The notes under the pieces: generated by a model
What the model was told of the DNA's origin: nothing
Databases searched by the model: none
Seen by the model: the letters and a program-made list of their open reading frames with translations, nothing else
NCBI GenBank assembly: GCA_030697165.1
Contig: JAUYQQ010000004.1
Coordinates: forward strand, 269,390-333,389
Direction of reading: 5' to 3'
DNA from: Acidobacteriota bacterium
GTDB taxonomy: Bacteria; Acidobacteriota; Vicinamibacteria; Vicinamibacterales; UBA2999
DNA length: 64,000 nt
Shown: one piece after another, positions 1-64,000 of the stretch
Numbering within the stretch: the first letter of the stretch is position 1
Layout: each line of letters opens with the position of its first letter
Made by a program: the position numbers and the translations under genes

Positions 1-888
1 CTCGACCTGCCGTTCGACGGCGACGGCCCACCGCGTCCCGAGATCTACCTGAAGCTCGAGTCGCTGCAGCCGATCGGCTCGTTCAAGATCCGCGGCGCGT
101 GGAATGCCGTGCGCAAGTTGAGCGGCGCGCAACTGCGCGACGGCGTGTGGACGGTCAGCGCCGGCAACGCCGCGCAGGGCGTGGCCTTTGCCGCGCGCCG
201 GGCCGGCGTGCCGTGCTCGGTGATGGTCATGGACACCGCCCCCGAGACCAAGCTGCGCTCGATCGAGCGCCTCGGCGCCACGATCGTCAAGGCCAGCTAC
301 GACGAGTGCTGGCAAACGGTGATCGCCCACGCCTCGCCGCGCATGCGCGGTCATTTCGTGCATCCGTTCGATGACGACGACTTCATCGCCGGCAACGCCA
401 CGGCCGGTCTCGAGATTCTCGAAGACCTTCCCGAGGTCGATGCGGTAGTCGCGTCGCTCGGCGGCGGCGGGCTGCTGTCGGGCATTGGCTCGGTGATGCG
501 CGCGCGCAAGCCGTCGGTGAAGATCTATGCCGCCGAGCCGGCGACCGCCGCGCCGCTCGCAACTTCGCTGGCCAAGGGCGAGCCGAGCTACTTCGACGCG
601 TGGACCGCGTCGTTCGTCGACGGTGCCGGCGGCAAGTCGGTGCTGGCCACGATGTGGCCGCTCCTGAAGGAACTGGTCGATGGCGCCATCGTGATGGAGC
701 TCGCCGACATCGCGGCCGCGATGCGCTACGCGGCCGACCGCGTGCACGTCGTGGCCGAGGGCGCCGGCGGCTGCGCGATTGCCGCGGCCATGAGCGGCCG
801 GGCCGGCACCGGCAAAGTTGTCGCCGTGGTCTCTGGTGGCAATATCGACCTCGCAAGATTCGCCACGCTGGTTGGCGCTACCGAATAG
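1..888 (+). CDS. PLP-dependent threonine/serine dehydratase-like enzyme, 5' truncated by window edge
   Basis: The frame is open from the first base, so the N-terminus lies outside the window. The visible 295 residues carry the fold-type II PLP signature: the Schiff-base lysine in GSFKIRGAW (visible residue 29), a glycine-rich phosphate loop SLGGGGLLSG, and a late SGGNID motif. Members of this family eliminate the hydroxyl of threonine or serine to give a 2-oxo acid and ammonia; serine racemase and hydroxyaspartate dehydratase are close relatives. The protein ends just after the SGGN motif, so it has no C-terminal ACT regulatory domain. It is therefore a short, catabolic or racemase-type form rather than feedback-regulated IlvA. 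Substrate cannot be decided from sequence alone. It ends 11 bp before the phosphorylase gene. Confidence 0.85.
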   Translation, partial: LDLPFDGDGPPRPEIYLKLESLQPIGSFKIRGAWNAVRKLSGAQLRDGVWTVSAGNAAQGVAFAARRAGVPCSVMVMDTAPETKLRSIERLGATIVKASYDECWQTVIAHASPRMRGHFVHPFDDDDFIAGNATAGLEILEDLPEVDAVVASLGGGGLLSGIGSVMRARKPSVKIYAAEPATAAPLATSLAKGEPSYFDAWTASFVDGAGGKSVLATMWPLLKELVDGAIVMELADIAAAMRYAADRVHVVAEGAGGCAIAAAMSGRAGTGKVVAVVSGGNIDLARFATLVGATE

Positions 889-899
889 GACAGTTGTAG

Positions 900-3044
<2,145 letters not shown>

Positions 3045-3104
3045 CAGGAGATCAGGAGCTCAGGAGACATTACGTTTGGGCTCCTGATCTCTGAGCCTCC
3101 TGTT
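3045..3104. repeat. AGGAG-type intergenic palindrome, copy 1
   Basis: Direct CAGGAG units (CAGGAGATCAGGAGCTCAGGAG is the left side, split here only for description) face an inverted right side beginning CTCCTGATCTCT and ending CTCCTGTTA. It fills the gap between the converging ends of glgP and the M28 peptidase and could act as a bidirectional terminator. A related copy lies at 16573-16626 after asnS. Confidence 0.7.
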
Positions 3105-3106
3105 AT

Positions 3107-4699
3107 TCAACGGAGGCGGTTCACGCTTTCAATCGCCTCGGCGTACCACTTGCGCCACGCCTCGAGAATCTCGGAAGTGGCGCGGTTGGTGTTCTCGGTG
3201 GCCAGGCGCGCGTCGCGCGCCGCTTCCATCAATCCCGTCATCGGTCCAATCTCGCCCTGGCCCGCGGCCGCCAGGTAAAGCGCGGTCGTGGCCACGGCAA
3301 TGCCGACGTGCTGCATTTCGGCCGGGCTGGTCTTGTCCACGGTGTCGAGATTGGTGTGGTAGTAGCGGTCGGTGAAGTGCCAGTTGAGCAGCGCCGGTAC
3401 GCCAGCGTCGGTGAAGACCGTGTGATCGCTGCCGCCCTCGTAGGGGTTGGTGCGCACCACCCAGCCGGTGTCACGGGCGCGGCGCAGGCTGACCGCCAGG
3501 TGCAGGTCGTTCAGGAAGCTGCCACGCACGGTCGCCGGATCGACCTTGCCCTTCCCCCACTCCGAATGCGGATCCGACGGCCGGTCCCAGATCGCCGACG
3601 GATCGGGGCCCTTCTCGATCAGGAACGTGCCACCGGTTTTGGCCGTGTCCTGGCCAGTCATGTCCAGTGACAGCATGGCCAGCACGCGCTTGGCGTCCTC
3701 AGGGTGATCCTTGATCCACTGCTGGCTGCCGCGGATCTCGTCCACCCAGAGAAACGTGATGGTGCGCTCGGGTGCCGGCGCCGCGCCACGGCGCACGGCG
3801 TCGTGAATGGCCAGCGCCGCCGCGAGCAGCGTGCCGCAACCGCTGGCATTGTCGTTGGCGCCGGGTTCCTGCACGTGCGCGACCAGCAACACCCGCTCGG
3901 CTGCCTTCGCTCGGCCCGGGATCTCGACGGCCAGCGTACGATTCGGCCGGCGATGGAACACGGTGTCAAGGTCGGCGTGCACGGTCACGGCGCCCTGGGC
4001 CAGTGCCTCGCGCAGCCGGCGCGCCGCGCGCGGCGTCGACTTGAAGCCGAACGACCGGCGCGCTTCGTCGAACGGGATGCTGCCCCATTGCAGGACGTCG
4101 GGCGTCTGCTCGGGCCGGGTATATGGAGCCAGGTCGGTCGAGATGACGCCGGCCGCGCCGCGCGCGCGCACCGCCTGCTGCCAGGCGCTGCCGAGCGGCC
4201 CGCTCACCAGCACCACGGCGCCCTTGACGTCCTTACCCTCGTACGCGGCAGCGCTGTTGCCGGCGCCGGCATCGACCAGGCGGAACGACGCACCGCCGGC
4301 GGGCGTGCTGAACGAGTTGATCGCCAGCGCCACGCGATCGGCCTCACGCGACAGCACTACTTCACCCGTGGGACCGCCCAGGCGCAGCGTCCCGGTTCGT
4401 TGCTCCCACCCGGTACTCGAGTCCGTGAAGGTCTCATAACGCGGCGACAAGCCGGCCGCGGCGAGACGGTCGAAGATGAATTGCTGCGACTGCTCGTACG
4501 CGGGATTACCGGCCAGGCGCCACATCGGCGCCATGAAGCGGACGGTCGCCATGGCCACATCGGCATCCACCCGAGGCGCGAGCGCCTGGTAAATGGACTC
4601 GGCCGCCGGCGGCAGCGACCGATCGAGCGGGGGCAAATGCGGGGGCGCTTGCGCGGCAAGCGTCGACGACAGCAACAATACGAATACGCACTTTTTCAT
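3107..4699 (-). CDS. Exported M28-family zinc aminopeptidase/carboxypeptidase
   Basis: This 530-residue protein has a clear Sec signal peptide (MKKCVFVLLLSSTLAAQA). A PA-like domain occupies about residues 130-240 (VDAGAGNSAAAYEGKDVKGAVVLV). The M28 di-zinc core follows, with ligand motifs VAHVQEPGANDNASG, WVDEIRGS, LSLDMTGQD and GGSDHTVF. M28 enzymes of this layout remove N-terminal residues or act as carboxypeptidases on peptides outside the cytoplasm; exact specificity cannot be read here. The ATG at 4699 is the natural start because the signal peptide begins there. It faces glgP tail to tail across an AGGAG palindrome, and its upstream side holds tandem and palindromic repeats. Confidence 0.92.
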   Translation of the reverse strand: MKKCVFVLLLSSTLAAQAPPHLPPLDRSLPPAAESIYQALAPRVDADVAMATVRFMAPMWRLAGNPAYEQSQQFIFDRLAAAGLSPRYETFTDSSTGWEQRTGTLRLGGPTGEVVLSREADRVALAINSFSTPAGGASFRLVDAGAGNSAAAYEGKDVKGAVVLVSGPLGSAWQQAVRARGAAGVISTDLAPYTRPEQTPDVLQWGSIPFDEARRSFGFKSTPRAARRLREALAQGAVTVHADLDTVFHRRPNRTLAVEIPGRAKAAERVLLVAHVQEPGANDNASGCGTLLAAALAIHDAVRRGAAPAPERTITFLWVDEIRGSQQWIKDHPEDAKRVLAMLSLDMTGQDTAKTGGTFLIEKGPDPSAIWDRPSDPHSEWGKGKVDPATVRGSFLNDLHLAVSLRRARDTGWVVRTNPYEGGSDHTVFTDAGVPALLNWHFTDRYYHTNLDTVDKTSPAEMQHVGIAVATTALYLAAAGQGEIGPMTGLMEAARDARLATENTNRATSEILEAWRKWYAEAIESVNRLR

Positions 4700-4733
4700 T
4701 TAGCTCGCCCCACCAACGCACCCCAGGCCCCTT

Positions 4734-4751
4734 AGGCACCTTAGGCACCTT
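4734..4751. repeat. Two AGGCACCTT 9-bp units upstream of the M28 gene
   Basis: Two perfect tandem AGGCACCTT units sit in the leader of the M28 gene. The same 9-mer, with changes only at the last positions, forms longer arrays inside murU (12781-12879) and nadB (59963-60007). Confidence 0.8.
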
Positions 4752-4754
4752 AGC

Positions 4755-4830
4755 CCCGCCTTCGCTCGCCACGGCACAGCGCGAGCTTCGGCGAGGTCTC
4801 GCCGTAGCGGCCTCCGGCCGCGTAGGCGGA
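4755..4830. repeat. CCGCCTACGC-type composite palindrome, copy 1 (inverted orientation)
   Basis: Read on the minus strand the element is TCCGCCTACGC, an 11-nt variable spacer, a central GCTACGGCG-n-CGCCGAAGC palindrome, a second variable spacer, and GCGAAGGCGGG. The same ordered blocks occur at 5331-5390 and, inside smc, at 49757-49831. The outer blocks are themselves near-inverted repeats. Intergenic here. Confidence 0.85.
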
Positions 4831-4853
4831 CACCTTGCACCCCGCCGGTGAAG

Positions 4854-4859
4854 TACAAT
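4854..4859 (+). promoter_or_regulatory. Candidate -10 element for the zinc-ribbon gene
   Basis: TACAAT lies 9 nt before the ATG at 4869, which would give a nearly leaderless transcript. It argues against the GTG at 4848 as the start, since that codon would lie upstream of the promoter. No good -35 is visible. Confidence 0.45.
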
Positions 4860-4868
4860 TTGTTAGTT

Positions 4869-5330
4869 ATGTCTCGGAAGTCAATTGGCAACAAAAAAGG
4901 CTGCGCGCTATGCGGGGCCAAGGAAGTCTCGGAGCCCCGCGGCGAGGAACGTTACTGCCGCGACTGCTGGGACAAGAAGATCGCCGTCGAGGAAATCGTC
5001 GCGCGCGAGTTTGCGCTCAAGCGCTACATCCGCGCCCACAGCGCCGAGAAGTACCTCGTCTATCACTCCACGCAAAAGCGCCCAATCGGCCAAATCATCG
5101 TGGTCGACGACGGGTATGACCTGTTCCTGACGATGACCATCTACCCCAACTTTGCGTGGGACGACCCGGCGTACCACCTCGAGGGCGACCCCGAGGGACG
5201 AACTTTCGCGGAACTGCTCGTTGATGTGGTGGCCACGGAAGTGATTGAGCCGTGGGGCGGCGGTAAGTGGCACCTGGAAGTCTTCCGGTCGACGGCGGCT
5301 GAGCCGGAAGACTGGAATGGCGAGATGTAG
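4869..5330 (+). CDS. Small zinc-ribbon protein of unknown function
   Basis: I do not recognise a named family. The 153-residue product has an N-terminal four-cysteine knuckle, C12xxC15 and C30xxC33, in GCALCGAKE and RYCRDCWDKK, which should bind one zinc. A basic, helical stretch follows (ALKRYIRAHSAEKYLVYH). The rest, about residues 70-145, is a compact acidic alpha/beta region (VVDDGYDLFLTMTIYPNF, GRTFAELLVDVVATEVIEPWG). There is no signal peptide, so it should be cytoplasmic. The ATG at 4869 is preferred over GTG 4848 because a TACAAT hexamer lies between them. It is flanked on both sides by composite palindromes. A role in nucleic-acid binding is only a guess. Confidence 0.75.
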   Translation: MSRKSIGNKKGCALCGAKEVSEPRGEERYCRDCWDKKIAVEEIVAREFALKRYIRAHSAEKYLVYHSTQKRPIGQIIVVDDGYDLFLTMTIYPNFAWDDPAYHLEGDPEGRTFAELLVDVVATEVIEPWGGGKWHLEVFRSTAAEPEDWNGEM

Positions 5331-5390
5331 TCCGCCTACGCCCGGAGGGCTACGGCGCGACCGCGCCGAAGCAAGAAATGCGAAGGCGGG
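5331..5390. repeat. CCGCCTACGC-type composite palindrome, copy 2
   Basis: TCCGCCTACGC, a 7-nt spacer, GCTACGGCG-n-CGCCGAAGC, a 7-nt spacer, then GCGAAGGCGGG. It starts directly after the TAG of the zinc-ribbon gene and ends next to the TATAAT of the following gene. Confidence 0.85.
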
Positions 5391-5391
5391 A

Positions 5392-5397
5392 TATAAT
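5392..5397 (+). promoter_or_regulatory. Consensus -10 (TATAAT) for the small exported protein
   Basis: TATAAT directly abuts the end of repeat copy 2. It lies 22 nt before ATG 5420, and a GGAGG ribosome binding site at 5406-5410 follows. The -35 is weak. Confidence 0.6.
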
Positions 5398-5419
5398 CCG
5401 GCCTCGGAGGGTTTATCTG

Positions 5420-5875
5420 ATGAAATTGCAACAGCGGTTGGCAGTGGCTGCAGCTCTAGGACTGCTACTTGCCCCGGCGGCTTTCGCGGGCCAGGCGCCC
5501 GCGCCGGCAACGCCTGCGGCTCCGGCCGCACCTCGAAAGTTGATTTCGCCCGTGCGTGGTGATGCGACGGTCGAGTACACCAAGCCCGTCACTAAGGTCG
5601 TCGGCACCAATGTCGTCACGACCATTACGATCAAGAACACGGCAGCCGGGCCCATCGCCGGCTTCAAACTCGAGGAGAGCTGGATCGACAAGACCGGCAC
5701 GTTGTCGGGCGGCGACACCTACCGCCACCCCAAGCCGTTCATGCCCGGCGAGGTGATCACGGTCACCTTGACCACGCCGAGGAACGCGCGCATGGCAAGC
5801 AACAGCTACAACTTCTCGCATGCCAACGGCGTGGTGAAGCCGAAGAGCGTGCCGAAGATCGTTCCGACCACCTAA
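5420..5875 (+). CDS. Small exported protein, unknown function
   Basis: The 151-residue product begins with a signal peptide (MKLQQRLAVAAALGLLLAP, cleavage near AFAG-Q). A short Ala/Pro linker follows, then a single beta-rich domain (YTKPVTKVVGTNVVTTITIK, GFKLEESWIDKTG). This looks like an immunoglobulin- or FxLYD-like fold made for protein-protein contact. I assign no function. The start at 5420 is supported by GGAGG at 5406-5410 with good spacing and by the signal peptide; a longer frame upstream would put the signal sequence inside the protein. A strong terminator follows 13 bp after the stop, so the gene is monocistronic. Confidence 0.75.
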   Translation: MKLQQRLAVAAALGLLLAPAAFAGQAPAPATPAAPAAPRKLISPVRGDATVEYTKPVTKVVGTNVVTTITIKNTAAGPIAGFKLEESWIDKTGTLSGGDTYRHPKPFMPGEVITVTLTTPRNARMASNSYNFSHANGVVKPKSVPKIVPTT

Positions 5876-5888
5876 AGCGAATCGTCAC

Positions 5889-5949
5889 AAGACGCCGGGT
5901 GTGATTTTCACGGTGACCAAGCCGAAAATCACACCTGGCGTCTTTTTTT
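5889..5949. terminator. Rho-independent terminator, GACGCCGGG hairpin family copy 1
   Basis: A 21-bp stem (left arm 5889-5909, right arm 5924-5944, one G-T mismatch) with a 14-nt loop is followed by a run of seven T. It closes the gene ending at 5875. The final T-run contains the TAA stop of the minus-strand DUF4870 gene, so the two converging genes share it. The arm sequence recurs at 23761, 28738 and 53050. Confidence 0.9.
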
Positions 5950-6310
5950 ATCCGGCGAGCTTGTCGGCCAGGCCGGCCAGGATCGGCAACCGCACGGTGT
6001 CGCCCCGCCACGTCTTGAGCAGCAGCACCAGCCACAGGGCCACCGCCCCCAGCCACACTACGTTGCCGGCCGCTTGCAGCATCTGGAACGACGGGCCGCC
6101 GACGAAGAAGGCGACGGCACTCGCGCCGCCCGATGCCAGCATCAGGAGCGACAGCGTCCCGAACAGCAGTAATGACTGTGCCGCGTGGAAACGGACGCCG
6201 CGGTGCCGGCGTTCGGCGAACAGGAATACCAGGCCGGTCACCCACCAGCCCGCGTAACACAGCACCGCGGCCAACCGTGGGTCGACCCCGGTGCTGGTCG
6301 ACTCGGTCAC
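5948..6310 (-). CDS. DUF4870-family membrane protein
   Basis: The 120-residue product has the DUF4870 layout: an N-terminal DPRLAAVLCYAGWWVTGLVF segment, an RFHAAQSLLLFG motif that joins the first and second membrane spans, and two further hydrophobic spans near the C-terminus. Family members are small inner-membrane proteins without a firm biochemical role. I start it at GTG 6310, because that codon overlaps the stop of the upstream VWFA gene as GTGA, a classic coupled start. A longer frame reading back to 6427 would add an arginine-rich tail that belongs to the other frame. It is the downstream partner of the VWFA gene. Confidence 0.8.
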   Translation of the reverse strand: MTESTSTGVDPRLAAVLCYAGWWVTGLVFLFAERRHRGVRFHAAQSLLLFGTLSLLMLASGGASAVAFFVGGPSFQMLQAAGNVVWLGAVALWLVLLLKTWRGDTVRLPILAGLADKLAG

Positions 6311-8802
6311 TTCACGGCCTTCTCGAACCTGACCGGGCCGGTCACCTTCGGCACCGAGACGATGTGCCCGGGCGAGGTCATGACCTGCGCCGCCACCATG
6401 CCGCGCTCGGGCGCGCGCTCGCGCCACTCGACCACCAGGCCGGCGGCGTCAGTGCGGATGCCGACGATCTCCACGGCGTAGCCGGCCGACGGCCGCGAGC
6501 CGAGGAATATGGCGAGCACGGTGCGGGTGTTGAAGTCGACGGCCGGCGGCGGTCGGCGGCCGTCGTGCTCCCGCCACAGCGCCGTCCACTCGCCGGCCGA
6601 GTTGACGACCGCCTGCCGCGCCTCGTCGACCCCGCTGGACGACTCGCGCGCCACGGTCTCGACCGGGGCCGGCGCGGACTGCAAGACCGCGGCCGGCTGG
6701 CCGGCCACGCGGAAGACCACTTCCTGGGCGGTCGTCGCGCGGTCTCCGATCGACGCCGTGGCTTCGACGCGCAGCACGTACAGGGCGGGCGCCAGGTCCT
6801 TGAGTGGCACGCGCGCCAGGAAGCCGTAGCCGCCGGCGCCGGCGCCCCGCTCGGTGCTATCGCGCTCCTCGGACGTCTGGAACACGGTTTGGCCGCCTTC
6901 CGCCTTCACGGTCGCGGTGATCGCCACCTTGTGGGACGGCTTGATCGTGTCGTAGACCTCGGCGAACAGGGCGATCTCATCCTGCGTCGGGAACTCACGA
7001 TAGCTCGACAGCGGCCCGGGCAGCAGTTTCTCCAGGGGATCCTTGGGCCGGACGGTCGGCGCGATCCCGCTCATGGCCGAGGTCAGGGCGAGGTTGCTCA
7101 TCGACAGCGGCCGCTTGGCGAAGTCGGGCACCTCGAGATCGAAGGTCACCGAACCGGCTTTCAGGGTCTGGCTTTCCCGCACCGCCACCCGTAGCTGGTA
7201 GCGGCCCGGGGCGAGATCCATCGACTGGATCACGCGGAAGCCGCTGGCCTTCACGCGGCTGGCCGAGTCGGGCTTCATGCTCAGGTTCACGGTGTTGCGA
7301 TCGCTGTAGGTCGTCTTGCCCTTCTCGTCGGTGGCCATCGCCATCACTTCGAGGTCGTTCTTGAACATGCCGTCGGCTTCGGCGAACGGCAGCGTGCTGC
7401 CGTTAACCAGGGTCGAAATGACCACCGAGCCCTTGGGCGCCGGGCCCTTGAACACGGCCGCGGTCATGCTGAGCGGGAGGCCGGGCAGCGGCAGCGGACT
7501 TTCGATGGCGTCGCGCAGTTCGGGCGACGCCGAGTTGGCGGTGGCTGGCTTGGCTTCCGGCGCGCGGCCGCGCGGCGCGACGTAGCCCTTGCGGGCGCGG
7601 ACCACCAGGCCGGGCTTGTTGTTCAGCTTGACCTCGATCTTGCGAAAGCGCCCGTCGCGCCGATCGTTGGTCGAGTAGTAACCCATCACGTAGTACGCGC
7701 TGTTGTCGTCGACAATGCGCTGAAAGGCGGTGGCAAAGTCGTTGCGGTTGACCACGGCGAAGCCGCCGGTCTCTTCCGACAGCACGCGCAGGCTGTCCTG
7801 GCCGAGCCGCACCTCGTTGAAGATCGCGCCGGCGCCGAGGCCAAGCGACGTGTCATCCGGGAACGACTGGATCGAAATCATGTCGTCGCCGGCGGTCGCC
7901 AGCCCGCGCGGGTCGACCCCGTAGACCGCCACGTTGGCGCGCGTTGCCGCGGCGATCAGGTCGCGCGTGGCATCCATCACCATGGTCGCGTCGGAGTTGT
8001 TGAACACGTCGTTGATGTCGTAATCGACGCCTTCGCTGAACAGCACCAGCGCCTTGCGGCGGCCGCGGATGTCGCCCAGGTACTGCGACAGGTTACGAAC
8101 GGTGTCGAGGGCGTTGCGGGCCTGGTAGCCGCGCTCGCGGTCGTCCAGGTCGGTCGGCTTCTCACCGGCCATCGGCGAGCCGGCGTTCCGGTTGTAGTCG
8201 TCGATCTTGTTCATGGTCGACGAGCGCAGCTTCTGCCCCATGAACTTATCGACCGCCTGCAGCAACAGCCGCTGGTTGGTGGTGAAATCCTGGGCGGCGT
8301 CGGCGCGGCCGCCGGTGAACACCACGGCCGCCATGTCGTTGCTGCCGATGTAGCGCTCGATAAACTGGCGCGCGGCGGCCTTGGTGCGGTTCGACCGCAG
8401 CGGATTGGTATGGAGGTCGTCGAGCACGATCAGGTAGATCCGGCCGTCGGCCGCCTGCAGGTTGTTGCGCACGTCCGGCTCGATCGGCCTCGAGGCAAAC
8501 AGCGGCCGCTCCATCCGCTCGACCGGCAGGTTGACGAGTGAGAACGCGGTGACCTGCTGCGGCTTGCCGTCTTCGAGCACCTGAAAATCGGCTGGGGTGA
8601 GGCCGGGGATGAACTTGCCTTGCGCGTCGAGTACGCGCGCGTCGACCTCGACGTAATTAATCTCGGCACGGAACGTAATGGGCGGTTGCTGCGGCGCCGC
8701 CGGCTGGGCGGGCACTGCTGGTTGGCTTGCCTGTCCCTGGACCGGGCCGCCGACGGCAACCACTGCCATGATCAGCCCGCAAAGAAGTGCTGGTGTCTTC
8801 AT
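6307..8802 (-). CDS. VWFA-related acidobacterial-domain exported protein
   Basis: The 831-residue protein has a signal peptide (MKTPALLCGLIMAVVAVGG). A short Ala/Pro/Gln linker and the stretch INYVEVDARVLDAQGKFIPG follow, which mark the start of the VWFA-related domain common in Acidobacteria. The von Willebrand A-like core (IYLIVLDDLHTN, KALVLFSEGVDY) spans roughly residues 100-340. Here the MIDAS-like DxhhT pattern is replaced by LDDLH. The C-terminal half is beta-rich and may be a set of surface repeats. It should be periplasmic or surface-exposed, probably for adhesion or protein assembly. Start 8802 was chosen for the signal peptide; the longer frame to 9186 runs into the divergent peptidase. 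It is translationally coupled to the DUF4870 gene. Confidence 0.88.
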   Translation of the reverse strand: MKTPALLCGLIMAVVAVGGPVQGQASQPAVPAQPAAPQQPPITFRAEINYVEVDARVLDAQGKFIPGLTPADFQVLEDGKPQQVTAFSLVNLPVERMERPLFASRPIEPDVRNNLQAADGRIYLIVLDDLHTNPLRSNRTKAAARQFIERYIGSNDMAAVVFTGGRADAAQDFTTNQRLLLQAVDKFMGQKLRSSTMNKIDDYNRNAGSPMAGEKPTDLDDRERGYQARNALDTVRNLSQYLGDIRGRRKALVLFSEGVDYDINDVFNNSDATMVMDATRDLIAAATRANVAVYGVDPRGLATAGDDMISIQSFPDDTSLGLGAGAIFNEVRLGQDSLRVLSEETGGFAVVNRNDFATAFQRIVDDNSAYYVMGYYSTNDRRDGRFRKIEVKLNNKPGLVVRARKGYVAPRGRAPEAKPATANSASPELRDAIESPLPLPGLPLSMTAAVFKGPAPKGSVVISTLVNGSTLPFAEADGMFKNDLEVMAMATDEKGKTTYSDRNTVNLSMKPDSASRVKASGFRVIQSMDLAPGRYQLRVAVRESQTLKAGSVTFDLEVPDFAKRPLSMSNLALTSAMSGIAPTVRPKDPLEKLLPGPLSSYREFPTQDEIALFAEVYDTIKPSHKVAITATVKAEGGQTVFQTSEERDSTERGAGAGGYGFLARVPLKDLAPALYVLRVEATASIGDRATTAQEVVFRVAGQPAAVLQSAPAPVETVARESSSGVDEARQAVVNSAGEWTALWREHDGRRPPPAVDFNTRTVLAIFLGSRPSAGYAVEIVGIRTDAAGLVVEWRERAPERGMVAAQVMTSPGHIVSVPKVTGPVRFEKAVK

Positions 8803-8869
8803 ATCGCTCTTAAATCCCTGATGGTCCACCAAGGCGGCGCGCTGGCCGGCCGCGAAGTGGCGCTCGCTG

Positions 8870-8875
8870 ATTATA
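8870..8875 (-). promoter_or_regulatory. Candidate -10 (TATAAT on minus) for the VWFA operon
   Basis: TATAAT on the minus strand lies 67 nt upstream of the ATG at 8802. With the plus-strand TATAAT at 8914 it makes a divergent promoter pair within 50 bp. No convincing -35. Confidence 0.5.
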
Positions 8876-8913
8876 GGACGCATGGCCCCGGCGGCCGGTT
8901 CTGCGCTGTCCGC

Positions 8914-8919
8914 TATAAT
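8914..8919 (+). promoter_or_regulatory. Consensus -10 (TATAAT) for the M24 peptidase
   Basis: TATAAT ends 9 nt before ATG 8929, so the transcript would have almost no leader. It also shows that the open frame further upstream (to 8620) is not part of the gene. Confidence 0.6.
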
Positions 8920-8928
8920 CGGGGGAAT

Positions 8929-10110
8929 ATGCCCATGAACGTGGCCGCTGTCCAGGAGGCCCTTCGCGCCCACGGCCTCGACGCCTGGCTTCTGTACGAC
9001 TTCCAGGGCTCCAATCCCGTGTCCTACCGCATGGCCGGCATGGGCGGCGCCGGGCACCTGGCCACACGGCGCTGGTTCTACCTGATTCCGGCCAGCGGCG
9101 AACCGCGGGCGCTGGTGCATGCCATCGAGCGCTACAACCTCGACCACTTGCCCGGCACCAAGACCGTGTACGCCGGCCGCGAGCAACTGGAAGCCGGCCT
9201 CGGGGGCCTCCTGAAGGGCCTCGCGCGCGTCGCCATGGAGTACTCGCCGCGCTGCGCCATCCCGTACGTATCGCGCGTGGATGCCGGCACCGTTGAACTG
9301 GTGCGCGGCTTCGGCGTCGAGGTCGTGTCATCGGGCGACCTGATCCAGCAGTTCGAGGCCTACTGGAACGAGGCGGCGATCGCCACGCACCGAAAGGCCT
9401 CCGAGGCGCTGTACCGCATCAAGGACCGCGCCTTCGAATCGGTCACCCGCCGCCTGCGCGACGGCGTCCCGACCACCGAATTCGACATCCAGCAGCAGAT
9501 GGTCGGCTGGTTCGGCGATGAAGGCCTGGTCGCGGATTCGGCCCCGTGCGTCTCGGCGCAGGAAAACGCCGGCAACCCCCATTACCTGGCGTCGGCCACC
9601 GAGCATCGGGTGATTCGCAAGGATGAGTTGGTGCTGCTCGACTTGTGGGGCAAGCTGGCTGAGCCGGCCGCGGTCTACGCCGATATCACCTGGATTGGTT
9701 TTGTTGGGACCAACGTGCCGGATCGCATGACGAAGGCGTTTGCGGCCATTTGCGGCGCCCGCGATGCCGCGGTCGAGGTGGTCCAGGCTGCGGCCGGCGC
9801 CGGGCGCGACGTCCGCGGCTTCGAGGCCGACCGGGCCGCTCGGAAGGTGTTGCAGGACGCGGGATTTGGCGACGCCATCCTGCACCGCACCGGCCATAGC
9901 CTCGGCGAAAACGTCCATGGTAATGGCGCCCACCTCGACGATTACGAAACCCACGACGAGCGGCGCTTGTTGCCCGGCAGTGGATTTACGATTGAGCCGG
10001 GTCTCTATTTCAAGGATTTTGGGGTTCGCACCGAGATCAACATGGTCTGGACCAGCGCCGGCCCCGAAGTCACCGGGCCTCGCCAGTCGGCCATCATCGC
10101 GTTAGTCTAG
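8929..10110 (+). CDS. M24-family metallopeptidase (Xaa-Pro dipeptidase-like)
   Basis: The 393-residue cytoplasmic protein has a creatinase-like N-terminal domain (VQEALRAHGLDAWLLYDFQG) and a C-terminal pita-bread catalytic domain. The five metal ligands can be placed: Asp in LLDLWGK, Asp in VYADITW, His in RTGHSLGENVHG, Glu in TIEPGLYF and Glu in RTEINMV. Such enzymes cleave Xaa-Pro dipeptides or act as prolidase-like proteins with two divalent metals. The ATG at 8929 (or 8935) is chosen because a TATAAT promoter lies just upstream. The downstream HtrA gene has its own Shine-Dalgarno site 35 bp after the stop, so cotranscription is possible. Confidence 0.9.
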   Translation: MPMNVAAVQEALRAHGLDAWLLYDFQGSNPVSYRMAGMGGAGHLATRRWFYLIPASGEPRALVHAIERYNLDHLPGTKTVYAGREQLEAGLGGLLKGLARVAMEYSPRCAIPYVSRVDAGTVELVRGFGVEVVSSGDLIQQFEAYWNEAAIATHRKASEALYRIKDRAFESVTRRLRDGVPTTEFDIQQQMVGWFGDEGLVADSAPCVSAQENAGNPHYLASATEHRVIRKDELVLLDLWGKLAEPAAVYADITWIGFVGTNVPDRMTKAFAAICGARDAAVEVVQAAAGAGRDVRGFEADRAARKVLQDAGFGDAILHRTGHSLGENVHGNGAHLDDYETHDERRLLPGSGFTIEPGLYFKDFGVRTEINMVWTSAGPEVTGPRQSAIIALV

Positions 10111-10144
10111 ATAAGTAACAATTGCGGGTTTGTTGGAGGAAGAC

Positions 10145-11701
10145 ATGTCGAGCCGGAAAACGACGCTGTTCTATTCGCTTCTGATCATGGTGGCATCGCT
10201 CGCGGTGGGTATGGTCATTGCCTCCCGCCTTGACCTGGCGCCGGCTTCGTCCGCCCAGACCATGGCCGCGCCGCCCATGAACAGCGCCCCGCTCAGCGGC
10301 CCGGTCGATGCCGCCACCTTCCGCAACATCGCCAAGGCCATGAGCCCGGCGGTGGTCAACATCCGCAGCACGTCGACGCAGCGCGCCGCGGAGATGACGG
10401 AGTTCTTTGGCGGCGGCAACGACGACCTGCTGGAGCGTTTCTTCGGCGGCGGTGGCCAGGGCCAGGGCGGCCGTCCGCCGCAGCAACGGCCGCGGCGTGA
10501 CCAGGAGACCCAGTCGGCCGGCACCGGCTTTGTGATCAGCAAGGACGGCTACATCCTCACCAACAACCACGTGGTCGAGGGTGCCAGCAAGATCGAGGTC
10601 AACTTCCTCGGCGAAGAGAACGACATCTTCCACGAGGCCAAGGTCATTGGCCGCGACCCGCTGACCGACAGCGCGCTGATTCAACTGATCGAGCCGAAGA
10701 AGGACCTGGTCGAGGTCAAGTTTGGCGACTCGTCGAAGATGGAGCCCGGCGACTGGGTCATGGCCATCGGCAATCCGTTCGGCCTGTCACACACCGTCAG
10801 CGTCGGCGTGATCAGCGCCACCGCGCGCTCGTTCCCGATCGCCGAACAGCGCTCCGCCGACGTACTGCAGACCGACGCCGCCATCAACCCCGGCAACTCG
10901 GGCGGCCCGCTGCTGAACGCGCGCGGCGAAGTGATCGGCATCAACACCGCCATCTACACCGACTCGCGTAACGCCGGCAACATCGGCATTGGCTTTGCCA
11001 TCCCGATCAACAACGTGCGCGAGCTGATTCCCCAGCTGCGCACCGGCAAGGTCACCCGCGGCGTCATCGGCGTGCAGGTCACGCTGGTGCCGACCGAGGC
11101 ACTGGCCGAGTTCGGCCTCAAGGAGCGCAAGGGCGCGCTGGTCAGCGCCGTCACGCGCGGCCAGCCGGCGGCCAAGGCCGGCGTCGAGCCGGGCGACGTG
11201 ATCATCGAGTTCAACGGCAAGCCGGTCAAGAACCGCGACGAACTGGTCGCCACCGTCGTCGCCACCAGGCCCGGCACCACCGTGCCGCTGAAGGTCATGC
11301 GCGATCGCGAGGAGCGCACCTTGAACATCACCGTCGGCGAACTGAACCTCGAAGACGAAGGCAACCGCGCGGCGGCGACCCGCGAGACCACCGTGGAACC
11401 GGACGAGCAGGCCTCCCAGGGTTTTGGCCTGACGCTGACCGCGCTGACGCCTGACGTGCTGCGCCGCCTCCGCCTGTCGGCCGACACGGTCGGCGTGCTC
11501 GTGTCCGACGTCGAGCAGGGCAGCACGGCGTTCCGCCAGGGTCTGGCGCGCGGCGACATCATCACCCAGGTCAACCGCCGCCCGGTGCGGACGCCACAAG
11601 AGGCGGGCCGCGCGCTGGCCCAGGTGCCCTCGGGCGGCACGGCGTTCCTGCTGGTGATGCGCCAGGGCCAGGAGCAGTTCTTCACCGTCCGCAAGGAATA
11701 A
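10145..11701 (+). CDS. degQ: Do/HtrA-family periplasmic serine protease with two PDZ domains
   Basis: The 518-residue protein has an N-terminal hydrophobic anchor or signal (LFYSLLIMVASLAVGMVIAS) and a long glycine/glutamine-rich linker (about residues 90-125). The trypsin-like domain carries the triad H142 (NNHVVEG), D175 (LTDSALIQL) and S252 (NPGNSGGPLL). Two PDZ domains follow, about 300-395 and 410-515. It degrades or refolds damaged envelope proteins. The start at ATG 10145 is set by GGAGGA at 10135-10140; a TTG 15 nt upstream would lie at or before this site. It is the closest match to DegP/DegQ; whether it is DegP or DegQ cannot be told. Confidence 0.93.
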   Translation: MSSRKTTLFYSLLIMVASLAVGMVIASRLDLAPASSAQTMAAPPMNSAPLSGPVDAATFRNIAKAMSPAVVNIRSTSTQRAAEMTEFFGGGNDDLLERFFGGGGQGQGGRPPQQRPRRDQETQSAGTGFVISKDGYILTNNHVVEGASKIEVNFLGEENDIFHEAKVIGRDPLTDSALIQLIEPKKDLVEVKFGDSSKMEPGDWVMAIGNPFGLSHTVSVGVISATARSFPIAEQRSADVLQTDAAINPGNSGGPLLNARGEVIGINTAIYTDSRNAGNIGIGFAIPINNVRELIPQLRTGKVTRGVIGVQVTLVPTEALAEFGLKERKGALVSAVTRGQPAAKAGVEPGDVIIEFNGKPVKNRDELVATVVATRPGTTVPLKVMRDREERTLNITVGELNLEDEGNRAAATRETTVEPDEQASQGFGLTLTALTPDVLRRLRLSADTVGVLVSDVEQGSTAFRQGLARGDIITQVNRRPVRTPQEAGRALAQVPSGGTAFLLVMRQGQEQFFTVRKE

Positions 11702-11738
11702 GGCCACCGATTAGACACTGATTAATCACAGATCAGCG

Positions 11739-12293
11739 ATGGCGCTCGAGCGCGAGATCAAGCTTCGTTTCAGTAGTGCCGAAGAGGCACGAACGAAGAT
11801 TCTCGCGCTCGGCGCAGCGCCGCTGCACGGCCGCCGGCTCCAGGAAGACGCGCTGCTCGATACCGAAGACGAGACGCTGCGCCGGCAGCGTTCGACGCTG
11901 CGGGTGCGGTCCGAAGGCGGCAAGAGCCTGCTCACGTTCAAGGGGCCCATCCTGCCCGGCGTCATCAAGGTCCGCGAAGAACACGAGACCATCGTTGCCG
12001 ACGGCATCGTCCTGCTGGCCATTCTCGAGGGCCTCGGCCTGCACATCTGGTTTCGCTACGAGAAGTACCGCGAGGAGTTCGAGGCAGACGATGTGGTGAT
12101 GGCGGTGGACGAGACGCCGGTCGGCGTGTTCGTGGAACTCGAGGGCGGCGAGGCGGCCATTCACGCCACGGCGGCGGCGCTCGGCTTCGCGCCGGCCGAG
12201 TACATCACCGACTCGTATCGGTTCCTGTTCTTGCAGCATCGCGAGGCGAACGGCCTGTCCGGCGCCGACATGGTGTTCGCCGCCACCGAATGA
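11739..12293 (+). CDS. CYTH-domain (class IV adenylate cyclase / triphosphatase-like) protein
   Basis: The 184-residue product opens with the CYTH signature EREIKLRF (the ExExK metal/triphosphate site) and has the alternating charged strands of a triphosphate tunnel: RQRSTLRVRSEGGKSLLTFKG split by loops, WFRYEKYREEF and VFVELEG. CYTH enzymes hydrolyse or cyclise triphosphates such as thiamine triphosphate, inorganic triphosphate or ATP; the substrate here is unknown. The ATG of the next gene overlaps its stop (ATGA at 12290-12293), so it is cotranslated with the MurU-like gene. Its leader, 11702-11738, holds a GATTAGACAC motif that recurs before asnS. Confidence 0.82.
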   Translation: MALEREIKLRFSSAEEARTKILALGAAPLHGRRLQEDALLDTEDETLRRQRSTLRVRSEGGKSLLTFKGPILPGVIKVREEHETIVADGIVLLAILEGLGLHIWFRYEKYREEFEADDVVMAVDETPVGVFVELEGGEAAIHATAAALGFAPAEYITDSYRFLFLQHREANGLSGADMVFAATE

Positions 12294-13312
12294 GTAATTT
12301 ATCGCGATGGCCGGCGCTGGTACTCACCGCCGGCCTCGCCACTCGCCTGCAGCCGCTGTCACACGTCCGCGCCAAGGCGGCGCTGCCGGTCGCCGGCGAG
12401 GCGCTGGTGGTGCGGATTCTGCGTTCGCTGCGCGCCGCGGGCGTCACCAGGGTCGTCCTCAACCTGCATCACCGCTCCGAAACCATCACGCGTGAAGTGG
12501 GCGACGGGTCGGCGCTGGACTTGTCAGTCCGCTACTCGTGGGAGACCGAGGTGCTGGGATCGGCCGGCGGCCCGGCGCGGGCCATGCCGTTGCTCGAGGC
12601 GGACCGCTTTCTGATCGTCAACGGCGATACGCTCGCGGATGTCGACCTCGCCGCGCTGGCCGCGCAGCATGTTGACACCAACGCCCTGGTCACCATGGCG
12701 GTGGTGGATGCCGACCCTCGCTACAACGCGATCCTGGCCGATGACAGCGGCGTCGTGACAGGCTTCAAAAAGAGCACCCCAGGCACCGCAGGCACCGTAG
12801 GCACCGTAGGCACCGTAGGCACCGTAGGCACCGTAGGCACCGTAGGCACCGTAGGCACCGTAGGCACCTTAGGCACTTTTCATTTCATTGGCGTGCAGGC
12901 CGTGAACGCCGCGGCGTTTGCAGGCGTCAGTCCGTCGGCGCGATCCGAGACGGTCCACGGGATGTATCCGGACCTCATCGCGCAACGTCCCGGCCGCCTG
13001 CGCGTGATGCGAACCACCGCCGAGTTCTTCGACATCGGCACGCCGCGCGACTACCTGGATACCTCGTTGAAGCTGACCGCCCGAGAGGGCCGCGCCCCGG
13101 ACCGGGGCCATGGCTGCGCCATCGCAGCCGACGCGGCGCTGACCGACACCATTCTCTGGAACAACGTGAGCATCGGCGCCGGCGCCTCACTCACCCGCTG
13201 CATCGCCGCCGACGGCGTCACCGTTCCGGCCGGTGCGAAGCATGTCGATTGCTCGCTCGTAATGCGCGACAATAAGTTGACCGCCGAACCTTTCGAACCC
13301 CTGAACCTCTGA
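12290..13312 (+). CDS. murU: Sugar-1-phosphate nucleotidyltransferase, MurU-like (MurNAc-1-P uridylyltransferase), with in-frame tandem repeat
   Basis: The 340-residue protein has the nucleotidyltransferase signature LTAGLATRLQPLS followed by RAKAALPVAGE, the metal site VNGDTLADVD and a C-terminal beta-helix-like segment (GCAIAADAALTDTILWNNVS). Next to an AmgK-like kinase, MurU is the best reading: it would convert MurNAc 1-phosphate to UDP-MurNAc in peptidoglycan recycling. Other sugar nucleotidyltransferases share the fold. Residues 164-197 are a Gly-Thr-Val array encoded by eleven 9-bp units, placed between the GFKK and FHFIGVQ segments, where relatives should have a short loop. The last residues (PLNL) are encoded by another short repeat (GAACCCCTGAACCTCTGAAC). 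It overlaps the CYTH gene by 4 nt. Confidence 0.8.
   Translation: MSNLSRWPALVLTAGLATRLQPLSHVRAKAALPVAGEALVVRILRSLRAAGVTRVVLNLHHRSETITREVGDGSALDLSVRYSWETEVLGSAGGPARAMPLLEADRFLIVNGDTLADVDLAALAAQHVDTNALVTMAVVDADPRYNAILADDSGVVTGFKKSTPGTAGTVGTVGTVGTVGTVGTVGTVGTVGTLGTFHFIGVQAVNAAAFAGVSPSARSETVHGMYPDLIAQRPGRLRVMRTTAEFFDIGTPRDYLDTSLKLTAREGRAPDRGHGCAIAADAALTDTILWNNVSIGAGASLTRCIAADGVTVPAGAKHVDCSLVMRDNKLTAEPFEPLNL
12781..12879 (+). repeat. In-frame 9-bp tandem array (AGGCACCGT)n inside murU
   Basis: Eleven 9-bp units: one AGGCACCGC, eight identical AGGCACCGT, one AGGCACCTT and one AGGCACTTT. They encode GTA, (GTV)x8, GTL, GTF. The unit length is a multiple of three, so copy-number change keeps the frame. 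Confidence 0.97.
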
Positions 13313-13324
13313 ACCCCTGAACCA

Positions 13325-14311
13325 GTGGATCCCCGACTCGAACAATATCTCGACCTTCAGGGGCTCACCCCGCGCGTGACCACCGTCATGCCGTTGACTG
13401 GCGACGCGTCCGATCGCCGCTACTTCCGCGTGCTGATGAAAGGCGAGCCGCCCATCGTCCTGGCCCTGCATCAGGGGCCGATCGAGTTCGAGAAGATGCC
13501 GTTCGTGGCGATCGCGCGCCTGTTGCGGCAGATCCCGGTGCCCGTGCCGGCCATCCTGCATCACTCCAACGAGCTCGGCGTGCTGGGCCTCGAGGATTTG
13601 GGGGACGTCACGTTGCAGGCGCACCTTGGGTCGACAACGCCGGCCGAGCATGCCGCGTTGTACCGCCAGGCCGTGTCGTTCATCGCGCACATGCAGCAGC
13701 GCGGCGAGGAGTTGCGGTCGCCGGAATATCCGCCGTACCAGATCGCCTTCGACGTCGAGAAGCTCACCTGGGAGTTGGAGTTTTTCGTCAAGCATTACCT
13801 GCTCGCCTACAAGGGGGCGGCCCCGGGCGAGGCGCACCGCGAGGCGCTGCGCGGCGAGTGGTCGGCGATTGTCGAGGAGCTCGCGGGTGAGCCACGGGTG
13901 CTGTGCCACCGCGATTACCACAGCCGCAACCTGATGCTGCACGGCGGCTCGCTCTTCATCATCGACTTCCAGGACGCCCGCATGGGGCCCGACACCTACG
14001 ACCTGGCCTCGCTGCTCCGCGACGCCTACGTGGACCTGACGGCGCCGCAGGTCGATGAGCTGATTGCGTTCTTCCTGGCCCTGAAGGGCCTGCGCCGGGC
14101 CGAAGACCAGGCCGAGTTCCGCCGCCGGTTCGACCTGATGGCGCTGCAGCGCAACCTCAAGGCGCTCGGCACGTTCGGCTACATGACCACCGGCCGCAAC
14201 AACACGGTCTACATTCAGTACATCCCGCGCACGCTGAGCCACGTGAAGGCGAATCTCGCGAAGTATCCACGGTTCGCGCGGCTGCGCGAGCTGCTCGACC
14301 AGTGGCTGTAA
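13325..14311 (+). CDS. amgK: Aminoglycoside phosphotransferase-fold sugar kinase, AmgK-like
   Basis: The 328-residue protein has the APH/choline-kinase fold: a nucleotide-binding segment GDASDRRYFRVLM, the hinge GLEDLGDVTL, the catalytic loop CHRDYHSRNLM and the metal-binding IIDFQDARMGP. In Pseudomonas AmgK phosphorylates the anomeric hydroxyl of MurNAc or GlcNAc for MurU, and these two genes are adjacent there as here. A Ser/Thr-kinase-related phosphotransferase of other specificity is the alternative. It starts with GTG 13325, 12 bp after the stop of murU, in a run of GAACCCCTGAACC repeats. Position and overlap suggest one operon CYTH-murU-amgK-isomerase. Confidence 0.82.
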   Translation: MDPRLEQYLDLQGLTPRVTTVMPLTGDASDRRYFRVLMKGEPPIVLALHQGPIEFEKMPFVAIARLLRQIPVPVPAILHHSNELGVLGLEDLGDVTLQAHLGSTTPAEHAALYRQAVSFIAHMQQRGEELRSPEYPPYQIAFDVEKLTWELEFFVKHYLLAYKGAAPGEAHREALRGEWSAIVEELAGEPRVLCHRDYHSRNLMLHGGSLFIIDFQDARMGPDTYDLASLLRDAYVDLTAPQVDELIAFFLALKGLRRAEDQAEFRRRFDLMALQRNLKALGTFGYMTTGRNNTVYIQYIPRTLSHVKANLAKYPRFARLRELLDQWL

Positions 14312-14357
14312 CATAGGCTTGGGGCTTGGGCTTGGGACTCGGCCTGACGAAACCACT

Positions 14358-15224
14358 GTGTTTGGCGTATCCACTCACCTCTATCTGAGCGACCGTCTTG
14401 ACCGCGACCACCTGGTCGAGATCGCGGCGCATGGATTCGACGCGGTTGAAGTGTTCGCCGTGCGCGATCATTTCGACTACCACGACCGTCGCGCCGCGCT
14501 GGCGCTCGCCGAATGGCTGGACGATACCCGGCTGACGCTGCATTCGATGCATGCGCCGATCGCCGCTGCCTACGCGAACGGCACGTGGCGCGAAGGCTAT
14601 TCCTTGGCCGCCGCGGACGAGCCACGGCGTAAGCTCGCCGTCGCAGAAACCGCCGCGGCGCTCAATCTTGCGGCCCTGGTGCCCTACCGGGTGCTGGTGC
14701 TTCACTGCGGCGTGCCGGCGCCGCACGGGTCGGCGGCCGACAATCACGCGCCGTCGATGGTCCGCAGTCTCGAGGAGTTGTCGCCGATCGCCGACGGCGC
14801 CGGCGTCAGGCTGGCCGTTGAAGTGATTCCCAACGCCCTGTCGACCGCGTCGTCACTCGTCGACCTGCTGGAAAGCGAGATCGAGGCGAGCGGCCTGGGC
14901 ATCTGCATGGACGTCGGTCACGCCCGGCTGATGGGCGATGTGGTCGAAGCCATTGAAACCTGTTCGGGCCACTTGCTGACGACGCACCTGCACGACAACC
15001 GCGGGCGGACCGACGATCACCTGGTGCCGGGCCAGGGCGTGGTCGATTGGGAGGCCGCGCTGCTGGCGTTCCAGAAGGTGGGCTACGACGGCGCCTGGAT
15101 GTTTGAACTGGCGATCGCCGCCGAGCGCCGCCCGGTGCTCGAACGCGCCGCGAAAGCAAGAGCACGATTCGAGTCGCTGCTCAGTATCGGCGACGAGCCG
15201 CCGATGAATCCAGCCGCAGATTAA
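14358..15224 (+). CDS. Sugar phosphate isomerase/epimerase-like TIM-barrel protein
   Basis: The 288-residue product matches the xylose-isomerase-like TIM barrel fold (AP endonuclease 2 superfamily). It shows [10 protein letters not shown] at the start, [32 protein letters not shown] and THLHDNRG, which hold the metal ligands Glu, Asp, His and Glu/His. The substrate is not evident; it may act on a sugar released in wall recycling, given the neighbours, but that is inference. GTG 14358 is taken as start because the preceding in-frame ATG (14319) would read through a GCTTGGG tandem repeat; this choice is uncertain. The final NPAAD and stop are encoded by a CAGCCGCAGATTA direct repeat. Confidence 0.75.
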
Positions 15225-15274
15225 GACAGCCGCAGATTAGACACAGACATTTTCTTACGGACAACCAGGTAGCG

Positions 15275-16570
15275 ATGAATCAAACCTACATCAACGAGAT
15301 CGGTGAGCACGTCGGCGCGTCGGTGACCATCAAGGGCTGGCTGCACAACCGGCGGTCGAGCGGCAAGATTCACTTCCTCGTCCTCCGCGACGGCACCGGC
15401 TTCTTGCAGGTCGTCATGGGCAAGAAGGACGTGGACGAGGCGACGTTTGCCAAGGCCGATCACCTGAGCCAGGAGAGCGCCATCATCGTCACCGGCACCG
15501 TGCGCGCCGACGAGCGCGCGGCCGGCGGCTACGAGCTGATCGCCAGCGGGCTCGAGGTGGTGAACGAGGCGCACGACTACCCCATCACGCCGAAGGAACA
15601 CGGCGTCGACTACCTGATGGATCGCCGGCACCTGTGGATCCGCGCCGAGCGCCAGACGGCGATCCTGCGCGTGCGCCACGAGATCATCAATGCCGTCCGC
15701 GATTTCTTCAACGACCAGGGCTTCATCCTCGCCGACACGCCGATCTTCACGCCCGCGGCGTGCGAGGGCACGACGACGCTGTTTCCGGTGGAGTATTTCG
15801 AGCACGAGAAGGCCTACCTGACGCAGAGCGGACAGCTCTACAACGAAGCCAACGCCATGGCGCTCGGCAAGGTCTACGCCTTCGGCCCGACGTTCCGCGC
15901 CGAGAAGAGCAAGACCCGCCGTCACCTCACCGAGTTCTGGATGGTCGAGCCCGAGATGGCCTACGCCGACCTGAACGACGTGATCACGCTCGCCGAAGGG
16001 CTGATCACTTCGGTCGTCGCGCGCGTGCTGGATCGCCGGCAGAAAGAACTGAAGACGCTCGAGCGCAACACCAGCAAGCTCGAAGCGGTGAAGGCGCCGT
16101 TCCCGCGGCTGCATTACGACGAGGCCGCCAAGATCCTGCTCGATCAGGGCCTGCCCTTCGTCAAGGGCGGCGACCTGGGCGGCACCGACGAGACCGTGTT
16201 GTCGGAGCAGTTCGATCGCCCGGTGTGCGTGACGCACTACCCCGCCGCGATCAAGGCGTTCTACATGAAGCCGGATCCGAACGAGATGGACAAGGCGCTG
16301 TGCGTGGACGTGCTGGCGCCGGAAGGTTACGGCGAGATCATCGGCGGCGGCCAGCGGCTCGACGACCTGGATCTCCTGCTGCAGCGCATCAAGGATCACG
16401 AACTACCGCAGGAGGCGTTCGAGTGGTACCTCGACCTGCGCCGCTACGGTTCGGTGCCGCACGGCGGTTTCGGCATGGGCATCGAGCGCTGCGTCAGCTG
16501 GATCTGCGGCCTGGAGCACGTCCGCGAGACTATTCCCTACCCGCGGATGCTCTACCGGATCTACCCATAA
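15275..16570 (+). CDS. asnS: Asparaginyl-tRNA synthetase
   Basis: This 431-residue class IIb synthetase charges tRNA-Asn in the cytoplasm. It has an N-terminal OB-fold anticodon-binding domain ([20 protein letters not shown]) and a class II core. Motif 2 is seen at [20 protein letters not shown] and motif 3 at [11 protein letters not shown]. The residues [16 protein letters not shown] favour AsnRS over AspRS or LysRS. The length is normal for the family. Start ATG 15275 follows a direct repeat and a short A/T-rich leader (ATTTTCTTACGG). The downstream AGGAG palindrome separates it from rimO. Confidence 0.95.
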
Positions 16571-16572
16571 GA

Positions 16573-16626
16573 CAGGAGTTAAGGAGTTTAGGAGCCATTT
16601 GGTCCTGATCTCTTGATCTCCTGTTA
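16573..16626. repeat. AGGAG-type intergenic palindrome, copy 2
   Basis: CAGGAGTTAAGGAGTTTAGG opens the left side; the right side runs TCCTGATCTCTTGATCTCCT and ends with GTTA. It has the same order of CAGGAG direct units, a CATT loop and CTCCTGTTA end as the copy at 3045-3104. Possible terminator for asnS. Confidence 0.7.
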
Positions 16627-16642
16627 GACTGGGTAGTTGGCA

Positions 16643-18022
16643 ATGAAGATAGGGTTCGTCTCCTTGGGGTGCCCCAAGAATCTCGTCGACTCCGAGGTCA
16701 TGCTCGGCATGGCCGAGAAGGAGGGGCACGAGATCACCGCCGACGCGTCGCAGGCCGACGTGCTGGTGGTGAACACCTGCGCTTTCATCGATCGCGCGAA
16801 GCAGGAATCGATCGATACCATCCTCGAGATGGCCGAGCTCAAGAAGCAGGTGGCCGGGCGCAAGCTCGTGGTCACCGGCTGCATGGCCGAGCGCTACCGG
16901 GATGAGCTGAAGCTAGAGATTCCCGAGATCGATGCGATCTACGGAACCGGCGAGGTCGAAGGCCTGGCTGGATTCATGTCGGGAGTCGGGAGTCGGGAGT
17001 CGGGAGTCGGGTCGGGCGTCGCGATTCCGATGACGTTCCACAAGAAGCCCGTCTTCGGAGTCGATCTCCCGACCTATTTGTACGATGCGTCGACGCCGCG
17101 CAAGCGCGTCACGCCGGGGCACTATGCCTACGTCAAGATCGCCGAGGGCTGCGACTACAAGTGCGCCTTCTGCATCATCCCGAAGATGCGCGGCCACTAC
17201 CGCAGCCGGCCGATCGAGTCGATCGTCCAGGAAGCGCACCAGTTGGCCGCCCAGGGGGTGAAAGAACTGCTGCTGATCTCGCAGGACTCGACCTTTTACG
17301 GCATCGACCGCGGCGAACGCGGCGCGCTGCCGAAACTGCTGCGCGCGCTGAACGGCGTCGACGGCATCGAGTGGATTCGCCTGCTGTATCTCTACCCCAC
17401 CACCATCACCGGCGAGGTGATCGACGCCGTCGCCGACCTCGACAAGGTGGTCAAGTACATCGACCTGCCGCTGCAGCACGCGTCCGATGCGGTGCTCAAG
17501 CGCATGAAGCGGCCGGGCACGCGCAAGTCGTACGTGCGCCTGCTCGAAAACATCCGCGCCCGCATCCCCAACGTCGCCCTGCGCACCACCTTCATCGTCG
17601 GCTTCCCCGGCGAGACGGCCGACGACTTCGCCGAACTCGAGGGCTTCATTACCGAGATTGGCTTCGACCACGTCGGTGTCTTCACGTATTCGCACGAGGA
17701 AGGCACCTCGGCCCACGACCTGGCCGATGACGTGCCCGCGGCCACCAAGAAGAAGCGCCAGAACGCCCTGATGGCCCGGCAGAAGAAGATCGTGGCGGCC
17801 CGCCAGAAACGCCGGCTCGGCGAACAGACCCGGCTGGTGGTGGACGGCCCGTCGCCAGAGCATGAGCTGGTCCTGCAGGGCCGGCTGCCCGGCCAGGCCC
17901 CCGAAATCGACCCCGTGGTCTACCTGACCGACTGCGACCCTTCGGCGTTCCCGATGGGGTCGTTCGTCGACGTGGAAATCGTCGGCGCCGAGGGCTACGA
18001 CCTGGTCGCCCGCCCCCTGTAG
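16643..18022 (+). CDS. rimO: Ribosomal protein S12 methylthiotransferase RimO, with short tandem insertion
   Basis: The 459-residue enzyme adds a methylthio group to Asp-88/89 of ribosomal protein S12. The UPF0004 domain carries three cluster cysteines (SLGCPKN, VNTCAFI, VTGCMAER). The radical SAM site is C170xxxC174xxC177 in CDYKCAFC. A TRAM domain closes the C-terminus (VVYLTDCDPSAFPMGSFVDV). ATG 16643 is preferred to the TTG at 16637. Around residues 113-125 the linker reads SGVGSRESGVGSGV; it is encoded by four GGGAGTC heptamers at 16981-17008, an unusual spot between the two metal domains. It lies directly upstream of the rimP-nusA-infB operon. Confidence 0.93.
   Translation: MKIGFVSLGCPKNLVDSEVMLGMAEKEGHEITADASQADVLVVNTCAFIDRAKQESIDTILEMAELKKQVAGRKLVVTGCMAERYRDELKLEIPEIDAIYGTGEVEGLAGFMSGVGSRESGVGSGVAIPMTFHKKPVFGVDLPTYLYDASTPRKRVTPGHYAYVKIAEGCDYKCAFCIIPKMRGHYRSRPIESIVQEAHQLAAQGVKELLLISQDSTFYGIDRGERGALPKLLRALNGVDGIEWIRLLYLYPTTITGEVIDAVADLDKVVKYIDLPLQHASDAVLKRMKRPGTRKSYVRLLENIRARIPNVALRTTFIVGFPGETADDFAELEGFITEIGFDHVGVFTYSHEEGTSAHDLADDVPAATKKKRQNALMARQKKIVAARQKRRLGEQTRLVVDGPSPEHELVLQGRLPGQAPEIDPVVYLTDCDPSAFPMGSFVDVEIVGAEGYDLVARPL
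16981..17008 (+). repeat. In-frame (GGGAGTC)4 tandem repeat inside rimO
   Basis: Four perfect GGGAGTC heptamers followed by a GGGTC partial unit. They lie in the linker between the UPF0004 and radical SAM domains. Loss or gain of one 7-bp unit would shift the frame, so rimO may be slippage-prone. Confidence 0.9.
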
Positions 18023-18063
18023 AACCCCCGGGCTTGAACCCCCGGGCTTGAACCTCCGGGCTT
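18022..18063. repeat. 14-bp tandem repeat after rimO
   Basis: Three copies of a 14-bp unit (GAACCCCCGGGCTT twice, GAACCTCCGGGCTT once) and a partial fourth lie right after the rimO stop codon, whose last base is part of the array. Confidence 0.85.
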
Positions 18064-18132
18064 GAACCCGGTGAAAACCACAGTTCTTTCCCCGTGTTAC
18101 ACTATGAGGTCGGTTCTTAGTCTGGGTTAACC

Positions 18133-18166
18133 AGAGTGGGCCTTTTAGCCCACTCTTTGTGTTTTA
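18133..18166 (+). terminator. Possible transcription attenuator upstream of rimP-nusA-infB
   Basis: A 9-bp perfect stem AGAGTGGGC/GCCCACTCT with a 6-nt loop is followed by TTTGTGTTTT. It sits 13 bp or more before the rimP start, downstream of a TACACT hexamer (18098-18103) that could be the promoter. A Rho-independent terminator in the leader of the nusA operon fits attenuation or NusA-dependent autoregulation. A small CTGG-GTTAA-CCAG hairpin overlaps its 5' side and could compete. Confidence 0.6.
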
Positions 18167-18178
18167 TAGGGGGCTTTT

Positions 18179-18655
18179 TTGAGCCCGCTCGAACGCGTCC
18201 GAGAGATGGCGACCCGGGTGGCCGGGGCCTACGGCCTCGACATTTTCGACGTCGTGTTGAAGCGAGAAGGTGGCCAGCAGGTGCTGCGGGTCATCGTCGA
18301 TCGGCCGGGGCCTGCGTCCAAGCCGGAAGAAAGCGTGAGCATCGAAGATTGCGCGCGCGTCGCCGAAGAGTTGAGCACGATGCTCGACGTCGAAGACGTG
18401 ATTCCGAGCGGCTACACCTTCGAGGTGTCGTCGCCGGGACTGGACCGGCCCCTGCGTCACGCCGACGACTACCGGCGGTTTGCCGGGCGGTGGGCCAAGG
18501 TCGTGACCTCGCAGCCGGTCGAACGCCAAACCGCGTTCGTCGGCCGGCTGAAAGGTGTCGAGGGCGACAACGTGTTGTTTGAGTCGGAGGGCAAGAAGCT
18601 GATGAGGCTGCCGTTGCAGTTGATCAAGCGAGCCCATCTCGACCTTGAGTTTTAA
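18179..18655 (+). CDS. rimP: Ribosome maturation factor RimP
   Basis: The 158-residue protein has the two RimP domains. The N-terminal half shows SPLERVREMATRVAG and LDIFDVVLKREGG. The central signature is VSSPGLDRPL, and a small Sm-like C-terminal domain follows. RimP binds S12/30S and helps assemble the small subunit. The start is TTG 18179, supported by AGGGGG at 18168-18173, spaced 5 nt; ATG 18206 would cut off the first helix. First gene of the rimP-nusA-infB-rbfA-orn-truB-rpsO-pnp run. Confidence 0.93.
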   Translation: MSPLERVREMATRVAGAYGLDIFDVVLKREGGQQVLRVIVDRPGPASKPEESVSIEDCARVAEELSTMLDVEDVIPSGYTFEVSSPGLDRPLRHADDYRRFAGRWAKVVTSQPVERQTAFVGRLKGVEGDNVLFESEGKKLMRLPLQLIKRAHLDLEF

Positions 18656-18713
18656 TGTTCCTGCGGGGCGCTCCGCTGTCGCGCCCCGGCATGCATAGCT
18701 GAAGACCGAAATC

Positions 18714-19937
<1,224 letters not shown>

Positions 19938-19959
19938 TCGAGACCAGAGGAAAACGCGC

Positions 19960-22734
19960 TTGTCCACTGTCAGGATTTACAAGGTCGCAGAGCTGCTGAA
20001 CACTACCTCGGTCGAGGTGTTGGCGCTGCTCAAGAAGGCCCACGGCATCGAGCTCAAGAGCGCGTCGAGCACGCTCGAGGAGATCGTCGCGCGGCAGTTC
20101 GTGGATCGTCTCGCCAAGCAGCGCAACATCACGCTGCCCAAAGGGGACATCTTCTCGGAGCAGGCTACGCAGGCCGTGAAGACCGCCGCCAAGTCGAAGG
20201 CCACCGGCGGCAAGAAAGGCGTTGCGGCGCCCGAGCCGGCCAAGCCGGCCGTGCCGACGCTGGCTCCGCCGCGCCTGATCAAGAAGGCCAAGCCCGCCGA
20301 CGCGCCGGTCGAGGACCATCACGTCGAGGCCCCGGCGGTCGAGATGCCGGCGCCGCCGCATTCGGGAACACTGCCACCGCCCGTCGTCGAGCCCGAGCCG
20401 GTGATTGCCGCCGCCGCGCCCGAGCCGGTGATCGAAGCGCCCGCGCCCGTATCCGAACCGGAACCCGCGCCGGCCGCCGAGCCCGAGCCGGCGATCGCGG
20501 CCGCCCCGGCCGAGGCGCCCACGCCCGCTCGCCAGGAAGCGCGGTTCGTCCCGCCAAGCATCAGGCTGCGCGTCGAAGAACCCGGCAAGGCGCCGCCGAG
20601 CGCGCCGCCTCTGCAGCCCAAGCGTCAGCTCGTGCCGCAGCCGCCCCGCGTGGCAGCGGGTGCGCCCAAGGCGCCACTGCCCGCGGCCACCGGCAATCTC
20701 GCCCGCCCGGCCGGCCAGCGTCCGGCCTACGGACCGCAGCGTCCGGTCAGCAACACCGCCGCCATGCTTGGCGGACCGCGGCCGCTGCCGTCGCAACCGG
20801 TGCGCCCCAGCACGGGGCTGCCGCCGCGGCCCGGCATGCCAGGCATGCGTCCCGGGGGTTATCGTCCCCAGTATCAGCAGCGCCCGACGGGCCGCACCTC
20901 GTCGCAGCGCCGTGACGCCGCGCGCCCACAGGCGCCGGCGCCGGTGGTGCCGCCTCCGCCCATCACGCGCACCATCACCTTCTCTGAAGGCATGACGGTG
21001 AAGGACCTGGCGGATCGTCTCGAGATCCGCGTCAAGGACGCGCTCAAGGCGCTGCTCGATCGCCGCCTGATGATGACCATCAACTCGGCCATCGACCTCG
21101 ACACCGCCAAGATGCTCGCCGCCAGCTTCGGTGCCGAGATCCAGACCCGCAGCTTCGAGCAGGAAATCATCGAAGAGAGCGACAAGACCGCCAACCCTGA
21201 AGACCTGGTCACCCGCTGGCCGGTCGTCACCATCATGGGTCACGTCGATCACGGCAAGACGACGCTGCTCGACGCGATTCGTACGACTCGGGTCGCCGAA
21301 CGCGAAGCCGGCGGCATCACCCAGCACATCGGCGCCTATCTCGTCAGCGCCGGCGAGAAGACCGGCAAGCAGATCGTGTTCCTCGACACCCCCGGCCACT
21401 CGGCCTTCACCATGATGCGCGCCCGCGGCGCCAAGGTGACCGACGTGGTGGTGCTGGTGGTGGCGGCCGACGATGGCGTCATGCCGCAGACCCGGGAAGC
21501 GATCGACCACGCCGTGGCCGCGAACGTGAAGATCATCGTCGCGGTCAACAAGATCGACAAGCCGGGGGCGAACCCGGAAACGGTCAAGCGCCAGCTCACC
21601 GAACTCGGACTGATGCCCGAAGACTGGGGCGGCAGCACCGTGTTCGTCGAGGTCTCGGCCAAGAAGAAACAGAACCTCGAAGGCCTGCTGGAAATGATCC
21701 TGCTGGTCACCGAAATCGACGACCTCAAGGCCAACCCCAAGCGCAGCGCGATTGGCACCGTGCTCGAAACCAAGCTCGATCGCGGCCGCGGCCCGGTGGC
21801 CACCGTGCTGGTGCAGGACGGCACGCTGCGCGTCGGCGACAACGTCATCGCCGGCCCCGTGGTCGGCAAGGTCCGCGCCCTGATCGACGACCGCGGCCGC
21901 AGCATCAAGGTGGCCGGGCCGTCCACGCCGGTCGAACTGCTCGGCCTCGAATCGCTGCCCTCACCGGGCGACTCGTTCCAGATGGTCGCCGACCCGGCCA
22001 AGGCGCGGCAGATTGCCACGTTCCGCCAGGGCCAGGCCAAGGAAAAGTCCCTCGGCGCGAAGGGCTCGCGCATGACCCTCGAATCGCTGCAGGCGTCGCT
22101 GGCCGAGGGCGGCGCGAAGGAACTGGCGCTGATCATCAAGGCCGACGTGCAGGGTTCGGCCGAAGTGCTAGCCGACACGCTGGTCAAGCTGACCGACGAG
22201 AAGACCAAGATCAAGATCATCCACTCGGGCGTCGGCGCCATCAACGAGTCGGACGTGCTGCTGGCCTCGGCCTCGAGCGCCATCGTGATCGGCTTCAACG
22301 TGAAGCCGGATCGCAACGCCGCCGACGTCGCGGACCGCGAGAAAGTGGACATTCGCTACCACACGGTCATCTACCACGTCACCGACGAGATCAAGCTGGC
22401 CATGGCCGGCCTGCTCGACCCGACGTTCAAGGAAGCGCGCATCGGCGCCGCGACCGTGCGCGAAACCTTCAAGGTGCCGAAGATCGGCACCATCGCCGGC
22501 TGCATGGTCAACGAGGGCGTGATCAAGCGCTCGGGCGACGCGCAGGCGCGCCTGCTCCGCGACAACGTCGAGCTGTGGACCGGCAAGATTGCCTCGCTCA
22601 AGCGCTTCAAGGACGATGTCGGCGAAGTGAAGACCGGCTTCGAGTGCGGGATCGGCCTGCAGGGCTACAACGACCTCAAGGTCGGCGACGTGATCGAAGT
22701 GTTCCACATGGAGCGCGTGGCGCAGGCGGTGTAG
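19960..22734 (+). CDS. infB: Translation initiation factor IF-2
   Basis: The 924-residue GTPase places initiator tRNA on the 30S subunit. An IF2-N segment ([20 protein letters not shown]) opens the protein. A very long Ala/Pro-rich linker (about residues 85-330) is a low-complexity spacer. The G domain has [21 protein letters not shown] and NKIDKPGA. Domains II-IV end with the C1/C2 region ([20 protein letters not shown]). The start is TTG 19960, with AGAGGA 9 nt upstream. It follows nusA by 22 bp, the usual order. Confidence 0.96.
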
Positions 22735-22735
22735 C

Positions 22736-23197
22736 TTGGCGCTGACCCACCGCGTCGAGCGCATTCAAGAGCAGGTCCGCGAGGAAGTGAGCCAGATGCT
22801 GGCCACTGAGGTGCGGGATCCCGGCGTCGGCCTGGTCACGGTCACCCGCGCCAAGGTGACCGGCGACCTGTCGCTGGCAAGGATCTACTGGACCATCATC
22901 GGCGACGCCGCCGAGCGCAAGAAAACTATCAAGGCGCTCGAGCGCGCCACCGGGTTCGTCCGCCACTTGCTGGCCGAACGGCTGTCGCTGCGGCGCGTCC
23001 CCGAAGTGAAGTTCATCTACGACGAATCGGTCGCGGCCCAGTCGCGCATCGAAGAGATCATCCAGGAAATTCACGCCGAAGACGCGGCGCGCGCCGTGGA
23101 CGCGCCGGCCCCGGCGGACATTCCCGCCGACACGACCAAGCCCGCCGAAGCTCGCGATCAAGCCGCCGAGCGAAGGCTGGGAGACGAGCCCAAGTAA
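22736..23197 (+). CDS. rbfA: Ribosome-binding factor A
   Basis: The 153-residue KH-type protein binds the 30S subunit near helix 44 and acts late in 16S maturation. It shows HRVERIQEQVREEVSQML, a DPGVGLVTVTRAKVTGDL strand region, and LSLRRVPEVKFIYDES, all typical of RbfA. A 45-residue Ala/Pro/Glu tail follows. The start is TTG 22736, one nucleotide after the infB TAG, so translation is coupled. Confidence 0.93.
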   Translation: MALTHRVERIQEQVREEVSQMLATEVRDPGVGLVTVTRAKVTGDLSLARIYWTIIGDAAERKKTIKALERATGFVRHLLAERLSLRRVPEVKFIYDESVAAQSRIEEIIQEIHAEDAARAVDAPAPADIPADTTKPAEARDQAAERRLGDEPK

Positions 23198-23205
23198 ACC
23201 AGGTC

Positions 23206-23775
23206 ATGGCGAAACGCGCGACCGTCCGGCGCAGCCGTGACTATATGGTCTGGGTCGACTGTGAGATGACGGGACTCGAGCCGTCACGCCACGTGATCGT
23301 CGAGATCGCCACCATCATTACCGACTTCGATCTCAACCTCGTCGCCCGTGGGCCCGAGCTGGCCATTAGCGCGAGCGCGGCGCAACTGCGAGCAATGGAC
23401 CCGTGGCCGCGCAAGACGCACAAGGCCAGCGGCCTGCTCGATCGCATGGCGAGCGAGGGCGTGACACTGGCCGAGGCCGAACGGCAGACCCTGCGGTTCG
23501 TCCGCAAGCACTGCTATGCCGGGACGGCGCCGCTCTGCGGCAACTCCGTGTGGCAGGACAAGCGCTTTCTCACGAAGTACATGCCCGCCTTCCAGAACTT
23601 CCTGCACTACCGCATCGTCGACGTAAGTTCGGTCAAGCAGCTCGTCGCGCACTGGTGTCCGGACAAGGTCTACACGCCGGTCAAGACCGAGACGCATCGC
23701 GCGCTGGCCGACATCGAAGAGTCGATTGCGGAGCTCGCCTCCTACAAGCAGCTATTCTCGAGACGCCGGGGATGA
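23206..23775 (+). CDS. orn: Oligoribonuclease (DEDDh exonuclease)
   Basis: The 189-residue 3'-5' exonuclease degrades RNA dinucleotides and other very short RNAs, including pGpG from c-di-GMP turnover. The DEDDh motifs are all present: VDCEMTGLE (Exo I), CGNSVWQDKRF (Exo II) and HRALADIEESI (Exo III with the catalytic His). It lies between rbfA and truB, where many bacteria carry the unrelated DHH nanoRNase NrnA. Its last residues (SRRRG) and stop are encoded by the left arm of the GACGCCGGG hairpin that continues into truB. Confidence 0.94.
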   Translation: MAKRATVRRSRDYMVWVDCEMTGLEPSRHVIVEIATIITDFDLNLVARGPELAISASAAQLRAMDPWPRKTHKASGLLDRMASEGVTLAEAERQTLRFVRKHCYAGTAPLCGNSVWQDKRFLTKYMPAFQNFLHYRIVDVSSVKQLVAHWCPDKVYTPVKTETHRALADIEESIAELASYKQLFSRRRG

Positions 23776-23815
23776 TGTTCGGCTGATGTCGGAACGACAA
23801 TTACACCCGGCGTCT
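23761..23815. repeat. GACGCCGGG hairpin family, copy 2, spanning the orn end and truB start
   Basis: Arms AGACGCCGGG (23761-23770) and CCCGGCGTCT (23806-23815) form a 10-bp stem. The right arm matches the arm of copy 1 further inward (ACACCCGGCGTCTTTT, AATTAC). The interior holds the orn stop and truB ATG, so the element encodes the end of one protein and the start of another. Confidence 0.8.
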
Positions 23816-24718
23816 TTTCCAGACGGCGTGCTGGTCGTTGACAAGCCGCAGGGTCCCACCTCGCACGATGTGGTGACGCTGGCGCGCCGCGCCCTCGGCG
23901 TATCGCGCATCGGACATACCGGGACGCTCGACCCCATGGCCACTGGCGTGCTGCCGCTCGTGATCGGCCGCGCCACGCGGCTGGCGCAGTTCCTGACCGC
24001 CAGCGACAAGGACTACGAAGCGACGGTCGCGTTCGGACGCGCCACCAATACCTACGACGCCATGGGCACGGTGGTGACGACCGCGGCGGAACGGCCGAGC
24101 CGGTCGCAGGTCGAACGCGCGCTGGGCGCGTTCCGCGGCACGTTCGAGCAGACGCCGCCGGCGTTTTCGGCGAAGAACATCGCCGGGGAGCGGTCGTACG
24201 AAATCGCGCGCAAGGCCAAGGACGGCGTGGTCGTGCTGCCCAAGGCGGTGACCGTGACCGTTCGCGAACTCGACCTGGTGTCGTTCGCGGGAGAGACTGC
24301 CGTGCTGCACATGCGGGTCACGGCCGGCTTCTACGTCCGCTCGCTGGCCCATGACCTGGGAGCTGCGCTCGGCATGGGGGGCGTGCTGGTGGGCCTGCGG
24401 CGAACGCGGTCGGGCGAGTTCGGCCTCGATGCCGCCGTGCCGCTGGCCGAGGTCCTGAAGGCCGACCGTGAGGCCCTGGCAACCCGGCTCCTGCCCTTTA
24501 GCGCCCTGTTGCCGGAATTGCCCATGGTGACACTGCGGGGCCTGGAACACCTCGACCGGGTCAAGAACGGGGTGGAAATCGCTCCGGGCGACCTCGTGGC
24601 GCCGCTCAACACGGCTCCGGAGCTGGTTCGCGTCATGGGCGCCGATGGGACTCTGGTGGCGCTGGCGAAAGCCGGCAAAACCCCAGGGTTTCTGCACGCT
24701 TCGATTGTTCTGACGTAG
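23786..24718 (+). CDS. truB: tRNA pseudouridine-55 synthase
   Basis: The 310-residue enzyme converts U55 to pseudouridine in the T-arm of tRNAs. The catalytic motif is [12 protein letters not shown], with the Asp of HTGTLDP as nucleophile. [17 protein letters not shown] near the N-terminus and [20 protein letters not shown] later are diagnostic. The start ATG 23786 gives the expected length; an in-frame extension back into orn is rejected. The first 12 residues come from the GACGCCGGG hairpin that bridges orn and truB. Confidence 0.94.
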
Positions 24719-24722
24719 GGCG

Positions 24723-24758
24723 GGTGGGGCTGGTGGGGCCGGTGGGGCCGGTGGGGCC
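24723..24758. repeat. 9-bp GGTGGGGCC tandem repeat after truB
   Basis: Four 9-bp units (GGTGGGGCT then three GGTGGGGCC) follow the truB stop. A looser CTACCAGCC-type repeat follows to about 24828. Different sequence but same 9-bp period as the AGGCACC arrays. Between truB and rpsO I see no gene. Confidence 0.85.
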
Positions 24759-24840
24759 GGTAAAACTCCCCTACCTGCCTGACCAGCCCTACGCCGCCCT
24801 ACCAGCCCGACGCCGCCCTACCAGCCAAGGTCCTTTCGGG

Positions 24841-24877
24841 GTAACATATCGAGGTTACAGGCGATGCTGTTATCGCC
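24841..24877 (+). promoter_or_regulatory. Structured leader upstream of rpsO
   Basis: Two adjacent small hairpins are visible: GTAAC-8 nt-GTTAC (24841-24858) and GGCGAT-6 nt-ATCGCC (24860-24877). They sit 60-96 nt before the rpsO start. S15 represses its own mRNA through leader structures in several bacteria, so autoregulation is plausible but not shown. Confidence 0.4.
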
Positions 24878-24936
24878 ACATACGGCGGCTTGGTAGACCC
24901 GTGATGGGCTACTCGGCTGTGCGTGGAGGTTACGAC

Positions 24937-25206
24937 GTGGGAATGACGAAAGACAAGAAGTCCGCCATCATTGGCGACTTCAAGAAGCACGATACCGACA
25001 CCGGCTCACCCGAAGTTCAGGTCGCAATCCTCAGCGATCGCATCACCTACCTGACGGAACATTTCAAGACACACGGGAAGGACCACCACTCCCGCCGCGG
25101 ATTGCTCAAGCTCGTGGGCCAGCGCCGCCGGCTGCTCGATTACCTGAAGAGCAAGGATACGGCGCGCTACGCAGAGGTCATCAAGCGCCTCGGCATCCGC
25201 AAGTAA
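24937..25206 (+). CDS. rpsO: Small ribosomal subunit protein S15
   Basis: The 89-residue primary 30S binding protein has the S15 signature: [40 protein letters not shown] and VIKRLGIRK at the end. Two in-frame starts compete, GTG 24937 and ATG 24943. The GGAGG at 24925-24929 is 7 nt from the GTG but 13 nt from the ATG, so I take the GTG. It precedes pnp by 36 bp, the usual rpsO-pnp order. Confidence 0.94.
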
Positions 25207-25242
25207 CCGGGACTGGTTCCCATCATTTTAGGCGGTTCAGTT

Positions 25243-27447
<2,205 letters not shown>

Positions 27448-27456
27448 CTCTTACGG

Positions 27457-27623
27457 ATCCCGACGGGAGGACACCTCTCGTCGGGATCGCACTTCTTGCT
27501 TGCCTCGCCGAAGCGCGCAAGCGCGAAGGCCGGACGGGAGGGCACCTCTCGTCGGGAACACTCCCGACAAGCAACTCCCTCCCGACAAGTAGCTCCCTCC
27601 CGACAAGTGATGCCCTCCCGGCA
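27457..27623. repeat. Repeat-rich spacer after pnp with a partial composite palindrome
   Basis: The 187-bp gap between pnp and vapC is made almost only of repeats. A hairpin GATCCCGAC-n-GTCGGGATC covers 27457-27488. Its core is duplicated (GACGGGAGG-n-CACCTCTCGTCGGGA) at 27532-27557. At 27561-27623 CTCCCTCCCGACAAG-type units recur three times. Positions 27503-27534 hold CGCCGAAGC-n-GCGAAGGC, the right half of the composite palindrome family. No gene seen. The first hairpin could end pnp transcription, but it lacks a T-run. Confidence 0.75.
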
Positions 27624-27634
27624 GTATCAATCCG

Positions 27635-28084
27635 CTACGGTTCGATCACGTGGAGCAGCTCCGCCGTGCCGCCGCGGACGGCTTTTACGGGAATGGTCCG
27701 ATCGAAGGTCGCCAACCGTCCGCCCTGCTTCCTGGCCAGGCCGAGCAGGTAGACATCGGTGACCTGCCGATGGCCGCCGATGAACTGCGGCGCGAAGAGC
27801 GTGACGTCGGCCAGCGACACGGAATCGGGCCAGGAGCGGTGAGCCTTGTCACGGCAGAACCGCGCGAGGCCGGCAACCACGTCAGCTGGACGAACCAGCA
27901 CCTCGTCTGACGGTTGCTGGCAGGCCACCCGAATGAACCCGTTCTCGGTCAGCGGGCAGGTCGCCCACCCCTCGTGTCGATGATCGGCGAACCAATTGTG
28001 CGCCGCGTCGTGGTGGATATGGTCGGGAAAAAAGAGCGCCACCAGCACGTTCACGTCGAGCAGTGAGACGCGCGCCGTGGCCAT
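27635..28084 (-). CDS. vapC: VapC-type PIN-domain toxin ribonuclease
   Basis: The 149-residue PIN-domain protein has the expected acidic residues: D10 in SLLDVNVL, E47 in LTENGF, an Asp in VTDVYLLGLA and one in ATFDRT. VapC toxins are Mg-dependent endoribonucleases that cut tRNA or rRNA when not bound by VapB. It starts 4 bp after the stop of the antitoxin gene, so the pair is one operon. The target RNA is unknown. Confidence 0.9.
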   Translation of the reverse strand: MATARVSLLDVNVLVALFFPDHIHHDAAHNWFADHRHEGWATCPLTENGFIRVACQQPSDEVLVRPADVVAGLARFCRDKAHRSWPDSVSLADVTLFAPQFIGGHRQVTDVYLLGLARKQGGRLATFDRTIPVKAVRGGTAELLHVIEP

Positions 28085-28088
28085 GGTG

Positions 28089-28310
28089 CTACTCGTCGCG
28101 CAGCCGATTGACGGCCGCCATCGTCAGCGGCGGCGACCCGGCCTTGCGCCCGAGCAACGGCACGCCGTTGCGCACCTTCGCTGTCGTGGTCGAGGCGAGC
28201 GCCTTGCGAACCAGTTCCGACACCACCTGGCCGGCCGAAATTCCACGGGCGGCGCCAATCTCTTTCGCCGCCTGCAATACGTCCAGTTCGAGATCCAGGG
28301 TCGTCCTCAT
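28089..28310 (-). CDS. vapB: VapB-type ribbon-helix-helix antitoxin
   Basis: The 73-residue protein starts MRTTLDLELDVLQAAKEIGA, a ribbon-helix-helix strand and helix that would dimerise and bind DNA. The second helix is ISAGQVVSELVRKAL. The last 30 residues (VRNGVPLLGR and following) are the likely VapC-binding tail. It precedes vapC. Three CATCACG heptamers lie just upstream of its start and may be the operator. Confidence 0.85.
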   Translation of the reverse strand: MRTTLDLELDVLQAAKEIGAARGISAGQVVSELVRKALASTTTAKVRNGVPLLGRKAGSPPLTMAAVNRLRDE

Positions 28311-28318
28311 GCATCAAT

Positions 28319-28339
28319 CATCACGCATCACGCATCACG
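28319..28339. repeat. Three CATCACG heptamers upstream of vapB
   Basis: CATCACG occurs three times in tandem, starting 9 bp from the vapB start and about 30 bp before the cupredoxin -10. It is either an operator for VapB or one more slippage array. Both readings remain open. Confidence 0.6.
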
Positions 28340-28367
28340 CGGTCAAGGACCCGTTCGGTTGAGCCGC

Positions 28368-28373
28368 TACAAT
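28368..28373 (+). promoter_or_regulatory. Candidate -10 for the cupredoxin-like gene
   Basis: TACAAT ends 6 nt before ATG 28380, which predicts a leaderless mRNA. No clear -35. Confidence 0.5.
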
Positions 28374-28379
28374 GGGAAC

Positions 28380-28739
28380 ATGTTGCGAAGAGGGGCCATG
28401 GTCGCCACCGGCATTGCTCTCGCCGTCGTCCTGGCGGGCGCGCAGGAGCAGGCGCCCAACCGGCGCGAGTTCACCATCGTTGCGAAGGACCACGTCTTCA
28501 CGCCCAACAAGCTGGAAGTGTCACAGGACGACCTGGTCAAGATCACGCTGAAAAGCGAGGACCGCCCCACCAGCTTCGCGATCGACGCCTACCGCATCGT
28601 CAAGCGCGCCGGCGGCGGCTTGTCGACGACGTTCGAGTTCCGCGCCGACCGGGCGGGCACCTTCACGTTCTACTGCAACCTGACCAAGGATCCGGGCTGC
28701 GAGGACATGACGGGCACGCTGGTCGTCAAGGCGCGATAA
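28380..28739 (+). CDS. Exported cupredoxin-fold protein lacking the usual copper histidines
   Basis: The 119-residue product has a signal peptide (AMVATGIALAVVLAGAQ) and one cupredoxin-like domain (FTIVAKDHVFTPNKLEVSQD, TFTFYCNLTKDPGCEDMTG). In copper proteins of this type the two His ligands lie in an xHxF motif after the second strand and in the C-x-x-x-x-H-x-x-x-M loop. Here those positions read TSFAID and PGCEDM. Only the Cys and Met are retained, with a second Cys in place of the expected His. So it may bind no type 1 copper, or bind metal through two Cys. The TAA stop is part of the following hairpin. Confidence 0.78.
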   Translation: MLRRGAMVATGIALAVVLAGAQEQAPNRREFTIVAKDHVFTPNKLEVSQDDLVKITLKSEDRPTSFAIDAYRIVKRAGGGLSTTFEFRADRAGTFTFYCNLTKDPGCEDMTGTLVVKAR

Positions 28740-28789
28740 GACGCCGGGTTGATTTTCGCGCGCGCCGAGGAAAATCAACCCGGCGTCTT
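28738..28789. terminator. Bidirectional terminator, GACGCCGGG hairpin family copy 3
   Basis: A perfect 20-bp stem (28738-28757 with 28770-28789) with a 12-nt loop. Both flanking genes end in it: the plus-strand TAA shares its first bases and the minus-strand TAA starts at its last base. It should end transcription in both directions, although the T-runs are short. Confidence 0.88.
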
Positions 28790-29736
28790 TATTTCCTGGG
28801 GAACTTGTCGGGATTGTCGGTGAAGAGCGCGTCCACACCGAGCGTGTAGAGGTAGTGGTGCATCTCGGCCGTCACGTCCTTGAACGTGCCGGTGTCGGAC
28901 GAGCGGAAGGTGTAGGGTGTGACCGACATGCCCTCGGCGTGCGCCCACTTCACGAAGTCTGGGTTCTTCAGCACGATTTGCTTCGCCGGGCCGAAGCCCT
29001 GCACGATGCCCTTCCAGGCCTTGACCTGCGCCGCGGTTTGGAACCCCTCGGCATTGCCGAGCAGCAGGGCCACCGGCACGCCGATCTTGATTTCGGCCAG
29101 CCGCCGCGCAGTGTCCTGCCCGAACGTCTGCAGGATGACCGGCGTCTTCGGGTCCGCCTTGGGCCCGCGCAGGCCGTGCTTGTCGAGCGCAGCCGCCACC
29201 AGCTCCTCGAACTTCACGTTGCGGCCGGCGTAAATCTCCGGGGTCTTCAACTCTGGGAAAATCCCAGCCTTGCCGCGAATGGCGGCAATGGCTTCGTCAA
29301 AGGTCGGGACCTTTTCGCCGGCAAACTTCTTGTCGAACCACGAACCGGCGTCGAGGGTCTTGATCTCGGCCAGGGTGAAGTCGTTGGCCAGCCACGCCTT
29401 TCGGGTCTTGCCCTCGATGGTGTGGGTGCTGACGCGGTCGGGGAACAGCTCTTCGACGTTGGTGGTTCGCTCGAGGCTGGCATCGTGCAGGCAGATCAGC
29501 ACGCCGTCTTTGGTGACGGCCAGGTCCTGCTCGACGTAGTCAGCCCCCTGCTCGATGGCCAGGCGGTAGGCGGTCAGGGTGTGTTCCGGGGCGTAGGCCG
29601 AAGCGCCGCGGTGCGCGACCGACGTCTTCTTCGTATACTGCGCCGAGCCGGTCGCGGTCATGAGCAGGGTGATGACTCCGAGGGCGATTATCCGGCTAAA
29701 GCCGGACTCCACAGGCGCAAAAAACCTAGACTGCAT
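28789..29736 (-). CDS. glpQ: Exported glycerophosphodiester phosphodiesterase
   Basis: The 315-residue protein hydrolyses glycerophosphodiesters to glycerol 3-phosphate and an alcohol. The catalytic motif is VAHRGASAYAPEHTL, with HDASLERTTN and YVEQDLAVTKDG carrying the metal ligands. The N-terminus is a signal peptide (RIIALGVITLLMTATGSAQ). The residues just before it, ESGFSR, are encoded by the TCCGGCTAAAGCCGGA palindrome at 29691-29706. The start overlaps the end of the upstream M48 gene by 11 bp, so the two are cotranscribed. It ends at a shared terminator with the cupredoxin gene. Confidence 0.92.
   Translation of the reverse strand: MQSRFFAPVESGFSRIIALGVITLLMTATGSAQYTKKTSVAHRGASAYAPEHTLTAYRLAIEQGADYVEQDLAVTKDGVLICLHDASLERTTNVEELFPDRVSTHTIEGKTRKAWLANDFTLAEIKTLDAGSWFDKKFAGEKVPTFDEAIAAIRGKAGIFPELKTPEIYAGRNVKFEELVAAALDKHGLRGPKADPKTPVILQTFGQDTARRLAEIKIGVPVALLLGNAEGFQTAAQVKAWKGIVQGFGPAKQIVLKNPDFVKWAHAEGMSVTPYTFRSSDTGTFKDVTAEMHHYLYTLGVDALFTDNPDKFPRK
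29691..29706. repeat. TCCGGCTTTAGCCGGA palindrome inside the glpQ signal region
   Basis: Perfect 6-bp stem with a 4-nt centre (minus strand TCCGGCTTTAGCCGGA). Identical core to the palindrome at the nadB end (59643-59658) and close to the pair at 57669 and 57698. Confidence 0.85.
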
Positions 29737-30862
29737 TCTGATCTCCTCGAGCGAACGCCCGCGCCGCCTCGATGCGCTCGCGGATGGGCGGGTGGGAATA
29801 GAAGATCCACCGCACCAGCGCGGATGGATACTCCTCTGCCAGATTCTGCTGCGACAGCCGCTTCATCGCCGTGACGAACGCGTCAACATTGCGTGTCGTG
29901 TCGAGGGCGTAACGGTCGGCCGCCCGTTCCTGGGCCCGCGACAGGGCGTTGACGAGCGGCAACATCAGGAACGACCAGGCGCCGGCCACCAGCATCAGCA
30001 GCGGCAGCGCCGCCGGATCCGACAGGCCGCGAAACCCGGCCGGGTCGGCGACGCGCCGCAACACCAGGTCGGCCACGAAGAAGCCGCCGAACAGCAACAA
30101 CGTTTGGACGGCGATCCCCCGCCACAAGTCGCGATGCACATGGTGCGCCAGCTCGTGAGCGAGAATGACCTCGATCTCGTCCTCGGAATAGTCCGCCAGC
30201 AGCGTGTCGGACACGAGGATCCGGCGTGTCTGCCCCATGCCGGCCAGTGCCGCGTTGGCCTTCTTCGTGTGGCCGCTCAGCACCCACTCGAACACGCCGA
30301 CGACATCCGTGCGAGCCCTTTCGGCCAGGGCCAGCAGCCGCGCCGCGAGCGCCGGCTGCTCGAGCGGCTTGAACTTGTAGAACATCGGCAGCAACACCAC
30401 CGGCGCAAGCCGCGCCAGCACCACGACCCCGGCTGCGAATACGACCGCCGACATCCACCACCAGTGATCCGGCCAGTTGCGCAAGGCGCTGAACACGACC
30501 GACGAGCCAAGCACGGCCACGCCGGTGCCGAGCAGCACGCCCTTGCCCTGGTCCGACAGCCAGTGACCGGTGGACTGCGTGGACAAGCCGTATTCGTGCT
30601 CGAGCCGGTACCCTTGATAGAAGGCAAACGGCAACTCGAGCGACTGCAGGATCAGCATCACCAGGACGGTGAGCAGGATCACCATCACCGCATCGTTCAG
30701 GTTTTCAGGGACCCACTGGGAGATGGCGGCGGCGAGTTCGCGCAGGCGGTGGCCGCCACCCGACACCGTGAGCCCGAGCAGCACCAGGCCAGCCGCCGCC
30801 GACCCCAGGAGGTCGGCGCGTCGTCGCAAGCGGTGATAGCGGGTGGCCTTGTCTTCGTTCAC
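29726..30862 (-). CDS. M48 family (Ste24/CAAX-type) membrane zinc metalloprotease
   Basis: The 378-residue protein has four or more hydrophobic spans (MVILLTVLVMLILQSLELPF, VVFAAGVVVLARLAPVVLLP). The zinc site is HELAHH from about residue 236, with the third ligand Glu in AQERAADRYAL. This is the Ste24-like M48 layout seen in prokaryotic CAAX-protease homologues and in HtpX-type quality control. Bacterial members act on membrane proteins rather than prenylated ones. Its end overlaps the start of the glpQ gene. Confidence 0.9.
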   Translation of the reverse strand: MNEDKATRYHRLRRRADLLGSAAAGLVLLGLTVSGGGHRLRELAAAISQWVPENLNDAVMVILLTVLVMLILQSLELPFAFYQGYRLEHEYGLSTQSTGHWLSDQGKGVLLGTGVAVLGSSVVFSALRNWPDHWWWMSAVVFAAGVVVLARLAPVVLLPMFYKFKPLEQPALAARLLALAERARTDVVGVFEWVLSGHTKKANAALAGMGQTRRILVSDTLLADYSEDEIEVILAHELAHHVHRDLWRGIAVQTLLLFGGFFVADLVLRRVADPAGFRGLSDPAALPLLMLVAGAWSFLMLPLVNALSRAQERAADRYALDTTRNVDAFVTAMKRLSQQNLAEEYPSALVRWIFYSHPPIRERIEAARAFARGDQNAV

Positions 30863-30911
30863 TTCAGTGATCGGCGATCAGGGTAACACGGCGATCGGCG
30901 GCGTCTGCGGG

Positions 30912-31307
30912 TCACGAACGCGGATCGTCGTACGGGCTGATGGCCCGGCACGGCCCGAGCACGGCCGCCATCACCACGGCTCGGCGCAGGTTGCGCCGGT
31001 ACGGGGAGCCGGCCGAGGCCGCGCGAGCGCGGGCCACCACCACCGCGGCCGACGGCGGCTGTGGCGCGCGCCGCCGCGGCATCGCCGTCACTGCCTTCGG
31101 CCGGGCCGACGCCGGCGGAGGTAGCGGGGGTGGCATTACCACCGGCTGCGGCCGTTCCTCCGGCACCATGAAGGGCGGCAGTTCCCTTTCGGCCCCGGGA
31201 CCTTCGGCCGTGGCCCGTTCCCGGCGCCGGCGCGCGGCCAGCACCAGCCGCTCGATCAGCGGCAGCAGGACGAACAGCGCCAGCAGGATCAGGGTTTCGA
31301 CCGACAT
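30912..31307 (-). CDS. Small single-span membrane protein in the NfeD-flotillin operon
   Basis: I do not recognise a family. The 131-residue product opens with one hydrophobic helix (ETLILLALFVLLPLIERLVL), then has a basic patch (AARRRRERA), a proline-rich stretch (PPPLPPPASARP), and a basic C-terminus with VVMAAVLG. It follows floA by 3 bp, so it is very likely part of the same operon. It may be a small partner of the FloA/NfeD complex. The far C-terminal codons are less certain. Confidence 0.6.
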   Translation of the reverse strand: MSVETLILLALFVLLPLIERLVLAARRRRERATAEGPGAERELPPFMVPEERPQPVVMPPPLPPPASARPKAVTAMPRRRAPQPPSAAVVVARARAASAGSPYRRNLRRAVVMAAVLGPCRAISPYDDPRS

Positions 31308-31310
31308 CGC

Positions 31311-32288
31311 TTACCGCTTCGGGGGCGTCTGATCGTCACCGTCCTCGGCGATCGACTCGCGCATCGACGAGTCGGCCTGGATGTTCTTCATCCGGTAGTA
31401 GTCCATGATGCCGAGGTTGCCCTGCCGGAACGCCTCGGCCATGGCCCGCGGCACTTCGGCCTCGGCTTCCACCACCCGCGCGCGCATTTCCTGCTCGAGC
31501 GCCACCGCCATCGCGCGCCGTTCTTCGGCCTTGGCTTGCGCGATCTGCTTGTCGGCATTGGCCTGGTCGATCTGCAGCTTGGCGCCGATGTTCTCGCCGA
31601 CGTCGACGTCGGCGATGTCGATCGAGAGGATTTCGTACGCGGTGCCGGCGTCGAGCCCGCGGCTCAGGATGTTCTTCGAGATGTGATCGGGGTTCTCGAG
31701 CACATCCTTGTGGGTGGCGGCCGAGCCGATGGTGCTGACCATGCCCTCACCCACTCGCGCAATGATGGTTTCCTCGCCGGCGCCGCCGACCAGCCGGTCG
31801 ATGTTGGTGCGCACCGTGACCCGCGACACGGCAATCAGCTGGATGCCGTCTTTGGCCACGGCCGCAATCCGCGCCGTCTCGATGACCTTGGGAATCACCG
31901 ACATCTTGACCGCCTCGAGGACGTCGCGGCCCGCCAGATCAATCGCCGCCGCGCGCTTGAACGGCATCTCGATGTTGGCCTTGTCGGCGGAGATCAACGC
32001 GTTGACCACGCGCACGACGTTGCCGCCGGCCAGGAAATGCGCCTCGAGGTCGTCAATCGAGATCTGCATCCCGGCCTTGACGGCGCTGATCCGGGCATTG
32101 ACCACCGTGGCCGGCGGCACGCGGCGCAGCCGCATGCCGATCAGCGTCATCAGGCCCACGTAGGCGCCCGACGACCACGCGGCGATCCACAGCGGAATCG
32201 GGACCAGGTACAGAACCACGATCAGGAGGCCGATCGCGGGTATCAGCAGGCCAATCGCACCAAGCGCACTGAAGTCGAGTTCATTCAT
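31311..32288 (-). CDS. floA: Flotillin-like protein FloA
   Basis: The 325-residue protein has two N-terminal membrane segments ([40 protein letters not shown]), a SPFH-like domain of roughly residues 60-230 ([40 protein letters not shown]), and an alanine/glutamate-rich coiled coil ([20 protein letters not shown]). FloA forms membrane microdomains. It overlaps nfeD by 8 nt, which is the common NfeD-flotillin arrangement. Confidence 0.93.
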
Positions 32289-33657
32289 CAGGATTCTCCG
32301 CAGGGGTTATCCGCCGCACGACGATCCGGTTGCCATCCGCGCGAATGACGGTGATCGCCGAGCCGGCTTCCACGAACTCGCCGTCCGACACCACGTCGAC
32401 CCGGGCGCCATCGATGTCGGCCACGCCGGCCGGCCGCAGCGGCGACTCGGCCACGCCGCGCCGGCCCACCCAGTGGTGGTCGCTCGCGGGCGCCGAGACA
32501 TAGCCGCCGGATGCCGGCATGCCGGCATCGAGCACGAGGCGGCGTCCGAACGGCAGCGTCGGCAGGAACCGCAGCAGCGCGAACGCACCGGCCAGGGCCA
32601 GCAGAATGGCGAAGGCCACGCGTCCAAGCGCGGTGATCACCACGTTGACCGTGGCCCCGGCGCCAACCAGCGCGAGGCCCAGTCCGGCCACCAGCAGGCC
32701 AATGCCGGCCAGGCCGGCGATGGTGGTTCCGGGCAACACGAACAGTTCGAGCGCGATCAGGATCAGGCCGGCGCCCACCAGCATCAGTTCTTCCCAGCCC
32801 GCCAGCTGGACGATCCAGTGCCCCCAGAAAAACAGCCCGAGCGAGACCAGCCCGATGAAGCCGGGGATCGCAAAGCCGGGCGTACGAATCTCCACAAACA
32901 GCGCGAGCAGCCCGACCGACATCAGGAGCGAACTGACCACGGGGTTGGTGAGGAAGCGCACGAATGTTTCCGCCCAGGTCTGGGCCGCGTAGCGCAACTC
33001 CGCGCCCGGCAACCCCGCTGCGTCCAGCGCTCCGGTGATTGACGAAGCGGATAGCTCGGCGACCTTGTGGGACAGTGCCTCGGTCGTCGTGAGCGTCAGG
33101 AGTTTGCCGCTCTCGATCACACCGGCAATGGCGACATCGACGTCGACCATGGCCTCGGCAAACTCGGGCGGCCGGTTGCGCGTCTCCGCGGTCGCGCGAA
33201 ATTCCTTCCGCACGTACGAGACGGACTTCTCGTCGGCCGGCTGGGTGGGTCCGGCGCCGCCCAGGACCGGCGCGGCCGCGCCGATGGTGCCGCCCGGCGC
33301 CATCACGATGGTGTGGCAGGCGAGCGCGATCAGGGCGCCGGCCGAGATCGCGCGCTGGTTGATGAACGCGATCGTCCGCACCGGCGAGTTGAGCAGCGTG
33401 TCGCGCATCGCGACCGCTGCATCGACCCGTCCACCAAAGGTGTTGATGTCGAGCAGCACGGCGGCGGCGCCGGCGCTCTCTGCCTCGCGGATCGTCCGCG
33501 CCAGGAACGGCGCCAGGCCGAGGTCGATGATGCCCTCGATGTGAACGACGTAGACGATGGCTGGGGCCGGCTGGGCCGCAGTGACGCGCAGCACCCCCAC
33601 GCTGCCGGCGGCCAGCAGGCACAGCGCGACGAGTGGCCCGACGATGCGACCTCTCAT
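32281..33657 (-). CDS. nfeD: NfeD family membrane-bound ClpP-class serine protease (long form)
   Basis: The 458-residue protein has a signal peptide ([18 protein letters not shown]). A ClpP-like protease domain (residues about 35-230) has the oxyanion turn [15 protein letters not shown] and the serine in [14 protein letters not shown]. Four or more membrane spans follow. A C-terminal OB-like NfeD domain ends the protein ([20 protein letters not shown]). Long NfeD proteins cleave stomatin or flotillin partners. It is followed by floA and a small membrane protein. Confidence 0.93.
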
Positions 33658-33707
33658 GGCTTCATCTTACTGCGCCGATGGTCCCGGCGGCGGTACTCTC
33701 GTAACTT

Positions 33708-35498
33708 TCAGGCTTGCTGGCGCACGGTGGCCGGCTTGTCGGGCTGGGTCAGGTTGCGGGCCGTGTTAATCAGGCCGAGGTGCGAGAACGCTTGTGGGAA
33801 GTTGCCGAGCTGCCGCCGGACCACCGGGTCGTATTCCTCGGCCATCAGGCCCACGTCGTTGCGAATCGCCAGCACCTGCTCGAACACGCGCCGGGCGTCG
33901 GCCATCCGTCCGAGCAACGCGTAGTTATCGGCGAGCCAGAACGTACACAGCAAGAACGCGCCTTCGCCGGCCGGCAGGCCGTCGACGCCGCTCTCGGTAC
34001 GGTAGCGATCGACGAAGCCGCCGCGGACCAGGTCCTGTTCGATCGCCGCGACGGTACCGATGATGCGCGGATCCTGCGGCGGCAGGAAGCCCACCTCGAC
34101 CATCATCAACAGCGACGCATCGACTTCGGAGCCGCCGTAGTACTGGACAAACGCGTTGCGTTCGCGGTTGAAGCCGCGGTCGCAGATCTCTTGATGCAGT
34201 TGGTCGCGCAGTTGGCGCCACCGTTCGCTGGGTCCGTCGAACCCAAAGCGTTCGACGTCCTTGACGGCGCGATCGAACGCCACCCAGGCCATCACCTTGG
34301 AGTGGGTGAAATGGCGCGCCGGACCGCGGATCTCCCAGATGCCTTCGTCCGGCTCGGCGAAGACGGCCTCGAGCCGGCGCAGCAGTTCGCGCTCGACGCG
34401 CCAGTCGCTGGTGCCGCCGCCCAAGTTGAAGCGCCTGGCCAGATGGAGGCAGTCCATGATCTCGCCGAACACGTCGAGCTGGAACTGGTTGTGCGCGGCA
34501 TTGCCAATCCTCACCGGCTTCGAGTTCTCGTAGCCCGGCAGCCACGGCAGCTGCCATTCCGGCAACCGCCGCTCGCCCGCCAACCCGTACATGATGTGCA
34601 GCTCTTCGCCCCGGCCCGCCACCGCCCGCAACAGCCACTGGCGCCAGGCTTGCGATTCCTCGAGGTAGCCACACTGCATGAGGGCGGCCAGGGTGAACGT
34701 CGAATCGCGCAGCCAGCAGTAGCGATAGTCCCAGTTGCGCTGCCCGCCGATGTGTTCGGGCAGCGAAGTGGTGGGCGCCGCCACGATGCCGCCGGTCGGG
34801 GCATAGGTGAGGGCCTTGAGAGTGATCAGTGAACGCATCACCGCCTCCCGCCACTCACCCCGGTAGGTGCAGCGGGCGGACCACGCGCGCCACCACTCGG
34901 TGGTGGCCGCAATCGCCGGCGTGGCCTCCACCGGCGAAGGTGACTCGAGATGCGAGGGGTGCCACGTGAGCACGAAGGGCACTTCCTCTCCTTCCGCCAC
35001 CTCGAACTCACCGGTTGTGGTCCACCCCTCGCCGCCGAGCGCGATCGGGGTTCGCAGGCAGACAGCATCGGGACCGCCGACGGCCCGCAAGCCGCCGCTG
35101 GCGCGCGTCACCCACGGCGTGACGCTGCCGTAGTCGAAACGAATCACCAGCTCGGTGCGCATGCGGACCCGGCCGCGCACGCCGCGCACCAGCCGCACGA
35201 CGTCTGGCTGGCTCGAACGAATCGGCATGCAATCGGTGAGGGTCACCACGCCCGAGTCGGTTTCAAAGGTGGTGTCGAGCACCAGCGTGTCACCGCGGTA
35301 GCGGCGCGTCACCTGGCGCACCGGATCAGCCGGCGCGACCAGCCAGCGGCCGTGGTCGGGCGTGCCGAGCAGCGCCGCGAAGCAGGCGGGCGAATCGAAG
35401 CGCGGAAAGCACAGCCAGTCGATTGAGCCGTCGCGGCCGACGAGAGCAGCGGTCTGGCAATCGCCAATCAACGCGTAGTCTTCTATTCGCAACGCCAT
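33708..35498 (-). CDS. GH15 family glucoamylase/trehalase-like hydrolase
   Basis: The 596-residue protein has the GH15 architecture. An N-terminal beta-sandwich (DYALIGDCQTAALVGRDGSI) leads into the (alpha/alpha)6 barrel with GGQRNWDYRYCWLRDSTFTL and PDEGIWEIRG, where the Glu is the likely general acid. No signal peptide is seen, so it should act in the cytoplasm on maltooligosaccharides, glucan or trehalose. Whether it is a glucoamylase or a trehalase cannot be decided. It is divergent from a polyphosphate glucokinase gene, and together they would turn glucan into glucose 6-phosphate. Confidence 0.9.
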   Translation of the reverse strand: MALRIEDYALIGDCQTAALVGRDGSIDWLCFPRFDSPACFAALLGTPDHGRWLVAPADPVRQVTRRYRGDTLVLDTTFETDSGVVTLTDCMPIRSSQPDVVRLVRGVRGRVRMRTELVIRFDYGSVTPWVTRASGGLRAVGGPDAVCLRTPIALGGEGWTTTGEFEVAEGEEVPFVLTWHPSHLESPSPVEATPAIAATTEWWRAWSARCTYRGEWREAVMRSLITLKALTYAPTGGIVAAPTTSLPEHIGGQRNWDYRYCWLRDSTFTLAALMQCGYLEESQAWRQWLLRAVAGRGEELHIMYGLAGERRLPEWQLPWLPGYENSKPVRIGNAAHNQFQLDVFGEIMDCLHLARRFNLGGGTSDWRVERELLRRLEAVFAEPDEGIWEIRGPARHFTHSKVMAWVAFDRAVKDVERFGFDGPSERWRQLRDQLHQEICDRGFNRERNAFVQYYGGSEVDASLLMMVEVGFLPPQDPRIIGTVAAIEQDLVRGGFVDRYRTESGVDGLPAGEGAFLLCTFWLADNYALLGRMADARRVFEQVLAIRNDVGLMAEEYDPVVRRQLGNFPQAFSHLGLINTARNLTQPDKPATVRQQA

Positions 35499-35623
35499 GT
35501 GATCAGGAGCCGCGCACGGTCACGGCGGGAGCCAACCAGAAGCTCGACCGTGTCTTATCCCACCAGTGGTAGAGCTTCGTAGTCACTTGCTTGTGATCAT
35601 ACTGAGGAATGCGAGGCAGCGAC

Positions 35624-36283
35624 ATGAAGGTGTTGGTAGTCGACATCGGTGGGACGAGCGTGAAGATGCTGGCGACCGGGCAGGAGCAGCGGCGCAAGTT
35701 TTCCTCGGGCCCGGACATGACCCCGCGGCAGATGGTGGCCGGCGTGAAGAAACTGACCAGCGACTGGCAATACGACGCGGTGTCGATCGGCTACCCGGGC
35801 GTGGCGCGCCATGACCGGGTGGTCAAGGAGCCGCACAATCTCGCGCCGGGCTGGCTCGGCTTCGACTTCGCGGCCGCGTTCGGGAAACCAGTCCGGCTGA
35901 TCAACGACGCCGCCATGCAGGCCTTGGGCAGCTATCGGAAGGGCAACTTGCTCTTTCTGGGCCTGGGCACCGGCCTGGGTTCGGCGATGGTCTTCGAGGG
36001 AGTTCTGGCGCCCATGGAACTGGGCCACCTACCGTATCGCGACCGCACCTTCGAGCACTACCTCGGCGCGCGGGGACGGCGGCGACTCGGGAAGGAGAAA
36101 TGGCGCCGCCACGTTGTGGACGCGGTCAGTCAGCTCGTGGCGGCCCTGCAGCCCGATGACGTGGTACTCGGCGGCGGCAACGTCAAGCGGCTCCAGTTGC
36201 TGCCGCCAGGCTGCCGCGCCGGCGACAACGCGAACGCCTTTGTCGGCGGTTTCCGCCTATGGGACAAGGACCCGATGCCCTGA
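35624..36283 (+). CDS. ppgK: ROK-family polyphosphate glucokinase
   Basis: The 219-residue protein has a phosphate-1 motif VLVVDIGGTSVKML, a VSIGYPGVARHDRVVKEPHN segment containing glucose-binding residues typical of polyphosphate glucokinase, NDAAMQALG, and LFLGLGTGLGSAMV. PPGK phosphorylates glucose with polyphosphate (and ATP) in the cytoplasm. ATG 35624 fits a GAGG site at 35613-35616. It is divergent from the GH15 gene, 125 bp apart. Confidence 0.88.
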   Translation: MKVLVVDIGGTSVKMLATGQEQRRKFSSGPDMTPRQMVAGVKKLTSDWQYDAVSIGYPGVARHDRVVKEPHNLAPGWLGFDFAAAFGKPVRLINDAAMQALGSYRKGNLLFLGLGTGLGSAMVFEGVLAPMELGHLPYRDRTFEHYLGARGRRRLGKEKWRRHVVDAVSQLVAALQPDDVVLGGGNVKRLQLLPPGCRAGDNANAFVGGFRLWDKDPMP

Positions 36284-36302
36284 TCCCTGTTCCCGATTCC
36301 TG

Positions 36303-37145
36303 CTAAGTCGTGGGGCCGTTCGTTCGCGAGATGCGGACGCCGCCGTTCACCGTGCTGACATTCACCTTGGCGCCGCCGCCGTTCAGGGTGCCCTCGAGGC
36401 GGCGCTTCGACTCGAACGAGCTCGACTGCGCCTGCTTCTCGACTGTCAGATCGGTGACCGACACGCCACCGTTCACGGCACGGGCGGAAATCGTCGCCTT
36501 GCTGTCGGCCGTCAGGCCCAGCTCGACGCCGCCGTTCACGGTTTCAACTTCGACCGAGGCGCTTGAATCAAGCGGCCGGTTGAACTCGATTTCGATGCCA
36601 CCGTTGACGGACGAGGCATTCAGGGTCTGGGTGCCGATGTCCTTACCGCGCACGCCGCCATTGGTGGTCTTGGCATGCACCTCGCCCTGTAGGCCATTGA
36701 TGCGGACGCCACCGTTCACGGTGCGCAGATCAACGACCACGCCGTTCGGCACTTTGATGGTCCACTCGATTTCGTGGCCACCGAAGCCGCGCAGGCGCGG
36801 GGGGCGCGACTCGACCCTGACCCGTTCGCCGCTCACCTCTTCGCGAATCTCGAGCTTGGCCAGGTTTTCCTTGGCCACCTCGTCTGACGAGCCCTTGGCG
36901 GTGCGGCGGCCCTCGACGGTCACCTTGCCGTCGGTGGCCGGCTCGGCGGTAATCCGGCCGTTGACGTTGATGATCTCCAGGCGTCCGTTGTCGGACAGGG
37001 TGTAGGTCCTGGTCCAGGTGTCCTGGGCCTTGCCCCCTGAAATATCGAACGAAAAGTCGCCGCTGGCGTCGGTCTTGATGTCGCAGGCGGCAACGCCGAG
37101 GCCCGCCGTCGCAATGAGGGCAATGAGGGCGATCTTGGTGCGCAT
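36303..37145 (-). CDS. DUF4097 family lipoprotein (putative adhesin-like beta-helix)
   Basis: The 280-residue product is a lipoprotein: MRTKIALIALIATAGLGVAAC ends at the lipobox Cys (split here: the first 20 residues then C). The mature part is a DUF4097-type repeat with a VNGG motif recurring seven times (RTVNGGVRI, TTNGGVRG, SVNGGIEI, TVNGGVEL, AVNGGVSV, TVNGGVRI), spaced about 30 residues, as expected for a right-handed beta-helix. The role is unknown; DUF4097 proteins are often near envelope genes. Start 37145 is set by the lipoprotein signal. It converges with ppgK, leaving 19 bp. Confidence 0.85.
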   Translation of the reverse strand: MRTKIALIALIATAGLGVAACDIKTDASGDFSFDISGGKAQDTWTRTYTLSDNGRLEIINVNGRITAEPATDGKVTVEGRRTAKGSSDEVAKENLAKLEIREEVSGERVRVESRPPRLRGFGGHEIEWTIKVPNGVVVDLRTVNGGVRINGLQGEVHAKTTNGGVRGKDIGTQTLNASSVNGGIEIEFNRPLDSSASVEVETVNGGVELGLTADSKATISARAVNGGVSVTDLTVEKQAQSSSFESKRRLEGTLNGGGAKVNVSTVNGGVRISRTNGPTT

Positions 37146-37260
37146 GACAGGTAATACGAAGGCCGGGCGGCCGGGGTTCGGCCCGGGCTGGCTTCCGGCC
37201 CCGGCCAGGCATCGGTCCGCCAAACTCGGACGGGTCTAGCCCGTATCCGGCCCCATCTGG

Positions 37261-38712
37261 CTAGGCTTGGCCGAGCGTAAACACCAGGCCGGCCAGGTAA
37301 TAGACCATGAGCGGAAGCAGCGCAATGAAGAAGAGGTTCAGCCAGATGCCCGCGTGCGCCATCTGCGGAATGGTCAGGGCGCCGGTGCCGTAGACGATGG
37401 CGTTTGGTGGCGTCGCCACCGGCAGCATGAACGCGCAACTGGCCGCCAGCGCCGTGGGAATGGCCAGCAGCAGCGGGTCGGCGCCGATGCCGACCGCCAG
37501 CGACGCGACGACGGGCAGGAACGCGGCAGCGGTGGCGGTGTTGCTGGTCAACTCGGTGAGAAAGATCACGACGGTGGTGACGGCCAGGACCACCACGAAC
37601 ACCGGCCAGCCGCTCAGGGCGGAAAGCTCGCCGCCGATCCAGCCGGCCAGGCCGGTCTGCTGGATAGCTGCGGCCAGCGACAGTCCCCCGCCGAACAGGA
37701 TCAGCACCGACCACGGCAGCTGCTCGGCTTGGGTCCAGGTCAGCGCCACGCGCAACGGCCGCCAGGTCAGCGGCACAATGAACAGTGACAGCCCGCCCGC
37801 GATGGCAATACCGGTATCCGTCACGGCCGGGGCCCACGGCTCGACCAGCGGACGGGTCACCCACGCCGCCGCGGTGAGCGCGGTGATCGTGCCGACGGTC
37901 CATTCGGCCCTCGACATCGGCCCCAGTGCGCGGTGTTGATCACGCAACATCGCCGCGCCCCCGGCGATCGGTTCTGATCCCACGCGAAACAGCCACCGCG
38001 TCAGCAGGACCCAGGCGAACGGCAGCGCGATCAGCACAATCGGCACACCGAGCGCCATCCACTGGAGGAAACCGATCTGCACACCGTAGGTCGTAGACAT
38101 GAAGCCCGCCAGCAAGGCGTTGGGGGGGGTGCCGATCAACGTGCCTAGTCCGCCGATGCTTCCTGCGTAGGCGATACCGAGCAACAAGGCGAGCTCGAAG
38201 GCGCCTCCCGGCGCGTGGCTCGAGCGGTCGCTGCCGCCGCGCGCCAGGGCCAGGACCGAGGTCGCCATCGGCAACATCATCACGACCGTCGCCGAGTTAC
38301 TCACCCACATGCTGATGAATGCCGTCGCGATCATGAAGCCGAGGATCAGATTGGCTGGCCGGGTGCCGACGACCGAGAGGATGGCGAGGGCCAGGCGGCG
38401 ATGCAACCCGCAGCTCTCGAGCGCCATGGCGATCAGGAAGCCGCCCAGGAACAGGTAGATCACCGGGTTGGCGTACGGCGCCGTGGCGGCGGCGACGTCG
38501 GCAATCCCCAGCACCGGCAGCAGGACGATCGGCAGCAGGGCCGTGGCCGCGATCGGGAGGGCTTCGGTCACCCACCACACCGCCATGAGCACGCCGACGG
38601 CGGCGGTTCGCCACGCGAGCAGCGCCATGTCGTCGGGCGGCGCCGTGAACAACATCGCCGTGCAGAGCAGCGGGCCGCCGACGAGGCCAAGGTGCGCACG
38701 AGTCAACAGCAT
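37261..38712 (-). CDS. DASS/SLC13 family sodium-coupled dicarboxylate transporter
   Basis: The 483-residue inner-membrane protein has about twelve spans and the two SNT motifs that bind sodium and carboxylate: WVSNSATVVMMLP in the first half and LTSNTATAAAFLPV in the second. It should import a di- or tricarboxylate with sodium. It lies 39 bp downstream of an NhaC-like antiporter on the same strand, so the pair may share an mRNA. Confidence 0.9.
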   Translation of the reverse strand: MLLTRAHLGLVGGPLLCTAMLFTAPPDDMALLAWRTAAVGVLMAVWWVTEALPIAATALLPIVLLPVLGIADVAAATAPYANPVIYLFLGGFLIAMALESCGLHRRLALAILSVVGTRPANLILGFMIATAFISMWVSNSATVVMMLPMATSVLALARGGSDRSSHAPGGAFELALLLGIAYAGSIGGLGTLIGTPPNALLAGFMSTTYGVQIGFLQWMALGVPIVLIALPFAWVLLTRWLFRVGSEPIAGGAAMLRDQHRALGPMSRAEWTVGTITALTAAAWVTRPLVEPWAPAVTDTGIAIAGGLSLFIVPLTWRPLRVALTWTQAEQLPWSVLILFGGGLSLAAAIQQTGLAGWIGGELSALSGWPVFVVVLAVTTVVIFLTELTSNTATAAAFLPVVASLAVGIGADPLLLAIPTALAASCAFMLPVATPPNAIVYGTGALTIPQMAHAGIWLNLFFIALLPLMVYYLAGLVFTLGQA

Positions 38713-38751
38713 GACGCCACCGACAATAACACCGTCCGCACGACGAAGCGC

Positions 38752-40269
38752 CTAACCGCCAACCGCGGTTGGGTCGATGCGCACACCCCACGTGCGAGAG
38801 ATGGCCAGGTAGAGCGCGGCGCTGGCGACCAGGGCCATCGCCGTGACGAGGTAGCTGGCGGTGAAGCCGGCGACCACGAACGCCACCAGGCTCACTGCGG
38901 CGTTGAGCAACGCGTACGGCAACTGGGTGGTGACGTGATCCATGAGATCGCAGCCGGCGCCGGTCGAACACAGGACCGTTGAATCTGAGATCGGCGAGAC
39001 GTGATCGCCAAAGATGCCACCGGCGATCACTGCACCGACGGTCACGGCTTCGGCGGCGCCAATGGCCTGTGCGGCGGGCACGACCAGCGGCAGCATGATG
39101 GCGAAGGTGCCCCACGAGGTGCCGGTCGCAAACGACACGACCGCACCAACCACGAAGACAATGGCCGGCAGCAATCCCGGAGCGACCACCCCCTGGGCGA
39201 TCTCGACGAGGTAACTGGCGGTGCCGAGATTGCGGTTGACTGCGCCGATGGTCCAGGCAAGAAGCAGAATCACCGCCACCAGCGTCATGCGTTGCAGGCC
39301 ATCGGTGTAAACGCTGAAGGCGTCGCGAAGGCCGCGCGTGCGCAGCCACACCATGAGACCGATCAGCACCACCGCAGCAAACAGGTAGCCGGCGCTCAGG
39401 GCTGCACGGAAGGTGCCGCCGGGCACCGGTTGCCACGGGAACCCCAGCGGATTCAGCAACACCTGAATGGTGCCGAACAGCACCACCAACGGCAGCCACA
39501 CCAGCACCGGCCGGGCGTTGCTGACCATCGCGGGCGCGGGTGGACGCAGCGGTTTGGACGCCGGCCAGTAGACCGCGCCGCCGGCCGTCCGCTGCTCCGC
39601 CTTGGCCATGCGCGAGAACTCCCACCCCCAGACCGCCACCACCGGCACCAACGCCACCGTCACGATCGGATAGAAGGCAAACGGCAGCGACCGGATCAAC
39701 ATGGCCCAGTCACCGCCGGTCGCGGCGGCGTCGCCATACTCCTTGGCGAGCAGGCTCATGATGTAGACGCCCCAGCCGGTGATGGGCACCAGCACCGCGA
39801 CCGGCGACGAGGTGCAGTCAAGTATCCACGCCAGCTTCTCGCGCGACACGCGCAGGCGGTCGACCAACGGCTCGACGATGGGGCCGACGATCAAGGGCGT
39901 ACCAAGATCCGAGAAGAAGATGGCGCAGCCGCCGGCCCAGGCCGCCAGTTGTGCGCGGGCCCGCGAGTGGACCACCCGCACCGCCAGGGCGGCCAGCGCC
40001 GAGGCGCCGCCCGACTGCTCCATCAACGCCACGAAGCCACCGATGAACGCCAGCAGCACCAGCACGCCGCCGTTATACGAGTCGGTGAGCTGTGGCACGA
40101 GGTAGCCCGAAACCATGGTCGTCGCCGCGGTCAGCGGATGACCGCCGACCAGCAGGAGCACACCCGAGAACGCCCCGATGAACAGGGCCGTGACGACCTG
40201 GCGCGTCCAGAGCGCGAGCCCGATCGTGAGGACGACGGGAATGAGTGAGATGGGGCCGTAGTTTTCCAT
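38752..40269 (-). CDS. NhaC family Na+/H+ antiporter
   Basis: The 505-residue membrane protein has the NhaC-type repeats: a first bundle with GPISLIPVVLTIGLALWTRQ, and a conserved GAVVSFATGTSWGTFAIMLP and HVSPISDSTVLCS late in the chain. These are the ion-site motifs of the NhaC superfamily. Other members exchange malate/lactate or amino acids, so the cargo is not certain. ATG 40269 is used; the longer frame to 40413 would put a charged, non-membrane tail in front and cross the divergent promoter. Confidence 0.87.
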   Translation of the reverse strand: MENYGPISLIPVVLTIGLALWTRQVVTALFIGAFSGVLLLVGGHPLTAATTMVSGYLVPQLTDSYNGGVLVLLAFIGGFVALMEQSGGASALAALAVRVVHSRARAQLAAWAGGCAIFFSDLGTPLIVGPIVEPLVDRLRVSREKLAWILDCTSSPVAVLVPITGWGVYIMSLLAKEYGDAAATGGDWAMLIRSLPFAFYPIVTVALVPVVAVWGWEFSRMAKAEQRTAGGAVYWPASKPLRPPAPAMVSNARPVLVWLPLVVLFGTIQVLLNPLGFPWQPVPGGTFRAALSAGYLFAAVVLIGLMVWLRTRGLRDAFSVYTDGLQRMTLVAVILLLAWTIGAVNRNLGTASYLVEIAQGVVAPGLLPAIVFVVGAVVSFATGTSWGTFAIMLPLVVPAAQAIGAAEAVTVGAVIAGGIFGDHVSPISDSTVLCSTGAGCDLMDHVTTQLPYALLNAAVSLVAFVVAGFTASYLVTAMALVASAALYLAISRTWGVRIDPTAVGG

Positions 40270-40347
40270 CAGCGCGTGACGCTCGTGTGTATCACATTCA
40301 GTGGGCCGCTGACTGCGGCGGCCCAGGTCGTCGGAAAATCGACATGG

Positions 40348-40353
40348 TATCTT
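40348..40353 (+). promoter_or_regulatory. Candidate -10 for the DUF885 gene
   Basis: TATCTT ends 5 nt before ATG 40359. The match to TATAAT is moderate and no -35 is evident. If real it makes a leaderless transcript. Confidence 0.35.
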
Positions 40354-40358
40354 GGGCC

Positions 40359-42185
40359 ATGCTGCGAACCCTGGTCTGCGTCGGTGCTTTGTCGGCCCTG
40401 TCGTTGATGACACCCCTGGCGCAGGCGCCGCCGGCCGGAGACGAGACGGCGCGTCTCAATGCCTGGTTCGAGGCGAAGTTCAAGGAACAGCTTGCCTTCA
40501 GTCCCATTCAGCAGACCTTCCTCGGCCAGGCCTCCAGTGAGATCGACGACCTGTCGATAGCGGCACAGGACCAGCAACTGGCGTGGCGACGCGCGTCTGC
40601 CGCGCAGCTGCGCCAGTCGTTCGACTACGCGAGGCTCAGCCCCGAGGCACAGACGTCATACGACGTGTGGCTGTATCAGCTCGAGCAAGCCGAGGCGGCC
40701 ACGCGCTTCCGGACCAATGCCTACATCTTCGACCAGATGTCGGCCATCCACTCGTTCCTGCCGCAACTGCTGATCGCCTTCCATCGCGTCGACACGGTCT
40801 CCGACATGGAGGGCTACCTCAATCGCATTCGCGAGTCGGGGCGGGCGTTGCGCCAGTTGATTGAGATCTCCAAGACCAACGCCACCACCGGTGTGCGGCC
40901 GCCGCGTTTCGCCTACGACTACGTGATTGAGGAATCGACCAAGATCATCAGCGGGCCGCCCTTCACGGACGCCGGCGCCGACAGCGCCGTGTGGGCGGAC
41001 GCGAAGACGAAAATCGCCGGCCTGCAGAAGAAGGGCCTGCTGACCGACGCCCGCGCCAAGGCGATGCTGGCCGAGGCACAAGCCGCCCTGACCGGCCCTT
41101 TCCAGGCCGGTTACAACTCGTTGATCGCCTGGCAGAGGGAGGACCGCGCCCTGGCGCCCGCGCCGGCCGCCGGCGTGCACGCGCTGCCAAACGGCGCGGC
41201 GTTCTACGCGGAACGCCTGGCCAATCAGACCTCCACGACGCTCACCGCCGATCAGATTCACGCCACGGGACTGGCGGAGGTCGCGCGCCTGCGTGGCGAG
41301 ATGGAGGCGATCAAGAACGAGGTCGGCTTCAAGGGCGACCTCGCCGCGTTCTTCGCGGAGCTGCGCGACAGCAAGGACAACCCGCGCTACTACTACCCGA
41401 ACACGGACGAGGGCCGGCAGGCGTACCTCACGGACGCGACGGCGGCGATCGACAAGATCAAGGCGGTCTTGCCCAAGTACTTCGGCATCCTGCCGAAAGC
41501 CGACCTGGTCGTCCGGCGCGTCGAAGCGTTCCGGGAACAGCCGGGCGCGGCGCAGCATTATTTCCCGGGCACGCCGGACGGGTCGCGGCCCGGCGTCTAC
41601 TACGCGCACCTGCTGGACATGAAGGCGATGCCGAAACACGAGCTGGAAGTGATCGCCTATCACGAGGGCCTGCCCGGTCATCACATGCAGATCGCCATCG
41701 CCCAGGAGCTGACTGGCGTGCCGACCTTCCGCCGGCAGGCCGGCTTCACGGCCTACTCCGAGGGGTGGGGCCTGTATTCAGAATGGTTGGCGCGCGAGAT
41801 GCCCGGCACCTACCAGGATCCGTACTCGCGGTTTGGGCGGCTCGGCTCAGAGATCTGGCGAGCCATCCGGCTGGTCGTCGATACCGGCATGCACGCGAAA
41901 GGCTGGTCCGAAGAGCAGGCGGTGCAGTACTTCCTGGCCAACTCGGCGACCACCGAAGCGCAGGCGCGCTCGGAGATTCGCCGCTATCTCGTCCTCCCCG
42001 GCCAGGCGACCAGCTATAAGATCGGCATGCTGCGCATCCAGGAGATGCGTCGCAAGGCAGAAGCCGCGCTTGGCTCCCGCTTCGACATCCGCGCCTTCCA
42101 TGACACCGTGCTCGGCGGCGGCGCGCTGCCGTTGACCGTGCTGGAGAAGCGCGTCGATCGCTGGATCGCCGATCAACAACAGTAG
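40359..42185 (+). CDS. DUF885 family exported metalloprotease-like protein
   Basis: The 608-residue protein has a signal peptide (LVCVGALSALSLMTPLAQA) and the DUF885 signature: a HEGLPGHH zinc motif (H435, E436, H441) and YSEGWGLYSEW with the third ligand Glu. Bacterial DUF885 proteins are putative M3-like peptidases with an all-helical fold. Substrate unknown. The ATG at 40359 gives the signal peptide directly; the longer frame upstream does not. Divergent from the NhaC gene. Confidence 0.88.
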   Translation: MLRTLVCVGALSALSLMTPLAQAPPAGDETARLNAWFEAKFKEQLAFSPIQQTFLGQASSEIDDLSIAAQDQQLAWRRASAAQLRQSFDYARLSPEAQTSYDVWLYQLEQAEAATRFRTNAYIFDQMSAIHSFLPQLLIAFHRVDTVSDMEGYLNRIRESGRALRQLIEISKTNATTGVRPPRFAYDYVIEESTKIISGPPFTDAGADSAVWADAKTKIAGLQKKGLLTDARAKAMLAEAQAALTGPFQAGYNSLIAWQREDRALAPAPAAGVHALPNGAAFYAERLANQTSTTLTADQIHATGLAEVARLRGEMEAIKNEVGFKGDLAAFFAELRDSKDNPRYYYPNTDEGRQAYLTDATAAIDKIKAVLPKYFGILPKADLVVRRVEAFREQPGAAQHYFPGTPDGSRPGVYYAHLLDMKAMPKHELEVIAYHEGLPGHHMQIAIAQELTGVPTFRRQAGFTAYSEGWGLYSEWLAREMPGTYQDPYSRFGRLGSEIWRAIRLVVDTGMHAKGWSEEQAVQYFLANSATTEAQARSEIRRYLVLPGQATSYKIGMLRIQEMRRKAEAALGSRFDIRAFHDTVLGGGALPLTVLEKRVDRWIADQQQ

Positions 42186-42199
42186 CGCCGGTGGCCGGG

Positions 42200-43573
42200 T
42201 CAGCGCGTCCCTTCTCGCAACGTGGTGTTGGGCACGTACATGGTCAGCGCGACGCCGGCCCAGGTGCCATCGCCGCTCGGGCTGCCGGCGGCATCGCCGC
42301 TGAGCGGCATGACGCCCGTGGAAGCCGTCTGGCGGCGGAACCGGCTGAGCACATAGTCGCGCACGCGTTGCGCGCGATCGAGTGACACCAGATAGGCGTC
42401 CTCGTCGTCCGCGGCGTAGCCCTCGACGACCAGCGGGCTGTTGCGCGGGTACTGCATGAGCTGCGCCATGGCCGCGTCGAGCCGGCGCCGGCCATCGTCG
42501 GTCAACACCTCACGGCCATCGGGGGCGCGCGCGAAGATCACGGCGCCATCGATCCAGACCCGCACGGCGGTGTGTTGACGCTCCAACAGGCCTTGCTGGT
42601 AGGCCTCGCGGGAGATGGAGTCGAGGTCGAAGTAGCCACGGTCGCGGAAGAACCCGCGGAACAGCACGTTGCGCTTCAGCGCCTCGGTGCCTTCCGCCAG
42701 ATCGAACGTCACCTCCTCGATGCCGGCCAGCGTGTTGCGAATCGACTGGGTCAACTGCGGCCCCATGCCGCCGGGACCCGAGAACGCCAGCACCGCGTCG
42801 CGGGTCAGTTCGGCCGTTTCCCGCACCGTCCGCGCGGTCTGTTGGGCGTCGCGGGTGGCTTCGGCAACGCGGTCGTAGACGGTGGTATCGGTGAACAGCT
42901 TTCCGACCGTGCCCTTGCCCTCTTTGACGCCCGCGAGCAGACCACGCACATCGCCGACCGTCTCATCGACGGTCCCCGCGACCCGCCGGGCCGTGGCGGC
43001 GGCCACCGACAGTTCACCTCCGACGTCGGCAATCACGCCCTTGGTGACCGCGATGGTATCGGTCAGGCCGCCCACGGTCTTGGTCACCTCGCCGGTCAAC
43101 TCGAGGAACTCACGGCTCACCAGCCGGAACGTGTCGCGGCCCTCCTGGATGAGATCGCTGAACTCGATTGGGTCAACGCCCACCAGCAGTTCGCCCGGCC
43201 CGACCATGCGCGCCTCATCGGTGCCCATGCCAATCTGCACGAACGCGTTGCCAACGATGCCGTCGGTCTGGATGGTGGCGACCGAGTCAGTGCGTACCAG
43301 CGCGTGCAGGTCTTCGCGGATGCGCAAGCGGACGAAGAACTTCTCCGACGGCCGCGCCGGCGTGCGGATCTCGAGGACCTCGCCGGCAAGGAGACCTGCC
43401 AGCCGCACCGGCGTGCCGACCACCAGCCCGGTGACCTTGCCGAACGAGGTGGCCGTCTCGAAGTGGCGCGTGAACAGCAGGCGGCGATCGCCGATCAGGA
43501 ACAGCCCCAGCCCAAAGACCACCACGCCGACCAGTACGAATCCGCCGACCATCGCCGCTCGTTTGCGCTGCAT
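42200..43573 (-). CDS. mlaD: MlaD-like MCE-domain protein with C-terminal OmpA-like domain
   Basis: The 457-residue protein has an N-terminal membrane anchor (AAMVGGFVLVGVVVFGLGLF) and an MCE domain (residues about 35-115, FGKVTGLVVGTPVRLAGLLA). A long helical/coiled region (about 140-310) follows. The C-terminal part, from about 345, has the OmpA-like pattern: RRRLDAAMAQLMQYPRNSPL, VVEGYAADDEDAYLVSLDRA and QRVRDYVLSRF. MlaD is the periplasmic lipid-binding hexamer of the Mla phospholipid transporter. The fused OmpA domain is unusual and would let it bind peptidoglycan. It is the last gene of the mla operon. Confidence 0.88.
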   Translation of the reverse strand: MQRKRAAMVGGFVLVGVVVFGLGLFLIGDRRLLFTRHFETATSFGKVTGLVVGTPVRLAGLLAGEVLEIRTPARPSEKFFVRLRIREDLHALVRTDSVATIQTDGIVGNAFVQIGMGTDEARMVGPGELLVGVDPIEFSDLIQEGRDTFRLVSREFLELTGEVTKTVGGLTDTIAVTKGVIADVGGELSVAAATARRVAGTVDETVGDVRGLLAGVKEGKGTVGKLFTDTTVYDRVAEATRDAQQTARTVRETAELTRDAVLAFSGPGGMGPQLTQSIRNTLAGIEEVTFDLAEGTEALKRNVLFRGFFRDRGYFDLDSISREAYQQGLLERQHTAVRVWIDGAVIFARAPDGREVLTDDGRRRLDAAMAQLMQYPRNSPLVVEGYAADDEDAYLVSLDRAQRVRDYVLSRFRRQTASTGVMPLSGDAAGSPSGDGTWAGVALTMYVPNTTLREGTR

Positions 43574-43589
43574 CTCAGGCCTCCCGCCT

Positions 43590-44339
43590 CTACCCGGAAC
43601 TCTCGGAACTCATGAACTGCCGCACCAGCGGAATCTCGCTGCGGTCGAGCGACGCGGCATCGCCACGCGCGAGGATGCGGCCCTCGTGCAGGAACACCAG
43701 TTCATCACCGATCACCCGCGCGCTCGGAATGTTGTGGGTCACCACAATCAGCGTCGTCGCGGCCCGGTCGTTGAGCGCCACCAGCAGCGCGTCGATCTCG
43801 CCGGCAGTGATCGGGTCGAGGCCGGCACTGGGCTCGTCGGCGAGCACGATCGGCGGCTTCATGACCAGCGCGCGCGCGAGGCCGGCGCGCTTCTTCATGC
43901 CGCCGGAAAGGTCCGCCGGCATCTTGTCGTACTCGCGCTCCAGGCCGACCTGGTTGAGCAGATCCTGCGCGCGCGCCCGGATCTCGTCGTCCCCCAGTTT
44001 GGTGTGCCGACGCAGCGGGAACGCCACGTTCTCGCCGACCGAGATCGAATCAAAGAGCGCGGCGTGCTGGAACAGCAGCCCGATGCGCTTGCGGACGCGC
44101 GCGAGGTCCGCGCCCTCGAGCGGCGTGATGTCCTCGCCTTCGACCAGGACCTGCCCCGAGTCGGGCGCCAGCAGGCCGACAATGTGCTTGAGCGTTACGC
44201 TCTTGCCAGTGCCGCTGCGGCCCAGGATGCAGATCGCGCGGCCGGCCGGCACCGTCAGGCAGACGTCATCGAGCACGCGCAGGTCGCCGAAGGCCTTGCT
44301 GACATGCCGCAGCTCAACGGCGGGTGTGGGCTCGCTCAT
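43590..44339 (-). CDS. mlaF: MlaF-like ABC transporter ATPase
   Basis: The 249-residue ATPase energises lipid transport. Walker A is GRSGTGKSVTLK, the signature is LSGGMKKRAGLARAL, and Walker B is IVLADEPSAGLDPIT. It overlaps mlaE (ATGA) and is followed 16 bp on by mlaD. MlaF normally pairs with MlaE and MlaB; no MlaB gene is seen nearby. Confidence 0.94.
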   Translation of the reverse strand: MSEPTPAVELRHVSKAFGDLRVLDDVCLTVPAGRAICILGRSGTGKSVTLKHIVGLLAPDSGQVLVEGEDITPLEGADLARVRKRIGLLFQHAALFDSISVGENVAFPLRRHTKLGDDEIRARAQDLLNQVGLEREYDKMPADLSGGMKKRAGLARALVMKPPIVLADEPSAGLDPITAGEIDALLVALNDRAATTLIVVTHNIPSARVIGDELVFLHEGRILARGDAASLDRSEIPLVRQFMSSESSG

Positions 44340-45115
44340 TCGGACACCGGAAAGACGAACATGATCATCCGGACCAGCAAGACGTTGGCGGCGATCAGGA
44401 GGATCGATGACAGCACCACGCTCCTGGTGGCGGTGCGGCCCACCCCTTCGGTGCCACCCGTCGTGTTGATGCCGAGGTACGACGACACCGTGGCAATGAT
44501 GAAACCGAACACCATCGTCTTGAGCGTGGCCGGCACCAGGTCCGAGAACTCGATCGAATAGAACGCCTGGCGGAAATAGGTCTCGAAGCCAATTCCGGTG
44601 ATGGCGGCTTCAGCGGTGTAGCCGCCGAGGAGGCCCGTGAAGTTCATCAGCGTGGTCAGCAGCGGCAAGGCGATGACGCAGGCCAGGACGCGGGTGACGA
44701 CGAGGTAGCGGAACGAGTCCACCGCCAGGGCTTCGAGCGCGTCGATCTGCTCGGTGACTTTCATGGCGCCAAGCTCGGCACCGATGCCCGCGCCGATGCG
44801 GCCCGAAAGCAACAACCCGGCGGTGAGCGGTCCGGTTTCGCGGATGAAGGCAATGGCCAGTCCGGCGGGAATGAGCGCCTCGGCGCCAAAGCGGGCCAAA
44901 GAGGCCCGGGTGTGCATCGACAGCACGATACCGACGGCAAAACCGGCTGCGGCAATGAGCGGCACCGAGCGAACTCCGAGCTCATACAACTGCCGCCCGG
45001 TTTCTGCCGGCTCGTCAGGCAGGCGCAACGCTTGCGTCAAGGCGCGCGCGCCGAACCGCGCGCCGTCGCCCACCGTTGCAAGCCACTCCGTCAGACGATT
45101 GGTCAGGATGGTCAT
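44336..45115 (-). CDS. mlaE: MlaE-like ABC transporter permease
   Basis: The 259-residue inner-membrane permease has the MlaE signature IRETGPLTAGLLLSGRIGAG and EQIDALEALAVDSFRYLVVT. It forms the membrane part of the lipid transporter. ATG 45115 gives the normal length; a frame to 45202 overlaps the BON gene and is rejected. It follows that gene by 1 bp and overlaps mlaF by 4 nt. Confidence 0.94.
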   Translation of the reverse strand: MTILTNRLTEWLATVGDGARFGARALTQALRLPDEPAETGRQLYELGVRSVPLIAAAGFAVGIVLSMHTRASLARFGAEALIPAGLAIAFIRETGPLTAGLLLSGRIGAGIGAELGAMKVTEQIDALEALAVDSFRYLVVTRVLACVIALPLLTTLMNFTGLLGGYTAEAAITGIGFETYFRQAFYSIEFSDLVPATLKTMVFGFIIATVSSYLGINTTGGTEGVGRTATRSVVLSSILLIAANVLLVRMIMFVFPVSE

Positions 45116-45116
45116 C

Positions 45117-46046
45117 TCAGAACAGCCGGTAAACGAGGCCAACCGACACCGTCGTCGCGTCGCCGCTGACGGTGCGCTGCTCGATCGCGCCGGCCTCGAC
45201 AAAGGTCACGTTCAATCGCGTGAGCACGCGGCCCACTGACAGGTTCACCACGGTGCGCCGCCCCGCATCGATCCAGAGCGACACCCCGGGCCGCCACACC
45301 AGGCTGTTTTCGGCGTCAACCGCCAGCCGGTCCGCCGCGCCGGTGTTCGGGACAATGATGCGATTGAAGGCGTAGCCGCCGACCAGTGATGGAGAAATGG
45401 CCACGCGGCCGGCCGTCGCGGTGTAGCGAACACCAGCCATCACTGGCCGCACGCGCAATCTGCTCTCTGATGAGCCCGGTGCGGCGGCGACGCTCGCACC
45501 ATGCCAATCGAAGATCGCCGCGGCACCCAGGCCTTTGCCGGCGCCCAGCCGAACCAGCGGGCTGAGCGACCATGCGGGTGCGAACGCCGCCGCCGACGGC
45601 CGGCTTGCAACGAAGGCCCCGCCAATGGCGAATCGGCCCGGCGTCGCATCGAGCTCCGCAAACTCACTGGCCGGGTCACGAACGCCGGGAGTGTCCTGAT
45701 CGGGCGGCGCTTGAGTGGAGCGCGGCCGATCGGCACCGACCCTGAGGCTGGCATCAACGCGGGTCACGCCCGGCACGGCGCCGGCGAGGGCGACGGCGCG
45801 CGCCACCTCGGCTTCGCTGCGGACCAGGCCTGACAACTGAACGACGCCGCGGGTCACACGGACGGTGATTGATCGCGCACCGATTTCGGGATCGTTGACG
45901 AGAGCGGTCATGACCAGACCAGTCGTGCGCGCGGATTCGACCTCGAGTGTGGACACGGCGGCGGTACTGCAAGCCGCGAGCGGAATCAGTGCTACTAAGC
46001 TCAGCAGCGTACGGCAGGCACGAATGAGAGCGCGAATCGCAGACAC
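45117..46046 (-). CDS. BON-domain lipoprotein with a beta-barrel-like C-terminal region
   Basis: The 309-residue product is a lipoprotein (LLSLVALIPLAAC). A BON domain (residues about 30-105, TALVNDPEIGARSITVRVTR and VVQLSGLVRSEAEV) would bind phospholipid or membranes. The rest is a set of amphipathic strands (FAIGGAFVASRPS, VAISPSLVGGYAFNR, VSVGLVYRLF). It ends with Phe, the mark of outer-membrane beta-barrel proteins. As first gene of the mla operon it may be the outer-membrane partner that replaces MlaA. GTG 46046 is chosen because a TATTGT hexamer lies 6 nt upstream; GTG 46067 is the alternative. Confidence 0.75.
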   Translation of the reverse strand: MSAIRALIRACRTLLSLVALIPLAACSTAAVSTLEVESARTTGLVMTALVNDPEIGARSITVRVTRGVVQLSGLVRSEAEVARAVALAGAVPGVTRVDASLRVGADRPRSTQAPPDQDTPGVRDPASEFAELDATPGRFAIGGAFVASRPSAAAFAPAWSLSPLVRLGAGKGLGAAAIFDWHGASVAAAPGSSESRLRVRPVMAGVRYTATAGRVAISPSLVGGYAFNRIIVPNTGAADRLAVDAENSLVWRPGVSLWIDAGRRTVVNLSVGRVLTRLNVTFVEAGAIEQRTVSGDATTVSVGLVYRLF

Positions 46047-46052
46047 AGTTTG

Positions 46053-46058
46053 ACAATA
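46053..46058 (-). promoter_or_regulatory. Candidate -10 of the mla operon
   Basis: TATTGT on the minus strand ends 6 nt before GTG 46046. No clear -35. It would make a leaderless transcript. Confidence 0.4.
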
Positions 46059-46081
46059 ACACTCCACACCGGGCCGTTGGC

Positions 46082-46222
46082 GCCTTCGTTGATGCGCAGG
46101 TCCGTCGTCACTCGACGAGGCGATGGCAACACGGCGTGCTGATGCCGGGTATCGCGTTCCTGCACAAGCCCTTCACCGCCAACGCAATCGCCAGAAAACT
46201 GCGGGAGACGCTTGACCAGCCA
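46082..46222 (+). pseudogene. Remnant C-terminus of a response-regulator receiver domain
   Basis: The frame here reads RRWQHGVLMPGIAFLHKPFT, then ANAIARKLRETLDQP. This matches the end of receiver domains of hybrid kinases (HGVLxPGxxFLxKPFT, conserved Lys, then the last helix). No phospho-acceptor Asp or start is present before it, and the frame runs on into unrelated sequence. So it is the 3' relic of a larger gene. It fills part of the 357-bp gap between the mla operon and the histidine kinase; the rest of that gap (46223-46403) shows nothing I recognise. Confidence 0.75.
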
Positions 46223-46403
46223 TGCCGTGAACCGGGTGACCTATCTCGTGCTACCCTGCCCGCACCCCTGTGGTATACCGGTGGCATGCAACGCCTCGCT
46301 GTTCTGGCCTTGAACGGCGTCTCGAACTTGGCTGGCCGGGCGCCCGTGGCCGGAGCCGCGTCCCGGTGACGCCGCTGATCCGATACGACGCACCACCGAG
46401 GAC

Positions 46404-49088
46404 ATGACTGAGCGCGCCGCCGGCACCCCGTTCGATGCCAACGCGGTCGCCTCGGCCATTGAGGCCCTCCCACTGCCGGCGGCTCTGCTCGATGCCCGCG
46501 GCGTCATCTCGGGCGTGAACGCGGCCTGGCAAGACGCCGAGGCGCGGCTGCCTGGCGAGGCGCTCGGGCCAGGCGACAACTTAATTCACCGTTGCGAGGC
46601 TGCGGGCGACCGGTTCGACGGGGCCGCGGGAGGTGCGGGGATCGGCGTCGGGGATGTCGTGGCGGGACGACGGGCGGCATTCGCGCTCGAGTACTGGCAG
46701 CCCGGGCCGCCGGCCCAGTGCTATCGACTCTCCGCCCATGCGCTGCCCGGACACGCCGGCGCACTCCTCCTGCACACCGAGACCACGAGCTGCGAGTCGG
46801 CCGACGCGCGCACGAGACGGCTGGCGCACGCGCTGGGCGAGCGGGTCAAGGAACAACGCGCCCTGTTCGAGGCCGTCCGCGTCCTGCGCGATGATTCGCC
46901 GGCCGCGAGCGCGCTCGCGCAAGTCGTGCAGCTGCTGCCACCCGCCATGCAGTATCCCGCAGTCACCGAAGCGCGCGTCGCGATTGGCGCGATCGAGGCA
47001 CGTACTGCGGCCTTCGCTCCAACCCCATGGATGCTGCGTCGGACGTTCACGACGGCCGACGGCACGGCCGCGAGCATCGAGATTGCGTACCTGGAAGTGC
47101 CGGCCGCGAGTGCGGACGGGCCGTTCCTTCCTGAAGAACGACACCTCGTCGAGTCGCTGGCGGCGCTGCTTGAAACGTTTGCCGACCGCCGGGCGAGCCG
47201 CGAGAGTCTCGAAGCCACAGCGGCCCGTCTGCGCGCGAGCGAGTCACGGCTCCGTGACGCGCAGCGCATGGCGCAGCTCGGACACTGGGATCTCGACTCC
47301 GGCTCCGGTGCCCTTCAATGGTCCGACGTGGTCTTCCAGATTCTCGGCGTGGCGGCATCGTCGTTCACGCCGTCAGTCGATGGCTTCGAGGCACTCGTGC
47401 ACGAGGACGACCGCGCGGCAGTGCGCGCCGCGATCGACGGGGCGCTCTTGGGGCAGTCCGCCCAACTCGAGCATCGCGTGGTGCGCCCCGACGGCGTCGT
47501 TCGGCGCGTGCAGCAGCAAATCGCCCCGTCCCCCGACGCGCCGGAAAGAATCATCGGCACCATCCAGGACATTACGCAGCTGAAAGACACCGAGCGCGAG
47601 CGCGACGAAAGCGATGAGCGGTTCCGCCAGCTCGCGGAGCGGATCGAGGAAGTCTTCTGGCTCACCGACGTCGGCAAGCAGGCGATTCTGTACGTCAGTC
47701 CCGGCTACGAGAAAATCTGGGGCCGGTCGTGCGCCTCGCTCTACGCCAACCCGCAACAGTGGCTCGACTCGATTCACCCGGACGATCGCGCGCGCGTGGC
47801 CGCGGCGCTGCCGCAGCAGCCCGAGGGCCACTACGCCGAGGAGTACCGCATCATCCGCTTGGACGGCGTCACGCGCTGGATCCTGGACCGTGCGTTCCCG
47901 GTTCGCGACGAGTCCGGCGCCGTCTATCGCGTGGCGGGCGTCGCGCTGGATGTCACGGAGCGGCGCGAGAACGAATCGCGAATGCTGCGAGCGCAGCGCC
48001 TCGACACGATCGGCATGCTCGCGGGAGGCATCTCGCACGACCTGAACAACGTGCTGGCGCCAATCATGATGGCGATCGATCTGCTGCGCGACGACCTGAC
48101 CTCGCCCGCGCAGCACGACCTGCTCGACACCTTGCATGCCAGCGCGCAGCGCGGCGCGGATCTCATCCAGCAGCTGCTGACCTTCGCGCGCGGGCGCGAC
48201 GAACGCCGGGAGCCCGTCCACCTCGCGCGGCTCGCCGCCGAGGTGGGGCGGGTCGTGCGCGAAACGTTCCCGAAGGACATTCGTCTCACCCTCGACGTCG
48301 AGCCTGGCGTGCCGGCGGTGCTGGGCGACGCCACCCAGCTCTCGCAGGTACTGATGAACCTCGTGCTCAACGCCCGCGACGCCATGACCACGGGTGGCGA
48401 CCTCCACATCGACATCCGGAGCCGGGCGGGGCCGATCAGCGCCGGCGGCCCGCCCCGCGCCGAGGTGATCGTCCGCGTCGCCGATACCGGACACGGCATT
48501 CCGTCGGCAGCGCAGGAGCGCATCTTCGACCCGTTCTACACGACCAAGGAGATCGGCAAAGGCACCGGTCTCGGCCTGGCGACGGTCGCCGCCATCGTCA
48601 GGAGCCACGGCGGCTCGATCGATGTCGACAGCGCGCCTGGACATGGCGCGCGGTTCACGGTCTGCCTGCCGGGCGCCGGCGCGCAGACCGCCCCGGCGGC
48701 ACCGGACGCACCCGGCCACCGCCCGCGCGGCAACGGTGCGCGCGTGCTCGTGATCGACGACGAGGACGGCGTGCGATTGCTGTGCACCACAGTCCTCGAG
48801 CGACACGGCTATCGCGTCGTCTCCGCCGTCAACGGCGCCGAGGGGGTCGACCGGTTTGCGGAGGCGCCCGACAGCTTCGCGCTCGTGATTACTGACATGG
48901 ACATGCCGGTGATGAACGGACCGGCGACGATCGTCGCGCTCAAGGAAATTCGGCCGGGCGTGCGCATCGTGGCGTCCACCGGCCACGCCGCCCGGCACCC
49001 GGTGACCGATGGCGTGACGGTGCTGACCAAGCCTTACACCGCCGGCCGCCTGCTGGCGCTGGTCGCGTCGTCGATCGGGGCGAGCTAG
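46404..49088 (+). CDS. PAS-domain hybrid sensor histidine kinase with C-terminal receiver
   Basis: The 894-residue soluble kinase has a PAS-like N-terminus (IEALPLPAALLDARGVISGV), a second PAS (about 295-395, LGHWDLDSGSGALQWSD) and a third PAS/PAC (about 410-535, IEEVFWLTDVGKQAILYVSP). The HisKA phospho-acceptor is H545 in GGISHDLNN. The HATPase has N, G1 and G2 boxes (LNARDAM, VADTGHGI, GKGTGLGLATV). A receiver follows with D831 in ITDMDMP and Lys in VLTKPYT. No membrane span is visible. It is a cytoplasmic sensor. The TAG stop shares the CTAG sequence with the stop of smc on the other strand. Confidence 0.93.
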   Translation: MTERAAGTPFDANAVASAIEALPLPAALLDARGVISGVNAAWQDAEARLPGEALGPGDNLIHRCEAAGDRFDGAAGGAGIGVGDVVAGRRAAFALEYWQPGPPAQCYRLSAHALPGHAGALLLHTETTSCESADARTRRLAHALGERVKEQRALFEAVRVLRDDSPAASALAQVVQLLPPAMQYPAVTEARVAIGAIEARTAAFAPTPWMLRRTFTTADGTAASIEIAYLEVPAASADGPFLPEERHLVESLAALLETFADRRASRESLEATAARLRASESRLRDAQRMAQLGHWDLDSGSGALQWSDVVFQILGVAASSFTPSVDGFEALVHEDDRAAVRAAIDGALLGQSAQLEHRVVRPDGVVRRVQQQIAPSPDAPERIIGTIQDITQLKDTERERDESDERFRQLAERIEEVFWLTDVGKQAILYVSPGYEKIWGRSCASLYANPQQWLDSIHPDDRARVAAALPQQPEGHYAEEYRIIRLDGVTRWILDRAFPVRDESGAVYRVAGVALDVTERRENESRMLRAQRLDTIGMLAGGISHDLNNVLAPIMMAIDLLRDDLTSPAQHDLLDTLHASAQRGADLIQQLLTFARGRDERREPVHLARLAAEVGRVVRETFPKDIRLTLDVEPGVPAVLGDATQLSQVLMNLVLNARDAMTTGGDLHIDIRSRAGPISAGGPPRAEVIVRVADTGHGIPSAAQERIFDPFYTTKEIGKGTGLGLATVAAIVRSHGGSIDVDSAPGHGARFTVCLPGAGAQTAPAAPDAPGHRPRGNGARVLVIDDEDGVRLLCTTVLERHGYRVVSAVNGAEGVDRFAEAPDSFALVITDMDMPVMNGPATIVALKEIRPGVRIVASTGHAARHPVTDGVTVLTKPYTAGRLLALVASSIGAS

Positions 49089-52000
49089 TTCAGCTGAATC
49101 GAGATGAGCTTCGACACGCCGGGCTCTTCCATGGTCACGCCGTAGAGCCGATCGGCGATCTCCATGGTCTTGCGGCTGTGCGTGATGATGATGAACTGGG
49201 TCTTGTCCATCATCGACCGCAGCATGTCGATGAACCGCCCGATGTTGGCATCGTCCAGCGGCGCGTCAATTTCGTCGAGCAGGCAGAACGGGCTCGGCTT
49301 GTAGCGGAAAATCGCGAACATCAACGCGATCGCGGTCAGCGCTTTCTCGCCGCCCGAGAGCAGCATGACGCTCTGCAGCCGCTTGCCGGGAGGCGAGGCA
49401 ATGATGTCGATGCCGCTCTCGAGCGGATCGTTCTCGTCGAGCAGCGTGATGCCGGCCTTGCCGCCGCCGAACAGCGTGGCAAAGGTCACCTGAAAGTTCT
49501 CGTTGATGGCGCTGAACGCCTCGCGGAAGCGGGCATGCGTGGTCTCGTCGATCTTGCTGATCGCTTCGTTGGTCTGGGCGATCGAGTCGATCAGGTCCTG
49601 ACGCTGCGTCGAGAGGAACAGGTGGCGTTCCTCGAGCTCCTTCGACTGCTCGATGGCCATCATGTTGACCGGCCCCATGCGGTCGATCTTGTCGCGTAGT
49701 TCGGCGATCGCCTCTTCGGCGGTCATGCGTTCCGCAGGTGCCTGGGGAGCCTCAGGCCCGCCTTCGCTGCCGGGGGCAGCTTCGGCGAGGTCTCGCCGTA
49801 GCTCCTCAGAATCGGCAGGAGCGTAGGCGGATGCCTCCTCTTCGTCCGGTTCGGCGGCTTCCGCGGCGCGGATCGCGCGCACGTCGGGTTCGATTTGGCC
49901 CGCGGCCTCCATCTCGGCCACCTGGTCGCGAATCTCGTCGAGGGTGGCGTTGACGGTGTCCATGGACTGCTGCGCCAGGTGCGTCAGGTCCGATTCCGCG
50001 GTGGCGCGCTGTACGTCCACTTCGGCGGCGAGCGCGCGCAGCGCATCCACGGCGCGGCGGGCATCGCGAATCACTTCTTCTTGCTTCTCGGCCGACTGCT
50101 TGATCGTCAGCGCCAACTCGTCGGCGACGATCATTTCCTCGCGCAGGCCCTGGAGCCGGCCGACGTCGTCGTCCATCAGCCGCTGGCCATCGGCAATGGC
50201 ATTGATCAACCGCTCGCGCTGCTCGCGCATCAGCGCCACGTCGCGGGTGCAGGCCTGGACCCGGCGTTCGAGCTCGGCCGCGGCCTCTTCCATCCGCGCC
50301 ACTTCGGCCAGCGCGCCGGCACTGCGTTCGATCAGCCCGGCGTGCGCGGCGCGGGCCTCGGCCGCCTTCTGGCTGAGCCCTTCGGCGGTCTCGCGCGCCT
50401 CGTAGAGCTTGCGCTGCGATTCCGACAGCGTCTGGTCGGCTTCGACGCGCTGCTCGTTCAGCCGCGCGATCGACTCGCGGGCCTCGGCCTGCCGGGCATC
50501 CAAACCGGCGACTTCCTCGCGGACGCGGCTGACCTCGGTCTGCACCAGCTCAGTGCGCTGCTGCACGCGCAACTCGTCATCGGCCGCGCGCTCGCTTTGG
50601 CCTTCGACGCCGACGATGGCCTTTTCCTGGCGATGGAATTCAGCCGACAGTCCGGCAATGGCCGCCGTCGCCATGGCAATGGTCTGCTCGAAGCCCGCGG
50701 TGTCGGAGACGAGCTGCTCGAGGGCCGCCTTCGCGGCCGCGAGCTTCTCGCGCAGTTCCTTGATCTCGCGCTTGGTGGCGAGAATGCCGCGCGACTCGGC
50801 CTTGTCGCCGCCGGTCACGACATGCCGGCCGCGGAACACGTCGCCTTCGAGCGTGGCCACCGGGTACGGCACGGTCGGGGCAATGCGCGAGGCCGCCTCG
50901 AACGACTCGGCGATCATGGCGCCGCCCATCACGGCCTGCACGGCCTGCGGGAAGGGACCACCGATGCGGACCACCGAAGTCAGTGCGACGGCGCCCGGTG
51001 GAACCGACATCTCAGTCGAGGACCCGCCCACTAGCCCACCAAACGAACTCGTCGCGGTCTCGACGAACGAACCTTCGCCGGTGCCTGAATACGTCGCCAC
51101 GGCCGACCCATCGTCGGGACGGCCGACGATGAAGCCGCAGCGGCCGGCGTTCTCCTGGCGGATCAGCTTGAGGCCGGCCGAGACGTGGTCGAGTCGCTCG
51201 ACCACCACGTGCTGCAGCAGGTCGCCGAGACAGGCCTCGACGGCGCGCTCGTACTTCGGTTCGACTTCGATGAAGTCGGCGAGGGCGCCCATCTGCCCCA
51301 CCTTGCCGTTGGCGTTGACCAGCACCATGCGGGCCGCGTCGGCAAAGCCGGAGCGGTGGGTGTCGATCTCTTCGAGCGAATGCAGGCGGGCCGTCATCGC
51401 GGCCACTTCCTGCTCACGCGTGCGCACGTCCCGCGAGCGCCATTCGTGCTCGATGCGGGCGCTGGCCAGTTCCGACTCGCGGGCGGCGCGCGCCACCCTG
51501 GCGGCATCCAGGCCATCCTGCGCCCGTCGCAAGGCCTCGGCCGCCATCTGGCGCTGGGCGCGGGTTTTCTCGAGTTCGGCCGCCAGCTCGCTGGCTTCCA
51601 GTTCCAGCCGGCCCGCCGTCGCCATGGCGCGATCGCGCTGGGCGCCGGCGTTGTCGTGCGCGGCGTTGAGCGCGGTGATGGTGTTCAGCACCGCGTAGAC
51701 GTCGGCGCGGGCGCGCTCCACGTCCTGCTCGAGGGCTTCGATGGCTTGTTGCGCGCGCGCGTACTCGTCGCCGGCCTCACTGGCCAGCGCCGACGCTTCG
51801 TCGCGGGCCGCGGCGGCCTCGCTCGCGGCGAGGCGGCGGCCTTCGAGGGCCAGCTGCTCGGGTTCGCGGCGTGCTTCGAGTTGCTGCTTCTCGACTTCGA
51901 GTTCGGCCGCGCGGGCCTGCAGCATCTCCGACTGCTGCGTATCGAGCGCGATCTGCTGCTGGCGGCGGTTGATCTCGAGTTCGTGGCCGTGCACGGTCTC

Positions 52001-52951
52001 GCGCGCAGCGGTCGCGGCGTTGTCGGCCGACGCCAGCTCAATGCGAATGCGCGCCAGGTCGTTCTCGACTTCGGCCAGCCGGGCGGCGGCGACACCTTCG
52101 TTGGTGCGCGCGTCCTGCAGGCGCGTGCGGGCCGTCTCGATCGCGTCCGACAGCGTGCGGTAACGCCGCGCGAACAGCACCTTTTCCCACCGGCGCATCT
52201 CGTCGCGCAGGCGGGTGTAGCGGCGCGCCTTCGCGGCCTGCCGCTTCAGCGAGCCACGCTGCTTGTCGATTTCGTAGACGATGTCGTCGAGGCGCGTGAG
52301 GTTCTGCTGCGCGGCTTCGAGCTTCAGCTCGGCCGAGCGGCGGCGCGCCTTGTACTTCGTGATGCCCGCGGCCTCTTCGATCAGCTGGCGCCGGTCGGTC
52401 GGGCGCGAGCTCAGGATCATCCCGATCTTGCCCTGCTCGATGATGGCGTAGGCCTTCTGGCCGAGGCCCGTATCCATCAGCAGTTCGTGGATGTCCTTCA
52501 GCCGGCACGACTGGCCGTCGATCAGGTATTCGCTTTCACCCGACCGGTACAACCGGCGCGTCACCTCGACCTCGCGGGTCGCCTGCTCGACGATCGCGGC
52601 GAGCTCGGGGTGATGGCCGTTGCCATTTCCGTTGGCTTCGTGGACCGGGGCGTCCTCGCCCATCTCCTTCAACAGGGATGGCGGGACGATGACGTTGCCG
52701 AAACGAAGACGGACTTCGGCGGCACCGGTGGGCTTGCGCGCATCGGAACCGTTGAAGATGACGTCTTCCATCTTGTCGCCGCGCAGGCTCTTGGCGCTTT
52801 GCTCGCCGAGCACCCACGTCAGCGCGTCGGCCACGTTGGACTTACCGCAGCCGTTTGGTCCGACGATGGCGGTGACGCCACGGTCGAATGCCAGCTCGGA
52901 GCGATCCGAGAAGGACTTAAAACCTGAGATTTCTAAGCGTTCGAGATGCAT
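49085..52951 (-). CDS. smc: Chromosome segregation SMC ATPase, with a repeat-encoded insertion
   Basis: The 1288-residue condensin subunit has an N-terminal Walker A (VGPNGCGKSNVADALTWVLG), long coiled coils, a hinge (about 520-660, FADAARMVLVNANGKVGQMG), and a C-terminal head with LSGGEKALTAIALMFAIF and FCLLDEIDAPLDDAN. Residues about 1041-1065 (YAPADSEELRRDLAEAAPGS) are encoded by a copy of the composite palindrome family at 49757-49831. They lie just before the C-terminal head, in frame. ATG 52951 is used (MHLERLEISGFKSF); the longer frame adds only 13 residues and crosses the promoter. Confidence 0.95.
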   Translation of the reverse strand: MHLERLEISGFKSFSDRSELAFDRGVTAIVGPNGCGKSNVADALTWVLGEQSAKSLRGDKMEDVIFNGSDARKPTGAAEVRLRFGNVIVPPSLLKEMGEDAPVHEANGNGNGHHPELAAIVEQATREVEVTRRLYRSGESEYLIDGQSCRLKDIHELLMDTGLGQKAYAIIEQGKIGMILSSRPTDRRQLIEEAAGITKYKARRRSAELKLEAAQQNLTRLDDIVYEIDKQRGSLKRQAAKARRYTRLRDEMRRWEKVLFARRYRTLSDAIETARTRLQDARTNEGVAAARLAEVENDLARIRIELASADNAATAARETVHGHELEINRRQQQIALDTQQSEMLQARAAELEVEKQQLEARREPEQLALEGRRLAASEAAAARDEASALASEAGDEYARAQQAIEALEQDVERARADVYAVLNTITALNAAHDNAGAQRDRAMATAGRLELEASELAAELEKTRAQRQMAAEALRRAQDGLDAARVARAARESELASARIEHEWRSRDVRTREQEVAAMTARLHSLEEIDTHRSGFADAARMVLVNANGKVGQMGALADFIEVEPKYERAVEACLGDLLQHVVVERLDHVSAGLKLIRQENAGRCGFIVGRPDDGSAVATYSGTGEGSFVETATSSFGGLVGGSSTEMSVPPGAVALTSVVRIGGPFPQAVQAVMGGAMIAESFEAASRIAPTVPYPVATLEGDVFRGRHVVTGGDKAESRGILATKREIKELREKLAAAKAALEQLVSDTAGFEQTIAMATAAIAGLSAEFHRQEKAIVGVEGQSERAADDELRVQQRTELVQTEVSRVREEVAGLDARQAEARESIARLNEQRVEADQTLSESQRKLYEARETAEGLSQKAAEARAAHAGLIERSAGALAEVARMEEAAAELERRVQACTRDVALMREQRERLINAIADGQRLMDDDVGRLQGLREEMIVADELALTIKQSAEKQEEVIRDARRAVDALRALAAEVDVQRATAESDLTHLAQQSMDTVNATLDEIRDQVAEMEAAGQIEPDVRAIRAAEAAEPDEEEASAYAPADSEELRRDLAEAAPGSEGGPEAPQAPAERMTAEEAIAELRDKIDRMGPVNMMAIEQSKELEERHLFLSTQRQDLIDSIAQTNEAISKIDETTHARFREAFSAINENFQVTFATLFGGGKAGITLLDENDPLESGIDIIASPPGKRLQSVMLLSGGEKALTAIALMFAIFRYKPSPFCLLDEIDAPLDDANIGRFIDMLRSMMDKTQFIIITHSRKTMEIADRLYGVTMEEPGVSKLISIQLN
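49757..49831. repeat. CCGCCTACGC-type composite palindrome, copy 3, inside smc
   Basis: Minus-strand TCCGCCTACGC, a 13-nt spacer, the central GCTACGGCG-n-CGCCGAAGC palindrome, an 11-nt spacer and GCGAAGGCGGG. Same ordered blocks as 4755-4830 and 5331-5390, but inside an essential reading frame. 75 bp, a multiple of three. Confidence 0.88.
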
Positions 52952-52980
52952 TTCGGGATGACTTGAAGGAAGCAGGCGCC

Positions 52981-53009
52981 AGTCTAACAAGCGCTGCCAA
53001 TTGTGGCAA
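52981..53009 (-). promoter_or_regulatory. Promoter of smc
   Basis: On the minus strand TTGCCA (53009-53004) and TAGACT (52986-52981) are 17 nt apart, a good sigma-70-type match. The transcript would start about 23 nt before ATG 52951. Confidence 0.65.
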
Positions 53010-53049
53010 GGACGAAGACGACCCCAATATTTAGGGGGGTTGCCGTATT

Positions 53050-53102
53050 AAGACGCCGGGTTCAATTTTCGAAGAATGCCTTGAAAAATGAACCCGGCGT
53101 CC
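53050..53102 (-). terminator. GACGCCGGG hairpin family, copy 4, terminator of ctpA
   Basis: A 21-bp stem with two mismatches (arms 53050-53070 and 53083-53102) sits directly after the ctpA stop on the minus strand and before smc. It lacks a strong T-run. Confidence 0.75.
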
Positions 53103-53105
53103 TGT

Positions 53106-54716
53106 TTACCGTCTTGCGGTGCGGGTCCTGAACTGGGCCTGCAACTGCTCAGCTTCGGGGAACTTGGAAATAGCGAACCTGGCCTGGGGGTCAACCGTGA
53201 CCAGGCGCTGACGCGCCGTGGCGATGTCGAACACCGCCTCGTCGATGTGGTAGCGAATCATGGCGCGGATGAATTCGAGGTCCTTCGTCCAGTCGGCCTC
53301 TTCGATCTTCACGTTGCGGCCGGCGACGTAGGCCTTGAACTCGGCCACCATCGCGTCCTCAACCGCGAAGCCCTTCTTGACGATCTTGCGCGAGGGTCCG
53401 GAGTGGCCGATGCGCGTGTCGCCATCGGCGCTGTACTGCTCGGCGTAGCCGGCGAACAGCCCGCGGCCCTGCAGGGCGCGGCCAAAGCGCGTGGGCGAGA
53501 AGCCCTCGACCGGACCATCGAAGCGCAGGTCCGGTTCGATGCCGCCGCCCGAGTAGACCTTGCGGCCGCTGGTCGTGAGCTTCAACTGGTCGGCCGTCTT
53601 CGCGCGCTCGCCCTGGTCCTTGTAGGTATAGGTGATGTACTCGTCGAACGACGAGTCCCACGGGCGCTGAATCAGTCGGCCGCTCGGCGTGTAGTAGCGC
53701 GCGGTGGTGAGGGCGAGGCCGGCGCCACCGCTGATCTTGTAGACCGACTGCACCAGGGCCTTGCCGAAGGTCGTCTCGCCGACCACCAGCGAGCGGTCGT
53801 AGTCCTGCAGCGCGCCCGAGACGATTTCCGACGCGCTCGCGCTGTTACGGTTGACCAGCGTGATCATCGGCAGGTCCAGGTAGCCGGGCGTGTCGGTCGC
53901 GCGGTAGTCGGAGTCGGAGTTGGCGACGCGGCCGCGCGTGTAGACGACCATCGAACCCCTGGGCACAAAACGGTTGGTGATCTTAATGGCCTGATCCAGC
54001 TGCCCACCGGGATTGCTGCGCAGGTCGAGCACCAGGCGCTTCATGCCGCGCCTGGTGAGGGCCTCGAGCGCCAGGCCGAGATCTTCGTCGGTGTGCTCGG
54101 CAAAGTCGGTGATGCCGACGTAGCCGGTGGTCGCATCGATCATGAACGATGCCGACAGGCTCGGGATGCTCACCTGGTCGCGCATCACGTTCATTTCGAG
54201 CAGCCGCTCGAAGCCCTTGCGGCGCACGCCGATCTTCACAAACGTGCCCTTCGGGCCCTTGAGCTTGTTGACGGTGGCCTCGGTAGTCCAGCCCTTGGTG
54301 CTGGTGCCTTCGACATCGGCGATCACGTCGCCGCGGCGAATGCCGTTGGTGAACGCCGGCGAGCCTTCGAACACGCGCACCGCGGTGATGTCGCCGTCCA
54401 CCGACTGAATGGTCAGGCCCAGACCGTAGTACCGCCCCTCCTGCCGCTCGCGCATTTGCGCGTAGCTACGGGGGTCCATGAAGCTCGAGTGGGGATCCAG
54501 CGTCTGCAGCATGCCGTTGATGGCGCCGTAGACCATGCGGTCCGACTCGACCGGCTGCGAATACTGACTCTGAATGGCGCTGAGCGCCGCCGTGAAGGTG
54601 CGGTAGTGCTCCGGCACCGTGTTGGTGGTGGCCTGCGCGCCCTTGCCGTAGACCCCGCCAATAACCGCGGAAACCACGATGGCGAGAACGGCAGCAACTA
54701 CGGAGCGGTAACGCAT
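53106..54716 (-). CDS. ctpA: Carboxy-terminal processing protease (S41 family)
   Basis: The 536-residue exported protease trims C-termini of envelope proteins. An N-terminal anchor/signal (SVVAAVLAIVVSAVIGGVYG) is followed by a PDZ domain (residues about 95-180, YYGLGLTIQSVDGDITAVRV) and the S41 core. The catalytic Ser is in NRNSASASEIVSG (about residue 290) and the Lys in TFGKALVQS. The ATG at 54716 lies 6 nt after a TAGCAT hexamer, so a leaderless transcript is likely. It ends at a GACGCCGGG hairpin. Confidence 0.93.
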   Translation of the reverse strand: MRYRSVVAAVLAIVVSAVIGGVYGKGAQATTNTVPEHYRTFTAALSAIQSQYSQPVESDRMVYGAINGMLQTLDPHSSFMDPRSYAQMRERQEGRYYGLGLTIQSVDGDITAVRVFEGSPAFTNGIRRGDVIADVEGTSTKGWTTEATVNKLKGPKGTFVKIGVRRKGFERLLEMNVMRDQVSIPSLSASFMIDATTGYVGITDFAEHTDEDLGLALEALTRRGMKRLVLDLRSNPGGQLDQAIKITNRFVPRGSMVVYTRGRVANSDSDYRATDTPGYLDLPMITLVNRNSASASEIVSGALQDYDRSLVVGETTFGKALVQSVYKISGGAGLALTTARYYTPSGRLIQRPWDSSFDEYITYTYKDQGERAKTADQLKLTTSGRKVYSGGGIEPDLRFDGPVEGFSPTRFGRALQGRGLFAGYAEQYSADGDTRIGHSGPSRKIVKKGFAVEDAMVAEFKAYVAGRNVKIEEADWTKDLEFIRAMIRYHIDEAVFDIATARQRLVTVDPQARFAISKFPEAEQLQAQFRTRTARR

Positions 54717-54722
54717 AGGGCG

Positions 54723-54751
54723 ATGCTAACTGACTACCCGGGTGTCCGCAA
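54723..54751 (-). promoter_or_regulatory. Promoter of ctpA
   Basis: On the minus strand TTGCGG (54751-54746) and TAGCAT (54728-54723) are separated by 17 nt. The -10 ends 6 nt before ATG 54716, so transcription should start at or next to the start codon. Confidence 0.6.
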
Positions 54752-54794
54752 CAACAGAAGGCCTGTCCCCCGTAGCCTTTGGCGAAGGGGGAGG

Positions 54795-54800
54795 TATACT
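54795..54800 (+). promoter_or_regulatory. Candidate -10 of tatA-tatC
   Basis: TATACT lies 61 nt before tatA. A GGCCCT-GAAA-AGGGCC hairpin (54817-54832) with a GNRA loop is in the leader. A GGGAG ribosome binding site precedes ATG 54862. Confidence 0.45.
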
Positions 54801-54861
54801 CCATATTGGACGTCGGGGCCCTGAAAAGGGCCGTTTCCCGTCCTAGCAAGGGAGCTCTTCA

Positions 54862-55146
54862 ATGTTTGGTTCTATCGGAATGCCCGAGCTCATCATCATC
54901 CTGGTGATCGCGCTCATCATTTTTGGCCCCAGAAAGCTCCCCGAGCTGGGCAAGTCGCTCGGCCGCAGCTTGAACGAGTTCAAGAAGGCGTCAACCGATC
55001 TCCAGAACACGCTGGAGCAGGAGATCAAGATCGAAGAGCAAAAAGAGGCCGCCGCGAAGCCCGAACAGACCGCGCCGCCCCACACGGTGACGCCCGGCCC
55101 AAGTTCCGAAGCTGACGCGCCCCGCGAGACGGTGTCCAGAACCTAG
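54862..55146 (+). CDS. tatA: Sec-independent translocase protein TatA
   Basis: The 94-residue protein has a short N-terminus, one membrane helix (ELIIILVIALIIFGPRKLPE) and the amphipathic helix KLPELGKSLGRSLNEFKKA. The FGPxKLPELG motif is diagnostic. The tail is Glu/Ala/Pro-rich. TatA forms the pore for folded proteins. tatC follows 3 bp on. Confidence 0.94.
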   Translation: MFGSIGMPELIIILVIALIIFGPRKLPELGKSLGRSLNEFKKASTDLQNTLEQEIKIEEQKEAAAKPEQTAPPHTVTPGPSSEADAPRETVSRT

Positions 55147-55149
55147 AAC

Positions 55150-55989
55150 GTGGCGCTCGTTCCCTTCCCCAGCCAACGCCAAGACGACGATTCTCGAGAC
55201 CTGCCCGCGCCGGTCTCGAGCACGTCGCCGTTCGAGGAGCCCGAAGAACCGGCCGAGGGCCGCATGACGTTCCTCGAGCACCTCGATGAACTGCGCAAGC
55301 GCATCACGCACGCCGTTGGCGCGCTGCTCGTCGGCTTCATCATCGCGTTCGCCTTCATCGAGCGCATTTTTGGATTTGTCTACCTGCACCTGGCCAAGGA
55401 CGTGCCCGGCGGCAAGCTCATCTTCACCGAGCCGGCCGAGGCGTTTTTCCTGTGGATCAAGATCGCGGCGCTGACCGGCGTGCTGATCTCGTCGCCGTAC
55501 ATCATGTGGCAGGTGTGGCTGTTCATTGCTCCCGGGCTGTACTCGAAAGAGAAGCGGCTGGCCATTCCCTTCGTGCTGGTGTCGTCCAGCCTCTTCGTCG
55601 GCGGCGCGGCATTTGCGCACTATTTCGTGTTCCCGGCAGCGTGGCAGTTCTTCGCCTCGTTCTCCAACGAGTTCATGGAGTTCATGCCGCGGGTGGCGCC
55701 GGTCTTCAGCCTGTATGTGAAGCTGACGCTCAGCCTGGGCCTGGTTTTCCAGTTGCCGGTGCTGATCTTCGTCCTCGCCCGCCTTGGCATCGTCACGGCC
55801 GGCTTCCTGCTCAAGAACTTCAAGTACGCGGTGCTTTTCATCTTCATCGCGGCGGCCGTGATTACCCCCGACGGCAACCCGGTGGTCCAGGTCATGGTGG
55901 CCGGTCCCATGGTCGTGCTGTACTTGCTCGGAATTGCGGCCGCGTGGCTGTTCGGTAAATCCAAAAAACCAGATCGAGCGGACGATTAG
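55150..55989 (+). CDS. tatC: Sec-independent translocase protein TatC
   Basis: The 279-residue inner-membrane protein recognises twin-arginine signals. It shows MTFLEHLDELRKRI at the start of the TatC core, then the spans FAFIERIFGFVYLHLAKDVP, and a conserved GLVFQLPVLIFVLARLG. It has about 40 extra N-terminal residues (Pro/Glu-rich). The start is GTG 55150, 3 bp after tatA. Confidence 0.94.
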   Translation: MALVPFPSQRQDDDSRDLPAPVSSTSPFEEPEEPAEGRMTFLEHLDELRKRITHAVGALLVGFIIAFAFIERIFGFVYLHLAKDVPGGKLIFTEPAEAFFLWIKIAALTGVLISSPYIMWQVWLFIAPGLYSKEKRLAIPFVLVSSSLFVGGAAFAHYFVFPAAWQFFASFSNEFMEFMPRVAPVFSLYVKLTLSLGLVFQLPVLIFVLARLGIVTAGFLLKNFKYAVLFIFIAAAVITPDGNPVVQVMVAGPMVVLYLLGIAAAWLFGKSKKPDRADD

Positions 55990-56009
55990 ACCTAAATGGC
56001 GTCTTTCGT

Positions 56010-56039
56010 TTGACTTCGGGGTTTTTCTGGTTCTAAACT
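56010..56039 (+). promoter_or_regulatory. Strong promoter of the OmpA-family gene
   Basis: TTGACT (56010-56015) and TAAACT (56034-56039) are separated by 18 nt. The ATG at 56046 lies 6 nt past the -10, just where transcription should begin. This is the clearest leaderless promoter in the window. Confidence 0.75.
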
Positions 56040-56045
56040 GTCCGT

Positions 56046-57653
56046 ATGAAAATCATTCGCCAGCTGGCGTTTGGCCTCTCTCTTACCGTCGTGGCTGCGT
56101 CCGGAGCCTGGGCGCAAGATGCCAAACCCGGCAGTAGCACAATTTTTGGCGACACCGGACTGTGGTTCGTGTCGACCGGCGAAACCTTGCCCAAGGGTAA
56201 GTGGAGCGGCGGACTGCAGCTGGTCAACTTCGACCGCAGCGAGGGCTTCAGCGACATCACCGACATCGGTGGCATGTTTGGCTTCGGCGTCAGCGACAGG
56301 GTCGAGTTGTTCGGCACGGTTGGCTTCCGCCGGATCGATGCCGACCTCGTGCCGGTCGCGCTGAACGGGCAGCCTCAGGATTACCTGATCAACAAGGGGT
56401 GGAGCACCGGCATCGGCGACATGGTGCTCGGCGCCAAGTTCAACCTGCTGTCGAAGGCCAACAGCTACAACTCGGCGTTGCGCGTGTCGGTGAAAGTGCC
56501 GACGGCCAGCGCCGACGATGGCCTGGGCACCGGCAAGGCCGACTTCCAGTTCGACCTGATCAGTTCGCGCGAGTACAACGAGCGCGTCGAACTCACCGCG
56601 TCGGCTGGCTACCGCGTGCGCGGCCAGCCCGAGGGCTACAACCTGACGCAGGGCTTCAAGTGGGGAATCGGCGCGGCCTACCCGAGCCGTTCGAAGTTCA
56701 GGATGATCGCCGAAATGCACGGCGAGGCCCTCGTGGATCAGGAGCAGACCTACACCGGTCCCTCCCTGGCCGGGATCGGCATGCCGAGCGCGTGGGATCC
56801 GGATGCCACCCGCGACCTGTTTGGCGGCTTCCAGTACTCCGCCACCAACGGCGTGTACTTTGGCGCGGGCATCGGCTACACCGCGTCGTACTACCGCCAC
56901 CGCAGCGACTTCACGGTGTCGGAAGACAGTGACTTCGACCGCTTGGGCCTGCAGGTCCGGATTGGCTACTACCCGGGCGCGCCATCAGCGATCGTGCAGC
57001 CCGCGGCACCGGTAGCACCGCCCATGCCGGCGAACCGTCCCCCCACCGTGAAGGCGCGGTGCGAGCCGTGCACGGTGGAAGTAGGCCGCCAGCTCACCGC
57101 GTCGGCCGACGCGCAGGACCCGGATGGCGACACGCTCACCTACCGCTGGTCGAGCCCCACGGGCTCGTTCGGCAACGCCGGCGACCGCCAGACACCCTGG
57201 ACCGCGCCCGGCCAGGTCGGCGCCGTGCCGCTGACCGTGACGGTTGACGACGGCAAGGGCATGACCGCCACCGACACCATCACGGTGCAGGTGATCGCGC
57301 CCGCCGCCAAGAAGCAGTTCGTGTTCGAAGACGTGCACTTCGACTTCGACCGCTACACGCTGCGCGCCGAAGCCACCCGCATTCTCGACGAAGCCATCAA
57401 GGCGATGAGCGAAGACCCGAGCATGCGCCTCACGGTCGAAGGCCACACCTGCAACATCGGCACGACCGAGTACAACCTGGCCCTCGGCGAGCGCCGCTCG
57501 AACGCGGTGCGCGATTATCTGGCCAGCCGCGGCGTCGCGGCCGACCGGCTGCAGAGCGTGAGCTACGGCGAAGAGCGTCCGAAGCACGACAACTCGCGCG
57601 AAGAGACGCGCCGCCTGAACCGCCGCGCGGCGATGACGATTCGCCTGCAGTAG
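56046..57653 (+). CDS. OmpA-family outer-membrane protein with N-terminal beta-barrel
   Basis: The 535-residue protein has a signal peptide (MKIIRQLAFGLSLTVVAASG), a long set of beta-strands (residues 30-320, GMFGFGVSDRVELFGTVGFR, IGAAYPSRSKFRMIAEMHGE), an Ig/PKD-like domain (about 335-420, LTASADAQDPDGDTLTYRWS), and a C-terminal OmpA peptidoglycan-binding domain (about 430-535, VHFDFDRYTL, LTVEGHTCNIGTTEYNLALG, RRAAMTIRL). It tethers the outer membrane to the wall. Two TCCGCC palindromes and a strong terminator follow. Confidence 0.9.
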   Translation: MKIIRQLAFGLSLTVVAASGAWAQDAKPGSSTIFGDTGLWFVSTGETLPKGKWSGGLQLVNFDRSEGFSDITDIGGMFGFGVSDRVELFGTVGFRRIDADLVPVALNGQPQDYLINKGWSTGIGDMVLGAKFNLLSKANSYNSALRVSVKVPTASADDGLGTGKADFQFDLISSREYNERVELTASAGYRVRGQPEGYNLTQGFKWGIGAAYPSRSKFRMIAEMHGEALVDQEQTYTGPSLAGIGMPSAWDPDATRDLFGGFQYSATNGVYFGAGIGYTASYYRHRSDFTVSEDSDFDRLGLQVRIGYYPGAPSAIVQPAAPVAPPMPANRPPTVKARCEPCTVEVGRQLTASADAQDPDGDTLTYRWSSPTGSFGNAGDRQTPWTAPGQVGAVPLTVTVDDGKGMTATDTITVQVIAPAAKKQFVFEDVHFDFDRYTLRAEATRILDEAIKAMSEDPSMRLTVEGHTCNIGTTEYNLALGERRSNAVRDYLASRGVAADRLQSVSYGEERPKHDNSREETRRLNRRAAMTIRLQ

Positions 57654-57668
57654 GCGGAGTGTTTGGCG

Positions 57669-57714
57669 TCCGCCTTCAGGCGGAGTGGAGTGTAGCGTCC
57701 GCCTTTAGGCGGAC
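57669..57714. repeat. Two TCCGCC-type palindromes after the OmpA gene
   Basis: TCCGCCTTCAGGCGGA (57669-57684) and GTCCGCCTTTAGGCGGAC (57697-57714) follow each other, 12 nt apart. Same build as the TCCGGCTTTAGCCGGA copies at 29691 and 59642, with one compensated base pair changed. Confidence 0.85.
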
Positions 57715-57725
57715 CCAAAAAGAAG

Positions 57726-57763
57726 GGGCGGGTGGCCGAAAGGCTCACCCGCCCTTTTACTTT
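57726..57763 (+). terminator. Rho-independent terminator of the OmpA-family gene
   Basis: GGGCGGGTG and CACCCGCCC pair with an inner GCC-GAAA-GGC stem and a one-base bulge. TTTTACTTT follows. It also faces the end of the DUF1428 gene on the minus strand. Confidence 0.85.
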
Positions 57764-57780
57764 GTGGTGGCGGCAGACGA

Positions 57781-58143
57781 CTAGCCGTCGACGAGAACCG
57801 TGAAGCCGCCGTAGTTCATGCGTTTCATGTCGAAAGCCGCAGCGTCGGTCATCATCGCCGCCATCCGCTTGTCTTTCACGACCTTCTTATTTACGGCATC
57901 GCGATGCGCACGCGACTTGTAGACGATCCACGAGAAGATAACGATCTCGCCGGCCTTGAGTTTTGTGACCTTGGCAAAGGATGTCCCCATCCCGGGGTGG
58001 ATCAGGTCGTCGCCCATCGTCTCGACGTAGTCCAGCGCGCCGTGGTCTTTCCACACCTTCGACGCCTTCCTGGCAATGGTGCGATAGTCGGCCAGGCGCT
58101 TCTTCGGGATTACGAGCAGAAATCCATCAACGTACTTGGGCAT
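57781..58143 (-). CDS. DUF1428 family protein
   Basis: The 120-residue cytoplasmic protein starts MPKYVDGFLLVIPKKRLADY and has the DUF1428 core GEIVIFSWIVYKSRAHRDAV and MAAMMTDAAAFDMKRMNYGG. This is a dimeric ferredoxin-like (YbaA-type) fold of unknown function. ATG 58143 is chosen for this natural start; the longer frame to 58311 reads into proS in another frame. It follows proS by 16 bp. Confidence 0.9.
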   Translation of the reverse strand: MPKYVDGFLLVIPKKRLADYRTIARKASKVWKDHGALDYVETMGDDLIHPGMGTSFAKVTKLKAGEIVIFSWIVYKSRAHRDAVNKKVVKDKRMAAMMTDAAAFDMKRMNYGGFTVLVDG

Positions 58144-58159
58144 GTGAACTCTCCTTCTC

Positions 58160-59623
58160 TTAGTACGCCTTGGCGAACCAGGCGCTGACCTTGCCGGGCT
58201 GGCCGCACTTGATGCACGGCTGGCCGGGCGCCTGGTCGTAACCGACCGGGATGTTGCGAATGGTCGCCTGCGTCTCGGCCTTGATGTCGGCCTCGCACTT
58301 GGCGTCTTCACACCACGGCGCGATCACGAACCCCGGACGGCCTGCCATCGACGCCTTGAAGGCCTCGTAGCTGTCGGCCGTCGTGGTGTGCTCCTCGCGG
58401 AACGCGCGGGCGCGGGCGAGCAGGCTCGCCTGGATCTCGGCCAGCAGCGCCTTGATTGCATCGGTCAGGCCGTCCATGGGAATCGACGCCTTGGCGCGCG
58501 TGTCGCGGCGAGCCGCGAAGACCGCGGACTTCTCGATGTCCTTGGGGCCAATCTCGAGGCGCAGCGGCACGCCGCGCATCTCGTACTCGGCGAACTTCCA
58601 GCCGGGCGTCTGGCTTTCGTCGGCGTCGAGCTTCACGCGAATGCCGGCCGCCTTCAGTTCGGCGGCAATCTCCTCGCACTTCGGCAGGACGGTTTCCTTC
58701 CAGGTGCCGCGGGGAATCGGCACGATCACGACCTGGAAAGGCGCAATCGCCGGCGGCAGGATCAACCCGCTGTCGTCGCCGTGCGTCATGATCACCCCGC
58801 CGATCAGCCGCGTGGACACTCCCCACGACGTGGTCCACGCGTGCTGCAGCGCCTTGTCGCGGCCCTGGAACTGGATGTCGAAGGCCTTCGCGAAGTTCTG
58901 GCCGAGGTTGTGCGAGGTGCCAGCCTGCAGCGCGCGGCCATCCCCCATCAACGCTTCGATCGAGTAGGTTTTCGAGGCGCCGGCGAACTTCTCGCTGTCG
59001 CTCTTCTGCCCGTCCACGACCGGCATCGCCAGCACGTTCTCGGCGAATTCCTTGTAGATGCCGAGAATCATCATCGTCTCGGCCTGCGCCTCGTCCGCCG
59101 TCTCATGGGCCGTGTGGCCCTCTTGCCAGAGGAACTCGGTCGTGCGCAGGAACGGCCGCGTGACCTTCTCCCAGCGAACGACGTTGGCCCACTGGTTGAT
59201 CAGGACGGGCAGGTCGCGCCACGACTGGATCCACTTCTGGTACATCACGCCGAAGATGGTCTCGGACGTCGGCCGGATGACGAGCTTTTCCTCGAGCTCC
59301 TCGCCGCCACCGTGCGTGACGTAAGCCACCTGCGGCGCGAAGCCCTCGACGTGCTGCGCTTCCTTCACGAGCAGGCTCTCGGGAATCAGCAGCGGAAAGT
59401 ACGCGTTGACGTGCCCGGTCGCCTTGAAGCGCTGGTCGAGCTGCTGCTGGATCAGCTCCCAGATCGCGTAGCCGTACGGGCGAATGACCATGAAGCCCTT
59501 GACCGGCGAGTAGTCGGCCAGTTCGGCCTTGCGGACGACATCGAGATACCACTTCGAGAAGTCGACCGACTGCTTGGTGATTTCCGTAACAAACGCTTCG
59601 TCCTGATTGGGTTTCGCGGCCAT
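58160..59623 (-). CDS. proS: Prolyl-tRNA synthetase, eukaryote/archaeal-like type
   Basis: The 487-residue class II synthetase charges tRNA-Pro. It has FVTEITKQSVDFSKWYLDVV at the start, GFMVIRPYGYAIWELIQQQL (motif 1 region), VIRPTSETIFGVMYQKWIQS (motif 2) and a C-terminal domain ending KCGQPGKVSAWFAKAY. There is no INS editing domain, so it is the short archaeal-type form. A CxxC pair (CIKCG) near the end may bind zinc. Confidence 0.94.
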   Translation of the reverse strand: MAAKPNQDEAFVTEITKQSVDFSKWYLDVVRKAELADYSPVKGFMVIRPYGYAIWELIQQQLDQRFKATGHVNAYFPLLIPESLLVKEAQHVEGFAPQVAYVTHGGGEELEEKLVIRPTSETIFGVMYQKWIQSWRDLPVLINQWANVVRWEKVTRPFLRTTEFLWQEGHTAHETADEAQAETMMILGIYKEFAENVLAMPVVDGQKSDSEKFAGASKTYSIEALMGDGRALQAGTSHNLGQNFAKAFDIQFQGRDKALQHAWTTSWGVSTRLIGGVIMTHGDDSGLILPPAIAPFQVVIVPIPRGTWKETVLPKCEEIAAELKAAGIRVKLDADESQTPGWKFAEYEMRGVPLRLEIGPKDIEKSAVFAARRDTRAKASIPMDGLTDAIKALLAEIQASLLARARAFREEHTTTADSYEAFKASMAGRPGFVIAPWCEDAKCEADIKAETQATIRNIPVGYDQAPGQPCIKCGQPGKVSAWFAKAY

Positions 59624-59632
59624 GGCCTACAT

Positions 59633-61210
59633 CTATGTAGTGTCCGGCTTTAGCCGGACCACTGGGTTCTTGTCGACGATATGAACCTTAAAGTTTACGT
59701 CATCTCGGGCCGGGAAGTCGGTCCGCGCGTGCCCGCCCCGCGTTTCCTCGCGGCGCAGTGCCGCGTGCGCCATCAGGCGGCCGACCGTGACGATCGAGGC
59801 CACCCGCCAGTCGGCGTCGGCCAGCCCGCCGGCCTCGAGCCCGGGGACCACGGCGGCGTACCACGCGTCGAGTTTGTGAATGGCAGCCTCGAGCGACGAC
59901 CGTTCGCGCATGAGCCCCACCGCAGTCCACATCAATTCGCGCACTGAGCCCTCGTTTGGGGGGCGCACCTTAGGCACCTTAGGCACCATAGGCACCATAG
60001 GCACCCTGACCGCCTCGGCAAGCTGTCCAGGCTCAGGCGGAAGCAACATCGCCTGAGCCGCCCTGGCTCCAAACACCAAACCTTCGAGCAACGAATTGCT
60101 CGCCAGGCGGTTGGCGCCATGGACGCCGGTGCAGGCGACCTCGCCGGCCGCCAGCAGTCCTGGAATCGTGGTCCGGCCCCACAGGTCGGTCTCGACGCCA
60201 CCCATCACGTAGTGCGCCGCGGGGCCAACCGGCACGTGATCGGTGGCCAGGTCGAAACCGGCCTCCCGGCAAGCCCTGGCGATCGTCGGGAACCGGTCTC
60301 GCACCCACGCCGGGTCGAGATGCTGCAACGACAGATAAACCGGCCTGCCGGTGCGTTGCTGCTCGCGCACGATCGCGCGCGACACCAGGTCGCGCGACGC
60401 CAGGTCGCCGGCCGGTTCGTAGCGCGTCATGAACCGCTCGCCGGCGTCGTTGACCAGGAACGCGCCTTCCCCGCGCATGGCCTCCGACAGCAGGAACCGG
60501 GGCGCCCCCAGGGCGCTGAGCGCGGTGGGGTGGAACTGCACGAACTCCATGTCGGCGACCCGGGCGCCGCACTGCCAGGCCAGGGTCACTCCGTCGCCCG
60601 TCGCGATCGACGGGTTCGTGGTCTCCCGGAACACCTGGCCGGCTCCGCCGGTGGCGACGAGCACGGCGGTAGCTTCCACCACGTGAGTGCCGCGGTCGTT
60701 TTCATACGCGGCGCCAACGCAGCGGCCGCCCCGTACCAACAACCGGCTGACGCGGGCGTGCCGTTCGACGCGCACCCGCGCGTGCTCGGCCACCTGGTGC
60801 CAGAGCGCGCGGCCAATCTCCCGGCCGGTCGCATCGGCGGCGTGCATCACCCGGTGCAGCCCATGGGCGCCTTCGCGGCCAAACGACAGTTCGCCCGAGG
60901 GCTCGCGGTCGAAGCGCGCGCCGTTCGCAATCAGTTCGCGGGTATAACGCACGCCGTCTTCCACCAGCACGCGTACCGCCGGCTCGATGCATAGCCCATC
61001 ACCGGCCGCGATCGTGTCGGCCGCATGCAGCGACGGCGAGTCGCCCGGACCAAGCGCCGCGGCAATGCCGCCTTGCGCGTAGCCGGTGTTGCTTTCAGCG
61101 GGATCGGCCTTGGTGAGAATGAGGACGTCGCCGGCCATGGCGAGATCGGCGGCCGCGCGCAATCCCGCAATGCCGCTGCCGATGACCAGGAAGTCCGTAC
61201 GCCGTTGCAC
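59633..61210 (-). CDS. nadB: L-aspartate oxidase, with a repeat array and repeat-derived C-terminus
   Basis: The 525-residue FAD enzyme oxidises L-aspartate to iminoaspartate, the first step of NAD synthesis. The FAD motif is DFLVIGSGIAGLRAAADLA. Other signatures are TGYAQGGIAAALG, SFGREGAHGLHR and the substrate loop ACTGVHGANRLASNSLLEGL. Residues about 402-416 are VPMVPMVPKVPKV, from a 9-bp tandem array. The last residues (VVRLKPDTT) are encoded by a TCCGGCTTTAGCCGGA palindrome. The start GTG 61210 gives the FAD motif six residues in; no other start fits. Confidence 0.93.
   Translation of the reverse strand: MQRRTDFLVIGSGIAGLRAAADLAMAGDVLILTKADPAESNTGYAQGGIAAALGPGDSPSLHAADTIAAGDGLCIEPAVRVLVEDGVRYTRELIANGARFDREPSGELSFGREGAHGLHRVMHAADATGREIGRALWHQVAEHARVRVERHARVSRLLVRGGRCVGAAYENDRGTHVVEATAVLVATGGAGQVFRETTNPSIATGDGVTLAWQCGARVADMEFVQFHPTALSALGAPRFLLSEAMRGEGAFLVNDAGERFMTRYEPAGDLASRDLVSRAIVREQQRTGRPVYLSLQHLDPAWVRDRFPTIARACREAGFDLATDHVPVGPAAHYVMGGVETDLWGRTTIPGLLAAGEVACTGVHGANRLASNSLLEGLVFGARAAQAMLLPPEPGQLAEAVRVPMVPMVPKVPKVRPPNEGSVRELMWTAVGLMRERSSLEAAIHKLDAWYAAVVPGLEAGGLADADWRVASIVTVGRLMAHAALRREETRGGHARTDFPARDDVNFKVHIVDKNPVVRLKPDTT
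59642..59659. repeat. GTCCGGCTTTAGCCGGAC palindrome at the nadB end
   Basis: Perfect 7-bp stem with a 4-nt centre. It encodes VRLKPDT, part of the nadB C-terminal tail. Same core as the copy at 29691-29706 in the glpQ signal region. Confidence 0.85.
59963..60007. repeat. In-frame 9-bp tandem array inside nadB
   Basis: Five 9-bp units: one GCGCACCTT, AGGCACCTT, two AGGCACCAT and AGGCACCCT. On the minus strand they encode VPMVPMVPKVPKV. Same consensus as 4734-4751 and the murU array. Confidence 0.92.
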
Positions 61211-61217
61211 CGAATGT

Positions 61218-61224
61218 TATTCTA
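61218..61224. promoter_or_regulatory. Shared divergent -10 region of nadB and aroB
   Basis: TATTCT on the plus strand (61218-61223) ends 11 nt before aroB ATG 61235. TAGAAT on the minus strand (61224-61219) ends 8 nt before nadB GTG 61210. The two start codons are 24 bp apart, so any -35 lies in the other gene. Both hexamers overlap. Confidence 0.5.
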
Positions 61225-61234
61225 GCAGTCGTAC

Positions 61235-62320
61235 ATGCCACCCACCCGCATCGGGGTGACCGCCGCGGCGGGCGCCTACTCCGTGGTCATCGGCGCCAAC
61301 ACCATCGACGCGCTCGGCCGCGAGCTGGACGACGCGGGACTCGGCCCACGCCGCATCCTGGTGTCGAGCCCGCGAGTCTGGGACCTGCACGGCAAGCGCT
61401 TTCGCCAGGCCGGTGCCGGGCGCACGCCGGTGCTCGTGGACGACGGCGAGCGCGCCAAGAACATCGCCACGGTCTCGCGCGTCCACGATGCTCTGGTCAA
61501 GGCCGGCGCCGATCGCGCCACGGTCGTCATTGCCGTCGGCGGCGGTGTCATCGGCGACCTGGTCGGGTTTGCCGCCGCCACCTACCTCCGCGGCATCCGC
61601 GTCGTCCATGTGCCGACGACGTTGCTGGCGCAGGTGGACAGCGCCATCGGCGGCAAGACCGGCGTCAATCACGCCCTCGGCAAGAACCTGATTGGGTCGT
61701 TCCACGCCCCGAGCCTGGTGGTGGCGGATCCGGTCGTGCTGGGCACGTTGCCACGCCGCGAGTTCAGGGCCGGCCTCTACGAGGTGATCAAGTACGGCGT
61801 GATCGCTGAACCGGCGCTACTGGATCGCATTCGCACGACCTTGCCGGCCATCTTCGCGCGCGAGGCCGGCGCCGTGGAGCCGCTGGTTGCCGCGTCCTGC
61901 CGCATCAAGGCACAGGTGGTCACGGCCGACGAACACGAAGGCGGCCTGCGGCGCATCCTGAACTTCGGCCACACGGTGGGCCATGCTTTGGAAGCGGCGA
62001 CGAAGTACAAGCGGTTCCGCCACGGCGAGGCGGTCGGCTACGGGATGCTGGCGGCGTTGTCGCTCGGCGCCGCGCGCGGCGTGACCCCGCCCGACCTGTA
62101 CGACGAAGTTCTGGACCTGATCACCCACCTGGGGCCGCTGCCACCGGTGTCGGACATCTCGTCGAAAGAAGCGCTGGCGGCGATGGGCCGCGACAAGAAG
62201 GTGGTGGCCGGCACGCTGCACTTCGTGGCGGCCACCGGACGCGGCGAGACGACGACGCTGACCGACGTGACTGCCAAGGAGTTGAAGGCTGCTCTGAAGA
62301 AGCTGGGGCTGCGGAGCTAA
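61235..62320 (+). CDS. aroB: 3-dehydroquinate synthase
   Basis: The 361-residue NAD- and metal-dependent enzyme turns DAHP into 3-dehydroquinate, the second step of the shikimate pathway. The NAD loop GGGVIGDLVGFAAATYLRG, VPTTLLAQVDSAIGGKTGVN, and zinc ligands in ILNFGHTVGHALE and RFRHGEAVGYGM are all present. It is divergent from nadB and converges with the NtrC-type regulator, 1 bp apart. Confidence 0.96.
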   Translation: MPPTRIGVTAAAGAYSVVIGANTIDALGRELDDAGLGPRRILVSSPRVWDLHGKRFRQAGAGRTPVLVDDGERAKNIATVSRVHDALVKAGADRATVVIAVGGGVIGDLVGFAAATYLRGIRVVHVPTTLLAQVDSAIGGKTGVNHALGKNLIGSFHAPSLVVADPVVLGTLPRREFRAGLYEVIKYGVIAEPALLDRIRTTLPAIFAREAGAVEPLVAASCRIKAQVVTADEHEGGLRRILNFGHTVGHALEAATKYKRFRHGEAVGYGMLAALSLGAARGVTPPDLYDEVLDLITHLGPLPPVSDISSKEALAAMGRDKKVVAGTLHFVAATGRGETTTLTDVTAKELKAALKKLGLRS

Positions 62321-62321
62321 C

Positions 62322-63713
62322 CTAGAGCTTGAGCTCGCGCATCTTCGCTTCGAGCGCCTTGTAGTTGATTTGAAGCAAGTCGGCCGCGCGGCCGCGGTCG
62401 CCGCCGGCCTCGAACAGCGCCTGCTGGACCTTGCGGCGTTCCACCTCGCCCACCGCCCTCGCGGTGGCCTCGGCGAGGCTGCCGTGCAGGTCGACGCGCT
62501 CCCACGGGTCGCTTGACGAGCCGCTTCTCGGCACCGGTGACAGGCTCAAGTGACGCGGCAGCAGGGTGTCGCCGTCGGCCAGAATCACCGCCCGCTCGAG
62601 GGCGTTCTGCAACTCGCGGATGTTACCGGGCCAATCGTGCGCCATCAAAGTGGCCACGGCCTCGGGCGACAGCGTGATCTTCCTGCCGACGTCCTTCGCC
62701 ACCCGTTCGACGAAGTGGTGCGCCAGCTTGGGGATGTCTTCAAGCCGTTCGCGCAGGGCCGGAACCTCCACCGGGAACACCGACAGGCGGAAGTAGAGGT
62801 CTTCGCGGAACTGGCGCGCGGCTACGGCTTCGCGCAGCCGGCGGTTGGTGGCGGCCACAATGCGGACATCGAGCTGGATCGAGGCGCCGCCGCCCAGCCG
62901 TTCGATCTTGTGGGTTTCGATCGCGCGCAGCATCTTCGCCTGCACGGTCATGGGCATCTCGCCAATCTCGTCCAGGAACAACGTGCCCCGCTGCGCCATC
63001 TCGAAGCGACCCAGCTTGCGCTGGTTGGCGCCGGTGAAGGCGCCGCGTTCGTAGCCAAACAGCTCGGCCTCGAGCAAGGTGTCGGGAATGGCGGCGCAGT
63101 TGATGGCGACGAACGGGCCCTGGGCGCGGGGACTGCGGTTATGTAGCGCGCGGGCGCAGAGCTCCTTGCCGGTGCCGCTCTCCCCTTCCAGCAAGACCGT
63201 GGTGTCGCTGGCGGCCGCCCGATCGATGGCGGTCATGGCCTGGCGCAAGGCCGGCGAGTCGCCAATGATGTGGGGCCCGCCGCGACGCGCCGCCGCTTCT
63301 TCCTTGAGCAGCCGATACTCGCTCAGCAGGCGGCTCTGCGCCAAGGCGCGGTCCACCAGCAGCAACAGGTGATCGGGATCGACCGGCTTGGCGAGAAAGT
63401 CGAGCGCCCCCTGCTTCATGGCGGCGACCGCGTCCTGGATGCTGCCATGCGCGGTCATCACGATTACGGGCATCTCGGGGTCGGCTTCACGGGCGGCGCG
63501 CAACACGCCGAGCCCGTCGCCGCTCGGCAGGCGCAGATCGGACAGCACGATGGCGGGTTGAGAGAGGCGAAGGGCGGCGATCGCTTCCGGCTCGTCGCGG
63601 GCCTCGATCACAGCGTAGCCCTGCGCCTCGAGCGCCAGGCGCAGCATGGCCCGCAGTGAGTCCTTGTCTTCGACGAGGAGGATCGACGCCGCCGGTGCCG
63701 TGCGCGCGCTCAC
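62322..63713 (-). CDS. NtrC-type sigma-54-dependent response regulator
   Basis: The 463-residue regulator has a receiver domain (residues 10-125; Asp in LSDLRLPSGDG, Lys in LAKPVD), an AAA+ domain (about 150-380) with Walker A GESGTGKE, the sigma-54 loop ELFGYERGAFTGAN and Walker B GTLFLDEIGEM, and a C-terminal Fis-type HTH (RGRAADLLQINYKALEAKMR). It activates sigma-54 promoters after phosphorylation. The start is GTG 63713, which overlaps the stop of the upstream gene as GTGA. The cognate kinase is probably upstream, outside the window. Confidence 0.94.
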   Translation of the reverse strand: MSARTAPAASILLVEDKDSLRAMLRLALEAQGYAVIEARDEPEAIAALRLSQPAIVLSDLRLPSGDGLGVLRAAREADPEMPVIVMTAHGSIQDAVAAMKQGALDFLAKPVDPDHLLLLVDRALAQSRLLSEYRLLKEEAAARRGGPHIIGDSPALRQAMTAIDRAAASDTTVLLEGESGTGKELCARALHNRSPRAQGPFVAINCAAIPDTLLEAELFGYERGAFTGANQRKLGRFEMAQRGTLFLDEIGEMPMTVQAKMLRAIETHKIERLGGGASIQLDVRIVAATNRRLREAVAARQFREDLYFRLSVFPVEVPALRERLEDIPKLAHHFVERVAKDVGRKITLSPEAVATLMAHDWPGNIRELQNALERAVILADGDTLLPRHLSLSPVPRSGSSSDPWERVDLHGSLAEATARAVGEVERRKVQQALFEAGGDRGRAADLLQINYKALEAKMRELKL

Positions 63714-64000
63714 GCGCCGGGTCGCAACCAGCCGGACGGCACGCCGGCCCGGCGGGCCTCATCTTCGATCGCGGCGATCTCCTTCTGTTGCTTCTCGATC
63801 TCCGCGCGAACCCGATCCAGTTCGGCCAGCGCCGACTTGCGGTCGGTTTCAATCACGGCGCGCTGCGCCGGGTCGTCACGGTTCACGAAATCGGTGGTCA
63901 GGGCGTTAATGCGGCTCTGCAGCGCCTCGGCAAACATGCGCGAGCGATCGAGCGCGGTGCGCGCGGTGGTGATCCGGCCGCTCCAAAATTCCTGGTCGCC
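63710..64000 (-). CDS. Coiled-coil protein, 5' truncated by window edge
   Basis: The frame is open to the window end, so the start is outside. The visible 96 residues are helical and charged (ALAELDRVRAEIEKQQKEIA, AIEDEARRAGVPSGWLRPG) and read as a coiled coil. No domain is recognised. The stop overlaps the start of the NtrC-type gene (GTGA), so the two are cotranslated. An ATG at 63937 is in frame, but the frame continues past it and it is not taken as the start. Confidence 0.65.
   Translation of the reverse strand, partial: GDQEFWSGRITTARTALDRSRMFAEALQSRINALTTDFVNRDDPAQRAVIETDRKSALAELDRVRAEIEKQQKEIAAIEDEARRAGVPSGWLRPGA

Follow-up and report, generated by a model that had tools for sequence, protein, structure and literature searches.

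A 9-bp tandem array in a MurU-like gene of an Acidobacteriota bacterium is probably a recently expanded member of a dispersed short-tandem-repeat family

The MurU-like gene and its tandem array

The window analysed here is a stretch of 64,000 nucleotides from the genome of an Acidobacteriota bacterium (designated G000; G001–G008 are its eight congeners and C numbers are G000 contigs). Its features are collected in Table 1. The protein encoded by the array-bearing gene matches PF00483 with 71.6 bits (cut-off 21.2), and two LbH/hexapeptide matches in its C-terminal part are both under the cut-off. Its best solved relative is 4y7t_A (E 2.9e-22). The first-pass annotation had called the gene product MurU-like. 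The similarity to the NCBIfam MurU model NF045761 is real, but its 101.4 bits lie below the cut-off of 250, so that the curated MurU score is not reached; NF052502 gave 123.1 bits with a cut-off of 440. The kinase encoded directly downstream scored 140.8 bits with the AmgK model NF045759 (cut-off 550). In comparison with MurU (4y7t, 8hhd), the protein belongs to the same nucleotidyltransferase family, whereas the score under the curated cut-off, the longer C-terminal part with its sub-threshold LbH matches and the repeat insert set it apart; the adjoining gene encodes a kinase that resembles AmgK at a score below the curated cut-off. For brevity, its array is called the MurU array below.

Table 1. 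Genes and repeat arrays of the window, in window coordinates.
Feature	Position	Strand	Remarks
Second family array	4716–4751	+	4 units (two imperfect); divergent intergenic, between M28 peptidase gene and small ORF
CYTH-domain protein gene	11739–12293	+	directly upstream of MurU-like gene; PF01928, 63.5 bits
NTP-transferase gene, MurU-like	12290–13312	+	340 aa; PF00483; possible C-terminal hexapeptide/LbH-like part
Left-most in-register unit GCACCCC, linker CCAG	12774–12780	+	Ser-Thr-Pro ahead of first full unit
9-bp array, AGGCACCGC + 8 x AGGCACCGT + AGGCACCTT + AGGCACTTT	12781–12879	+	encodes (Gly-Thr-Val)n
AmgK-like kinase gene, aminoglycoside-phosphotransferase family	13325–14311	+	directly downstream of MurU-like gene; PF01636, 96 bits
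nadB (L-aspartate oxidase)	59633–61210	-	host of third array; TIGR00551, 526.1 bits (cut-off 452.75)
Third family array	59963–60007	+	5 units; antisense within nadB, (Val-Pro-Met/Lys)n

The array starts with AGGCACCGC at 12781–12789, continues with eight copies of AGGCACCGT (12790–12861) and ends with AGGCACCTT (12862–12870) and AGGCACTTT (12871–12879). Its earlier description as eight identical and three degenerate 9-bp units is exact, with one degenerate unit on the left and two on the right. At the left end, the array is slightly longer than first noted, with an in-register GCACC-CCAG unit from 12774. TRF reported positions 12781–12876 with a period of 9, 10.7 copies, 97% matches and a score of 178, the top score listed in the window. 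Furthermore, AGGCACCNT occurs 15 times in the window compared with 1.67 ± 1.30 expected, and none of 100 shuffles reached 15. The array is in frame within the 340-aa ORF, and its period corresponds to three codons, so that the frame is kept, as had been pointed out before.

The insert had also been placed in a loop between core strands. In the alignment with three congeners (G003, G005 and G002, i.e. the MAGs Baikal-G1, Baikal-deep-G12 and E14_maxbin.140), the congener proteins are 31 residues shorter, and the insert lies between the conserved segments '...GF...P' and 'G.FHF'. When the E14 congener was aligned to 4y7t, the insert site fell at 'APG-TLTFSGI'. Structural modelling with AlphaFold (four sequences) gave a mean pLDDT of 43.8, with the insert as a coil between strands 156–160 and 201–204. 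The position between conserved segments thus holds, while the placement between strands comes from a low-confidence model and can be suggested at most.

A separate 8-bp array with a GAACC core (GAACCCCT) is present at 13286–13323, where it covers the 3' end of the MurU-like gene and extends to where the AmgK-like gene begins. It supplies the last residues (EPFEPLNL) and the stop codon of the MurU-like gene, and the EPLNL part is missing at the end of the three aligned congener MurU proteins.

A repeat family dispersed through the genome

The 5.39-Mb, 23-contig genome contains 217 matches of AGGCACCNTAGGCACC (113 forward and 104 reverse), while the reversed control gave 0. When 99 genomes of the order (Vicinamibacterales) were searched, own included, the triple unit was found 122 times in the own genome, 2, 1 and 1 times in three congeners and not at all in the other 95. 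Among the genomes searched, the family in its AGGCACCNT form is nearly confined to its own species. The triple unit had no match in a viral contig collection, and a phage origin was rejected for this reason.

Sixty-one arrays were read. Of these, 38 hold the first 100 listed matches (contigs C1–C10), and 23 on C11–C23 were picked for a unit pair preceded by a non-T base, or as lying in the same stretch, and are not a random sample. At 38 arrays per 100 matches, the genome is estimated to hold roughly 80 arrays. About four fifths of the arrays read are outside genes. Some 110 bp before the window begins (G000:C4:269170) there is a further array of 12 units, and the further copies that the first-pass annotation had named at 4734 and in nadB at 59963 proved to be real arrays. 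An assembly artefact is exceedingly improbable, given that the MurU array is only 96–99 bp long, has internal variants and keeps an exact frame, and that the family occupies many separate loci on contigs of up to several hundred kb.

The MurU array could in principle be a purely local minisatellite, in which a chance AGGCACC in the MurU loop was duplicated by slippage, unrelated to the other arrays. Its eight identical units and the similarity of neighbouring units agree with this. However, AGGCACCNT stands in tandem at many loci of the own genome but is nearly absent from the other 98 genomes searched, and the left edge STPGT is common to the MurU array and three other coding arrays (C10:14488, C21:132611 and C22:352089). 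A purely local origin is therefore very unlikely. The earlier picture of a local minisatellite was too small, since the array belongs to a family scattered over the whole genome and MurU is not special in this respect.

Successive units are spaced by 9 bp in 261 of 272 gaps. When up to 2 mismatches per unit were allowed, 214 internal units could be compared; positions 2–6 (GGCAC) show 8 mismatches in 1070 and positions 1, 7 and 9 show 59 in 642, while position 8 is free. Among the 105 units that are flanked by perfect units, a stricter set, the corresponding values are 4 in 525 and 16 in 315, and the variability of position 1 is no greater than that of position 2 or 3. The number of cores per array ranges from 1 to 13 with a mode of 5 (12 of 61 arrays), and no sharp preference for four units is seen. 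Neighbouring units agree in the variable base at position 8 in 75 of 117 pairs, compared with shuffled means of 60 within arrays (none of 2000 shuffles reaching 75) and 42 over all arrays; the longest run of equal bases, eight G, is that of the MurU array. Adjacent units alike at position 8 are a mark of tandem copying or slippage, and the growth by slippage proposed earlier is hereby supported, also against the within-array shuffles.

Folding was assessed on both strands. For the nadB array, 200 of 200 shuffles fold at least as well as the plus strand and 81 of 200 as the minus strand. GGG on the other strand of the unit stems only from C-type linkers. A drive by G-quadruplexes or hairpins was rejected, as the unit has no constant GGG tract on either strand and, for each strand of the MurU array, all 200 shuffles fold better than the array itself.

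The arrays show a mild polarity. CCAG is the first linker in 9 of 45 arrays compared with 4.2 expected (72 of 10000 permutations were as high), and opposite-strand arrays lie within 300 bp on the left side of 9 of 61 arrays and on the right side of 0 of 61 (six independent loci), which hints at an element with ends. Arrays that are paired and inverted, with short spacers and left ends inward, are found at G000:C3:77502–77600, C3:99718–99860 and C4:180568–180776, where long cruciforms would be possible in principle.

Such polarity would suit a small mobile element of the REP/MITE kind, mobilised by a transposase in trans, with the arrays as its ends or its body. The recurrent linker order CCAG-GTAC in stretches of congener G001 and the similarity between some array flanks (50 pairs at E <= 1e-3) point in the same direction. 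Nevertheless, at the 15 arrays inspected this flank similarity consists mostly of inverted arrays of the own 9-bp family, the strands of the MurU array fold poorly, and no array flanks any of the 30 Y1 (PF01797) loci from five genomes of the genus, with one GCACC pair within ~1.5 kb at only 2 of them. REP elements are palindromes with associated Y1 (RAYT) genes (PMC3733652). REP, BIME and REPIN elements resemble the present arrays in being small, dispersed and sometimes paired in inverted orientation (six independent loci here), whereas the MurU array is non-palindromic and the Y1 genes here lack flanking arrays, which leaves the REP/RAYT route unsupported. In our view, a mobile element is rather unlikely as the general explanation, and a longer one is possible at some loci, as judged from the 15 arrays inspected among the 50 similar flank pairs.

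Three array flanks share a separate palindromic repeat of 42–49 bp, which is found away from arrays too. Its CTACGGCGAGACCTCGCCG core is located in the window at 4789–4807, near the array at 4716–4751, and at 49783–49801; L087:2654–2672 and L103:1970–1988 lie near two other arrays.

The position relative to genes was evaluated with gene calls from our own simple codon model, an array counting as in-gene when its midpoint falls in a gene with a score of at least 25. By this definition, the midpoint is in a gene for 12 of 61 arrays, though such genes cover ~94% of the window. Nineteen of the 61 arrays contain the stop codon of a gene, and one contains a start codon. A gene 3' end is present within 100 bp of 36 of 61 arrays (47% of random intergenic positions), and a gene 5' end within 100 bp of 31 of 61 (65% of random intergenic positions). 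The stop codons may be explained by the TAG that every unit contains in one frame. Between co-directional genes, sense and antisense arrays number 16 and 15, respectively, and the idea of a terminator, based on T-rich DNA after arrays, was dropped on account of these numbers.

Thirteen arrays were first scored as coding, one of them (C8:255924) in a doubtful 89-aa ORF. Eleven are sense, 10 of these in the Gly-Thr-X (GGC-ACC) frame, and both antisense arrays use the Val-Pro frame. In well-scoring window genes, native GGCACC hexamers are in the Gly-Thr frame in 43 of 52 cases and native GGTGCC in the Val-Pro frame in 21 of 30, and the frame bias could be explained by native seeds or by selection alone. 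Nine of the ten host proteins submitted pass a Pfam cut-off, to which MurU and NadB add two. The hosts include GlgA, a ComM-like Mg chelatase, a PQQ dehydrogenase, a HerA-like protein, biotin carboxylase, DnaX, a PMT/TPR protein, an amidohydrolase with the array at its C-terminus, and an MFS protein whose end and stop codon are supplied by the array.

Orthologous loci and related arrays

Thirty orthologous MurU loci were read as protein, 12 of them also as DNA; G006 yielded no readable orthologue. The array is absent in 6 of the 7 readable congener orthologues (G001–G005 and G008), and the seventh, G007, has its own 8-bp repeat AGGCACCC there. The array-free congeners carry GGCGC or GGTGC, not GGCACC. 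By eye, a simple repeat in or near the loop was recognised at 5 of the 30 loci, namely the 9-mer of G000, AGGCACCC of G007, a TCGCACCG-like repeat in G018, a GACTCCC heptamer a few residues upstream in G044, and three GCACCTGCC-like units in G029, which could be ordinary Ala-Pro.

An array that sits between conserved enzyme segments and can change length without a frameshift might be a contingency locus, whose unit number tunes MurU and hence peptidoglycan recycling. In a phase-variable locus of this kind, a change in length would shift the reading frame, whereas the 9-bp period preserves it. Arrays of the same family also occur in GlgA, ComM, NadB, DnaX, biotin carboxylase and others, and the absence from six congener orthologues argues further against such tuning, which we regard as highly improbable. 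MurU presumably keeps working with a longer flexible loop, and no special role of the repeat in MurU needs to be assumed.

For NadB, 12 genomes were searched, of which G001, G003 and G004 gave only more distant matches. Four of the nine orthologues read carry arrays, namely those of G000, G006, G007 and G008. These four arrays all differ in kind, and three have other unit types. In the array-free orthologues, no GGTGCC array seed was seen by eye. The other families in this loop include GGGCTGGTN in G008 (L223) and a 33-bp unit containing GGTGCCAGGCACC in G007 (L225).

Among nine GlgA orthologues read, G000 and G006 contain arrays, the latter its own 8-bp array. In 4 of 8 congeners (G001, G002, G003 and G005), GGCACCGT (GGC ACC GTN) is located exactly at the edge of the G000 array, and G005 already has two cores, while G004, G007 and G008 are without GGCACC at this edge. 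The GlgA array was apparently gained on a native GGCACC, as this comparison of orthologues suggests. In ComM, of which eight sequences were read and a G007 fragment was left out, the Gly-Thr pairs number 9 in G000, 3 in G003, 2 in G005, 5 in G006 and 5 in G008, and no such array is present in G001, G002 and G004. The same loop harbours another family, AGAGGCGGGTC, in G002 (L253, in tandem) and G001 (L256, with an inverted copy). The number of units at one locus thus differs between related genomes in the five species with ComM arrays; MurU was compared for presence or absence only. Taken together, the orthologous sequences suggest that arrays are gained at tolerant loops and then change in unit number and linker between species.

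Related species carry arrays that have the GCACC core in common but differ in their linkers, in some cases within the same loops. GCACC cores with 7–9-bp spacing were found in 80 of 99 genomes of the order, with 1 to 1098 matches per genome, the highest count being that of G013, a genome of the same taxonomic family (1098 GCACC-triple matches, reversed control 44). Reversed controls were mostly below 10, with 17 in G036, 44 in G013 and 92 in G091, where the control exceeds the matches. As the count at period 9 is inflated by coding Ala-Pro linkers, the version with 7–8-bp spacing was relied on more. With this spacing, 8 of 18 genomes of the order (own included) gave at least 12 matches. None of the 181 other genomes of the phylum did so (maximum 11); in one of these, G226, the reversed control reaches 63. 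In congener G001, the linker pair CCAG-GTAC occurs in 6 of 14 stretches hand-picked from the match list, CCAG-GTAC-(C/T)TAG in 2 of 14 and GCACCAA(A/C)CC in 6.

A second family with the unit GTCGGGA is patchy, being present in 10 of 99 genomes (own included). In the window, a GTCGGGA heptamer array of 4.9 copies (16978–17011) is situated inside the ORF 16637–18022, which is RimO/MiaB-like by eye, and a 14-bp GAACCCCCGGGCTT array of 3.4 copies (18022–18069) is situated at the stop codon of this ORF.

The nearly invariant core, with its free linker, raises the alternative that GGCAC boxes are putative protein-binding sites, whose spacing and core are kept by selection, with copying as a by-product. 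It would be in line with this that several genomes of the order share the GCACC core at periods of 7, 8 and 9 bp, and that the position of the arrays, which overlap stop codons far more often than start codons, is non-random. However, the arrays are indifferent to strand between co-directional genes, reside in functionally unrelated genes and are often missing from orthologous loci. In addition, the stop codons may stem from the TAG of the unit, the constancy of the core across the order is by construction, as GCACC was the search term, and coding Ala-Pro linkers also match this search at period 9. Selection for binding sites is therefore distinctly unlikely as the explanation.

Proposed origin and significance

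The family displays dispersal, local tandem copying, entry into specific loops, a frame bias and species-specific linkers. We consider it probable that the MurU array is a recently expanded member of a dispersed short-tandem-repeat family with the unit AGGCACCNT and the core GGCAC, which is seeded, grown by slippage and filtered by selection. In this mechanism, the seed would be a GGCACC-like site, which within genes often consists of native Gly-Thr codons, and it would gain units from other arrays by short-homology copying. The array would then lengthen or shrink in place in 9-bp steps, by slippage or unequal exchange, and selection would spare it in genes only where it keeps the frame and its position is tolerant. 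The seed idea derives mainly from GlgA and should be read accordingly as a conjecture from orthologous sequences. Since the core is nearly invariant, slippage and neutral mutation alone are insufficient; a constant core fits either a priming requirement, with the core as the short homology, or protein binding.

A broader version can be formulated, in which the order possesses a sequence-directed process that copies GGCAC-core boxes with 7-, 8- or 9-bp spacing into native GGCACC-like sites, the core being the recognition or priming sequence and the linker drifting by lineage. This is unlikely in our estimation. If it were true, concerted evolution of the scattered arrays and repeated hits on the same protein loops would follow.

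Several known systems share features with the seeded and slippage-grown family proposed here. The STRR and other small dispersed repeats of cyanobacteria are dispersed short tandem units of free-living bacteria with suspected mobility, and the STRR heptamers were reportedly described by Mazel in 1990. The present arrays are likened to them by description, not by sequence, as both consist of dispersed short tandem units but the units are different. The palindromic elements of Rickettsia enter proteins as in-frame repeats at tolerant positions. In-frame entry at tolerant sites is shared with the present arrays, whereas the Rickettsia elements are longer palindromes and those here are 9-bp tandem arrays.

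The closest description is that of the GGGNATC and GGGGA(C/T)T heptamer repeats of Xanthomonas and Nostoc, for which the authors found no function (PMC4692102). These heptamers and the present repeats have in common a short unit, many arrays on both strands, a non-coding bias, a variable unit number and lineage specificity (PMC4692102). On the other hand, the unit here is a 9-bp one with a GGCAC core and no constant GGG tract of the G-quadruplex type, a sharp four-unit preference is not seen, and in-frame arrays occur within genes. A recent survey reports a subset of 6–9-bp repeats enriched in prokaryotic phyla (PMC12699852). Among the matches listed in a literature search, no title or abstract opening describes GCACC arrays in Acidobacteriota. 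A short unit at many loci, an excess outside genes and a unit number that varies between genomes were all found here, as for dispersed short tandem repeats. By analogy, the family may best be read as one of the STRR or Xanthomonas GGGNATC type, lineage-specific and invading genes in frame.

In this bacterial lineage, a repeat of only 9 bp has reached dozens of loci, and equivalent loops of central enzymes differ between species in the repeat that they carry. This makes testable how bacterial short tandem repeats disperse without an obvious transposase, and how far enzymes tolerate in-frame repeat growth. It is also a caution to annotators not to take (GTV)n, (VPK)n and similar inserts in these proteins for domains; they are repeats at the DNA level.
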